Assembly: GCF_000203815.1 (NCBI RefSeq)
Contig: NW_004457695.1
Coordinates: 1,734,054-1,798,053, forward strand
Length of the DNA stretch: 64,000 nucleotides
Reading direction: 5' to 3'
From: Cavenderia fasciculata
Lineage: Eukaryota > Evosea > Eumycetozoa > Acytosteliales > Cavenderiaceae
Below the pieces are notes generated by a model. It was not told the origin of the DNA. It did not search any database and saw only the letters and a program-made list of their open reading frames with translations. Of this stretch, positions 1 to 64,000 are shown piece by piece; position 1 is the first letter of the stretch, and each line of letters starts with the position of its first letter. The translations under genes were made by a program, and so were the position numbers.

Positions 1-654
1 CCGATATATAATTACTTGGATTTTTACAATAGAATGAATCAAATACTTGTATCACTGTTAACTATATATATATATATATATATCAATCAATTGTTAGAAT
101 CTCCATAATTGTCTACTATTCTATCTATCTATCTATCTATCTATTTGTTTAATCAAACATACTCTATAAGACCAATTTGTAATTTCATCAAATATTCTAC
201 TAACAGTTTTATCGTGAGTGTACAATTCAATCTGACCGGGACAATCAAATATGATATAGTGATCGGGTATCTTTGCAAGTTCCTCTTTTAACCAATCTAG
301 ATTCTTTTCCAGATACTCCATCGAGTAGAGTAAAGCACCGTTGGGTCCCAACTCTTCGTCTATCATTAGTTTCTCAAAATCGATCAAATCTCGTACATCG
401 ATCGTTGCTGTATATGGTATCGTCTCATTTGCTGGGTCCAAGTTTACAACTGCTACCTTTCTTCCTATAGATGCTAAGAATTGTGACATTCCATTACAAT
501 ATACTGTCTTTCCTAATAAATTTAAAACATCAACGTCAAGTTAGAAGAGAGAGGAAGAAGATATATATATCTCAATTGAAAAAGATAATAGAATAGATAA
601 GATTAGATACGTACCACTTCCTGGTGGACCTATAACTATTTGACCAAATGGCAT
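1..654 (-). CDS. gpn2: GPN-loop GTPase 2, N-terminal part (cut by window edge)
   Basis: GPN-loop GTPases help assemble and import RNA polymerase complexes. Read on the minus strand, three exons fit: 615-654, 163-512 and <1-61, with GTACGT and GTATGT donors, AG acceptors and matching phases. Exon 1 starts MPFGQIVIGPPGSG and joins exon 2 to complete the P-loop GPPGSGKT. Exon 2 carries VVNLDPAN, the GPN loop (LGPNGALLYSMEYL, the GPN2 form) and the G3 motif FDCPGQIEL. Exon 3 continues with a stretch like the LTAVHLVDSHYC region of GPN2 and runs off the left edge. The guanine-specificity motif and C-terminus lie outside. The GPN2 call over GPN1/GPN3 rests on the residues around the GPN motif. Confidence 0.92.
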
Positions 655-1055
655 TTCTATATCTATCTATCTGTATCTATCTCTAAAATAATAATATTAT
701 CTTTTTAATAAATGAACTTGTAAATGAAATGTTTCATTTTCATAGATCACACGAATCGAATATTATTTTCGTCAATAATATATTGATTAATATTATTCTA
801 GTTTAGTTTATAAAGTTTATGATGTTTTAAATTTATTATTATAACAAATTATGAATCACAATGCAAACATGTAATCATAATTTAATCGTCTTTTATCCAA
901 CCAACCAACTATTTCTTCCCTATCTATCTCTCATTTTTTGGTTGATAGTATATTGTTTGTTTGGGAGGGATTGGGGGGAAATCAATAATGGATGGATGGA
1001 TCGTATAGTGAAGTTGTTTGGGGGGAAGGTGTGTATCGTTCAATTGTGTTGTGTT
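655..1055. other. intergenic, GPN2 promoter side
   Basis: This stretch lies between the GPN2 start and the p24 stop codon, both on the minus strand. It is AT-rich with a CTAT microsatellite near 655-685 and an unusual G-rich tract at about 963-1030. No gene was seen; an open stretch at 861-1139 overlaps the p24 last exon and has no coding look. Confidence 0.6.
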
Positions 1056-2002
1056 TTAGACGAGTTTCTTTGCCTTGAAGAAAGACTTCAAATGTCTCAT
1101 TTGCCACATACCAGTGAGGACGAGAATGATAAGTTGTAAAACAGACCACCACATGACTCTGCTGTTGGTGCTTTCAGAGGTATTACGGAAAACAACTTCA
1201 CGTCCCTTTTGGTAACTTTGTTCCTTTCTAATTTGTGTAACTCTATCGTTTAATCTCTTTACTGAAATTTCAAGGTCTAAAATTTAAATAATAATAATAA
1301 TGGTTAGATCAAATCAATTGGTTATATAGTTGATTCTATTCTCTATTCTATTCTATTCTATTTACTATTTAAATGTTCAACCTTGGCAATTTCTTCGTAA
1401 TCATTGGCGTTGGCACCAACTTGAATATCTAAATGTAATCTCTGCATCAAAAGTGGTTAATATCCATTATTCTTATTATAGTGTCTGAATTGTCTATATC
1501 TATCTATCTATCTATCTATCTAACATACTGTCTTGACTTGTGGACCGAACCATTTTGATGGATTGGTTGAGACGCAAATCTTGTATTCACCTCCCATTGC
1601 TGTTTGGAAAGCGAATCTACCAGTTGAACCCATAGTCTTTGAAAGTACTTCACGCTTTTCTGGGTCAGTAACTAATACTGTCAATGCTATAAATATATAT
1701 AGATATAGATGTAATTGACATGTTAATATATGTATTTGACTGAGTCATCTTTCGTGTTGACCAATGAATTCATTCATCTTGTCTGCTTCTATGTTTCTGT
1801 ATGTACCTAAACCAGAGTTAACAACACCATTTTGTGGATTCATATCTTCCAAGGTGAACTTTCCTACCAAGAGAGTATCCTTTGGATTCTCTTCAATGTA
1901 ACACTTGACAACACCACCATTCAACTCCATGTAGAGTGATTGACAGCTTGTAAAGAGCAATGAAAGCAAAGCGAATAAAATGAGTGATTTACTGAACATC
2001 AT
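1056..2002 (-). CDS. p24/TMED family cargo receptor
   Basis: p24 proteins cycle between ER and Golgi and sort cargo into COPI/COPII vesicles. Four minus-strand exons fit: 1762-2002, 1529-1686, 1366-1441 and 1056-1276. The protein has a signal peptide (first about 22 residues), a GOLD domain with the conserved cysteine pair (VVKCYIEE and YKICVSTN), a heptad-rich stalk ([16 protein letters not shown] onward), then the signature [15 protein letters not shown] before a membrane helix and [14 protein letters not shown]. The last four residues KKLV are a dilysine COPI retrieval signal. Sequence around [10 protein letters not shown] is closest to the TMED9/TMED4 (alpha) class. The exon 1/2 join (ATTG|GTCAAC) is the weakest; the other joins agree in phase and homology. 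Confidence 0.9.
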
Positions 2003-2792
2003 TCTCCTTTTTTCTATATATAACGTCTATATAAATAACTATTAAACAAAAGAGAGAGTGGTAGATAGACAGAGATGAACCTCACTAGTATTTGAACATG
2101 GAGATGATCATCCATCAAAAACACAATTTTTTTTTTAATTTTTTTTTGACTCATCATCAAGTCCAACTTGTCTCTCAAAGTGGATGCATTGTCATTCCTA
2201 CAGGATAAATATATTTATAGGTATCATAGTAATATCAAACTGTGGATCCCCTCATATGGTGATCCTTTCGTGATAATTAATTAATTAATTAATTAATTAT
2301 CTTTCCATTTGAAATTGTCATCCACGAATCATCATGTCGTTTGCAGAATCCAAATAATAATCAATCATATATATGTTGAGTTCATATGATAGATATAGTG
2401 TATGTTTGTTTGTTTGTTATTGTTTGTTGGTATAAACTAATTGGCACGATTCGAATCATATGCATTTATTAATATTATCATTATTATCGTTTGTGTTGAT
2501 CTTTAGTATTTGTGTTGTTTTATCCTTTTTTGTAAACCTGTAATGATGATCTATTAGTATTAGTATACTTCTTGTTCATTGCATTATAAACAATCACATA
2601 CCATCATATCTAAGGGGTTTATAATCATTATACAAGTAAAAAAAAAAAGAGTGAAATGAAATGTTGTTGTTGTTGTTTAAGTTTGTTGATAGATACATCT
2701 ACTTTTGATGATCACTCATCGTCTATTGTTATTATTCTATCTCTCTATATATATATTATTATTACTATTACTATTATTGTTATTATTACTAT
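2003..2792. other. intergenic, p24 promoter and 3' flank of NDUFB3-like gene
   Basis: AT-rich, with an AATT repeat at about 2277-2300, TGTT runs near 2405 and 2660 and an A-run near 2640. A short less AT-rich patch at 2150-2340 may be 5' leader of the p24 gene. No gene was seen. Confidence 0.55.
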
Positions 2793-2957
2793 TTAGTGAT
2801 GAGCATCTTTGCTTGGTGAGATGACATCAGCTAAACCTTCAATGACACAATATGCAGTAAAGAGAACGACGGCTGGCTTGAAACCAGGCAAGATGTTGTT
2901 GAATGCTGGCTTGAATACCTTTGCGTTTCTCCAGTTGTTTATGCTACCAAATACCAT
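2793..2957 (-). CDS. NADH dehydrogenase (complex I) B12/NDUFB3-like subunit
   Basis: A single-exon 54-residue protein starting MVFGSINNWRNAKVFK and ending SPSKDAHH. It has the short N-terminal basic part with a WR motif, a PGFKP turn and one membrane helix (AVVLFTAYCVIEGL) followed by a charged, His-ending tail. NDUFB3/B12 accessory subunits of mitochondrial complex I share this plan: a WR-rich start, an F-x-G-(F/L)-K turn, a single helix ending in a glutamate, and a His-rich end. It is shorter than the roughly 98-residue human protein, as in many protists. The promoter region is shared with the divergent Alba gene. The family call is by pattern only; that the frame is coding is supported by its composition against very AT-rich flanks. 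Confidence 0.72.
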   Translation of the reverse strand: MVFGSINNWRNAKVFKPAFNNILPGFKPAVVLFTAYCVIEGLADVISPSKDAHH

Positions 2958-3800
2958 TCTATCTATCTAATCTGATCTATCTTTTGTTATATGTGTGTTG
3001 TGCTTGTTTGTAAAGATAATCAGATTAATATGACCGACTGAACAAAATGCTTTTTTCAATTTTTTTTGAATTTTTGCCGTTTTGTAGTTTTCTCAAACAA
3101 ACTGTAATTCTTCATGAATAGAATATATATCTACATATATTCAAATAATTAAATTAAACACAGATTAGGTCTATAATAAACTATTGGTTTTTAAAAACTC
3201 TAATAAAAAAAAAAAAGGTGGTTGGAAACATTTTAAAAATAATATTGTTTACCAAACTCTCTATTTTTATTGGAAAATAATATTTATTATTATTGGTGAA
3301 CAATTCCCCATCAAAGGAAAAGAAAAGAAAGAAGAATAAAACATTAGTATCCAACTATAATTTTAAATTTTAATGATTTATTATTTTTTAATTATTTACC
3401 AATAAATTGTAAAAAGTAGTGGTTTTGATATTTTTTCAATACCTGCTCCTTTTTAATTTAATTGGCCCGACATTTATATTATTATTATTGAACTTTGATT
3501 TATTTATTATTTATCAATCAATCACATATACATAATCAGCCAATATTCATTCTTCATCATATCGATTTAAATCAATCAATCAATCAATCAAATCAATCAA
3601 ATCAATATAGAAACAGTCCACCAATCAAATCGTAATCAGTCAATTTAGACTAGAGCAAAGTTCATTGATATACTCTCGTTCGTTCGATTAGATTCGACTC
3701 AATTATACAATATATCAGAACAACAACGATAGCAACTACAACAACAACAACAACAACAACTACACTCAAACCCCCCAACGCACTAGTAGTCCAGTCATCC
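2958..3800. other. divergent promoter region, NDUFB3-like / Alba
   Basis: 843 bases between two divergent genes. AT-rich, with CAAT/CAAAT repeats at about 3515-3605 and CAA repeats at about 3738-3765 just before the Alba start, which is typical of a dictyostelid leader. No coding sequence was seen. Confidence 0.6.
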
Positions 3801-4573
3801 ATGTCTGCAGCAGGTATGAACATATCGTCATCATATGACGAGATTAATAAGATCAGATCAGATCGGATAGATTATGTAACGACTCTATAGATTTGTCAAT
3901 ATGTACATACATACATACATACATACATGACCAACCCACTCAATTGCAACCACCCATCTTAATTAATGTAAAAAAGGCAGCCTTTTACTAATCTAATCTA
4001 TTCCTAATCTATAACTAAACCAAATTTGAAACTTTTGTCCAATATCAGTAATTGAATCTCCTCCTCCTCAACAAACCAATGGGTTGAATGGAAGTGATGG
4101 AGTCGTTCATACAACAGACATTGGTCGCAAAAACATAAAGATATCGTCAGACATTAGCAAGACTTTGTACTATTATGTGGATCTAACCGCCAGATTCCTA
4201 GATACTGAACAATTCATTGATATATCTGGTTTGGGTAAAGGTGAGTAGACCAGACCAAATATATATATTGACAGATACTAACCATATCGATCAATCAACA
4301 GCCGTTTCCAAAGTGGTGGCAACAATAGAAACTTTAAAATCCAAAGGTGTAGTCCAAGTTGAAAGTATGGAACAATCAATTAATTAACAATAGTATAACC
4401 AACTAATACGAATCTTTATATCTTCTAAAGAAATTCACACTGGACTAAACTCTAGTGTAGAACTTGTAGTTACAGTTTCAAAGGGACCTCTTCACACTGA
4501 ATATTTAAAGTCAATGGAAGAGAGAAAAGGAAAACCACATTCACCTTCTTCATCAAATGAGGATGATGATTAA
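3801..4573 (+). CDS. Alba-domain nucleic-acid-binding protein
   Basis: Alba-fold proteins bind RNA or DNA; eukaryotic ones act in mRNA storage, translation control or RNase P/MRP. Four exons fit: 3801-3813, 4049-4240, 4302-4364 and 4431-4573, giving 136 residues. The first coding exon is only 13 bases (M-S-A-A and one base of the next codon). The Alba domain covers about residues 30-105: KNIKISSDISKTLYYYVDL, then the helix with DISGLGKAVSKVVATIETLK, and a last strand near SSVELVVTVSKGP. The tail is basic then acidic (EDDD end). The plant-like spacing (LYYYVDLTARFL) suggests the short Alba class rather than RPP20/RPP25. All intron phases agree. Confidence 0.88.
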
Positions 4574-5041
4574 GCGTCATGAATGAATGAACAAAGAAAA
4601 AGAAAAAGAAAAAAGAAAAAAAAAACAACAACTTGTATATTGATAATATTAATATTAATTTAACCAAATCATCCCATCCATCCACCAATCCAACTCATCA
4701 ATCCAACTCATCTATTCACTTTTATATCAACATTTCAACATGTCATTTCAACTTTGATACAAAAAAAAAACAAAATTTGTAACAATTATAATATTGTATT
4801 TATCCAAAGAGTAGAATAATAATAATAATAATAGGCAACCACTTTCCACCATCAATCAAAATTATAGGCAATCATTTAAATTTAAAAATAATAAGAAACC
4901 ATCTCCATTGTAAATTTTAATCAAAAACAACAACAATCATATATATCCAAAACAATCCTTATGTTTTGAAATATAAATATAAATATAATAATAAATGTAT
5001 ATAACAAATGACACTCTCTCCCTTTTTTATAATAACATGTA

Positions 5042-5079
<38 letters not shown>

Positions 5080-5105
5080 CCAAACCATTATAAAATTTAT
5101 TGAAC
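4574..5105. other. convergent 3' flanks of Alba and COQ2 genes
   Basis: Very AT-rich with A-runs near 4590-4625 and 4755, and a long ATT repeat at about 5043-5080. This is the expected shared 3' flank of two convergent genes. No gene was seen. Confidence 0.6.
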
Positions 5106-6577
5106 TTAATCTAATAATTCTATTTGTTGTTGTTGATTTTCTTGTTCAACTTGTTGAAACAATTTAGCTATTATAATAGTTAACAAGAATAAAAGGGCAA
5201 ATGTACGATTGGAAATAAAGAATTTCATACATGATTGTGGACTATTGAAATCGACACTCAACATTTGATAGGCTAGGTGTGATGCACAGACAGCCGATCC
5301 AATATAATATTCCAAAGGCATAGATGATGCATATCCAGTTGCCAACATGGCAGCAACGGTCAATGCAGAGAATGCACTAAGAATGACTCTACTACGATCA
5401 CCAAATGCCAATGCGGTTGATTTTACACCAACCGAGACATCATCTTTTTTGTCCATATGAGCATAGATTGTATCATAAACCATTGTCCATGAAATACCAG
5501 CCAAATACAGTGGTAGTACAACCGACCAATCACAACTACCAACCACCGCAGAATATCCAACCAATGCACCCCAATTAAATGCCAATCCCAATACAAATTG
5601 TGGATAATAGGTAAATCTTTTCATAAATGGATACATAATTACAATTGGTACTGATGCCATTGCTAATATTATTCTAAAAACATAATAATAATAATAAAAG
5701 AGGTAAGATGATAATGATCTTTAGACCTTTGGGTTAATTTGAATTAATCAATCAATGATTCTTACGTATAATTATTAAAAGTTAAAAGTATACCAAAAGA
5801 GGTTAATAATTGAGCAGATAATAAAGCAAATGCTTGACGATGACTTAGAGCACTTGATGCCAATGGTCTAAGTTTGGTTCGTTCCACCTTTCTATCAAAC
5901 TTGTAATCGGCCATATCATTGATGACACATCCAGCCGATCTCATCATAAATGCACCGGCCGTAAACATGAGCATCAACTTTAGATCTGGTAAATGACCAG
6001 GGTCAGCAGCCAAAGCAGTACTCCATAAACATGGATAAAGTAACAATAGTGTACCAATAGGTTTATCCAATCTCGACAAAAATATATATGGTTGAATTGA
6101 TTTTGGTAATTTACTAATCCATTCTGGTGTTGTCGTTGATATAGTAGTTGTTGTATTTGTAGTTGTATTTGATGAAGTTGATAAATATCTATTATTATTA
6201 TTATTATAAAGTTGTGGTTGATTATTATTATTATTATTTACATGTATGATTGATCTTTCTTTTCTAGTTGCTATTAACAATGATGATTTGTTTTGATTTG
6301 TAAAGTCTCTAATTAAGCGACGATTGAAACAACTAGCAGAAGCAGTAGATGATAAAGACAAAGAAGTAGAAGACGAGAATAATGAAGTGAAATGTACTGC
6401 TGTTGCTGTTGCTGGTGTAGAACAACTAATATCTTTCTTTTGTTTTAAACTGTAGTCGAATCTATTTGTAGTAGCAGTAGTCGTAGTCGAGTATGAAGAT
6501 TGTGTTGATGATTGTGATTTTACCACAAAAGATGGTGCTACCAAACTGCGACACAATGATCGCGATACCACCAACAT
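5106..6577 (-). CDS. coq2: 4-hydroxybenzoate polyprenyltransferase, mitochondrial
   Basis: COQ2 attaches the polyprenyl chain to 4-hydroxybenzoate in ubiquinone synthesis, in the inner mitochondrial membrane. Two minus-strand exons: 5766-6577 and 5106-5673 (donor AC|GTAAGA), 459 residues. The first about 150 residues are a Ser/Thr/Asn-rich presequence, then SIQPYIFLSRLDKPIGTLLL opens the UbiA domain. The first Asp-rich motif is NDMADYKFDRKVERTKLRP and the second is DTIYAHMDKKDD, both intact and both needed for Mg-diphosphate binding in the UbiA family. Several membrane helices follow in exon 2. The presequence is much longer than in yeast or human because of low-complexity runs. COQ2 is preferred over other UbiA members by the motif context. 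Confidence 0.94.
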
Positions 6578-8572
6578 ATCTATCTATCTGTCTATCTGTC
6601 TATACCCTTTTGAAGAGACTAACAAAAGTAATAATAATAATAATATCTTTAAGGTCCTTCCTCCAATGAATGATCAATGTCGGCTAAAGTCATTGTAGTT
6701 TGTTTTATCCGACCGACTTTTAAAAAGACACAAAGATTTTTGTGTTTAGAGGTTTCCATTGCGTAATGCTGCTGCAGAATCACTTCAAAAGAACACGTTT
6801 CGATGATGATACGCGTCAAACAAATCATTTCTTTTTTTTTTTAGCCCTGGTAATAAATAATAACCAAAACTATGGTACCTAATATTCGAGAGACTTTTAA
6901 CTAAAATTGATTAATTGAGTTATAAATGAGAGACGAATGTTGGTATACACTCTGTGACAGTCCCAATGACCGACCCGATTTCTCCAGATTTTGGTGTTAG
7001 GGAAGACATGCTACGTCACCTCAAACTTAAAAATCGGTTTTTTACTTTGGTCTCAAGCTTGAGAATCTTGCAAGAAAAAATCAATGATTCATCGTTGGTT
7101 GTGGGGATGACAAAGCAAATTGTAATTGATTTTTTTGAAGTTAAGTTGCAAAAAGCGAGGAACAGGAAAAAAGATTGGAAGTTTTTTTTTTTTTTGTTCA
7201 TCTTTCTTTTTTGATATAGACAGACAGACACAGAGCATATAGCTTCATTACAGAGAGAGAAATAAGCAAACAAAGAGAGAAAAGCACATTCATCAGCAGA
7301 CACAGATTTGATTAAAGAAAAAGAGAGTAGGTTCTTCAATACATCAACCCACAACACTATAATGACAACAACAAACAAACACTGCAGTGTTAAAAAAAAA
7401 GAAGAAGAGCAACTTTTTGAAGGACTCACACAACAACAACAAAAACAAGCTTGTGGTGGGGGGTGAACCCAATCAAAAGAACAAACAACAACAAACAAAC
7501 AAACATCACGATCACATAGATACATATGTGGTAGTTGGCGATCACATTCTCTCTCTTTCTCTACTCATGGCTCACACACACACAGCAATGAAGAGATTCT
7601 ACTCAACTCCTCTCCTTTACTTCTTTCTATTATTATCACCAATATAACCATAAGCGTGGTTTAATAATAATAATAATAATAATAATTAATAATAAGCTGG
7701 CATGGCATCAGGCTACAACCAACAACCAACAACATCCATCTTCACTTTTGGTTTTATATTTTATCCAAGACGCGAAGAATCAAGTAATATAATATAAATA
7801 ATAGTACTATTATTATTTATTTCATTAAAAGGTACACTACCTACCTACCTACCAACCAACTTTGTTGGTACCCAGATAGAAGAGAGAGTGGGAAACACAT
7901 CTATCACACCACACAACACACTCACAGAGACACCATGCCACCTTCACCACGCACATTGTGAATCATCAATTCAAGTTTTATTTTGGTGATATTACAGATA
8001 GAAAAAAAAACACACATATATATATATATAATTTATATTTATGTGTTTGGTGTTGTGAAAACAACAAGAATAAAAGAAGAAGGAATTAAAAAAAGGAGGG
8101 GAGGTAGGATAGATAGATACATACAACACATACAACATTAGTAATAGTAGTAAAGTGATATATAGACATTTATATAAACCAACCAACTGAACAAATAATT
8201 ATAATAACAACATACATACATCGAACAATCCCAAAACATAAACAACCATACTGGAATATCACACCAAACCACCCACCATAAATATTTAGATTATTCTTTT
8301 TTTGGTTGTTGTTTGTTCTTGTTCTTCTTTTTTCTCTTTATTTATTAAACCGTTGTAACGGATAATAATACTACTCTAGTTTTGATCATCACACTCATTA
8401 CAATCAATCAATCAATTCTAATGTTTACTTTTACTTTGTTTTAAAATCAATTCACACTAACTAACTTTAAACTTTTTACCCCCTAATTTACTTTCTTTCT
8501 TTCTTTCTTTTAAAAAAAGAACAAAAACAAAAAGTCTCTCTTTTTCAATACAATACAATAACAACAACAACA
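6578..8572. other. 2-kb divergent region: COQ2 promoter and long bZIP leader
   Basis: Nothing here has a convincing gene. About 6640-7180 is less AT-rich; an 86-codon open frame at 6954-7214 runs into a T tract and is not accepted. From 7200 the plus strand becomes CA/GA-rich with GAGA, CAAC and CACA tracts, AAT repeats at 7662-7693, a TA run at about 8017-8030 and CTTT repeats at 8495-8510, ending in CAACAACAACAACA before the bZIP start. This fits a long 5' leader and promoter for a regulated gene. Confidence 0.5.
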
Positions 8573-10823
8573 ATGGAGGAGTTACCTATAGAGATAAACA
8601 TGGAGGCAATGACATCTAACAGCTTGTTTGATGTCAACTACTTTCTCGCTGATATTGGAGGTCTCCAACAACAACAACAACAACAACTAGACAACACTAG
8701 TACATTTATGGTCGACCACCACAATGGATGTGGTATTGCACAAGTTGATTCACAGCTCCAATTGGAACAATTCTACCTTCAACAACAGATGATGGATATG
8801 ACCAACAACAACAACAATAACAATGCTATTGGATGCATTGCTACATCGGCTACTCCACTTTCATCACATTCATCACCTATTGACTATGCTTCTGCATCTA
8901 GTCCTACCATTTCATATCCAAGTTCACCATCGATGGTTGTGCCAAATGGTCATTCTAGCCCATACGACTCTTCAATGAGTTCTTCACCTGAACATCATGG
9001 TACAAATAATAATAACAATAATATTGACGTAAATATGATGATGAATGGATTCATCTCAACTAACACCGATAATAATAATAATAACAATACAATTGTAATG
9101 GATGATAATACAGCAGCAGCTATACAACTCTTACAACAACAAGAGCAAGAACAACAACAACAACATACATCCATTTCATTTGCAATGAATAATGATGGTC
9201 TCAATAATAATAATAATAATAATAATGTACCAATCTATGAAGAATCATCAATTGATGATAAATTAAAGAGTATCTTTGATAGAAAGGGGTCTGTTGCTCC
9301 ATCCCTCTCCACCACCACCCCAACCACCAACACCATCACCTCTATCCCAGCACCAATCTATTACCAAGCCTATGACGACGATAGTTCATCGGGATCTGAA
9401 GGAGATGGTAGAAAAAAGAATAATAAGCGTCCAAATGATCAAACTCGTTTCCAAAATCGTATGTCAAATCAAAAGATGAAAGAAAGAATATATTAGTAGA
9501 ATATATTAATATTAACCATTTGTTTGTTTACTTTACTTTACTTTAGTTGTTCACCCATTGACAAGAGATGAATTATTCAAGATTAGTGGAAAGGAAGCTA
9601 TTCAAATTGAAGCACAATCAACTTCAACACCGGAAGAAGAACGATTGGTAAAGAAACAAAGAAGATTGATCAAGAATAGAGAGAGTGCTCAATTGTCGAG
9701 AATGAGAAAAAAGATTTTTATCGAAGACTTGGAAAAGAAGATTAGTGACTTGACAACTGAAAATGTTAGTCTTCGTGATGAAGTTTTGTATCTTCAAGGT
9801 ATCATTAAACAATTTGCTCACGCCAGTCCAAATCTATTGACTGAGGTACAACAACAACAACAAGCTCAGCAACAACAACAACAACATCAACAACATCAAT
9901 ATCAACTTAGACACAAGAATGTAAAGGCAGCAGGAGTTTGCCTACTTATTATAATCTTTTCCATTGGCATTTTCCTTAATCCACAGCCTTCGCAACCATC
10001 ATTTTCACTCACTTCTCCAACTTCATCTATTCCAAGAACCACCAGAGACATCTCTGCTTTGGAACAACCACACCTTTTAGACTCTTCTGCCACCTCTTCA
10101 TCTGCCATTGTCCCACAAGACGACACTTCTCTGTATATGTTGTCTCCTGGTCCGTTCACACCTTCCTCCTCGTCATTGCCTTCGTCTCCCCGTCAACATC
10201 ATGCCATCGGTGCAAATGATGAACTAAAGAGTCTAGTATTGACAAAGAAACGTCCTGCTGAACACTCGTCACCATCGTCTTCGTCGACAACAGGTGGTGT
10301 TGGTAGTGGTAGTGACACAGCAGCATCAGTTCCACATCACAAAAAACGTATTAGAATCTTGTCCAATCAAGATGGTGATGATGATGATCTTGTCGAAGTC
10401 GATAATAGTAGCCTTGTCTATAGTCACGATCCACTCTACAATCATAGAGTTGTAGCTGAATTGGCCTCTCCATCATCAGTCAATGGATTCTTTGAGACTC
10501 CACAACAACACTCTTCGTACATTGTTTGTAGTGATGCTCCACGTATCATTTCACAAAACATTACACAGACCACTGAATCCATTTTCAATTCCAACTCTTC
10601 GTCACCATTGAGTATTGGATTGTTGTTGCCAGCCGAGTCACTTGGTCTCAACGTCTCTGATGACCGTACCATCCTTGAAATCAGTTGTCTCGTCTCCAAC
10701 ATTCGTGTTTGGAATCCTGCAGCTGCCACTGCCGCCGTCGTCAATTCCATTTCTGAACCAGATTCTGTAGATATTCATCATCATCAACAACCACAACAAC
10801 AACTTATTATTCATTCACCATAA
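8573..10823 (+). CDS. membrane-tethered bZIP transcription factor (ATF6/bZIP28-like layout)
   Basis: Two exons, 8573-9458 (donor AATC|GTATGT) and 9547-10823, give 720 residues. Residues 1-330 are acidic and rich in Gln, Asn and Ser (likely activation region). The basic region is at about 331-351 with the bZIP signature N-x7-R (NRESAQLSRMRKK), followed by a leucine zipper to about 385. After a Gln/His-rich linker comes one hydrophobic segment, AGVCLLIIIFSIGIF (about 424-440), then about 280 residues of Ser/Pro-rich sequence. NRESAQLSR plus a downstream membrane helix is the plan of ATF6, CREB3 and plant bZIP17/28, ER stress sensors released by site-1/site-2 proteases. No certain site-1 site was recognised; RIRIL near residue 565 is the nearest. 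The bZIP is certain; ER location is inference. Confidence 0.9.
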
Positions 10824-11190
10824 ACTAAATAATCAATCAATAACAACAACCATAATAATAATAATTTTTTCCCTTTTCTTTTTAAAACAACAAAACCTTA
10901 AAAATTATATGTAATATTTTCAACAAACAAACAAACCAACCAACCAACCAAACTAGATAGACTATCTTTCAAAAATAAAAAACCCTTTTATTTAAAAACA
11001 ATCAATGTGATTTATTAATTAATTGTTTGATTTATAACAATTAATATAATTTAAATTGTGTTGTTGAAAAAAAAAAAAACGAACGAGACGAATCAAAATC
11101 GTTAAAAGTAAAGTATTTTTGTTTGTTTTAAAATACATTTCATACTCTGTTTGTTTTATTATTAATAGTTATAGTAGTTAGTAGTAAAAG
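10824..11190. other. intergenic, bZIP 3' flank and PINX1-like promoter
   Basis: AT-rich spacer with CCAA repeats at about 10925-10950 and an A-run at 11068-11080. No gene was seen. Confidence 0.55.
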
Positions 11191-12670
11191 ATGATGATTA
11201 GTTCAAATAAACCTAGATCGTTGGGTATGTCAACAGAACATACTTTGACAGGTAGATCTACCATTGGCAGAAAGATGATGGAGAAGATGGGGTGGAAGGA
11301 TGGTATGGGTCTTGGTGCAACCAACGAAGGTGATACAGAATTTATCAAGGGAAAGATGAAGTATGCAAACTTTGGTATCGGTGCAAATGCTACCAATACT
11401 CGTGCATCCGTCTTTATCAATGCTGACTATTCCGTATCATCTGTAACTCATAAAGGCAAATACGGTGAAGATTTCGATGATCTTTTATATCGTATGAGTA
11501 AATCAAATGGTCAACAAGAAGAAGAAGAAGAAGAAGAAGAAGAAGAAGAAGAGAAAGATAAATCAACTAAAAATAAGAGAAAGAACAAATCAAAAGAAGA
11601 TAAATCAACAAAGAAAAAGAAATTAGAAAAGAATAGTGATAATGAAACAAGTAGTGATAGTGATAGTAATAGTAATAGTAGTGAAAGTGAAAGCGAAAGT
11701 GAAAGTGACTCTTCTAGTTCATCTTCCTCTTCATCATCTGATAGCAGTTCAGATTCAGATAGTTCATCGGATGATGACTCTTCATCAGATTCATCATCGT
11801 CCGATTCAGATTCATCATCTTCTGAATCAGAAGTAGAAACCAAAAAAGTAAAGACAAGTGACGAAAGCAGTAGCAGTGAAAGTGAAAGTGAAAGTGAAAG
11901 CGATAATAATAGTAAAACGAAAAAGGCAAAGAAATCATCACCAACCACAACGTCTGACAGTAGTAGTAGTGACTCTGAATCTGAATCTGACTCTGACTCT
12001 AGCAGTGTTAGTAGCAGTGACGATTCGGACTCTGACTCCTCCAGTAGTGAAGAGGAAACTAAAAAGAAAAAGAAATCCAATGATGATTCCAGTTCAGATA
12101 GTAGCTCGGACAGTAGTAGCGACGATTCAGATTCCAGTTCCGATGATAGCAGTAGAAGTAGCAGTAGCAGTGAAAGTGAAAGTGACTCTTCAAGTAGCGA
12201 GGAATCAAGTAGTGAAGAAGAAAAGAAGCAACCAGCAGCAAAGAAATCTTCTTCTTGGGTTGGAAATATTAGGTATGTTTAAATAATAATAAGAATAATT
12301 AGATTATTGTTTTGGATAAAACTGGAAACTAATCATATATATGTAAATTATGTAGATATCATAAAATTATGAAGGCCAAGAATGTCAAAAACTATAGTCA
12401 AGAAGATTTAAATGCAATTTTGGGTATTCGTCCAGACAAGGCCGAAAGAGGTGTCAATTTTCATGAAAAAGTTAGAAAGGAAACTACTGAAAATCAAAAT
12501 GTAATTACTCCATCTCCTACCTACCTACCTACCTACCTACTATTATCTCTCACTTTCTCTCTCTCTCTCTCTTTGCTTTTATTTATTTCTAACTCTTTTT
12601 CATCACTTTATAGAAAACAGGAAGCAGTCGATTTTTCACAAAGTCAGAGACTCTTGTCAAGTTTGATTAA
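11191..12670 (+). CDS. PINX1/Pxr1-like G-patch protein with long acidic-serine tract
   Basis: PINX1/Pxr1 proteins work in nucleolar pre-rRNA processing, where the G-patch stimulates the helicase Prp43/DHX15, and can inhibit telomerase. Three exons fit: 11191-12272, 12356-12500 and 12614-12670, 427 residues. The G-patch is at about residues 27-70 (RKMMEKMGWKDGMGLG then NFGIGA), and EDFDDLLYRMSK matches the DDFNQLL block that follows it in PINX1. Residues about 105-350 are a Lys/Glu then Ser-Asp/Ser-Glu repeat like Nopp140/SRP40. The C-terminal exons carry YHKIMKAKNVKNYSQEDL then AILGIRP, which resembles the conserved C-terminal block of Pxr1. Exon phases agree and give a stop at 12668-12670. 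Two Met codons open the frame; the first is used here. Confidence 0.82.
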
Positions 12671-13344
12671 GCATAATAAAATAAAAGAAATAATAACGAT
12701 TCGTTTTGTAGATAATATTATTCATAGTGTGTCGTCGTCATCCGTCTTGTCTGTGCCATAAACAAAAGTCAATTTTCGATGGCTGAGTTTCCTAGGAAAC
12801 TTGGGAATCCCTCTAGATATGTTCATTATTGTTTAATGTTTTTTATTTAGATCATTCTAACACAATCAATCTTCTAGATCCAATCAACAGATAAGATATA
12901 TTGCCTTTTTTCTAAAATGCGAACCGATTAATTTTTATTCAACCCAAAAATTGTAAGAACCCACTTGGAAAACAGCTTATTGATTGATTATGGATCTTCA
13001 CCACCACCACCACCACCAATCAAAATGTTTTTTAATATTAATAATAATAAGATCAATATTTTTAAGGTCTCATTCCAAAGTTGATAAGGTCTCATTCCAA
13101 GGTTAATGTCGATGCAAAATCAAAACAAGTTTGGGCATTAATTGTGATCGTATAAAGTCTAGACCAAATAATCCAAAGTTGGTGGGATGGAAATGGAATG
13201 GATCAAGAGATTGGATATTGGATATTTTAGAATTAATATTAAAGAGATTGAGAAAACAAAAAGGTATTTAAACAACAATTTTAACATTGTTTTTAAATCA
13301 TCAAATCAAATCAAATCAAATCAATCTAAACAATTAACTTAAAT
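12671..13344. other. intergenic, CAP-gene promoter
   Basis: No gene was seen. It holds a short CAC repeat near 13000-13020 and the paired 20-base direct repeat listed separately at 13063-13105. CAAAT repeats at 13300-13322 lie just upstream of the CAP-protein start. Confidence 0.5.
13063..13105. repeat. paired direct repeat upstream of CAP gene
   Basis: Two near-identical copies of AAGGTCTCATTCCAA (A/G)GTT lie about 22 bases apart in the promoter region of the secreted CAP gene. The spacing is about two helical turns, which would fit a pair of protein-binding sites; this is inference. Confidence 0.5.
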
Positions 13345-14043
13345 ATGTCATCAAAATCTTTATTTCTTGCAGTTTTATCTGTTTTATTATTAATCCAATC
13401 CAGTGTATTTGTACTGGGAGCTACATTCAATGCCGAGTATCAATTACAACTTGTCAATAATGTAAGAGCCAAGAATGGAAGACCACCATTGATGCTCAGT
13501 CCATGTCTCCTTAAAAGTGCCCAATCCCATGCAGTCTACCAAGCCAGCACCAACACAATGACTCACAACTCTCCACATGGTGGTCTTAGTGCTAGAATGA
13601 GTCCATATGGAGCTCAAGGTATTTCTGGAAGTGCAGAGTATGTAAACTAGAAAGTTTAAAAAAAATCATCCTTTTCAATTCTAACCAAAATAATTTATTA
13701 AAGGAATGTAGCTTATGGTCAAAAGTCGGATGACGATGTTATGAAGTCTTGGGAAAGATCAAGTGGTCATCTCAAGAACATTCTTGGTGATTACAAGTAT
13801 TTCGGTCCAGGAAAAGCTGAAGGTTCACGTCCATACTGGTATGTACTATACGCTATTAATACAATCAACAAAACAAATTACTAATATATGTTATTTATAT
13901 TTAAATTATATTTTAGGACTCAACACTTTGCCAATTACCAATCATGTAATGGAGCATCGGCAGCTCCATCCAATGGTGGTGGTAATGATCAACCAAGAAT
14001 CCGTACCCCAACAAAGAAAGCTAGTAGCACTTGTGACAATTAA
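13345..14043 (+). CDS. secreted CAP (SCP/PR-1) domain protein
   Basis: Three exons: 13345-13637, 13704-13838 and 13917-14043, 184 residues. A signal peptide is clear (MSSKSLFLAVLSVLLLIQSS, cut near VLG|AT). The CAP domain follows: LQLVNNVRAKNGRPPL, then the first histidine motif AQSHAVYQA, then ENVAYGQ, VMKSWERSSGHLKNIL with the second conserved histidine, and RPYWTQHFANY at the exon 2/3 join. The C-terminal 30 residues are short, polar and basic. CAP proteins are secreted and bind sterols or act outside the cell; the role in amoebae is not known from sequence. Each splice restores a conserved CAP motif, so the model is firm. Confidence 0.93.
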
Positions 14044-14289
14044 ATTAAATTAAATTAAATTAAATAAGTGTTGTCTAACATCCCAAAAAAAAAAAAGAAA
14101 AAGTTGAAGTATTAAAAAAAAAAAAATAAATAAATAAATAGTACTCCAGGTTTGAAAAACTTTAAAAAATAAATGTGTCTGGTGTGTAATTTCACATCTG
14201 ATCGGTTCATTCATTCATTCATTAACACATTTAAAATAGTATCAAAATACATATATCTCTATTCTATATATCAAGACTTGCTTTTGTAC

Positions 14290-14322
<33 letters not shown>

Positions 14323-14384
14323 TTCAGTCGATAGAGAAATAGAGGGAGAGAGATTTACTTACTCTTGAGTAAAAGATCTATAGG
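14044..14384. other. intergenic, BLTP1 promoter
   Basis: TTAAA repeats directly after the CAP stop codon, A-runs at 14085-14130 and an AAT repeat at about 14288-14322. No gene was seen. Confidence 0.55.
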
Positions 14385-17300
14385 ATGTCAGAATCATCAT
14401 CAATAGATACTTTATATTTTATTATATACTCTGCGATTTTTGCAGTGTTTATAATCTATCTATTATTCTTTTCATCGTTGACATTTGGTTTCATTGTATC
14501 AAAGGTTGTATCTACCTTTTTACTACCCAAAGATACCTTTCTCCGAGTCAATAGTTTTCACATATCACTACTCTCGGGCAAGATTGCCTTTAGAGGTCTA
14601 AAGTTTGCAACAAAGAACACATGTCTTAGAGTGGTAGAAGGAACTATTACATTTAGATATTGGAGTAAAAAGACTAGATATTCATTAACTGTTAATGGTA
14701 TAGTACAAACAAACGAAATAAATAGTCTTTGTATTTATTTATTAATCTATTTTTTTTATTTATTTTAGATGATAGTCCATGTAGATTAGCAATTCATTTA
14801 GAAGGTGTAGAATATTTAGTTTATAATAATAGTTATAGATATGATCAAATTGATAAGATTATTAAAGAAAAGAATGGTGAAACTGTTCAACAACAACAAC
14901 AACAACAACAAGAACAACAACAACAACAAGATGGAAATGGCGATTTCCACAACAACAACAATGAAAATGCACAAAAGATTATAGAAGATTTAAATTTACC
15001 TTCTGTAAAGGATTTTGTTAGACCAATGTTTTATAGAGTATTCCCTGCTTCAAGTTTATCGGTTAGAAAGGGATGTATTATGGTTAGTAATCCTGAATTA
15101 CCAACGATGCTTGTTATTACATTTGACAAGAGTTCAGGTGTCTACACTACCGAAGAGACTAGTGTTGCTTTGGATTACTATCGTCAATGTACTCAGGTTG
15201 AATTACAAAATTGTAAAATCAACCTTGAACATAACAAAGATTATAATGGTGAAGAAGAATTATATGTTGAAAGACCTCAAAAAGAAGAGTAAGAAAGAAA
15301 TATCAAATAATTTTAAATATTTGATTTATTAATTCTTTTTCTATTTTTTTTGTTTCTATTTTAGTTTTGTAACTTATGCATTTGAAAGTTTTAAATCAGT
15401 ATTTAAGGATTTTAGATTTACATTTATCAATACAGATGAAAGTTATTATGAAACAAGTGATTTACCAAGAAGAAAGGATAACAACAAGAATAATTCAACA
15501 AGAAAGAATCAAGAGAATGAAGAATCTGAATTGGAATCATCAACATTTGATTATGGTAAACATACACAATTGTTGGTATCACCAATTGTTTCGATCAAAT
15601 ATTATAGTGATGTACCTGGACCGGTGGTGACTAATGTTGTCGATTACGCTGGATCAGCACCGCAATGGGGTATCGATATCAAACTAAACAATTGTATTAT
15701 TTATTATGGGCCGTGGGCCGATCGTAATCGTACACTCATTCATAAATTCTTTTTCCCTCCCGATTATGAGGCACCACAAATATACCGACCCGTTATTGGA
15801 GAACAACGTCAATGCGCGAGTTTTGACGTTCGTATTGACTTGCTCAACAATTGTACGTTCCGTATCCCATTCCGTGAACTCACCAAAGACAATGAACGTC
15901 GTCGTGCAGGTGTCACTATGACCAAAGAGGAAATGATGGCGAGAAAGCCTGGATGGGTTGATATTCGTCTCGAGGAAAACTCATTTATCGATATCAAGAG
16001 TCCAATGCTCATGTTAAATGAACGAGGGAGTAACCTCAAGATTGATCTCGCTCTCAACAAGTTTGCCATGGTCACTAGCATCACCAACACTACACTCTTG
16101 ACAGCACGTCAATTCAACGTAGTGTGTGATGTCCACTATCCATTGGTTTGGAATCATCTCACAGAATGGAATACATCCTTTGCCATTGTCAAGCCACAAA
16201 TCTATCTCTTGTCTGATCATATCACTCTCTTTAAGGATCTAGGAAGTGATTGGTCAGCCGGTGAACCTGCCGATATCACCATGTTTATTCCAAAAATATT
16301 TAAATTTGATTTTAGTCTTTCAAATTTTAAATTATTTTGTAATGTAAATGAACAAAATATTATTAATCAACCTAATAATTTAGATGATAATGGTAAAAGA
16401 AATAGAAAATAGAAAAAAAAAAGAAATTTCTTTATTATTTTATTTATTAATTTATTTTTGTTTTCTATTTTTTTTTTTTAGCACATTATGTATTTACAGG
16501 ACCATTTATGAAATCAAATTTAATATTACCATATACAAGTTTTCAATCACCAAAAACAGAGATTACATTTGATGTTAGAATTGATGAATTGGCATTAAAA
16601 TTAATTCTTCCACTTTATAATACGATTAGACAACATTTGGAAGATATTGAAATGGAACATCTAGAGTCATTGGATCATAGTCAATTACTTCATGAGAGTG
16701 AAGATATGACAGATTCAAGTACAAACTCTTCATCCATTCCTCATGTCAATAGTTTTACAAGTGGTGGTGGTGGTGCGGCTACATATAAAAGTAGAAGAAA
16801 ACATATCAAGGGTTCTTCACATTTTATAACCTCTGAAAAGTTTACACTCAATGGAAAATATTTATATCATTCAAAGGTTGATAGTTCTTATTTAGACTCT
16901 GTCGTTCTAAATATTCATGGTACAAGTCCAAAAGTTAAATTGTTTGGTTTCTATGTTCGTTATTTCCTCTTTCTTAAAAATAACTTTTTTGGTTATACTA
17001 GTCATATTATCAATCTCGAAAAGTACAAAGACAACATTGAAAAACAAAAAGAAAAACAAGAACAAACAAAAAAGAAAAAGAAAAAGGAAAAGGAAAAGGA
17101 AAAGGTTCAAGAACAAGGTGTAGAAAAAGAAGAAGAAGAAGAAGAGGAAGAGGAAGAATCGGATGAATCAGAATCAAAAGAATTAGCAAATGGTTTAGAG
17201 ATTTATGTTTCATTAAAATTGGAAGATGCATCAGTTTATTGTCCATTGGGATTGTATAGTTCAAAACAACAAGCAACTGTAGCATTACACGAATTCCTTT

Positions 17301-20300
17301 TAGAGATTAGATACCTTCCAACTTATCTAGATTTATATGCCGATTTTAGTCCAATGGTTTTAAATATTCCAGTGTCTGGAGACGATGAATTGGAATTGTT
17401 GAAAATGTCAAATCTTGCCGACAACACTGGTATTGGTGGTTCTGCTGAACTGTCAAGATACATCCAAATCAATGACTTTACTTTGAAAATGCATTTCCTC
17501 TATGGTCCACAACAAGGTGGTGAAGCCAACTATGCCGATTTTGTAAATGTTCATATTGGTGCAGTCAGTGGTCACGTACTAGTCTCTCAAATCACATCGT
17601 TGGGTATTTGGATTGAAAACTTTTTCTTTCATCTCACCAACAAGGACAATGCACTCTCTACAAAGTTGGCAAGCAAGAATGACCCAGTCTATTCCATCAC
17701 CAAGCTCAATGTCGACACCATCTCACTCTACCTCTACTCGAGTGAAAATATATCCGAAATCCGTTTTGCCAATGGTGTATCGGTTCATATCAATTCTCTA
17801 ATTGATCAATTGTCACACAACAAAGTAAAGGTTGAAGTACCTGAACTTTCATTTAAACATTTGGTTCCTTGTATTAAAAATAATAATAATAATAATAACT
17901 CTAGTTTTGAACAACAGTATACTACTGGAAGAAATCGTCAACAACAAAAACACTATAACAAGAAATGGGCAGAAGTTGGAGAATTGACCATTTCAACCAA
18001 TCTCAGTATCTACAGCAAAGAACCAAATTGGTCAAAAGATTCCAAACTACAGCGTCAATTCCTTAAACTGCATGATAGCGAAAATAGATTATTATCTTTT
18101 CTTTGGTCAGAACAAGAAGATAATGATTTAAATGATTGTGATTTTATTTTACCTTCAATTTTCTATCAACAACAAACTAATAATAATCAAAATAATCAAA
18201 AAAATAATAATAGTAATCATTCTAAAAATATTTCATTTACTCCAATTAATATTATGACTCCTCCTCCAAAATCACAATCAACCTCTACTACCTCTACAAC
18301 TGGTACAAATTTTATGTTATCACCATCAATGAGTATGCTTATGCCTCAACAACAACAACATACTCCTGCTTCTTCATCATCACCAAATGTAAAAGAAAAT
18401 TCAATTAGTAATAGTTCATCAATATCATTTACTCATGGTCAAAAATTACAATCAACACCAAAGTCACAACAGCAAGGTAATAGCTCATTCCTCTATCCAA
18501 TTGGTAGTAGTAATCATATATTGAAATGGAATGCAAACAATTCACCAATTAGTCAAATGGGTCAGTATGGTGACTTTTTCAATCAAATCAAACAATCCAA
18601 ATCAAATTTGGATATTGGTGGATCGACCACCGTCTCAAAACCCACTGGTAGTAATGATAAAATAGGTATACGTAATTCATACAATCAAGCATTGGAAACT
18701 ATTTCAGGTGATGAAGATGAATCACTCTATGTATCAGATGAAGGTGAAGATTATCAAACTCCAGAATCATCACTTCATGAACCAAATTCTAGAATTCTCG
18801 GCGGTCAAGAAAGTGATAGTGATAGTGGTGGTGAAGCTTTTGAAACTGATGATGAATTGTATAAAACTACAAATAGTTTTATTACAAAGAGTCAAAGTTC
18901 AAATATTACTCTTCCAAACAGTAGTAATAGACCATCAGTTAGAATTATATCAACAAGTAGTGGTAGAAAATCATTAAAGAAATCAAGAACTGGTATATTT
19001 GAACCAAAGATTGAAGAGGAGGAAGAGATGATTGAACCACCAGATCAATCCCAATCTCAATCTCATCAACAATCAAAACAAAGAAATTTGAATCCATTGA
19101 TTCAATCATTACGTAATCATCTTCGTACCTATTTCTTTAATCTTTCACAAGCAAGAATGGATGTATTTGGTTTGACTAGTCGTTCAAGTTCTTTTGTTGA
19201 ATGTGCGAGTGTACAGAAACGGTCGTCTCTAAAGTCATCATTGTTTGGTAAACAACCACCTCCGGTTGAAGGTGTCAATGTTCATGATAGTATCCATTTG
19301 GAAAGTGATCAAGTAGAACTACAGTCATCATACATGTCATACGTATCAAATGTCTTGCGGTGTCTACCACCGATCCCCAAGAGAACCAAAGACAGTCGAT
19401 TAATGGTTTATAAAAGTTTCAAAACAAATGAAATCGATGTTAATGACCCTCAACTCTATCGTGTCGACAATGAAGACCTCGAAGATTGTGATCGTCATGA
19501 AAAAGAGTTTGGAGAACATACTGCCACCACAACCATCTGTATCGATTCTATGCGTGACATTGAACTATTTGCAACACCAGTCATTGTCAATATTCTCGAA
19601 GAGTTGGTAGAATCTTTTATCGCCAAGGATCCATCGATCGATTATATGCTCGATAACTTCCAACTTCGTTCCATCTCTGAACAATTTAAAGTCAAGAAAT
19701 ACCTTCACAACAAAACAAGATTGACTCTAAATATTCACAAATTTAATCTTCATTGGATTCAATCATTACCAATCAAAAGTCATAACTCTACTACTTCTAC
19801 TACTAGACTTTCTCATGAACAAAAAGTTTATATTACAGAGATTGAACTTGATAGTATTCATTTTGATTTATCAACATGTGCCAAACAACAACATCAATCT
19901 GATCAAAATCATAATCAAATTCTCAACGATCATACCAACAACAATAATTTGACATCACCTTCATTTACGCTGCCAGTGGAAGAATTTTGTTCATTTGAAA
20001 CTCTGCTATCTATAAAGTCTATACATGGTTGTATGAGAGTAGATGAAGAGGCCAATGAAAAGACCGATCAAAATTATATTCCAGAAGAGATTTTATCAAA
20101 ATATCACAAGAATCATCAACATTCTGGTCATAGAGTTATTGTATCTATTGGTACTGATAATATTATGATTCAAGGTAAATTTGATGATCATCAAGGTGAA
20201 AAGATTACATCATCCATGTTGGCATCATCATCTTGCAGTACTCATGTACCAAACAGTGCATTTTCGGTAACATTTGGAGAGATTTCATTGTTTTTAACAA

Positions 20301-23300
20301 CTGATTCTCCATCTGTCATGTTTAATGTTGTTGATACAATGATCTTTCATATTAGTAAATTGGTATCTGTATTTGAACGTTACAAGGAATTGTGGAAACG
20401 TCAATTACAAACATTGATTGGTGAATTATTACGTTCTCGTAGCAAGTCTATTAGCAATGGACTTTTACAAAGATCACAAGCAATCTCTCATCACTACTAT
20501 CCACATCATCATGGTGGTAGAGTAGAATTTATTCCACCAGACTTTAAAGAAATTATTGGTGATGAAGCATTGATTCATCGATTGGGATGGAAAGACATTT
20601 CGACGTTGCGTGAATTTATGCGATCTGCCGAACGACCAAATGTGGATGAAGTGGTTGCTGACGTGTCACTCGCCAAACAACACGACTCTTATCGTACCTT
20701 TCAAGAACTCATCAATGAAATCTACGAAATTGACGAGGGTGGTGAACTGATCCTCTTGTTCCAAAGCCCACTCATCAAAAAGGTGTTTATCATCCCACCT
20801 GGCAAGAGTACCTCGTTTGACATTAACCTTGAATTCAAGTTTGAAGGTATCTTGGCAGCCGTTATGAATGGAAAGAATAGTATCACCATCTCTCCAGACA
20901 GTCTTGTCATCAAATCAAACAATCAACTGTCGATTGGTAGATTCACCGGTGGAGCAGTCGCCAACTATATCAGAGAGTCTTTGGTAGAGAGTTCTCAACT
21001 ACTACCAAAATCAGTGTCACAGTCTAGTGGTCGCAGTGCATTTGACATTAATTTCTTTAGTCAATGTCAAAAAGTATCACTCAAAATCTCTCCCGATCTC
21101 TTGACATTTGTTCAAAATACGGTCGATGAAATCATGCATATCGAAGGTGATTTGTTACGTGGTGAAGAGTTAATTCTAGGATCACATGATCTAGAATGGA
21201 AACCAATCCGTCCATCTGTTCAATTACAAAAGGAAAAGGAAAAAGAACAAGAAAAGGAAAGGGAAAAGATAATTACAAGTCCTTTGAATTTGCAAAGTCC
21301 AATTATCCCACCCAGTACTGCTGGATCACCCAAATCAAGACACAAGGCAACCAATAGTAGTCCAAATCTACCAACTCGTAATAGTCTCTATATATTGACA
21401 AACTCACCAACAACTTCAGCAAATACTTTACGCGACAATCTATTATTGAATCCTACACCAAGTGAATCTGCCTCACCTATTAGTGAACCATCACCAACTC
21501 TTTCACCAACTGGAACCATGCGTAAAACCGATTCCTATGAAAGTGCTCAACAAAAGAGAAAGAGAAATCGTGTCATTCACAGTAGTAGCAGTAGCAGCAG
21601 TGTCAATAATAACCATTCATCACCATCACTTACCATTACAGTACATGGTCATTTCTCATTTAAAGAACTCAATCTAAGAGCAATGACTGAAAACAATCGT
21701 AAAGGTGTCATGAGAATGCTACTTCGTGACCTTTCCTTTGTATTTAATGAATTTGGTAAATCAGATTCTAAAAAAAAGGCTGGTGGTGAATCACGTCCCA
21801 ATGGTGATTACATTCATATGATTCATAGTTGTATTTTTAATGTTCCAGAAATTCAATTACAATTATTAGATCAAATCACTGAACCAACAAAGTCAACAAA
21901 TAAGAATAATAATAGTAGTTCTTCATCCAATCCTTTAAAGAATATAAATTATGAAAAACCAATAATAGAATTAAATATTAAAAATTTAATGTTTAATGAA
22001 GTATTATTCAAGACTGGAAAGAAAAAGATGAGACAAATATCAAGTGGTAAAAGAGAAGAGTATATTGAATTTTCATTCAAATACGATCTAATGTTGACAT
22101 TTGAAAAGGCAGATTTACCATTTAAAATGTCACATCGATTCTTGCCAAAGTTGAAAGATTTCCTAAAGGAATGGACACCAGAGAGTCCAAACAAGATGGC
22201 AGCAGATCCTATCCTTCCAAAGAGTACAACCAATAATAATATTATTGGTAATCTCAAATTCCCACCAATACGTTTTAAATTGGACCTAAAAGAGATTTTG
22301 ATTAGTACCGATGCTCTATCTTCGTTGCCAGTCACCTATCACATCTCTCGTATTAGTGCATCTGCCAGTCAATTCTCACACGACGATATGGAGTTTCAAA
22401 TTCAATTGCATCAACATCGTATTGCATTCTCTAATCGATCAGTCTCTAGTGATCCATTCCTTTTACCACGTATCAAAGCTTTTGGTGGTGTTAAAATTGA
22501 TCGTCAATCAAAACTCAATGTATCTGCAAATCTTGAAATTGGTTTTATTCAAAATGTTGTCTCTATCGAATTGTTGGATAATATTTTAGTTCTTCGTACA
22601 ATGTTATCAAAAGAAATTGATGACCTATTAAATAATTTAATTACAAAACCAAAACAACCCACTACCAACAACAAATCTAAACCAACCAATAATAATAATA
22701 ATAATAATAATATTTCTTCATCTCCTACTTCATCTAATTTTATTTCATTAATTAGATATAATTTAACATTGGTATTAAGAGGATTTGAATTATTATTGGC
22801 AAATGATAGTAGTTCATTATTGGTTTCGACAGGAGCCATCGATGTTAGAGTATCAAATACTAGTAATGTTGAAATGGGTAACCAAATTGTCAATAATAAC
22901 AATACATTTAACTGGAAGATTGGTCTTCGTGGTCTTAGTTTGATCCTAACAGACCCCACCTTTACATTGGCAAGTGAAAACATCAACAACCTGCAAGGAT
23001 ACAGTAGAATTCAAAGCATGAAATCTCAAATTTGGGCTGGTATCATTACTGATATATCTCTACAGTCATTCCCATTGGCTAGTAGTGGAGGAACTGGTAG
23101 CGGTTCAAACTCTGGTAGTAAATTATTGGTTGGTCAATCAAATCATACACCCATCTCTAGTGGTGGAGGATCGTCCAAAACAAGTAGTGGTAATTTATTG
23201 GGTGGAATCAAGACTAGTCCACTTGAAAAGGCATGGGTAGTGATTAGCAAGACTGTTGTTACATTCCAACCATGGGCAATTGACAAGGCAACCAATTTAT

Positions 23301-26300
23301 GGTTGTTTTATTATCGTGCCTATCAAAAGACATCGGCTAAATTGGCAAAGATCAAAATGCCATCTGCCGAACAAGTTAAACGTGCCCTCGACACTATCGA
23401 CATTGGTTCAACTCTACCCATCAAACAAACCAATCTCTCTCTACACATCAAGATTGAAGACACTTCTGTCTGTATTCCATTCAATAATCATGAACAACAA
23501 TTGGAATTAAAAAGACAACAAAAGATTAAGATTGATCCTAATAATAACCTAACTTGTTCTGCTCTTATTGTTTCACTTGGTTTATTCTCACTCGATGGTG
23601 TTGCCATTAAACAATTATTAGAAGAAAAGGAAAAACAAAAAGATAAAGAAAAGGAAAAGGAAAAAGACAAAGAAAAACAACCCTCTTCTTCTCTCCCATC
23701 ATCTTCAAAAGAATATCCAATGAAAGTTTATGGAGATTGTAAATTTAACAAATTCTCATTACAATTTGTTGATAATTATCATCCTGGATGTTTGGACAAG
23801 ATTCATACGTTGAGAGCAGTTAATCGTGCTGTTATTGACAATGGAGATTGTCAAATTGTCAATGTAGTCTCTCCTAAATTGGTTCAATGTTTTGTTCAAC
23901 TAAAAACATCTGGTCTATTCCTTCATCTCGATACCAAACTATTAGATTATATCGTTTCATTCCAAGATTTAATTTATTTGGGTCATGAAAAACTTAAAAA
24001 TTTCCAAACTGAACAAGATCAAATCATGGCCCAACAAACCAGCAGTTCTGGAATAAATCATTCAACACCTCATAGAATCGCGCCAGGAGATAAATTAAAA
24101 TCTTCATCACAAATTAATTTATCGTCGACACCAACAACATCGTCATCACATAGATTAGAGATTGAATTTTCTCTAAAAACATCGGTTGGAGAAGCAAGAC
24201 TTATTAGACATACACCAGAACAAGATGGATCAGTAGCAGACTCACCATCGTTGGATGGTAGCTTTGATAAAACAGAACGAGTTGCAGATGATAAATTTAA
24301 AGATTATCAAGAATGTTTCCAAATTCCTCAATTATCAATCTCTACCACTCATGTATTCTCACCAGTTCAACAGAATCTAAAGAGATCAAAATCAGAAACC
24401 AATATCATGTTATTTTTGGAAAGTCAAGAAATCAAACTCACTCCTTATTTTACACATTTTCTCTATGACCTTGTTCATGATGCTCCTCAATCATCCTATC
24501 ATCAACAATTTACTACTCAGCAACAACAACAACATCAACATCAACAACAACAAAGTCAACATAATTTACTTTCAGAAGATACAAGTTTGGTAGATTCAAA
24601 TACAACACCAGGTTCTGTAACATTTACAATTCGTATCAATCCAACCAAAGTTTTATTGGATGGTGTTGATCATATCTTGGCAGTTGTTGAAATTGGAACC
24701 ATTGATATCTTTTTCTCTTCAATTATCAAAGATACTGCTGCCAATAGAAGAGTCTTATTAATGAATGGAACGGTTGCATTGAATAATGTGATTTTTAGAA
24801 TTCTACATAGTGGTAGTAGTGAAGAAAGATTAGGTATCCTTCTTAGAACCATTCAAATGAATATTGGTACTTGTCATGGTATCACTGACAAGGGACCAGT
24901 CATTTCAATCCTTTTCAACAGTGATAGTAGTCATGGTTTTGTCAATTCAAAATATTTGGATGAAATTTTAATTTTCTTTGGTGTTTGGATTCCAACAAAA
25001 TATTCTAGAGATAGTAGCTCATCGTCACTCGCAGTATCTGCTGCTTCTTCACCAAAATTACAACCTCTACCAACAACAACTCTCCCACTACCAAATTCAA
25101 AGAGTCCACAAATTTATGTTACAGCAAAAATTGGTTCAATTGGTTTGGATATTGATTTCTTGCCACTCAGTAGATTTAATATGTTGATTAATAATATATG
25201 TGCAGTCTATTCACCAAATGAAGAAGAAACAAGAAATAGTAAAATATTCTTTTCATCTTTTTATACTGGAGCCATTTCTATCCTTTGTCATGGTAAATTG
25301 GAAGGAAACTTGGAACTAGAGGGTATAGCATTGGTTGGTGAAAGAAGACCATTTAAAAATACTGGCAGAGACATTAATATGTGGACAGCGTCGATATCAC
25401 CTGTTAGAACATCGTTTGATTTTAATCAATCTGAAATTCTTGACCTTCGTTCGGGTGACATTTTATTCAAGTTTTATGACATTCCACTTGAAAACAACCA
25501 GCTTTCAATTAATCTAGACATTTCTTGTTCACTCTTGCAAGTACAATTGTCATGTGAAACAATTGAATCGATTGTAGAGATTATAAAGCGTATTCAAGAA
25601 ATCATTTCGGACAAGGTACGTTTGGCCAAAAACTATCTCACTGGGAGGGGTGGTATTATGGATCGTAGTCGTGTTAAAAAGATTATCGACACTTTGGACC
25701 AAGTTGAAGATGACACTATTGTTCCAGTTGTCATTGGTCAAATCAAGGTCAAAGGTAACAATTTCAACCTTCTCCTATTTGGTTTTAGTATAAAGGATCC
25801 AACATGGATTAGCTTTACCTTGGAATCTTATCAATTGGTATTGGATCAAAGTCGTAAAAAAGATGAAACACATCGTCAACTCTCTATCCTTCTCGGTCAA
25901 AACCACATCTCTAAAATGACTGAACAATCTGCCCTTCAAGCAACACCACTATGGGCACGTGATCCATTCTCTAGACGTGCTGTTGAAACCAAGATTGTTA
26001 AAATTCCAGTTGCCAGTCTAATCATGTTTACAACAGAACACCAAAACAATAATATCGAATTTTATTATTTGACAGAATTTACAGATTCCATTGCCATCTC
26101 TGTCAATCTCAACCTTTACAATGATCTTCGTGAAATTGTTCAAACTTATATTCAAGCTGCTACCAATGATGATAAAGATAAAGAAAAAGAAAAAAGTACA
26201 ATCAAATCTAAAAATCATAATCAAAATCAAAATATTAGTAATAATAATAATGTTTCAACAACACCACCAAAAGATTATACTTCAACATCATCAGAAATGT

Positions 26301-26614
26301 CAAACTTTATGTCGATTAATAACTTAACAAAAAGTTTTGATAATAGACCACAAAGTTTGATGGGAAAAAAGAAAAGAATCTTTTTGGAAAAGAAGTTCCA
26401 ACTATCTCCTACACTCAATGTGCTGGGTGAATTGACTCCAAAGATTACAACTGTATTTGGTTGGTTGGGTATCAAAGATATTAATCATACTATTCCCTAT
26501 TATACTCATATTGGTCTAACAGATAATTTAGAATCTGTTCTACTCTTGTTAAATTCTTTTTCAAACTTTTTAAATACTCATAATCAATTAAATGAACAAA
26601 TTAATAAAAAATAG
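14385..26614 (+). CDS. BLTP1/Tweek/Csf1-type bridge-like lipid transfer protein, 3,997 residues
   Basis: BLTP1 (KIAA1109, fly Tweek, yeast Csf1) is a rod-like lipid channel spanning ER contact sites. Four exons fit with agreeing phases: 14385-14697, 14769-15288, 15365-16392 and 16482-26614, the last being 10.1 kb without an intron. An N-terminal membrane helix (about residues 10-37) is followed by the family signature VNSFHISLLSGKIAFRGL, a TITFRYWSK block, and DDSPCRLAIHLEGVEYLVYN across the first intron, all lined up with BLTP1. The rest is a long run of beta-rich segments broken by low-complexity inserts: Gln-rich in exon 2, Lys/Glu at about 17040-17180, and Asn/Ser/Gln stretches near 18140-18480, 21200-21620 and 22640-22730. 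The C-terminus ends in NEQINKK. It is the largest gene here, shorter than human BLTP1 (about 5,000). Family call is strong; individual domain borders are not set. Confidence 0.92.
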
Positions 26615-26809
26615 AATCACAAGGATTAAAAAAACTGGATTAGTCCTTGTACAGAATGATTGTTCAAAATAAAGATGATGCTTGGATTTTCAAGTTTACC
26701 ATTATCATCTCCAACAGGTTTAAATCAAAATAATTGTATACAAGAAAGAAAAGGTTTTTTATATAATATATATATATATATTTTTTACTATACAGTGATC
26801 CCAAAATAA

Positions 26810-26852
26810 TTCAATGTTTTATTATAATAATAAAATTGTATAAAACATTGAA
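26810..26852. other. 13-bp-stem hairpin between convergent genes
   Basis: TTCAATGTTTTAT at 26810-26822 is followed by its exact reverse complement at 26840-26852, with a 17-base loop. It lies 196 bases after the BLTP1 stop, in the shared 3' flank with the small gene on the other strand. It could be a transcript 3'-end structure or the trace of a small mobile element; nothing here decides. Confidence 0.5.
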
Positions 26853-26967
26853 CTATAAAAGAGATGAAAATGATTGACCAAATATTTTCTTGTAGGTGAT
26901 CAATAAATTTAAAGATGATGATGTTGTTTGAGATCTTGTGATCCCTAGTAGGATTCCCTACCGGCTG

Positions 26968-27211
26968 TTACCACCAGTAAGGGTTATAACGTGGTCTACA
27001 TTCTGACATATCTGATGGTGATGCTCCAAAACCATCATTTGTGGCTTGTACATTACGTGTACCTTTTCCATTAAAATTTCTCTTCCACCATTCTATAAAA
27101 TATTATATCATATCATATGATGTGATATGAGTTAAAAAAAAAAAAGTAAGTAAGTAAAAGATCAAAAAGAATTTATATCAATAGACTTGATTTGTTGTTT
27201 ATACCTCTCAT
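26968..27211 (-). CDS. small 43-residue protein, two exons, unknown
   Basis: Minus-strand exons 27205-27211 (only ATGAGAG) and 26968-27092 join at G|GTATAA and AG|AATGG to give 43 residues starting MREWWKRNFNGKG and ending RPRYNPYWW. The frame is noticeably richer in Trp, Arg, Pro and Gly than chance in this AT-rich setting, and it ends exactly at a stop. The start MREWWKRNF and the end NPYWW give a Trp-flanked, basic, apparently soluble peptide with no signal or membrane helix. It was too short for a simple length-filtered ORF search. Small basic mitochondrial or ribosomal accessory subunits look like this, but no family was recognised. Confidence 0.6.
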
Positions 27212-27627
27212 TTTTTTGATTATCTATTATCCGTTTTTAAAATTGATCAATTTAACTTTTTATATGCGATACTATTTACAAAGGGGGGTTTATTGTTAAT
27301 GTTGATTTTAAAAGAATATATATATATATATAAAAACACAACAGTTGCAAACAATGAATCAAAAGAAAATGGGGAACATGACAAGTCGAAAGCAAAGGGT
27401 CATAGCCTAACCTTCTATGAAAGATTGTTTTTTTTTTTTTTTTTTTCACGAACCGAAGATTTTTCCTCGTATCTCTTTGTTGAATCTTTCCTCGACAAAA
27501 GAAATACAGGATGATATCTCCTTTTTTGATTCTACGATGGGTTGAACCCCTTTTGTACCTCTACCTTACCCTTTTTTACATTTACAAATAATATTTATTT
27601 ATTTACTAATTGATTTTATATATTTTT
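27212..27627. other. intergenic, small-gene promoter and fimbrin 3' flank
   Basis: AT-rich with a TA run near 27318-27332 and a 20-base T tract near 27427-27446. An open frame at 27293-27514 crosses the T tract and has no coding look. No gene was seen. Confidence 0.55.
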
Positions 27628-29726
27628 TTAATTTGAAAGAGAAACAGCCATTAAAGAAGCAAAGATAGTCATGATCATCTTTGTTTTAAGTTCAACGATA
27701 TCTTCTGGAAGGGCAAAGATGACGGCACCAACCTTACGAGCAGTGGAGACGGCGAGCTTGGCATTGAGGAGGTTGTCAGCAGCTGAACCAGAGTGAGCGA
27801 CGAGCGATTGATCGACTGAATTTGGACGAATAGCTTCAATGAGGTCGAGGATTGGGATGGCATTGGTGAGTGCTTCATCCTTAAAGTTGTTGAAACCTTT
27901 CTTGCCATTGTTTTTGAGTGTGGTGTTGGCCCAATCAATGATATCAGTATCATTGATGGGTTTACCAGTTCCGCTGAGTTGGTTGATGATCGAGATGATA
28001 TGAGCTCTCATCAATTGGAAGACAATCGACAAGATTGGGTTCTTGTTACGATCGTAAACATTCTTGCCATCAATACCAACCAAAGAAAACTTGGTAGCCT
28101 TGCCGAGTTGGATGGCATAGTTGCAGTTTTCGAGTTTCTTCATCTCGGCACCCATAGCCTTGAATGGTGGGTAGTTGACTTTTTTGTGATCGACCAATCC
28201 TGGGAAGATCTTGTCAAAGAGTTGGATCAAAACCAAACCATCATAGAGACCTTCGTAGAGGTTGTTGACAAATGGGTCGACACCAAGAGAGTTCATCCAG
28301 TTACGGAATGCCTTTTCTTCACGTGTCTCTTCGATAATGACTACATCCTTGACTGGCTCGAGAGCTGGATGAGTGTTGAAGAGGTTTGCAACAAAAGCTA
28401 AATTCAACTTGGGATGACCATTGACAATGTCACGAGCCTTGAGGAACTTGCGACAGCCAAGCTTGTCGGCATTTTCGAGGACTAGACCAGCACGCTTCTC
28501 GAGGTTGTTTTCTTGGAGAGCACGAGTATCAACACCAGCATCCTTGGGTGCGATTTGCTTCAACAAGACGGTATAGTTTTCAGAGTCTTTAATGTCACCG
28601 GTAAAGTTCTTGACACGACGTGGATGACCGGCGGCAGCGAGATGATAATTGAACCAACGCAACAAGATTTCTTCAACTGGCAATCTGAGGAGATCTTCAA
28701 TGGTCTCTCCATCTTGCAAGAGACGGTAGAGTTCTGGGTGATTGGTAAGATTGATCTTGGCAAAGAGACCAATCTTGATGATTTGCCAGACGAGACCCAT
28801 AATCAAATGAGCTCTTCCCTCCATGAGATCGGCCGCACCGATGTTGACGGTAGAACATCCAATAGCCTTGGCAGAGTTAACACAGAGTACTTGGTTTTCA
28901 TTGACACGGAAAGTATTGAGATTCTTTTTGTTTAATACACGTTCATCAATAGTCTCTGGAACAGAGTCATTGATAAGTTTGCACAACAACAAACCATCAT
29001 AACATGCCTTAAAGAATGCTTCTCCATCTTCTGGAATGGGAAGTCTATCCTTCAAGTCTGCATCCTTTCCAAGACAATTATTAATCCAATCGATAAATGC
29101 ATGAGTTTCATCATCTGAATAAGAGTGAGTAGTTCCAGATGATGTACTACCTGAATAACCTCCAATTGTATTGACTTGTCCTACTTTTTTTACAACTTTA
29201 AAATTTTTATACATCCCAAATAGAAATAGAAATTAATTAATAATGAATAATGAATAAATAATAAGACATTTTTGTAAGTTTTGAAAGAAAGAAAAAAAAA
29301 ATGTAATATTATAATATATATATATTATTTTATAGATAAAAGATAAAATTTGTTACAACGAATGAAAGTAGTTGTGGGTATAGATTTTTTTTTTTTACAA
29401 AAGATTAGATAGCAATGAAATATATATATATATATATATATTATTTGTTTGATTTGTTTTTACATACCATTAGCAAATGATGGTGAACTAGCAGCAGTTG
29501 ATTTCTTTGAGATTTCCATAACCTTGATGAATTCTTCAAACTCGATTGAACCACTATTGTCAGTATCAACTTCTTTGATCATGTCTCTTACTTGAAGACC
29601 AGTAACCTTTTCACCAAGTGCATTGAGAATCTTTGTCAATTCTACTGCACTAATGGATCCATCGCCATTTTCATCAAACTTGTTGAATTGTTCTTTAAAT
29701 TCCTTTACTTCGGATGCAGAGAATGT
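27628..29726 (-). CDS. fimA: fimbrin/plastin, actin bundler (start exon uncertain)
   Basis: Fimbrin cross-links actin filaments into bundles. Two certain minus-strand exons: 29468-29726 and 27628-29180 (donor AATG|GTATGT; acceptor GTAG|GACAAG), 603 residues. Exon 29468-29726 carries two calcium-binding EF-hands: DENGDGSISAVE and DTDNSGSIEFEE, both with intact loops. The long exon carries four calponin-homology domains: first SDDETHAFIDWINNCLG with VPETIDERVLNKKNL, then ILLRWFNYHLAAAG, then REEKAFRNWMNSLGV and finally INDTDIIDWANTTLK, ending VELKTKMIMTIFASLMA as in plastin. The first of these exons has no in-frame Met at its start, so a short 5' exon must exist; see 29904-29993. Confidence 0.95.
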
Positions 29727-29903
29727 CTATTTTTTTTTTAAATCTAAAAGTAAAAGTAATAAGGAAAGGATTGAAATGGTTAATATGTGTTTTGAATATA
29801 TATATGTCGGTCCCTCTTTTTATTATTCACACAACGTCTAGACTTACATATGTTACAGAATAAATAGAGATATAAAACTCTTTACTGATTATATATACAA
29901 TAC

Positions 29904-29993
29904 TTGTTGTGATGAAAGACAAGGGGATACTTGTTCAACTTCCAATGAAATTTTTTGCAAATTAATTAAATCACTTTCTTTTCTTTGAACCAT
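29904..29993 (-). CDS. fimA: candidate first coding exon of fimbrin
   Basis: The only usable upstream ATG before the EF-hand exon is at 29991-29993. From it a 30-codon frame (MVQRKESDLINLQKISLEV and more) reaches CAACAA|GTATTG at 29903, and this donor is in phase 0, matching the phase-0 acceptor at 29726. The frame stays open further upstream to about 30190 with a coding-like composition. It would make fimbrin about 633 residues, somewhat longer than the roughly 610 usual in the family, and the donor is not a strong consensus. A noncanonical splice or a start elsewhere remains possible. Confidence 0.35.
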
Positions 29994-30252
29994 CCACCCA
30001 ATTTCAAAAAGAGAGGATGGGGTGTGCTGCTCTTTTTCAAGAGAGAGAGATCTTTTAATAGCCCAAATCTGACCAGCTTCATTATTACTCCAATTATGGC
30101 TCTCTTGTAAAGAAGAAGAAGATTGAATTTTCCATTCATTTAAAAATATGTAAATAAAACAAAACTCTTTTCTTTTCTTTTTTTTTATTTATTTATAAAT
30201 ATTACTCTTTTCTTTTCTTTTCTCTTTTGTTGTTTTCCCATTGCTTTTTGTT

Positions 30253-32241
30253 TTAAAAAGAATGGAGTAATAGTACTATCACTGGTATCATAGCACTAAA
30301 CAAGAGTGTTAACATTACATAGTTCTCTTTACAATATGATACAAAATTAAATCGATTGGTTTGTTTTGATTTCTTGTTTGTTTGACGTTGATTATGATGA
30401 TGGTGATGATTACCTCCTTTTTTATGTTTAATAGGAGTAGTTAGAATATTATTATTATTAATTCTTTGTTTTGATTGTTGTAATTGTTTTGGTGAAATTG
30501 GTATATTATTATTAGTAGTATTATTATTATCTATTTTTTCTTCTTCCTCTTCTTCTTCTTTTTGATTATTATTATTTTCAATACAAGATGTTTTAGGTGT
30601 GATTATTGTTAATGTTTGTTGTTGTTGTTGTTGTTGAAGTGATTCATCCAAAGAATCCTCCTTTATATTTTCAATTTTCTTTTCTATTATCTTTTCTTTT
30701 TCTTTTTCCTTTTCTTTTTCCTTTTCCTTTTCTTTTTCTTCTTTTTTAATTGGTTTCTCAATTTGTGGAGATTGACCAATAGTTGCAAGTGAAGGTGATG
30801 AAACAGAAGTCAACATATTTGCCTTGTATTCAATACCAACACTTGGTATTGATGTTGGAAGTGACTCTTCAACATTTGAATGTGATTTATAATGTCTTGA
30901 TGAAGAAGAGGAGGATGGAGTTGATGATGGTAAAAGAGGTATTGGTGGTAATGAATTTGAAACCAACGTCGTTGTTTGAGTTGTTGTTGTTGTTGGTAAA
31001 ACTGATTCCAATGGTATTGACAATGGAATTGGTAGTAAATCAACAGATGTTAAACATATAGATGGAGTGGTGGTGGTGGTTGGGGTTGGGATTGTGATTG
31101 GGATTGGGAATGCGTTTGATTTCTTCTTTTCCATTGGTACCTTGAATTGTTGATAAGGAGATGATGAACAAGAAGAAGAAGGTGATGGAGATACCAATGA
31201 AGATGTTGAAATACTCTTTTTATGAGAGAATGCCTCTTTTTTCTGTTTGTTTGGGTTGTTGTTGTTGATGTTACCATTTGCGTTTGAATTTAATGATTGA
31301 GCACTATATTCTCTTAATAATTTAGGTGATTGTTGAATTGTGTTGGTTTTGACGGTACCGTTGGGTAAAGGAGAGGGAGGTGCCATCGACGGTGACATGG
31401 TTGCAGCTTGTTTATGTGATGTATATTTAAATATTCTACCTTGAATAAAACTAGACAACTCTGTCGATGTCTTTTCAATCATTTCTTGATTTTCACTTGA
31501 TTTGTTCCAAATACTAACAATATGTCTATTTGGTCTAACTGCCAAAACAAATCCACACTAATTCAATCAACAAACAAGTAAGTACATATATCATAATAAT
31601 AATATAATATCTTTTGTTTTTTTTTTAAGACTTACAACATCAAGACCAAATTCCAATTGTTCACCAATTAAAGTTAGAATGGATCTCATTACAATATTAC
31701 TTGATTGTTCTTTTGTACACATTAAAGAATATTTTCCACCATTTTCATTGGCTGGATCCTCCCATGTCGGTGCAATACCAGCTTTAAATAATCTTAGATT
31801 GGCACCAATTGGAAATAATGAAACATCTACTATATTATTCCAATATCTCCAAAATCCCTAAAATAAACATAAATTAGATTAGAGACAATTGTATAGTTTT
31901 TATATATTTGTACATACTTGAACAGAATTAAATGAACCTAAATTCTTTATATGAGATTGATAATCATCACATGAAGCACCTTTTGGTACACCTTCATCAT
32001 AATAAAATACCCATTCACATTCCAAATATATTTCCTTTGGTTCTTCAACCTCCTGGCCACCTCCACTTGATTTTATATTGTTGTTGTTTTCATTATTGAT
32101 TGATTTTTGATTCAATTCTGCTTCATCAATAAATAAAGTTGAAGGTGATAAAGTTGTTCCATTACTATGATCAGGTTGATATTTTACATTATTGGTTGTA
32201 TTATTACAAGATGCAGAGTCAATTGTTGCTTGATAACTCAT
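30253..32241 (-). CDS. 4EHP/eIF4E class II-like cap-binding protein with C-terminal membrane anchor
   Basis: Three minus-strand exons, all phase 0: 31918-32241, 31636-31857 and 30253-31557, 616 residues. Residues about 70-230 are an eIF4E fold: ECEWVFYYDEG, SHIKNLGSFNSVQGFWRYW, LFKAGIAPTWEDPANENGG (the second cap-stacking Trp), LTLIGEQLEFGLDVVCGFVL and IVSIWNKSSEN. The first cap-binding position appears as Tyr (CDDYQSH), as in 4EHP/eIF4E2. SIWNK is also the 4EHP form. A low-complexity tail of about 360 residues follows, with Lys/Glu, Asn and His runs and a Lys-rich patch, and the protein ends in one hydrophobic helix, YVMLTLLFSAMIPVIVLLL, then HSF. The last exon is one uninterrupted frame, so the anchor is not an artefact of joining. 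4EHP represses translation of chosen mRNAs; a membrane-anchored form is unusual. Confidence 0.85.
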
Positions 32242-33961
32242 AACTCTTAATGATTATGCGTTAGAATCTCCTCTTTTCTTTTCCTTTTTTTTTTTTTAAA
32301 TTAAAGATTTGGTTTGTTTTTGTAATCTTATTATTATTATTATTGTTTGTCTATGTTGTATTTGTAATTTAAAATGAAAATGAGTTGGAGTTGGAGTTTT
32401 GGTAATCTAATATAATATTGTTGTATATATCTTTGATATTTGTTGGTTGATGATTACTATTATTACTACTACTACTACTTATATTGTACAATTATATGAC
32501 TGTAAAGATGAAGAAGAGAATGAGAAGGAAGGAGAAGGAGGAAGAAGGATATTAAATTAATATATTATATTAATATATTATGTTGTTTTAATAATAAATA
32601 ACGTGAGAGAGAGAATATAAAAATAAATAATGTGATGTATGTATATAGTGTGTGCGTGTGTGCGTGTGTATACACTTATAATATATGTCTAAAAAAAGAT
32701 GTATTGCAACAATCTTGTGTTTAAAAGAAACAAAAGAGTGTCAACTTTGAACAACCAAACAAACAAGAAACAAGTAAACAAGTAAATGACAACAATAAAG
32801 CGTGATAATAATGTATTGTATTATTAAAGTAAAGAGCACCCCCTTTTAACCAACCAGCCAACAAAACTTTACTGTGAGGGGTATGGGTAATGAAGAAACT
32901 CAGCTTCTCTCTCTCTCTATCTCTCTCTCTCTCCTCTTTACTTTGTTTGGTCGTTGTAATGAATAAGCGTAGCTCAAATGACTACCCCTTTTTAAAGTAA
33001 TGTGACTCAGTGTGTGCTTGTGTGAAATGAATTGGTGAGTGGTGGTGAAAGAGTGGGTTCAATCAGATGAAATGTATATTTGCTGCAATGAGTGTCTATA
33101 TCTACCTCTTTGTGTCTCTCTCTATTTTGTAATGTAATAATACAATACTTCTTTTATGCTACAATTTTACTATTAACTCTACTTTACTTTGCTCTACGCT
33201 AATGATGTTTGTTTGATTATAATAAAAAGTACTTGATTATTTTAATTTACCTTTGAAACCCAAGAATTTGATGGTTTGACTCTTTCTATAATAAAAGTAT
33301 GTTTGTTGTTTTGTGTATGTTTGCTATTGTCTATCCTTGGTCTATTGAATGATTTTTTTTGTGTTAACAAGAAAATAATGTGAATGATGGTGAAATTTTG
33401 GTTGGTTCTTATTGATTGTATTGTTGTGATGTATGCATAGGCAGGTATGGAGGCGGATCGTTGGATGATGAGGCAAGTTAGAGATTGATTTCTTTTTTTA
33501 AATTGACTTTTCGACAAGGCCACGAGGTGACGATGTTTATCTGATTTTTTAGCAATAACAGTTGGTTGGTTGCCGTTGTGGATGGATTTTTAATTGGTCT
33601 CTTTCAAAAAAAGTCATCGCCACAATAAGAAAGTACTTTGGGAAAGAAATATCTTTATCTATCTGCTGTCTTTTTATTGTTACAACTTTTCCTTTTGAAT
33701 TTTCTATCTTGTTTTTTGAACATCCTCACATTGACCCTTAACTACACACCATGTAACGAAAAATATTAATATCCCGATTGACCATTGGGTTAACCTTGTA
33801 CCATCTGTAACATCATTCAATCCCTTCTATATCTATCAGGTGATCATGGTAGTACGTACTCTATCTCTACCTCTCTACTTTTTTTTTTTTTTTTCCTTTT
33901 TTTAAACACAAATGATTTATTTTTTTTTCGTTTTTTTCTATTAATAAGATATTGGCTATTG
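32242..33961. other. 1.7-kb intergenic region
   Basis: Upstream of the 4EHP-like gene and downstream of the left kelch gene. AT-rich with CT/GA tracts (32905-32935, 33110), a GTGT run near 32648-32665 and T-runs at 33880-33905. Slightly less AT-rich patches at 33400-33560 and 33720-33850 show no usable frame. An open stretch on the minus strand at 33242-33523 was judged chance. No gene was seen. Confidence 0.5.
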
Positions 33962-35923
33962 TTATTTTTTTGGAGTAGGTGTAACAGCACCTCTTTTCTG
34001 TAAAACAGGGGCTGGTTGAATATTTTGTTGAGCTTTTTGCTGTTGTAATTGCATTTGGTAGGTATCTGATGCTTTTGGGATAATTTCTCCAACACCAACG
34101 GCCCCATGAAAATAAGTGTACTTTGATTTCGATGGAAATGTCGCGTCCCAAGAGTTACTATTAATGTCATATATAAAATTGGTTGGATGTTTGCCACCAA
34201 TGAGATAGATTTTGGGAAAGTTATTGACAAATCCAAATACAAGGGACAGACCAAATTTACCATCACGGACTGGTACCTCTGCAAGTGATTCTGCTTTTCT
34301 TGTAAATACAGAGAATCTACAAAACTCTGTACTTGTAAGAAAGTAAATGTATTCTCTTTTATCAAAACAAAACCCTTCAACACGTGAAGAACTATTGTTA
34401 AATTGATAGATTTGTTTTGATGACCCGTCTGAAATACTAAATGCTTCAATGTCATTCACCATTGTATATGCTTTTTCTGGTTCTTTATGGGTACCTCCAA
34501 TCACATAAATGATACCATCTAGATAACAAGCAAAACAATAATAACGAGGACGTTTGAGTTGACCGAGATTTGAACATCTACCAGTCATAATATCAAATCT
34601 ATCGACACGACCCAATGTATTATTATTTTGGATACCACCAACTAGGTATATATAACGACCTTCATCCCAAACGGCTGCCATTGATGAACCACCAGTGGTT
34701 TGAATATTATCCAAGCAATCCCATTTACCAGAATAAAGATCCATTCTTTCATAGGTTGACAAGGAGTCATTACCACCAAAAATGTATACATAATCTAGGA
34801 TTGATACAACAGATGATGATGAGCATGCACGTTTCATTCTTGAACCTTCTGCAAGCCCCCATCTGTTTTGTTGAATATCATATACCTCTACCAATGATAA
34901 ATGTTGTGTATTCTCCATTCCACACAAACAGTAAATATATCTAATTGTATTCTCTTTGATATATTTCTCTGTACTTTCATTACCTACCGACAAATCATTT
35001 ACAACGAGCTCACATGCCTGTCTAAGATAATTCATTGATTTACTAACAACTGTATCATTTACCATAAATTCATATTTGGTTGGTTTTGGTGGTGGTGCTG
35101 GTGTTGTTGTTGTTGTTGTAACTATTACACTTTCTGTATTATTATTATTATTGATGGTTGAGAGAGGAGGAGTAGGAGATTGTGAAATTAAATGATCATT
35201 TTGTTTTGAGACCAAAAATATATCATTTTGAACATTTAATTGATTCCACTGATCCATCAGATGACCAAGATGAGTGTATTCAAATGAGGAGTATGCAATA
35301 TCATTATTAAGATTGTTTGAAATGAATTTGTTGATTGATGATTCTCTATTTACTTCATCGATGAAATCCTCGGTGGTCATTTTAATCACGTGGGGGTTGA
35401 TTGTATGAAATTGAGCACCTGATATGTACTGTGTCGAGAAACTAGAGTTGGCAGGCATAGGGGCAGCACCGTGCTTTTCAGAGGCATAGATCTTTGACAC
35501 TGTATCAAATGTTGGTGTTTGACTTGCAAAATACTTGTAGTAAGTGTCTGGACGGACAATGGTTTTGGGCGTGATCGATACTGGTACTATCTGAAGGCTT
35601 TCAGGTTTGTTAACAATCGGTACCTGAAGGCTTTCAGATTTGTTAACAATCGGTGGTGATGGTGGTGGTAGTGATGGAGAGGGTGAGGTGCCCGAGAGAT
35701 CGTACTTCTTCCAACCAATCTCTAAATCTTTAAGTCTCTGTATCTTGTGTCCATTGTGTGTCTCTACGATACAGTCACCGCACACAAACACGTTGCATTG
35801 AGTGCAGAACCATTTCAACGACTCTTGCGAGTGTACAGTACACTTTTGAGAATCGATTCCTGATGAATTGGGTGGTGACGATGCATTTGGTTTTGTAGTA
35901 GATAAATATGTTGGTGAGGTCAT
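33962..35923 (-). CDS. B-box zinc finger / kelch repeat protein, left copy
   Basis: Single exon, 653 residues. The B-box is at about 27-65: CTVHSQESLKWF, then CTQCNVFVCGDC and ETHNGH provide the zinc ligands. Residues about 75-130 are Pro/Ser-rich with a doubled VNKPESLQ-type unit. From about 330 to 600 come kelch-type repeats (YCLCGMENTQHLSLVEVYD, YIFGGNDSLSTYERMD, YLVGGIQNNNTLGRVDRFD, YVIGGTHKEPEKAY, YLIGGKHPTNFIYD). It ends in a Gln-rich tail. It is an inverted, near-identical paralog of the gene at 36581-39042 but lacks about 390 bases of linker after the B-box and has no 5' intron. B-box/kelch proteins form a large dictyostelid family; function unknown, possibly protein-interaction scaffolds or ubiquitin-ligase adaptors. 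Confidence 0.9.
   Translation of the reverse strand: MTSPTYLSTTKPNASSPPNSSGIDSQKCTVHSQESLKWFCTQCNVFVCGDCIVETHNGHKIQRLKDLEIGWKKYDLSGTSPSPSLPPPSPPIVNKSESLQVPIVNKPESLQIVPVSITPKTIVRPDTYYKYFASQTPTFDTVSKIYASEKHGAAPMPANSSFSTQYISGAQFHTINPHVIKMTTEDFIDEVNRESSINKFISNNLNNDIAYSSFEYTHLGHLMDQWNQLNVQNDIFLVSKQNDHLISQSPTPPLSTINNNNNTESVIVTTTTTTPAPPPKPTKYEFMVNDTVVSKSMNYLRQACELVVNDLSVGNESTEKYIKENTIRYIYCLCGMENTQHLSLVEVYDIQQNRWGLAEGSRMKRACSSSSVVSILDYVYIFGGNDSLSTYERMDLYSGKWDCLDNIQTTGGSSMAAVWDEGRYIYLVGGIQNNNTLGRVDRFDIMTGRCSNLGQLKRPRYYCFACYLDGIIYVIGGTHKEPEKAYTMVNDIEAFSISDGSSKQIYQFNNSSSRVEGFCFDKREYIYFLTSTEFCRFSVFTRKAESLAEVPVRDGKFGLSLVFGFVNNFPKIYLIGGKHPTNFIYDINSNSWDATFPSKSKYTYFHGAVGVGEIIPKASDTYQMQLQQQKAQQNIQPAPVLQKRGAVTPTPKK
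34004..35609 (-). repeat. inverted repeat, left arm (1,606 bp)
   Basis: The kelch half of the left gene matches the right gene (37428-39033) in inverted orientation. Both arms are exactly 1,606 bp by my end points, and sampled stretches differ by only a few percent, so there is no net gain or loss of bases across the arm. Confidence 0.85.
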
Positions 35924-36580
35924 ATTGTTGTTGTTGTTGTAAAAAATTAATTTTTAAAAAATATAAAAAATTAAAATAAATGATTATATTATTATTATTA
36001 TTATTTATTATTCTTTTTCTCTGGATATTTATTTTTTTCTTTAAACTTATTATTTTTTTTCTCTTCTTCTTTTCGTTTTAAACTTATAATTTTAAACAAA
36101 TTCTGTCTATATGATAGTTTAAATTTGAGTCATGTTGATTCGCGTTGTCACCTTATTATTAATACCAGATTTGGAAAAAAAAGTCAAATCAAAGGGCCAA
36201 ACAATATTGAATTTTTAGGTTCGACATTCGATTTTTTTTGTATGGCTCAGAACGTATAAAGTTAGTTTGGTCATTTGTTAAATAGTACAATTATTATTTA
36301 TCCATCTAGTATTGATATATGTTTAACAATAGGAACACCCAAGAAGAAGAAGAAGATTACTGACAAATTTCATACCCAATTACACAAGTAAGAATAGAAT
36401 AAACAAAAAAAAACAAAACTTTTTAAAATGGGATGAACACATTACTAATACTTCCCATTTGGTTATTTAGCATCTCTCAAGTTTAATCATCCTTTATCAT
36501 CAATCAGTTCAGCAATCTAATCTCAATTCAGTCTAAAGTATAATACAATAACCCAACAACCCAGTCGCAAATACCCAACT
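35924..36580. other. divergent promoter between the two kelch genes
   Basis: 657 bases between two head-to-head paralogs. AT-rich with ATT and T runs at 35990-36060, and no coding sequence. The two halves were not seen to be inverted copies of each other, so the duplication did not obviously include both promoters. Confidence 0.5.
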
Positions 36581-36696
36581 ATGATTAACCCAACTGTAAG
36601 TTTAACCTTTTTTGTATCAAATTTTCAAGTCCAAACTAATTTTTTTTAATTTTTTGTTTTTTTCAAAAATCGCAACGCACTGTATAGTTTGAAATG

Positions 36697-36731
<35 letters not shown>

Positions 36732-39042
36732 AGACAGTACTATCAACATTAGCACAGACTTTAAGCACTTTCAGATTCAGATTCAGCATCCGAACAAGCG
36801 TAATGTAATGGCCACAACCTCACCATCATCGGCCATCACCAAATCAAATGCATCGTCACCCAATTCATCGGGTATAGATGTTCAAAAGTGCGGTATACAC
36901 CCAGAAGAGTCGTTAAAATGGTTCTGCACTCAATGCAACGTGTTTGTGTGCGGTGACTGTATCGTAGAGACACACAATGGACACAAGATACAGAGGCTTA
37001 AAGATTTAGAGATCGGTATGCGAAACAAGTACGATCTCTCGGGCAACAGAGTAGTCTATCTTTGGGACGTGCTGAAAGCTACCCTTCCTCATATAAAGTC
37101 ATATGAAATAACAGAGAATGATATCAAAGCATTCTTTGCAGAGCTGCACAATTCACTCAGCAATGAAGAAGCAAAGTATCTAAAAGTTGTTAAAAAGGAA
37201 AAGATATCTTATATCAAGATGGTTGAAAATTGCAAGACAGAGATGGAGATGATCATTGATTTTAGAGCAATCTTTGAATCAATTGGTCTACCCACTACTA
37301 CTACTCCTGTCGACAATCAATCAAAAGCAATAACTGCTGCTGCTCCATCACATGATGATAGTATTCCAGCTGATGCTGCTACTCCTCCACCATCGCCATC
37401 ATCACCACCATCAACCTTTGCCATTCCCAAACCTGAAAGCCTTCAGATAGTACCAGTATCGATCACGCCCAAAACCATTGTCCGTCCAGAAACCTACTAC
37501 AAGTATTTTGGAAGTAAAGAACCAACATTTGATACAGTGTCAAAGATCTATGCCTCTGAAAAGCACGGTGCTGCCCCTATGCCTGCCAACTCTAGTTTCT
37601 CGACACAGTACATATCAGGTGCTCAATTTCATACAATCAACCCCCACGTGATTAAAATGACCACCGAGGATTTCATCGATGAAGTAAATAGAGAATCATC
37701 AATCAACAAATTCATTTCAAACAATCTTAATAATGATATTGCATACTCCTCATTTGAATACACTCATCTTGGTCATCTGATGGATCAGTGGAATCAATTA
37801 AATGTTCAAAATGATATATTTTTGGTCTCAAAACAAAATGATCATTTAATTTCACAATCTCCTACTCCTCCTCTCTCAACCATCAATAATAATAATAATA
37901 CAGAAAGTGTAATAGTTACAACAACAACAACAACACCAGCACCACCACCAAAACCAACCAAATATGAATTTATGGTAAATGATACAGTTGTTAGTAAATC
38001 AATGAATTATCTTAGACAGGCATGTGAACTCGTTGTAAATGATTTGTCGGTTGGTAATGAAAGTACAGAGAAATATATCAAAGAGAATACAATTAGATAT
38101 ATCTATTGTCTGTGTGGAATGGAGAGTACACAACATTTATCATTGGTAGAAGTTTATGATATTCAACAAAACAGATGGGGGTTTGCAGAAGGTTCAAGAA
38201 TGAAACGTGCATGCTCATCATCATCTGTTGTATCAATCCTCGATTATGTATACATTTTTGGTGGTAATGACTCCTTGTCAACCTATGAAAGAATGGATCT
38301 TTATTCTGGTAAATGGGATTGTTTGGATAATATTCAAACCACTGGTGGTTCATCAATGGCAGCCGTTTGGGATGAAGGTCGTTATATATACCTAGTTGGT
38401 GGTATCCAAAATAATAATACATTGGGTCGTGTCGATAGATTTGATATTATGACTGGTAGATGTTCAAATATCGGTCAACTCAAACGTCCTCGTTATTATT
38501 GTTTTGCTTGTTATCTAGATGGTATCATTTATGTAATTGGAGGTACCCATAAAGAGCCCGAAAAAGCATATACAATGGTCAATGACATTGAAGCATTTAG
38601 TATTTCAGACGGTTCATCAAAACAAATCTATCAATTTAGCAATAGCTCTTCACGTGTTGAAGGGTTTTGTTTTGATAAAAGAGAATACATTTACTTTCTT
38701 ACAAGTACAGAGTTTTGTAGATTCTCTGTATTTACAAGAAAAGCAGAATCACTTGCAGAGGTACCAGTCCGTGATGGTAAATTTGGTCTGTCCCTTGTAT
38801 TTGGATTTGTCAATAATCTTCCTAAAATCTATCTCATTGGTGGCAAACATCCGACCAATTTTATATATGACATTAATAGTAACTCTTGGGACGCGACATT
38901 TCCATCGAAATCAAAGTACACTTATTTTCATGGTGCTGTTGGAGTTGGAGAAATTATCCCAAAAGCATCAGATACCTACCAAATGCAATTACAACAACAA
39001 AAAGCTCAACAAAATACTCAACCAGCCCCTGTTAACAATTAG
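36581..39042 (+). CDS. B-box zinc finger / kelch repeat protein, right copy
   Basis: Two exons: 36581-36595 (M-I-N-P-T, donor ACT|GTAAGT) and 36688-39042, 789 residues. A start at the Met of 36694 would also work and needs no intron; the upstream exon is preferred because its donor, acceptor and phase all fit. A poly-Asn run follows, then the B-box (CGIHPEESLKWF, CTQCNVFVCGDC, ETHNGH) and about 130 residues of linker containing VVYLWDVLKATLPHIK and SLSNEEAKYLKVVKKEKIS, a helical region missing from the left copy. The kelch repeats and Gln-rich tail match the left copy almost residue for residue. The full-length linker suggests this copy is nearer the ancestral form. Confidence 0.9.
37428..39033 (+). 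repeat. inverted repeat, right arm (1,606 bp)
   Basis: Partner of the left arm at 34004-35609. A second, shorter block of high identity covers the B-box (about 36905-37040 here, 35700-35838 in the left gene). Confidence 0.85.
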
Positions 39043-39465
39043 GTCACCAACCAATAAATGGGGTTGCCTCCCTTTTTGAAAAAAATAGAGAAAAATTAAT
39101 TTTTGTTTAAATATTTCTAATATTATCTTATGGTACAATAATATTAAAGAACTTTCAATATTATTTTAATTTGAATAGATTTTCGGCGCCTAATTAAAAA
39201 AAATAATTAATTATTTTTAAATTAAAAAAAAAAATGCCTTGTCCAAAGACTGGTCATTCGAGCGGGGCTCGGGAAACTCCATTGATCTGAGAAAATGAAA
39301 GGAATGATTAAATTGGGTCTTTTACTATTAGAGACAATAAATATTTGATTCCTTTGATTTTCTCGTTGCAATTGTACCAAACCACATAAATTCGAATCAA
39401 TGTGCTTATGCAACCATTATTTTTTTTTTTAAATTTTCATAAACACAAGAGAAATAATAATAATA
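39043..39465. other. intergenic
   Basis: Very AT-rich to 39235, then a less AT-rich patch (39236-39420) with no usable frame on the plus strand; a 63-codon stretch on the minus strand is judged chance. Likely promoter of the kinase gene. Confidence 0.5.
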
Positions 39466-40455
39466 ATGCCATTATTCGAAACTATAACAGTTGATATAGA
39501 ACAACTAAGAGAGACAGTATCAAAGATATGGGGAGTAGAGATTGACAAATGTATCAAAGCATCACAGAATCATACCTATCTTGCTAAAGATGGTGACAAA
39601 CAATTCATACTTCGAATTACACCCGACCCCAAACAAGATAGAGAAGCAGCAATGGAGTTGGAAGTACAATTCTTACAATACCTTGTAGAGAATGGTCTGC
39701 CAACATGTCCACCCATTCAAAAACTAAAGGGTCAATCTGAAAAGGATACATCTTCATCATTGTATATCGCCAAGATTGATACTTTGTTATTAGTAGTATT
39801 TAGCTATGCTGATGGTGAACCTGTAGTCTATCAAGATTGGAAGTGGTTAAATACAAAAGAGATTGTTGTTGCTTTGGGTAGATGGTTCCATCAACTACAC
39901 ACTCTATCCAAAAAGTATTCAGCTACACCGTCATCATCAACGGCCACTTGTCTAGCAGCTGCACGTAACTGGCGTAAACTACATGGTGGTGTACTCGAGA
40001 CTGTCATTGTCGACCCACTAGACCAAGCAACTGTCACTGACCCCAACCAATTTGGTATCATTCACGGTGACGTTAATCCAAGTAACTATTTTTGGAACGC
40101 AGACATCTCTATGCCCGTCATGTTTGATTGGGATCAATTACAATCATCTTGGTTCTTGTATGACCTATCCGCTCCCATCTGGGGTGTTGTAGTCCTTGAA
40201 AAGTCTGGGTCTGACGGTAAACCAGTCCCAGGTGCTTCAGTCTCTCAATATACAGATTGGCTACTACAAGGTTATGAAGAACAAGACGGCGGTGTCAAAG
40301 TAGACAGACAAGCACTAGATCGTATGGTTGTCATTAGAAGAGAACTCTATGTCCGATTCTGTAAACAAGCTATCGGTGAACTACAAGATGATCATCCAAT
40401 GTATAAATTTTGTAAATCAATGGTTGATTTATTTGAATCAAATAAAAATATTTAA
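39466..40455 (+). CDS. aminoglycoside-phosphotransferase-fold small-molecule kinase
   Basis: Single exon, 329 residues. The APH/choline-kinase fold is shown by the N-lobe (NHTYLAKDGDKQFILRIT, with the likely ATP lysine), the Brenner-type catalytic loop IIHGDVNPSNYFW near residue 200 and the metal-binding segment VMFDWDQLQSSWFLYDLS near 220. An Asp and an Asn in HGDVNPSN and the Asp of FDWDQ are the expected catalytic residues, so it should be active. Members phosphorylate amino sugars, choline, homoserine or related hydroxyls; the substrate cannot be read here. No intron, few low-complexity runs and a somewhat higher GC content than neighbours fit either a compact gene or past transfer from bacteria. 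Confidence 0.85.
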   Translation: MPLFETITVDIEQLRETVSKIWGVEIDKCIKASQNHTYLAKDGDKQFILRITPDPKQDREAAMELEVQFLQYLVENGLPTCPPIQKLKGQSEKDTSSSLYIAKIDTLLLVVFSYADGEPVVYQDWKWLNTKEIVVALGRWFHQLHTLSKKYSATPSSSTATCLAAARNWRKLHGGVLETVIVDPLDQATVTDPNQFGIIHGDVNPSNYFWNADISMPVMFDWDQLQSSWFLYDLSAPIWGVVVLEKSGSDGKPVPGASVSQYTDWLLQGYEEQDGGVKVDRQALDRMVVIRRELYVRFCKQAIGELQDDHPMYKFCKSMVDLFESNKNI

Positions 40456-40724
40456 CAAATAATAAAGTACTACTACTTAATCGATCGATTTCCTAATCAA
40501 AAAAAATCTTGTTAATAATTATTGTGCGTGGGGAGATTTGAATTAAAAATTTTATTTACTTTTTTGGAGTTCTTCTAACACCCCCCCCTCTTTCTTTCTC
40601 CTCTCTCTCATTCTTTTTTATTCTTTTATACTATTATTATTATTTGTACACTATTCTTTTTTTTTTTTGTTTTTTCTACAGTTATTCGTTTTTTATTTAT
40701 ATATTAATTTTTTTTAAAAGAATA

Positions 40725-43465
40725 ATGATCAATAATGATATTATAAAAGATGATGATGATGATTTAGAGACTGTTGCAACAAATGTACTAGTAGACGAGG
40801 AGCAGCAACAAGATACATCCAATAAACTAGTAGTTTTGGATATCAATTTTACACCAATAGTAACACAAGAAAAAGAAGAAGAAGATGATGAAGCAAATGC
40901 AACATTGACAGAAATGTCTAGTATATCATCATCAAATTCATTGGTATCAGCTGAAGAAACTGAATTGGATAATACCAGTGATCAATCAACTACTACTTTA
41001 CAACCAGAACAACAACAACAAATAACAAATGAACAACAACAAAAAGATCAAAAGAAAACAATACCAATTAATCTTGATTTCTTGGATGATTTGGTTGCAA
41101 CTGTAAAAGATTATAATAAATCTTCTACCTCTTCTACCTCGTCTACCTCTACAACTTGTACTTTGAATGAACAAATTACACCATTATCATCACCAAGATT
41201 AGAATATGTTTCACATCCAACCATTGCCATTTTACCAACATCATCATCACAAGTTGGATCATCGTCGTCATCATCATCATCATCGTCATCATCATATGAA
41301 CCTTATGAAGTACCAAAGAAATCTTTACCTCCTATTCCTCAAACGACAAATCATTCAAGATCACTTTCTACTTCAGTTTTGGAAAAGGATGAAAAAGAAA
41401 AGAATAATATAACTACTGATCAATCAACAACTCAACATCAATCAACTCCAAATACTCCAACTTTATTGGGTGGCCAAAAATCCATATCTACAACTACAAC
41501 CACAACTATATCAACTCCAATTCCTAATCCAACTCCAACTCCTACCAATCCTCCAATACAACAAAATTCTGGACCATCATTTATAAAAAGAATTTTTAGA
41601 AGAGATTCTAGTAAAACAAATGTTAAAATTTTAGAAGAATCTCAACAAATAACATCACCACCAACTATATCAAGAGAAAATAGTGGTTCTTCTACCACTT
41701 CTACTGCCGCTACGACGGATGGATTTTTTAGTTCAATTGGAAGTTTATTATCAAAGTCTGCACCATCAACACCTGATGCAAAAAGAAATCAACAAAATCA
41801 ACAAAATCAACAAAATCCTTCCATTGAACCATTTTCATTATTATCTCCTACTACTACTACTACTCTTACTACATCACTTTCATCACTACCATCAATGGAG
41901 ACATTTGCAAAATTAATAGAAATTAGTGAACCATTATCATATGAAGTATTTTTAGAGAAATTGGAAAGTGCAGCACATATAAAATCATCGATTGATAGTT
42001 TTGTTTCCAAACTAAAGAATCGAAAAGGATTGGCAAATGATGATCTTCGAGAGGCATTGATGGATTTTGTCTCAAATACTATGCATTCACTTTCCAACGA
42101 TGAGAGATGGGCCAATTCAACCAACGATGAAATGGTCTACACCTCTCATCATCTTCAACAATATGTCATTGAAAAAATCTATGACTATGTATTCCGCGCC
42201 ACCCAAGACGAAGTTGAAAAGGATCAAAAGTTGGCAGACACGATTGCCCACCTCTACTTTATTCAACCACATCACCTCGAAATCATTGTCAATGAATCGA
42301 GTGAACCCATGTGGGACGAGGCTGCTGCTTTTCTTCAAAAAATCAATACCACCAAGAGTTGTCGTCACAAAATGATGTATATCGTAAAATCTTGTAAATC
42401 TATTCTAAATAATCTTTCATCTCAAAGCTCTGGTGAATCTCATGGTGCAGATTCTTTACTTCCTCATTTAATTTATGTAGTTTTAAAATCAAATCCAACA
42501 AATTTAAATTCAAATGTTTCGTAAGAAAAGATTAAAAAAAAAAAAAAAAAAGAAAAATTAAATAATTATTAATTAATCTCTTTTCTTTTCTACTTAGGTT
42601 TATAAGTAAATTTTCAGATGCAACAGATTCTGAAGCAATTTATTATATGACTCAATTGGTATCTGTAATTTATTTTATTGAAAATATTAAAGCAGAATCT
42701 TTAAAAATTGATAAAAAAGAATTTAATAGATTAATTGGAAAGAAAAAGAAAGAAGAAGAAGAAGAAGAAGAAAAGGAAGAGGAAGAGAAGAAGAAAAAGA
42801 AGAAAAAGAACTTTGATAATTTATCAAGATCAATTATATTTGATGATGGAGCATTGGCATCATTGATTGAAATGTTTCCAGATTGTGATAATCAATATTT
42901 AATAGATTGTATAAATTATATAGATACTAAACATCGTCACAAAAATCCTCCTCAGGGACCATTGTCTATTGCAGAATTGGTAAATCGTGTCACAAATATG
43001 ATTGCTGAACATCAAGGTTATCTTCAAGTTTCTCCAAATTTAAAATTAAGAGGAAAAGGAGATAAAAAGAAAAATCAAAATAATCAAAATAATCAAAATA
43101 ATATGACAAAATCAACTTCATTTCAATCTTTAAATATTAGTAAAGAAAATAATAATAATAATAATCAAAATAATAATACAATTTCAACAAATACTGCTTT
43201 ACAACAACTTTTAGGTCAAAAGGAAAAAGAAGTAGAACAATTAAAACGTAAATCCCAAAATGATGAAATGGAAATAATAGAGTTGAAAAAGAAATTACAA
43301 CAGGCTAGTGCAAAGAATCGTAAATCTGGGGAAATTGATTTGGCTAGTTTACAGTTTGGCAATGCATCGTATGATCAATTGAAATTGACAGATCTACCAA
43401 AATTGTTCGAGGAATATCAGAAAATGTTTGCGCTGGTCAAAAATGTTCAATCTCTTGGTAAATAA
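40725..43465 (+). CDS. VPS9-domain Rab5-family GEF with CUE-like domain
   Basis: Two exons, 40725-42520 (donor TTTC|GTAAG) and 42598-43465, 887 residues. The start is taken at MINNDIIKDDDDD; the frame is open upstream but that part is a T-rich leader. Residues 1-390 are Ser/Thr/Gln low complexity. The VPS9 domain spans about 440-640: LREALMDFVSNTMHSL, HLYFIQPHHLEI, HKMMYIVKSCKSILNNL, DSLLPHLIYVVLKSNP and, in exon 2, YYMTQLVSVIYFIENI. VPS9 domains load GTP on Rab5/Rab21. After a Lys/Glu run comes LASLIEMFPDCDNQYLIDCI, a CUE-like ubiquitin-binding motif, then a coiled coil. This layout recalls yeast Vps9 (VPS9 then CUE). The stop codon lies inside the left arm of the tRNA inverted repeat. Confidence 0.9.
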
Positions 43466-43713
43466 ATTGTATTTCATTTTTTAATCTTACAAGAGAATGG
43501 ATTTGGTAGATGCTACAGTTGTCGTGAGACGTTCTTTCTTGAGGGCAAAACAAGAGGAAAAAAAAAGGCAGAAGAAAAAAGGGGGGAGGACCAAAAAAAA
43601 AAAAGGGGTGTGTGAAAAATGGAAAAAAAAGGGTGTGAAAGGGGACTGTTGTTGGAATCTATGTCCTGGATGCATTCTGGAGCCATGGCTAGGTATCCAG
43701 GTTATATTCATAT

Positions 43714-44383
43714 TTTTTTTTTTTACTACTAAGGTGGGTATCCAGGATCACCACTAGAAATTTTATTTTGTTTAGTTTAATGATTAAATGAGATAACCTT
43801 TGTGGCAAAGAGTTATTTGGCCTACAGCGAATCCTACGCCGATTCCTATACGTATGGGACCCTTTGGTCACCATCTATTTACAGTAGAGTCGGGGGATAC
43901 CTTTGTCCATTTTAGTGAAGTGATTTCATCGCTACGGTCGCCTCGGTTGGTTGTCTTTAGGCTGATTAATTGCATCCATGATTAAATTTGATTAAACTTG
44001 ATAGAATCCGTGATGTTGACAGGTCTGGTGGCAGTCTTTCAGGATCAACATTGCTATTATGGTCTGTCGGGCCATAAAGAGTGACCATTCTCCATTAGCC
44101 AGGTACTCGATGAGTGGTATGGTTGATGAGGAACAGAATAAAGCTAGGTCGAAGCAGAGTTCTAAAACAAAAATGAAAAAAGTCGGGTTTTTTTTGCGCG
44201 TGTCCGTTTAAATGATGAGACTTATATGCAAAAAAATCGTACTTTAGTTATTAAGGTAACAGCAACTTAAGTAATGAGTGAAACGAATAATAAGTTGCTG
44301 TGCTCTTGCTTCTAGGTTGAGTGGTTTTGTTTATAATGATGTATGTTTGAAAAGATACAAGAAAAAAAACAACTGAGGTTATA
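43714..44383 (-). mobile_element. truncated retrotransposon-like insertion next to tRNA-Ser (TRE3-like guess)
   Basis: About 670 bases present only in the left arm. It is bordered by direct repeats GGTTATATTCATAT at 43700-43713 and 44384-44397, the look of a target-site duplication. On the minus strand it ends in a 12-A run next to the repeat, as a non-LTR element would. It lies about 37 bases downstream of the tRNA 3' end. Dictyostelid TRE3 LINE-type elements are known to insert a short way downstream of tRNA genes. No reverse-transcriptase frame is present, so it would be a heavily 5'-truncated or internally deleted copy, or a non-autonomous relative. Confidence 0.5.
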
Positions 44384-44433
44384 TTCATATGAAGCGCCGG
44401 ACGTACCGAAAAAAATTGCAAAATGAATTGTAT

Positions 44434-44515
44434 CGGTCTCTGCAGGGTTCGAACCTGCGCTCCCGAAGGAACATCCTTAGCAGGGATGCGTGTTAAACCA
44501 CTCCACCAAAAGACC
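44434..44515 (-). tRNA. tRNA-Ser(GCU)
   Basis: 82 nt including discriminator G. Acceptor stem GGTCTTT/AGAGACC, anticodon arm CATCC-CTGCTAA-GGATG giving anticodon GCU (reads AGC/AGU serine codons), long variable arm with a TTCG tetraloop (TTCCTTCGGGAG) as serine tRNAs need, and T arm GCAGG-TTCGAAC-CCTGC. No intron. T-runs follow on the minus strand. One more T in the D-loop than the partner gene at 48002. Confidence 0.95.
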
Positions 44516-44544
44516 GTTCGAGATGATGCCAGTTGCAACATCAT

Positions 44545-44556
44545 CGTATTTATACG
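44545..44556 (-). promoter_or_regulatory. upstream TATA-like palindrome of tRNA-Ser
   Basis: CGTATTTATACG lies 30-41 bases upstream of the tRNA 5' end. The same 12-mer, read in the tRNA direction, sits 34-45 bases upstream of the second tRNA-Ser, while the rest of the two 5' flanks has diverged. A conserved TATA-like pol III element is a reasonable reading. Confidence 0.5.
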
Positions 44557-44619
44557 ACTATCACGGATGTGAATGGTAGCCATTGAAGTTAAAAAAAAAA
44601 AAAACATTTATGCGCTCAA

Positions 44620-44930
44620 GAATATCACCAAAGGGGGCCATGCATGGCGTGGCAAGTGAGTCGGGTGTGTGCTAGGACACCCCCACGGAAGGATGACCGG
44701 GTTAGTTTCCCCTTCTCAGCAGGAGATTGGGTAACGGGAAGGTAGAGGGGGACCTACTGGGCCGTTGCGAACAGATCTGACATCTCAAATAAAATATTCA
44801 ACACGTAAAGACGAGTGTCCACAATGGGGAGTAAATTGGCGCGAGAGTTGAGAGCGGCAGTCGGTCTTGGACGCACCCAAGGCTTAAGGTTTCACCTCAA
44901 GTATGGTACTAAAATTAAAGAAGATGGGTG
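44620..44930. other. GC-rich block of unknown nature
   Basis: About 310 bases much richer in G+C than anything around, with local hairpins such as GGGTGTGTGCTAGGACACCC (44663-44682) and TCTCAGCAGGAGA (44714-44726). All frames contain stops; one minus-strand stretch reads plausibly for about 45 codons (LLPIVDTRLYVLNILFEMSD within it). It could be a structured RNA gene, a transposon remnant or a fragment of multicopy DNA. I compared it from memory with 5S, U1, U2, U6, SRP and RNase P RNAs without a match. Confidence 0.45.
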
Positions 44931-45989
44931 CCATATTTGCGTCAACACCTTCATCTTCTTCTACTCTCTCTTCATCTATCAATAATAATATTAATAATAT
45001 AATAATCAACTAAATAATAATAACAAAATTGAATAATTATACCAACACAATATTACAGCCTAAAGGAAAAGAGAAAAAAAAAAAAAAAATAGCGATTTTA
45101 TTCATTTTTAGAACAAGCAACAATCCAAAACAATCCAACATGCTTGACACTATACAATAAGATACATGATAAACCTCCATATAACATGTATCATAGACAT
45201 GGACAAACTCCCAGAACAAATTAACTTTACTTCTTCTTGAGATATTCTTTATTTCTTGCTGGTCAATTAAAATGTATAATTAATAAAACTTTGTAACTTC
45301 TGGGTACTACTCTTCCCGATAGGAGAGAACAATAAAAGAATTATTTTAAAAAAAAAAAAGCATATCACCCAACAACGGGGCTAACAGAACCTCTAACTAT
45401 TTTATATTCTATGGATTTTATTACAAAATTGGATTGGAAACTCCATTGGAAGGTGAATCAAGATACTCTGGGTAATAATTATAATATTTTCAATTATTAT
45501 TATTTTACTCTTTGCAACTTTAAACTTTGCAATTAAAACTTTTCATTTTGATTTTCCTCTTTGCCTTTGTTACTCGCTACTTTGCCATTAACTCTCTACA
45601 CTTTTCCATTGTTACTTTTCACTTTGCCAATTTAAACTTTACAAGTTTTATTTATACCACCGAAACTCTTTCCTACTCTTATTCAATCTTTTGGTTTTTG
45701 ATTAAAACTAATAAAACAAAAATGAATTTTGATTTTAATTCATTCAATAGTCCTTAAATAAAAAGAGTTAATTTAATATCTTTATGGGGTGATATTGAAT
45801 ACATCGAGTATTTATATTGTTACCTTTTTGGAATTAAATCAGATGCAACCAATCCAGAATTTCTGATCCTATGGTCTTTGGTATATAATTGAACTCAAAA
45901 AATACCTAGTTAAGATTTTTTCTTACCTTGTGATTGGTCATTTTAGGATGCGGAGGAGTAGGAGGAGGAGGAAGAGATAGTTTTTTAAG
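44931..45989. other. intergenic with faint coding remnants
   Basis: AT-rich. Short coding-like stretches occur on the plus strand: near 45414-45470 (FITKLDWKLHWKVNQD) and 45775-45891 (SLWGDIEYIEYLYCYLFGIK and on), neither with a usable gene model. Otherwise nothing. Confidence 0.35.
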
Positions 45990-47745
45990 TTGATATCAAA
46001 ACTTTAATCTTTTCTTCTGATAGATTATGATGTTTTAGCATTGAGCCAAAAGATAGAGTATACCATCTCTTCTGTCTCCGATTCAAGATTATTGTGTTTA
46101 AAAGTATTAAACAACTTGTCAATTGGTAGATTGATGGTAGATTTTAATGTTTCATCAAGTAAATAGATGATTGGTTTCTAATCTTTGTTTCAAAAAAAAA
46201 AAAAAAAAAAAAGAGTTGATAAAGATCCTCAATATCCTGGGTAGTACAAGTCAAACATATGTAAAGTATTTTGGATAAAATACTAATGACTATCTATCAG
46301 GATCAACAATTATAAATAATCCAATAAAAATTAATTCATTCTTATTCATTTTTTTTCTATAGATTCTTAAGTTGATTCATTTTATTTAGTAATATTTATT
46401 TTCTATCAAAGTAACTTTATCTATTATTAACTGTATCATTGAAAGGGTATAATATATTCATAATTGGTGATTGCTTCATCACACAAACCCCAAATCACCA
46501 TTAAAACATTCCTTTTTACGAGCGTGAAATCTCTTTGGAGATGTACACCCTCCTCTTTTCAAAGGATAAATAATTGTTATTATGGTTATTCTTATATTAG
46601 TTGTTGTTGTATTGGAAAATAAAAATAAAAAACCAGTCTATTTCTTTTCGCTTTAATCGTTCTAGTTCTTGTTGTATATACCACTGTCATTGCTTTGATT
46701 GTTATTATTTGACTATTATTGTTTGATTATTATTCTTTTTGTTGTCATTCTTTTTGTTGTAAACTTTCTTTTTAGATTTGTCATTATTTGTTTGGTTGTA
46801 CGATCTCTTCTTCTTCTTCTTCTTCTTCTTCATCTACATCATTTTCTTGTTCAACCTTTTCCTCCTCTCTCGAAGATACGGTTCCACTATTTTGGTGATA
46901 TTCCTTTATCAATTCATCACATTTCAGTTCTCTTTCATTTATCCATCTATATCGATTTCCATATGGCCGTGATAGGTGGGGAGGAGTGGTTGATATTGTT
47001 GACTCTCACTCTTTCTATTAGTGTTGTCAACCTAATCCTTTACATTTTGATCAATTATTTCATTGTTGTGATGATTGCAATTATTTTAATGTTATAATGT
47101 TATAATGATTGTAATGATTGTATTGTTGTAATGATTATAATCGTTGGAATAATTGAGATTGTTGGTTGTAATGATTGTAGTCATTGAAATGGTTGTATTG
47201 TTGGTGAATGTGTCAATACGAATGATTGTTGATTGACCGATCCATCATTCAACCTGTCACACAACAACCACCTGCCCACCTTCATTCAATAACAATTATC
47301 TACCTACGAAACAATAATGATAAAGTTAACATTTAAGTATATGTTTTGTACATTTATAATATTGCAAACAATTCTCTCTTGATCGATACTATCATAAAAT
47401 CTATAAAAATCATTAGAAATACTATTAGAATAAAGCATACATAAGGTGTATTTTTGTAATATTACCTAATTTAAATGTTTGTAAAGGATCATCTGAGGAG
47501 GTACACAATAAGACATAGTTAATCAGCTTATGATCATTTCAAAAAAAAAAAAAAATGAAAATAATTATTGATGTAATAACATTAACTATTTATACTCTAT
47601 CAAGCAATCTATGTTTGAACAACTTTTAGTTTCTTTTCTTTCTCTGAATCTATGTACAAATCTGATAATGTATTGTTTTTAATATCTCCAATTGGATCAC
47701 CTTGTTGGTGGATGTTTTAAAAATAATGTAAATCTTTAAAATATT
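45990..47745 (-). pseudogene. decayed host gene(s), part resembling a BACK domain
   Basis: A series of coding-like minus-strand pieces separated by stops and AT-rich sequence: about 47620-47740 (GDPIGDIKNNTLSDLYIDSE), 47460-47545 (HKLINYVLLCTSSDDPLQTF), 47290-47430 (FYDSIDQERIVCNIINVQN), 46440-46560 (RDFTLVKRNVLMVIWGLCDE) and 46010-46185 (LPIDKLFNTFKHNNLESETE, then EMVYSIFWLNAK). The last continues in another frame as HHNLSEEKIKVLIS, as a single-base shift would give. Its spacing of Leu, Ser-Glu and Trp-Leu is like the BACK region that follows BTB domains. No model joins them. A real gene with unusual splicing is less likely than decay. Confidence 0.35.
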
Positions 47746-47956
47746 GGTTTCCATTATATTATTTTATTTTAATGTCATTCTTCCAAAAAAAAGGTTTGGG
47801 GTGTGTGAAAAAGGTTGCCAAAACTCAGTAAAATTGTGGTTCAAAATTCAGATCTCTCAGAACGCAAAGGGGAATGTAGGGGAATGACGACATAGCAAGA
47901 ATCAAACCAAAATCGATGATTCCACGACCAAAATGCACCAAATCGCTACGCTTGAG
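47746..47956. other. upstream flank of second tRNA-Ser
   Basis: No gene. Shares only the TATA-like palindrome with the first tRNA's flank. Confidence 0.4.
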
Positions 47957-47968
47957 CGTATAAATACG
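47957..47968 (+). promoter_or_regulatory. upstream TATA-like palindrome of tRNA-Ser
   Basis: CGTATAAATACG, 34-45 bases upstream of the tRNA start, the reverse-complement equivalent of the element at 44545-44556. Confidence 0.5.
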
Positions 47969-48001
47969 CAGAAATGCTCTTCCTTAACATCGAAATTTCG
48001 C

Positions 48002-48082
48002 GGTTCTTTGGTGGAGTGGTTAACACGCATCCCTGCTAAGGATGTTCCTTCGGGAGCGCAGGTTCGAACCCTGCAGGAACCG
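48002..48082 (+). tRNA. tRNA-Ser(GCU)
   Basis: 81 nt including discriminator G. Same anticodon, variable and T arms as the gene at 44434-44515. Acceptor stem GGTTCTT/AGGAACC: positions 4-5 and their partners differ from the other copy as two fully compensated base pairs. Followed by TTTTT at 48090. Confidence 0.95.
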
Positions 48083-48089
48083 ATCAGGC

Positions 48090-48094
48090 TTTTT
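48090..48094 (+). terminator. pol III T-run terminator
   Basis: Five T residues eight bases after the tRNA-Ser 3' end, as RNA polymerase III uses. Confidence 0.7.
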
Positions 48095-48454
48095 GCAATT
48101 TTTTCGGTACGTCCAGCGCTTCATATGAATATGAAAAAATATGAATATAACCTGGATACCTAGCCATGGCTCCAGAATGCATCCAAGACATAGATTCCAA
48201 CAATAGTCCCCTTTTCACACACCCTTTTTTTTCCATTTTTCACACACCCCTTTTTTTTCCCTCTTGTTTTGCCCTCAAGAAAGAACGTCTCACGACAACT
48301 GTAGCATCTACCAAATCCATTCTCTTGTAAGATTAAAAAATGAAATACAATTTATTTACTTTGTAGTTGTTGTTGTTGTTGTTGTTACACTCGGAGAAAT
48401 AATGAGAAGATGTTGTCTTTGTGTTTACAACAATTGCTGCTGTATTTTACATTA

Positions 48455-49275
48455 TTACTCTTTATTTATACAATTATTTAAGCTGTTAGATTGAAAGCTA
48501 AAGTGTCGCGAGTAATGGGTGACAGAGACAACACGCATTGTAAGCTCAACAGTCAACTCATGAGTGAGTGAATTGTGTCTAAAGATTGCACTCTTGTATT
48601 GATAGAGAAACATTTGGCCATTTTCTCTTACCTCCAATCTGATCTGGTATTTGTTGTCAAACAATTTTGGAAGAGATTGCTTTTTGGATGGATTATCGAT
48701 GAAATGATAGTTTTTGATTTGAATCTTTCTACATTTTACAACCTCTTCTGTTCCTTCCACATACCTATAATTTATTTTTCTTGTATAGTGTTTGACTGGA
48801 CCCTGTGAGAGAAAATGATATTCCAGAGATTCCATGCACACATACCCAAGTTTAAGTGTGAATGTTTTGTTTGCGCTTCGAAACACACGATGTGATATAA
48901 TTGATTGAGCACGGACCATACACACTTGGAAATCAAGAAACCATTGAATGAGTTGATCTGTTGATTTAAAGGCAATATTGTCACCATCTTCTCCTCCATC
49001 TACTCTCTTGACCTCCAATTTTAACGGATGAGTGTTCTCTAGAGATCGATCGAGAACAACTGCAAGTGGGCGTGGATGAGATGAATACCACTCTTCAAGT
49101 AGTTCGAATATTTCCAAGTCCTTGGGTGACAACCCCTTTCTTGTTACTTGAATCATCAATAGTCTTACGCTTCTTGGGAGAAGATGAAAGGGAAGAGGAA
49201 GAATCAGTCGACGACACCAACTTGGGTGATACTGAGCAAAGAGTCCTGTGGTTCAGTTGAAGAAGAATGTTGCAT
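48455..49275 (-). CDS. unrecognised protein, 5' part out of frame
   Basis: The clear frame runs from the ATG at 49154-49156 to the stop at 48455, 234 residues, beginning MIQVTRKGLSPKDLEIFELL. It mixes charged helices and beta-like segments (YEYHFLSQGP region, CRKIQIKNYHF, YQIRLEVRENGQMFLYQYKS) with no family I recognise. Just upstream, two more frames look coding: ATG at 49273-49275 (MQHSSSTEPQDSLLSITQVG) and then SSSSLSSSPKKRKTIDDSSN, a nuclear-localisation-like stretch. One base fewer in the GGGG run near 49133 would fuse the latter to GLSPKDLEIF. So the true N-terminus is probably longer and the sequence has two small frame breaks, from assembly error or decay. Confidence 0.6.
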
Positions 49276-49736
49276 CGCAATCGATTATCTTCACCAGGTA
49301 ACGATTGATGACTCCTCTGTTTGAATGATTTGAAAATAAATAAAAAAAAAAAAGGCAAATGATCATTTGTGCATCGAAATTTAATTTAATTCAAAATAAA
49401 TAAATAATCAAGTGGAAATAAATAAAATTATTCCCTCCCTCTTTTGAATCAACGAGTAAAATAAAATATATAATATATCTATCAAATATATAATATATAT
49501 TTTATTAAAGGTTGGTTCATATAGAGAGGAGTTATGAATTATTATCGAAATTTTTCTATCCCCCCCTTTAACAACAACAAACAACACATACATCAAAAAC
49601 AAAGATATCTGTGAAATCACATACATATAAATATATATATAAATATTTGTACATATATTAACATGAATAGAGAGAGTAGTAGCTAGCATTTAGGAAATCA
49701 TTTATTTATTTATTCAGATTAAGCATTTTTAGTAAA
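49276..49736. other. divergent promoter region
   Basis: Between the unknown gene and TGDS. AT-rich, with TA runs at 49470-49500 and 49615-49645. No gene was seen. Confidence 0.5.
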
Positions 49737-50934
49737 ATGCAAGACATTGATTTTCAACCAAATGAAAAAGAACAAAAAGAAGTAAAAGAAGAAGAAGAAT
49801 ATAAACCAAAGAATATACTTTTAACAGGTGGAGCTGGATTCATGTAAATAAAGAGATCTAGATAGATAGATAAATAGATAGATATACTAACTCTTTGTTT
49901 CTTGTTAGAGGATCACATTTAACAATACATTTATGTAAAAAGTATATTCAATCAAATGCTAGGATTATAGTATTAGATAAATTAGATTATTGTTCAAGTT
50001 TAAAGAATCTATCTGAAATTGAACATTACACCAACTATCGATTCTATAAAGGAAGTATATTGGAAAAGAAATTGGTTAAACAAATCTTGACCGATGAATC
50101 AATCGATACAGTGATTCATCTGGCAGCCTATTCTCATGTAGATGCATCATTTAAAGATTCTCTAAAGTTTACAAAAAACAATATAATGGGAACTCATGTA
50201 CTACTTGATGAGTGTCGCAAGTATGGTGGTATTCAACGATTTATCAATGTCAGTACCGACGAGGTCTATGGTAGTCAACCAGAACAAACCGACATTGACG
50301 AACAATGCAACTATCGACCAACCAACCCTTACTCTGCCAGTAAAGCTTCGGCTGAATTACTAGTCCTATCATTTCATCAAAGTTTTTCTTTTCCCATCAT
50401 CATTACTCGTTGTAATAATGTCTATGGTCCAAATCAATTCCCAGAGAAATTAATTCCAAAATTTATAAATCAATTATTAAATCAAAATCCTTGGTAAGAA
50501 ATATTAAAAAAAGAAAATTAAAATAATTATTTATTAATTTATTTATTTATTTATTCTCTTCTATTTTTAGTACAATTCATGGTAAAGGAGATAATTTAAG
50601 AAGTTTTTTATTTATAGATGATGTAATAAAGGCATTTGATATTATATTACATAGAGCAAAGATTGGAGAAGTATACAATATAGGAACGGAATTTGAAATT
50701 TCAAATATTCAAGTTGCAAAAACATTAATATCAATGGTTCTAGGAGTGACAGATAACAGTCTACAAAATAATTATATAGAATTTATAAATGATCGACCAT
50801 TTAATGATAAAAGGTATCATATAAATAGTGATAAATTAAAACAATTGGGTTGGTATCAATCAATATTTTGGAATCAAGGACTAATTAAAACAATTGATTG
50901 GTATAAATCAAATTTAAATTATTGGGAGCAGTAA
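49737..50934 (+). CDS. tgds: dTDP-glucose 4,6-dehydratase-like protein
   Basis: Three exons: 49737-49843, 49909-50493 and 50571-50934, 351 residues. TGDS/RmlB enzymes are short-chain dehydrogenases of nucleotide-sugar metabolism. The NAD-binding motif TGGAGFIGSH is rebuilt across the first intron. DTVIHLAAYSHVDASFKDS, the STDEVYGS block, the catalytic NPYSASKASAELL (Tyr-x3-Lys) and TRCNNVYGPNQFPEKLIP follow; the last exon has RSFLFIDDVIKAF, EVYNIGTEFE and the DRPFNDKRYHI segment typical of this family. Catalytic residues appear intact. The N-terminal 25 residues are Lys/Glu-rich. Introns are AT-rich and in phase. Confidence 0.94.
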
Positions 50935-50974
50935 AATTACAAAAAGTATAAATAAATAAATATTTAATTTATTC

Positions 50975-51521
50975 TTATTCATCATCACCTTCATCATCAC
51001 TATTATAATCATCTTTTTTTTCTTCTTCTTCTTCTTCATCATCATCAAATTCTAAATGAAAAAATAAATGATTAATAAAAGATATATATTATATTTTTCT
51101 TTTTTTTCTTTTTCCTCTTACGTTCTTCAGGTAATAATTGATCTTTAATTTGAGAATCTTTAGCCAAATCTATAGCCTTTTCACCATCTTTATTTCTAAT
51201 TTCAATGTCAGCCTTGTTGGCAACCAATACTTTGACAGAATCCAAACGACCACGAGCTGCAGCCTTGTGAAGAGCAGAGTCACCAACCTTGTTGACAAGA
51301 TTGAGGTTGGCACCTGCTTTGGCAAGAACATCAACTACATTGGCATGGCCAGCAGTTGCAGCATAGTGAATAGCACCATTACCCAAATGATCTTGACTAT
51401 CGATTGGTACTGCCTTTATACGAATCAATTCATTTATATCTTGAACTGATCCAGATTTTGAATTGGCAAACCATGCATCAATATATGATATCTCTCCTGA
51501 TTCAATTGTATCTGTCATCAT
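50975..51521 (-). CDS. ankyrin repeat protein with acidic tail
   Basis: Two minus-strand exons, 51122-51521 and 50975-51051 (donor GAAC|GTAAG), 158 residues. Ankyrin repeats at about 45-125: GNGAIHYAATAGHANVVDVL, AGANLNLVNKVGDSALHKAA, RGRLDSVKVLVANKADIEI and a final DGEKAIDLA. The tail from PEEQFDDDEEEE to GDDE is almost all acidic. Small ankyrin proteins with acidic ends include the ribosome-assembly chaperone Yar1 (binds Rps3), so that is one possibility; no decisive feature was seen. A stretch ending AG lies just before the start codon, so an extra 5' exon cannot be excluded. Confidence 0.85.
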
Positions 51522-52070
51522 CACTAAAAGTATTAAAAAAAGTATATATATATATAAATAAGTAAAGAGAGAGGGAATAAAAACAAAGAAAGAAAAAGAA
51601 CAAAGGTCTGATTCAAACTGTTAATTAAAGTTTGAAAAAATCAAAAACAAAAAAAAAAGAGACCCATTCATTGAAAAAAAAAATAGCTTTGGACTGCATA
51701 GTACCATCGATCATTAAAAAACAAACAAATAATAACAAATAAGTGTTAAGTCAAGTCATCATCACAACAACAATGATCATCAGAGTTTAAGATCTATTAC
51801 AACTCACTCACAGAAACAGAAAAGGTTGGGTTTAATGATCATTTAACCCCATCAACCAATTATATCAAACTACTTCACAACACACAACATAACATACTAC
51901 CCCATTCATCAAAAATGTTTTGATTATTATATATTATATCAATCACACACTCTAGAGGTGTAATCAATTTTTGAAAGTAATATGTGTTTCTTCTTCTTCT
52001 TCTTCTTGTTTCCTCTTTATTTTATTTATTTTTCTATATTTTTTATTTATTTCTATTTTTTTTAATAATA
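51522..52070. other. divergent promoter between ankyrin and ROCO genes
   Basis: AT-rich with a TA run at about 51543-51556 and a T-rich leader before the ROCO start. An open frame continues upstream of 52071 into TTC/TTT repeats but is leader, not protein. Confidence 0.5.
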
Positions 52071-55000
52071 ATGATTGATAATAATAAATCAATATTTTTA
52101 ATAAAATCAAAACATAAATTAGATAGTATAGTAGAATATACAGAGGATGAAAATAGTTGTACAATTATTGAAAAGCCAAAAAAACATGTTGAAAAGATTG
52201 AACTGTCTGGGAGACAGTTGTTTAGGATCGAGCAGGAATTGGAAGGAATTAATCTGCGTGCAATATCAAGTTTAAAGGCAAACGGTAATTTGTTTGGAGA
52301 GGTACCATTGGCTGTTAGAGATATGATGGGATTGCATACACTGTCATTTGGAGAGAATCGTATCATCAAAGTACCGCCATGGATGAATGGTAGTAGTTTT
52401 CCTAATCTACGAAGATTGGATCTTGGTCACAATGATATAGATGTTTTACCAGATCATCTATCACAACTATTACAATTAGAGTCGTTGGTATTATCACATA
52501 ATATACTTTATTTGGTACCACCAACTAGTCTACCACCACATCTTATTACATTGGATCTTGGTCATAATTGTCTAGAGTATATAGAGTTGCCTGTACTTGA
52601 TAGTTTAATCTCACTAAACGTTTCAAATAATCGGTTGAGACTTATTGACAATTTACCATACCACGTATCACATATTGCATTGGAAGATAATTATTTGGAA
52701 ACTATAGATACTAGAATGTTGGCTCGTTGTGGACGTGACATTTCAATTAGTTTTCAAAGAGCATTTCGTGATGTACAAATGGAAATTATATTCACTTGTG
52801 CTTTGGCTAGATGTCCATCGTTGGATTTGTCTGGTTTAGGATTCAAACAAGTTCCACCTTGTCTTGGTACTCTATCACATCTAACATTATTAGATCTATC
52901 TGGTAATGGTTTAAAAAGTTTACCTCCTGAACTTGAACAATTGGTCAACCTCATTCGTTTGGATTTATCTTACAACTTTTTATCTACGTTGCCATTATAT
53001 TTAATTAATTTTAAAGCATTGGTATTTCTTGGATTACATGGTACAATTGATTATTTGGTTAATCCACCAAGGAAAATAGCTGAAGGTGGTATTGGAGAAA
53101 TTCAACGATACTTTGAAGACCTATTCCTTGGTGACCCAATCTATCGTGTCAAACTAATGATTGTTGGTCAAGAAAATGTTGGTAAAACATCACTCCTCAA
53201 ATGCATGAAATGGAAAAAGAAAATTGGTAATCGTTCTGATCATCTTGGTCCAAATGTCTCTACAGATGGTATAGATATTGAAGATATTAAAATTAATCTT
53301 GATATTCAATCAATCATTACAAAAGAAAAAGATAAAGATAAAGAAAGAGAAAAAGATAATAATAATAATAATTTATCATCAATATTATTAAATAATAATT
53401 CAGAGAAGGAATTATTATCAGATATAAATAGTAATAATAGTTTAGTAAATAGTCCAATGAAAAGTTTGGGAGCAAATAATTTATTGGCAAGAAATAATAG
53501 TGGTATAGAATCTTTATTTTCTTCAAATATTAATAGTAATGGTACAATAACACCTCAACCATTATCAATTTTAACTTCTCCTTTAATAATTCAAAATAAT
53601 AATCAAAATAATAATAATTTAAATAATTCTGGATCAAATAATAGTAGTACTATATATTTATCAAATAGTAATATAAATAGTAATAGTATAAATAGTTCAC
53701 CATTGGTTGGTCATATACATAGTAATCGTGATAGTAATGGTCATCATCATCCTCATCATCATCATTCGATTTCATCATCCAATAGTACAACTACAACCAT
53801 TACACATAATCAAAAAATTACACTTTCAGTTTGGGATTGTGCAGGTCAAGAACTTTATTATACAACTCATCAAATGTTTTTAACAGATACTGCACTCTAT
53901 GTTGTGGTTTGGGATCTATGTAAACCAGAAGTAAATAGTAAAGTAGAATTTTGGTTACATTCTATTAGATCTCGTTTTGAAGATGCTCCAATCCTTCTTG
54001 TCGGTACTCATCTTGATGATTTCCTTTCAACTCATACTGAACAAGAATTGGATCATATTTTAGAAAATATTTATTCAAAATATTTTAGAAGATTTAGATT
54101 AAAAGTAATAGAAAAAAAAACAAAAAATATATTAAAGAAATTAATTAATTTTATTTTTATTTTTTTAGGGAATATGTGTATTAAGTTGTTTAAATGGTAT
54201 TGGATTTGATAGATTTCAAGAATTATTAAAAAAAACAATTATTGATTTACCTTCAGTAAAACAAAAAATTCCTGATCTCTATATTAAATTGGAAAAATTA
54301 ATTATTAAAAAACGTTCAACTATTTTACCTCCTGTTCAAACTTGGAAAAAGTAAAAAATAGAAAATAGAAAAAAAGAAAAATATATTATATATTTATTTA
54401 TTTATTTAATTATTAATTAATTTATTTATTTTCTTTTTTTTTTAGTTATTCACAAATGGTATTATCAAATTTAGATTTTCATGATGAAATTCATGTTAAA
54501 GTAGCAACCAAAACATTGGTATTATTAGGATGTTTAGCATTTTTTGATGAACCTTTATTAGATCATTATGTTTTCCTTGATCCTCAATGGTTAACAAATG
54601 TTTTTTCTTCAATTATTACAACTAAACATAAATTTATTAAAGATGGTATTTTAAATAGATTGCAAGTATTAATTAATTTATTTATTTATTTAATCAATTT
54701 TATTAATACCTTTTTTTTATTATTTTAGGGATTTATTACAAATTTGGAAACCACCAAATTTTTTAGAAGATGAAGGATTACATAGATTATTAATTAATTT
54801 ATTAGAAAGATTTGAATTAATGTTTCCATTGGAACCTGAAATTAATATTGAAGGTATATCTTCACCATTGTTATTATCAAAAAAAGGTTTTATAGAAGAA
54901 ACAAAAGAAAAAGAAAAGAAAAAAAGTTCAAGTCAATTTTTATTATCTCCAATTATCAAGGACAATAATAATAGTAGTTCACAAAAATTACAATCAACAT

Positions 55001-58000
55001 CAAGTTTAATGAATAGTCAAACAAATCTTCACGGTCCAACATCAACTACTACACCTATTTCTAGAAATCGATCAAATTCATTAGACCAACAAAATTTACA
55101 ATATTATAAAACTCTTAAACCCTCCTCTACTGGAAATTCAACACCAACAGGAAAAACATCACCACCTACTTCAACAATCATTAATAATATTTCAACATTT
55201 AATTTACAAAAATTTATAATACCATCACAATTACCAGACAAGAGACCACAATTTGATTTACTTTGGTTACCAAGAGATCAATTTAGAGTAGAATATAATC
55301 GATGGTTTCATCTAACATTTATACCAATTGGTTTATTTAGTCGGTTGTTGATTAGATTGTTGGTATCTAGAGAATTTATAATGAAACCAAATTTGTATTG
55401 GAGAAATGGATTGGTGATTGAAGCTGCTCCGGCTGGTACAATGGCTGCTTATGGTCATGTTCCAGCAACTGCATTGGTAGAATTACATCCTGCCATGATG
55501 ATGATAAAGATTGCAGTTCGTGGAGATAGACGTGCTGGTCGTACCATGGCTGCCAAATTACTTCGTCTAATCGTAGAGATTACAGATATCCTATGTTCAT
55601 CTTGGTATCATTTGGAATCGGTTCAATTGGTTCCTTGTCCTCACTGTATATTCAAGGCAAAAGCAAACACTACACTATTCACTCTAAATGATTGTGAAGC
55701 ATCTGCAAGTCGTGGAGAATGGTTTGTTTGTTGTGGTGAAAGAAAGATTGCTCTAGATTCATTTGTACCAGATGTTGCATTTGTCGATTTTTGGGGAAGT
55801 ACAAGTAAAAAATTCAACTATGACAATATTAAATTGGAAAAGGAGAAACGAAAGATTATCATCTTTCCAGGTGACTCTGAATTTCGTTCCTACTATGGTT
55901 ATCTTTCAAATGATCATCAAAATTTTGATCAAATCCTAGATGAAGAAACTAGAGAAAAGGAAAAATCTTTAAATCTTCAAGTTATCATTAATTGTACAAT
56001 CATTGAAAAGGATGAAGAAAAAGAAAAAAAAGAAGAAGAAGAAGGAAAAGATCAAGACCTATCTACTTTATCATGTTTGGATATAAAATTTGATATAAAG
56101 AATCAAAATATAATGGTTAGTGGAACGATTACAAGAGGAGTAAAAGAAATTCAAAAGGAAATAGTTGTACCAAAATTAATTGGACGTGGAGCAAGTGGAA
56201 AGATTTATAGAGCAGAATTAAATGGAACAACGGTAGCTGTTAAACAATTGGATGTGGTTGGTGAAGATGCACCAAGAATCTATTCAGAATTTCGTAGAGA
56301 GATTCATGTAATGTCGGATCTAAAACATCGAAATGTTGTCAATTTATTGGGATTCACATTACATCCTTTTACAATGGTTATGGAGTATATTGATGGTGGT
56401 GATTTGTACCGTTTTCTACATAGTCCTGCCGGTGATGTATTAAATGATAATTGGAATCTTAGATTACAATTGGCTCTAGATATTGCACGTGGTATGAATT
56501 TTCTTCATAGTGTTACACCTCCTCTACTTCATCGTGACTTGAAATCTCCAAATATCTTATTGTCATTTCAAAAGGATAAAGAACAACCACAACAACAACA
56601 ACATTTACGTGCCAAGGTGGCAGATTTTGGTCTAAGTTCAAGAATGTTTATTCAATCTTTAAAACATAAATTGAGAGAGTTTCCAGTTGGTAATATTACT
56701 TGGGTGGCTCCTGAAATTCTTAGAGAAGAAGAGTATACTGTAAAGAGTGATGTTTATGCTTATGGACTCATCTTGCATGAACTATTGACTCGTCAACATC
56801 CATATCGAGAATACAATTATACAATGCTGTCACAATTGGAACAAGCGGTACGTGGTGGTCTACGTCCATCAGTTCATCCAACCTATACAAACACTGTCCT
56901 TGGACACGACTATTGTGGTCTAATGAGAGATTGTTGGGACAATGATGTCAGCCACAGACCAACCTTTGCAAAAATTGTTCGTCGTCTTGAAAAAATGATG
57001 CAACGTGAAAGTATGTCTACTCTTTCCTCCTCAACTTCCTCCAACTCTGCTTTATCAAGAGCTTGTTCTCCTCAATCCAATAATTTAAATGTTCCCAATA
57101 ACAATAATAATATTTCACAACAATTAACAATACTTGGATCAAAATCTTTATCTCCATTACTTTTGTCAATTTCACCAACTGGAACTGGTAGTATTAGTTT
57201 AAATACAATTATGAATAATCTTTCTGGTATTGGTCCAGCAAGTCAAAGTTATCATCATTTAAAACAATCTATTAGTACTCATCAACAAACAAGTAATACT
57301 TCTACTACTTCTACTACTACTACTACTACGAATCAAGAAGAAAATCAACCAGTTGGGGGACAATTACAACTTTGTATTAGAACATCATCACCAGATATAA
57401 AGGTGAAATCATTGTTGTGGGAGAATAGACGTGTATGGGGTGGTACCACAGATGGTAGTATACTCATTTGGAATGCAGAGAATGGTAAACCAATTGTATT
57501 TGAATCTAAATTACATCGTGGTGCAATCAATTCATTGTTAATGGTAGATGATGAGAATATTTGGTCGTCTGGTGAAGATGGATTCATTCGGGTTTGGAAT
57601 GCTTGGCGTTTGAATTGTGATGATCAAGTCCGATTCAAAAGTGATATGATTAGTAAAAAGAGTAGAAGTGGTGGTATGTTGGGTAGGAAATCTTGGAAAC
57701 ATCGGTGGTTTACCTTAGATAGACGTGCCAAAACACTTAGTTATCACAAAAAACCAAATGACAAGTCTCCCAAATGTACACTTCAATTGGCTGATTCTTG
57801 GATTGAAGATCTTGCTACCATCCCCACATCAAGTAATACTACAAGTAATATTTTAAGAATTGCACTAAATATTGTCATACCAGAAAAACGTAGAATGGAA
57901 TTAGGATTTAAAAATCTATCTGAAAAGGAACAATGGGTAAACTCTCTACAACGTATCATCAATCAAAACAAACCAATTTTTGAAATTAATTTAAATGAAA

Positions 58001-58893
58001 CGAATCAAAACGGTAATAATATTGGTGGTAATAATATAAATTCATCAACTTCATCATCATCAACAACATCTCTACAACAAACAATATTTGTTGAAGATAA
58101 TTATTCAACTTCATCAAATAGTTCAAATAATTCTCCAACTACAACATTTATGCACAGAAAGAAATCAAAAAGTAATAGTAATCTTTCAAATTTATTACCA
58201 TCATCATCAAGTCAATTAATGGTTTCTTCAATGTTATTGGTTGAATGTGGTGGAAATAATCAAAATCAAACTAATCAAAATCAAAATCAAAATAATCATC
58301 AAAATAACAATATATCTTCTTCTTCATCTGACATTTCTCATCAAAGAGTATGGGTAGGATTAAATAATTCACCAGTGATACAAATTTATGATATTAAATC
58401 ACGTACACTGTTACATACAATTGATATGTCTAAAGAGATTTCTGAATGGAAATCAACGGATCGTATGATTTATCATCAAGGATTTGTATGGGTTACTTGT
58501 TCCAATATGATTGGACATATCGATCCAAAGGAATATGTAGTGGTAACGGTTCATGCTACCGAACATACTCAACCAATCCATTCAATTGCTTCAATCGATC
58601 GATCAGTTTGGGTTTCTTGCAACGACTGTTCGATTAGTGTATGGGATGGTCAACAAGGCTCAGTCATTAAACGTCTAGAAGTCCCCTCTCCCATCACCAA
58701 ACTCTTACACTTTAATAGTCATGTATGGGCCTGCTCAATCGGTACAATCTACATTTATGACCCTCTCACCTATACAATCAAAAAACAAGTAGATTGTAAA
58801 CAACATGTAAATAGTATCACTGAATTAATCAAAGTTTTTCAACAAACTGTTTGGTCTTCTTGTAATACTCATAATATTTGTATTTGGTCTTAA
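52071..58893 (+). CDS. ROCO family kinase (LRR-Roc-COR-kinase-WD with PH insert)
   Basis: Four exons: 52071-54104, 54169-54350, 54446-54661 and 54729-58893, 2,198 residues. Leucine-rich repeats at about 55-350 (LRRLDLGHNDIDVLP, LTLLDLSGNGLKSLP). Roc GTPase at about 363-680: P-loop GQENVGKTSLL, WDCAGQELYYTTHQMFLT and LLVGTHLDDF, with an Asn/Ser-rich insert of about 150 residues between P-loop and switch II. COR follows (HYVFLDPQWLTNVFSSII, LLQIWKPPNFLEDEGLHRL). Kinase at about 1290-1560: GRGASGKIYRAE, AVKQL, HRDLKSPNILL and ADFGLSS, all key residues present. WD-type repeats at about 1690-1780 and 2017-2198 flank a PH domain (KSWKHRWFTLDRRAKTLSYH to EKEQWVNSLQRI). ROCO proteins, including LRRK2, act in chemotaxis, cytokinesis and stress. 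Intron 3 is GC-AG. Which D. discoideum paralog it matches was not determined. Confidence 0.93.
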
Positions 58894-58990
58894 AATAGAA
58901 TAAAAAAAAGAAAAGAAAAGATAGATTTATATTTATTTACAAAGTTTTGTTTTTTTTTTGTTTTGTTTTTCTCTATTTCTTTTTCTATAT

Positions 58991-60126
58991 TTAATGATCA
59001 GACATTACAATTTGTTCTAAAAGATCATTTAATCCAATGACGCCACAAAGTGTATTATGGTCATCAACTACAAAGATTCTATGAACTTTGTTTTCTGCTA
59101 CTTTTAATAATACCTCTTTAAATGTATCTGTTTTCTTACATGTAATTAATTGTTTTGGCTAAGTTTAAAATAATAAGTTAATTAATTTGTTTCTATTTTT
59201 TTTTCTTTTTTTTTTCTTTCTATTTCTTACACAAGTAGCTAAAGTTTTAATAACTTGTAAATAACTATTAATTGGTTGATAGAGAAGATTTAAGTATTGA
59301 CCAGAAGATTTAATGAGGACAAGGTCATGATCACTAATGACACCTTTTAATTTTTGATGAGAGTCTACTACCGCTACACCAGAGATACCCATACTGGCAA
59401 TCAATTCAAATGCATCGATTGCCTTTTTATCTTCAGTGATTGATATGACTTGATTCTTTCCAAGTGCCAATGTTTCAATTGGTCTTGAACCCAAACTAGT
59501 GAGATGATTGTCCATACCAAATAGTTGAGATGCACATTCGATGATTCTAGACAGAGAAATGATATTGCATAGGTCACCCTTTTCATCGAAAACAGCTACT
59601 CTATGAATATGATTCTTTGACATTAATCGAGCGACATCATCCAACTTGGACTCGGCATTGACAAAAATAAATGGTTCCCTTTTCGATTTGTTGGCAATAT
59701 CACAAACCTTGTTCTTTTGGAATAAACTTCTATCCGTATTGTTTTGTAGATAGGTAGACATGTCTCCTTCATCCTGTTGATTATCAGTTGATAGAATCTC
59801 CAAAATTTGATAAATAACATCAATCATTGAAAAAAAGGATACAAATCTTTTTTCTTTTTCATCATAAACTGGTGTTGATAATATATTATGATCTATTAAC
59901 ATCTAAATAATTAAATTAAAATAATAGGTTAAAAGGGTTAAGTAAAAAAGGAATATATATATATTTATAATTATATTTATATTTATATTTATATTTATAT
60001 TTATATTTATATTATATTTACTTTGAAACCTTTGTCAATTGGATCATTTGACTTGCAAAAAAGGATTTTAGATTGATCATTTGGAAACACCGGTGACGAT
60101 GCTTTTAATGTATGTAATAATTCCAT
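58991..60126 (-). CDS. four-CBS SNF4/AMPK-gamma-like protein
   Basis: Three minus-strand exons, all phase 0: 60022-60126, 59231-59902 and 58991-59158, 314 residues. Four CBS motifs are spread through it: ILFCKSNDPIDKGFKMLIDH with LSTPVYD; PFIFVNAESKLDDVARLM with HIHRVAVFDEKG; ISITEDKKAIDAFELIASM with ISGVAVVD and GVISDHDLV; and LITCKKTDTFKEVLLKVAE with KVHRIFVVDD and GVIGLNDLL. The IHR and VHR arginine positions resemble those that bind AMP/ATP in AMPK gamma subunits. The length is the usual size of gamma without an N-terminal extension. It may be the AMPK gamma subunit or a related CBS sensor. The last intron lies just before the fourth CBS motif. Confidence 0.85.
59971..60014. repeat. TTATAT hexamer repeat
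   Basis: About seven units of TTATAT in the first intron of the four-CBS gene. Confidence 0.8.
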
Positions 60127-61249
60127 ATTATTAATGTTTTTTTTGTTATATTATATAAAAATTATTAAGGAAGCATGATAACAAGAGAGAGAGAGGAATA
60201 AATAATAGAGAGAGAGCAGGAAAAAAAAAAAAAAAAAAAAAGAAAGAAAATTAAAAAAAAAAACCAAAACTAGTTTTGGAAATTTACTAAATTTGGGTAC
60301 TCTTTGAAAACAAGATTCACAATAATAAAATTAGAATAACAACAAAAGCTAATCCAATAAAAAGGTTGCTTACTAAAAAAACTAAACAACAATAATCATC
60401 ATTCTCCCTTCATGAGAATTTCGGTATTATTTAGAGTGCAATGGAACTTCACAAAGATAGGAGATTTTTTGGTTCTCTCTTGATTTTTTTTTTTTCACTA
60501 AGTCACCATGAACTTACAAATTTATTTAATATTTGATATATATCTATAGAGAGATAAGAAGATCTTTTAGTATGTATATCTTTACATGTTAGGCTTGATC
60601 AACACAACACATTTATTACTATATATAGTCACAAAGAGTGAAGAAAGAGAGTACAACACACCAACAACAATAACAAACCAATAGATTGTGGTGATGTTGT
60701 TTTGTGTGAAGTTATTGACAACAGCAGCAGTAGAGTACTCTCTTCAAAGAGAAGCATTTTAATACCACACCATTTCAACGTTTGTTCTTCCCTCTTCTTT
60801 TTTTACCCACTCCCATTCAAAAGCATACAACATACTTTACTACTACCAACCCAGCTCGTCTCTTCTCTCTCTCTCTCTCTATTGAACTGACTTTTTATTT
60901 TTTACTCTTGTTGTTTATTTGTGGTTGATTCGTGAATCCATCCTACTCAAAAAAGAAGGGAAGCAAGGAAGAATGAAGAAGCGATGTTTTTAAATCTTTA
61001 ATTTATTACTTTTTTCTTGGTTTAATAATCCCAATTTACATATTAAAATTTTATATACATATATATTTCATCATACAAACATACAAACAATACAATTGTA
61101 ATTTATCAAATATAACAGATAATAACAACAAACACCCGTTTTTTTAAAACATATATATATAATTTTATATACACCTAAATAAAAAAAGAGAGAAACTAAC
61201 TACAACTTTTTAATTTATTATTAATCAATAAAACTTTTAGTACACAAAA
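60127..61249. other. 1.1-kb divergent promoter region
   Basis: Between the four-CBS gene and the IFRD gene. GAGA tract and a 22-base A run at 60188-60241, CT repeats at 60862-60881, TA runs at 61148-61160. Open stretches such as 60702-60890 look like leader or chance. No gene was seen. Confidence 0.5.
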
Positions 61250-62863
61250 ATGAATATTAGTATGTTGTTGTAAATCAGTAGTAGTTGAATTTAAATATAC
61301 ATATTTGATCAAATCATATTAATCTATCTATCTATTCTTACTTTACTACTACTTACTACTTTACTTTAACTATTTATTTTTTTAGGGACAAGGAAATCAA
61401 ATCATCGTGCTGCCAATGATACAGTATCAGAGACAGAATCATTTGAAGAATTATCATACTTTATCCCTTTATTAAAGGAGAAAAAGTCAGCTGTTAGAGT
61501 TGGAGCATTAAAGAATATTATTGAAGTAACTTCATTTCAACAAAGAACTGATCAACTTCATGAAATGTAAATAGAATAGAAATATATATATATATACCTA
61601 ATAATAATTAAACTAATATAACTATTTAATTTACTTTATACATTTTAGTGAAATTGATTTAATTGATGTAGTATGTGGAATATTAACAACACCAAACAAA
61701 GAGGAAGAAGAATTAAAATTAGCAATTCAAGCCATTGAATTATTATCGATTCATACTGGTACACTTAGACATGACTTTTTCAAGCGTGTCAAGGGATTCC
61801 TTTCACCAATCATCACTGACAGTACAGAGTATCACAGCGTTGTACTCGTGTGTGGTGCCATTGAAGCACTCTCTGTCACCTGTCTCATGAATTGCTCTCA
61901 ACCAGACTCTTATGATCATACCATTGAATTCATTGCCGATATTATCAGAACCGAAAAGAACAAACAAATATTAAACAGTGCTCTCAAAGCTTGGATTTTA
62001 TTATTAACAAAACTTGATAAATCAAAAATTAATCAACATTTAGAGTAAGCAAAAAAAAGAAACAAAAAAAAAAAAGAAATAAGGAAATAGTAATAATGAT
62101 TATTAATACTTTATTTTATTTTTAATTTTAATTGTTTAGATTATTAGATAGAATTTCAGAATTACCATCATCTGGAAATAATGATCTAAGAATTACAAGT
62201 GCAATTGCAGTTGCATTTTTGGTTAGTGAAATTGATCCAAGTTCATTATCACCAGTTGAAGGTGATAGTGATTATGAAGATGATGATGAAGACTATGACG
62301 AAGATGAAGAAGATGAAGAAGATGAAGGATCAAGTCATACTGATAATGGTCATAGTGCACAAGAATCAAATATTCAAGATGAAGAAGAAGAAGAAGAAGA
62401 AGAAGAAGAATACTCTGATTCAGATTCCGAAGATTATGAAAATTATGATGGTGATAATGAAATTATTCAATTGGTAGAAGATTTGGTATTAAATAGTTCA
62501 GAAAAGACAAAGGCCAAGGTTAGATCAAATGCACTTCTTCGCAAGGTATTAAAGACACTCAAGGCTGGTGATCCACCACGTGAATATCTTCAAGTCACCT
62601 CAGAGACCTACTTTTTCGAAGGATGGCGCGCATACATCCAACTCCATCAATTCAAAAAGGTTCTTCGTAACGGTCTCACCTTCCAATGGAATCTCAACAA
62701 GGATCTTCGTTCACTTTTCAAAACTCAATCATTCTCTAACCATGAAATGGAAAGACATCGTCGTTCCATTCAACCAAGTAAATCAAAACAAAGAACTCAA
62801 AGTTTAAAAAAAGATCGTAGAAATACTTCTGCTGTTTATGCTTATCATCATAATGATGCATAA
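61250..62863 (+). CDS. IFRD (interferon-related developmental regulator) family protein
   Basis: Four exons: 61250-61259 (only 10 bases), 61386-61566, 61649-62044 and 62140-62863, 436 residues. The N-terminal two thirds is helical repeat sequence (FEELSYFIPLLKEKKSAVR, VCGILTTPNKEEEE, YHSVVLVCGAIEALSVTC) as in the armadillo-like IFRD domain. An Asp/Glu-rich insert lies at about 245-310. The C-terminal IFRD part is ETYFFEGWRAYIQLHQFKKV then NLNKDLRSLFK, followed by a basic tail. IFRD1/2 bind ribosomes and act as transcription co-regulators; Dictyostelium function is not known to me. All splice phases agree, which supports the very short first exon. Confidence 0.85.
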
Positions 62864-63149
62864 ATTAAAAAATAAATAAAAATAAAACAAAAAGTAAATT
62901 AAATATATACAAATAATATTTCTTTTTTTGGAATTGTTTTTTATATATATATATTTTTTTCCTTTTTTTGGAAACTAAACTAAACTTTTGTTTTTTTTTT
63001 ACTTCCAGACCAATCCACTCTACTCTCTCTCTCTCTCTTTAAATGTATTGGTTAAAATAATAATATATTATTGATATTTCAAAGAAAGATAGTTTGTTCA
63101 TTTTTAAATATTATATTATATTTATTTAATAGAGAGATAAAAAATAATT

Positions 63150-64000
63150 ATGGATACAAAAAATAATAATAGTAGGAGTAGAAGATATTCTACACCAAAT
63201 TTATATGAAAATTATACATCACCAAATATAAATAATACATTTGCTGAAAGTACAACACCAAAAAGAGTAGTTGTACCAGGTGGATATTTAGAACCTATCA
63301 ATAATTTAAATGAATATAAATTGGATGTATTCAATGACACTCCTCATCAAATCATTGAACATCCAAAACCAAATAAACAATTATTTATTCAAACTGGTAA
63401 ATAGATCTAAAAACAAACAAATTATCTTTTACTAATTCTATTTTCTTTTTTGTAGCAAATAAAGTAATAATTAATAATAATCAAAATCAACAATATTATA
63501 AACAACAACAAATAGAAAAAGAAAAATTAAAAGTTTTAAAAAAAAAGAAAAAGAATTTAGATCATCCAAATCACAGTCGTCATAATCATACAACTACTTC
63601 AACACCATGGTCAGATTCAATAGATATGAATAATATATTCCAATCAAAACCACCGCATAATAGTGAAAAGGCTAAAGAGGTGTTGATCAACATTCAAAGG
63701 GTAGCGTTGGATTTCAATGGTATTATGGATAGAAATGATCAATCTCTTAGATTGGTCATTTCAAAGTTAATGACAACTACACGTAATCTAGTGGAACTTG
63801 GTAGTTACAAGGAATTGGCAGATGATATACGACTGATTGGAGAGATTATCATAAAGAGTGGTTACTTTTTAGAGATTTGTAAGCTGTTTGCAAAGCTACT
63901 GTCTGAGCTAAAGAATACAGATGAAACGATTCATTTTGTGTTGGAGTTTAAAAAGATGGTTGGTGTCATCAACAATCTGACAAAGGCCATTGAAGATGAA
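63150..64000 (+). CDS. unrecognised protein, N-terminal part (cut by window edge)
   Basis: Exon 1 is 63150-63396 (donor ACTG|GTAAAT) and exon 2 starts at 63456 and is open to the edge. The first about 170 residues are Asn/Gln/Ser-rich with a Lys run. From about 63655 the sequence is a helical, low-gap region: EVLINIQRVALDFNGIMDRN, LRLVISKLMTTTRNLVEL, YKELADDIRLIGEIIIKSGY, LEICKLFAKLLSELKN and onward. This looks like the start of an all-alpha repeat domain, but no family was recognised. Phase across the intron agrees. Confidence 0.8.

Follow-up and report, generated by a model that had tools for sequence, protein, structure and literature searches.

Can a member of the eIF4E family be built into a membrane by its own C-terminus? 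eIF4E-family proteins are regarded as soluble, and the question is raised by a gene of Cavenderia fasciculata that joins an eIF4E domain, through a long low-complexity region, to a very hydrophobic end. The gene lies in a 64,000-nucleotide stretch of contig NW_004457695.1 (assembly GCF_000203815.1, positions 1,734,054 to 1,798,053 of the forward strand), which is referred to as the window and supplies the coordinates used here unless a contig is named. The window's eIF4E gene is designated gene C; its paralogues in the same genome are genes A, B, D, E and F.

Gene structure and the hydrophobic C-terminus

The coordinates, strand and layout that an initial annotation, made by inspection of the DNA, had given for gene C are correct; the spliced model has three exons and encodes 616 amino acids, and its parts are these:

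30253..32241, minus strand: complete coding sequence of gene C, 3 exons, 616 amino acids (splice model and PF01652 match)
31918..32241, minus strand: exon 1, residues 1-108; low-complexity N-terminus and first part of the eIF4E domain, with the Trp-43 and Trp-56 positions
31858..31917, minus strand: intron 1, GTATGT..TTTTAG, 60 bases, phase 0; alignment column 161, as introns of paralogues E and F
31636..31857, minus strand: exon 2, residues 109-182; middle of the eIF4E domain, Trp-73, Trp-102 and Glu-103 positions
31558..31635, minus strand: intron 2, GTAAGT..AATTAG, 78 bases, phase 0; alignment column 249, as an intron of paralogue F
30253..31557, minus strand: exon 3, residues 183-616 and stop; last part of the eIF4E domain, then linker and tail helix, all in a single frame
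31447..32025, minus strand: eIF4E domain (Pfam IF4E), residues 73-219, split by both introns
30322..31446, minus strand: low-complexity linker, residues 220-594
30322..30411, minus strand: basic stretch preceding the helix, residues 565-594, 6 Lys/Arg and 1 Asp/Glu
30265..30321, minus strand: hydrophobic core of the tail helix, residues 595-613, mean Kyte-Doolittle hydropathy 2.55 (AlphaFold2 helix, residues 587-614)
30253..30264, minus strand: final residues His-Ser-Phe and TAA stop

Four splice combinations are possible, with products of 613-616 residues that differ by 1-3 residues; the 616-residue model is the one for which the usual donor hexamers, GTATGT and GTAAGT, were chosen. The eIF4E fold read from the letters alone is borne out by the match of the IF4E profile (PF01652) to residues 73-219 (E 8.2e-37; 126.8 bits against a curated cut-off of 28.7), and IF4E is the sole Pfam family found in the product at E up to 1. 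Gene model, domain and helix are computed from the DNA, as is the pattern of paralogy described below. On the minus strand, gene C is adjoined by a fimbrin-like gene (27628-29726) with EF hands and four calponin-homology stretches, and upstream of it lies a single ORF (33962-35953) in which a B-box zinc finger is followed by kelch repeats. Further off on the same strand is an ORF with hydrophobic stretches (5762-6583), the end of which we take to resemble a UbiA/COQ2 prenyltransferase motif.

The linker, put initially at about 360 low-complexity residues, comes to 375 and is rich in Ser, Lys, Thr, Asn, Pro, Ile, Glu and Gln. Windows of 19 residues with a mean Kyte-Doolittle hydropathy of at least 1.6 start at residues 593-598 and nowhere else in the protein, the best of them (2.55) covering residues 595-613 of 616; there is a single hydrophobic helix, near the C-terminus, and no second stretch. 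None of the 19 residues is charged, the 30 residues ahead of them contain 6 Lys/Arg and 1 Asp/Glu (the Lys/Arg-rich patch of the initial annotation), and His-Ser-Phe and the stop codon follow. Given the last 83 residues as a single sequence (mean pLDDT 67.5, pTM 0.32), AlphaFold2 makes residues 587-614 one helix, with block pLDDT of 85 to 94, and places a second helix at residues 5-17 of the piece, with blocks of only 52-57. Hydropathy scan and structure prediction thus agree on the C-terminal hydrophobic helix, three residues from the end, that had been noticed at the outset, and with its lone terminal helix and His-Ser-Phe end the product has the tail-anchor layout that had been proposed for it; insertion into a membrane is predicted from that layout. 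Like the tail-anchored proteins inserted by Get3/TRC40, it combines a single C-terminal helix and a very short end with a large N-terminal part; it differs from them in that this part is a translation-factor domain, and we know of no other tail-anchored protein with such an N-terminal part. A hydrophobic end might also serve as a cytosolic binding or degradation signal on a protein that stays out of the membrane. Nothing direct speaks for this, save that insertion of the helix is itself a prediction, and 19 uncharged residues with a mean hydropathy of 2.55 are typical of a membrane span; we give it very little chance.

Translation and rarity of the tail

Is the helix translated? A motif scan of the whole of exon 3 finds no GTAAG, GTATG or GT[AG][AT]GT donor; 11 of the 12 introns modelled across the six eIF4E genes start with GTAAG or GTATG. 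The open frame and the missing GTAAG or GTATG donor support the single unbroken final exon of the initial annotation. The twelfth intron, in paralogue F, starts with GTAAAG, so weak donors are in use in this genome, and 83 GTA..AG pairs of 40-400 bases in exon 3, all with weaker donors, terminate past the start of the helix. The neatest of the 83 runs for 118 bases from GTAATC at 30413 to GTTTAG at 30296, is 72% AT and shifts the frame. Since the final exon lacks a GTAAG or GTATG donor, splicing that skips the tail would be unlikely, though weaker donors are present; a hidden intron ahead of the helix was considered as a candidate, and in an exon without a strong donor the 83 weaker pairs leave it unlikely.

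The AT content of the helix codons (70%) is near that of exon 3 (69%) and below that of the introns of gene C (about 82-83%), the 12 modelled introns covered in the six eIF4E genes ranging from 73 to 86% (second intron of gene B left out). A codon score trained on two adjacent stop-to-stop ORFs, and covering exon 3 to codon 420, 14 codons short of its end, was computed for 14 blocks, each 30 codons long; the gene C frame comes out on top of the three same-strand frames in 13 of them, codons 181-210 being the exception. An AATAAA lies ~60 bases past the stop codon. Together, the donor scan, AT content, codon score and AATAAA make translation of the helix likely.

How unusual is such a tail? The window, read in six frames, contains 47,912 stop-free 19-mers, of which 538 (1.1%) reach a mean hydropathy of 2.5 and 3,067 reach 1.6. 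A larger ORF sample of 264 kb, made up of the window plus 20 stretches, each 10 kb long and placed at round coordinates, yields 119 non-overlapping stop-to-stop ORFs of at least 150 amino acids, which are not gene models and some of whose ends resemble intron or UTR sequence; 8 have a terminal helix at 1.6 or above, in 4 this helix is without another hydrophobic stretch, and at 2.5 or above the latter number is 2, gene C and one other. Because 2 of the 119 sampled ORFs show it, such a tail is uncommon in this genome, neither unique nor extraordinary; the unusual part is the domain to which it is attached. One sampled stretch (L012) encodes, at its positions 1149-1838 on the minus strand, a low-complexity ORF of 229 amino acids with a single terminal helix (2.54), possibly a second tail-anchored protein.

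With ~1% of the 19-mers of an AT-rich window equally hydrophobic, a functionless tail could therefore arise through loss of a stop codon. The helix of gene C might, then, be a species-specific read-on after such a loss, or be spliced out by way of a weak intron, with little or no function for the anchor. That the paralogous proteins terminate shortly past the eIF4E domain, or with a polar tail, and that weak GTA donors lie upstream of the helix would fit; the full tail-anchor layout of basic stretch, helix and three-residue end, the lower AT content of the helix codons relative to the gene's introns, and a reading frame that stays on top in nearly every block as far as codon 420 of exon 3 argue the other way, and we hold this explanation to be unlikely.

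Paralogues and the class of the gene C protein

The 21 contigs of the genome (31.0 Mb), all searched with the PF01652 profile, contain at least 9 matches, assigned to at least 6 eIF4E genes, both counts being lower bounds: gene A on contig C14 (C14:445k), B on C2, C in the window, D on C15 (matches at 460687-461130), E on C9 (275778-276208) and F on C5 (3313202-3313691 and flanks). In a structure-sequence search, gene A is class I, with 166.1 bits to Drosophila eIF4E and 111.7 to 4EHP, and gene B scores 99.1 bits with Drosophila eIF4E and 99.0 with 4EHP. Gene D, with 128.5 bits to 4EHP versus 92.9 to the next kind, and with Tyr-43 and Tyr-56 as in human 4EHP, reads as the clear 4EHP (class II) orthologue of the genome. 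Gene E is by its scores eIF4E3-like, or class III (106.6 bits to mouse eIF4E3 versus 87.3 to 4EHP), and gene F is diverged (56.2 bits to 4EHP, 50.3 to eIF4E). A Lys is aligned at the Trp-73 position of gene F, which may therefore depart from the usual mode of binding to eIF4G or 4E-BP partners. The accessible part of Joshi 2005 (PMC1260017) has class III known only from Metazoa; a member outside Metazoa, as gene E would be, would shift the origin of the class earlier. As modelled, none of the five paralogues carries a hydrophobic tail: the best 19-mer of the last 60 residues is at most 0.41, and none anywhere reaches 1.6. On the footing of these models, which stop at the first in-frame stop and could have a further exon, the anchor appears peculiar to gene C within this genome.

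In human eIF4E numbering, gene C has Trp-43, Tyr-46, Tyr-56, Trp-73, Trp-102, Glu-103, Lys-112, Met-131, Arg-132, Leu-135, Arg-157, Ile-162 and Trp-166. The family signature is complete (aromatic Tyr-56 and Trp-102, acidic Glu-103, basic Arg-157) at positions 56, 102, 103 and 157, which we take to have cap-pocket roles in eIF4E; as read from these residues the cap pocket is largely kept, and cap binding is predicted from them. Gene C has Val-Met-Arg at the place of Trp-Glu-Asn in 4EHP and gene B and of Trp-Glu-Asp in gene D, and its Lys-112 is common to human 4EHP, genes A, B, D and F, and wheat eIF4E. According to the portion of Joshi 2005 available to us (PMC1260017), class II has lost Trp-56 and, outside fungi, Trp-43 as well, with Tyr, Phe or Leu as the replacements at Trp-56 and, in metazoa and plants, at Trp-43; fungal class II members retain Trp-43. 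Class III, in the same portion and in what is available of a review of protist eIF4Es (PMC3388326), retains Trp-43, position 56 being Cys or Tyr. Trp-56 is replaced in gene C, by Tyr, as in class II, and Trp-43 is not; Trp-43 with Tyr at 56 is the combination of class III, and genes B, E and F have the pattern of gene C. By this rule the pattern of gene C is that of fungal class II or of class III, and not that of metazoan 4EHP.

A tree of 11 rows and 136 columns, with a reference set of 5 sequences, 2 of them partial, weakly pairs gene C with F, and not with 4EHP, at 79/83, not starred, F being a long branch; gene D joins human 4EHP (88/87) and gene E mouse eIF4E3 (95/92, starred). With F removed, gene C stands beside E and eIF4E3 at 58/82 (D-4EHP 91/89; E-eIF4E3 88/90). 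Placing gene C with eIF4E3 has an AU p of 0.345 in the tree that includes F, and without F three groupings of gene C, class I or class II among them, have AU p of 0.15, 0.22 and 0.35, so that neither a class I nor a class II position is rejected. The introns lie at columns 161 and 249 in C, 161, 205 and 249 in F, 161 and 223 in E, 159 and 230 in D, 159 and 165 in B, and 282 in A; thus both introns of gene C recur in F and one of them in E, and D, B and A have neither. Gene C is probably the sister of the contig C5 paralogue F and not a 4EHP orthologue.

The initial annotation had called the protein 4EHP-type and credited it with class II features. Of these, Tyr-56 and Ile-162 do stand as in human 4EHP, and Trp-43, which is retained, does not. 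A true class II 4EHP, tail-anchored and repressing mRNAs at the membrane, as that annotation proposed, would be in keeping with those two residues, with human 4EHP as the top structure match of gene C (102.8 bits), with an AU test that does not reject the grouping of gene C with D and 4EHP (p 0.11 with F, 0.15 without), and with the Trp-43 retained by fungal class II members in the part of Joshi 2005 cited above. Wheat eIF4E, however, is nearly tied at 99.3 bits, Val-Met-Arg stands in place of Trp-Glu-Asn, the intron columns are 161 and 249 as against 159 and 230 in D, and gene D is already the 4EHP orthologue. On account of the near-tied scores, the kept Trp-43 and gene D, the label 4EHP-type is unsupported as stated, and 4EHP was rejected as a family name for gene C, since gene D fits it far better; we consider a true 4EHP improbable.

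Set against each class in turn, gene C resembles eIF4E2/4EHP (class II) in its eIF4E domain, Tyr-56, Ile-162 and top structure match, and departs from it in Trp-43, in the absence of the 4EHP residues at 131-132, and in the long linker and tail helix. With eIF4E3 (class III) it has Trp-43 and Tyr-56 in common, and its first intron column with the eIF4E3-like gene E; it differs in having 28% identity to mouse eIF4E3 and Lys rather than Val at 112, and the clear relative of eIF4E3 is gene E. It is like eIF4E1 (class I) in Trp-102, Glu-103, Arg-157, Trp-73 and Trp-43 and unlike it in Tyr-56 and the altered 131, 132 and 162, the class I gene being A.

A putative cap-binding tether

The best explanation, to which we assign a probability of about 0.48, is that gene C encodes a diverged eIF4E paralogue turned tail-anchored protein, most likely of the ER, where it would hold capped mRNAs. 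A diverged paralogue would have acquired the long flexible linker and the C-terminal tail anchor. Its product would probably be inserted post-translationally, a Get3-type pathway delivering it to the ER or to the nuclear envelope continuous with it. The eIF4E domain would be exposed to the cytosol on a tether of ~375 residues, and capped mRNAs would be bound through the equivalents of Tyr-56, Trp-102 and Glu-103. Insertion, the choice of membrane, cap binding, eIF4G binding and the effect on translation are what we infer from the computed features. Positions 131 and 132 are, we assume, eIF4G contact sites, and their changes in gene C, unlike class I and 4EHP, may weaken eIF4G binding; with 131 (Met) and 132 (Arg) of the eIF4G-binding face altered, the product would more likely hold, sort or repress mRNAs at the membrane than start translation. 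It is the conjunction of the helix, the kept cap pocket and the changed 131 and 132 that favours a cap-binding tether at the ER or nuclear envelope. A Pfam search of the genome finds an ArsA/Get3-family ATPase gene on contig C17 (145.6 and 116 bits); as the family also matches in every one of 14 prokaryote control genomes, the gene is consistent with Get3 and not proof of it.

The membrane might instead be the mitochondrial outer membrane, at which the product would concentrate capped mRNAs for mitochondrial proteins. Many mitochondrial tail anchors have basic residues ahead of the helix, as gene C does; a very hydrophobic helix with no Lys or Arg after it, which gene C also has, favours the ER over mitochondria, and the mitochondrial site seems to us quite improbable.

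An eIF4E-domain scan finds no relative encoded in 3 viral and 28 prokaryote pattern stretches of the virus and prokaryote collections. Among the matches listed in a search of titles with eIF4E or 4EHP and membrane terms, which covers few subscription papers, no membrane-anchored eIF4E is named. The accessible sections of the protist eIF4E review (PMC3388326) describe amoebozoan eIF4Es as under-represented, and the word 'transmembrane' does not occur in them. The available text of PMC5862402 names Dictyostelium once, within a species list; that of PMC6161686 has eIF4E in four places, as GST-tagged mutants for pulling down capped RNA and otherwise in references.

Taken further, the ER reading of gene C suggests, tentatively and with some doubt, a dictyostelid tail-anchored cap receptor of the ER or nuclear envelope, which on its long tether would pick out capped mRNAs to be stored or translated locally, independently of the signal recognition particle. 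Dictyostelium is readily edited. If true, a membrane-built eIF4E would be a direct, testable means of holding capped mRNAs at an organelle, and an eIF4E paralogue would have gained a new role through a new address and not a new pocket.
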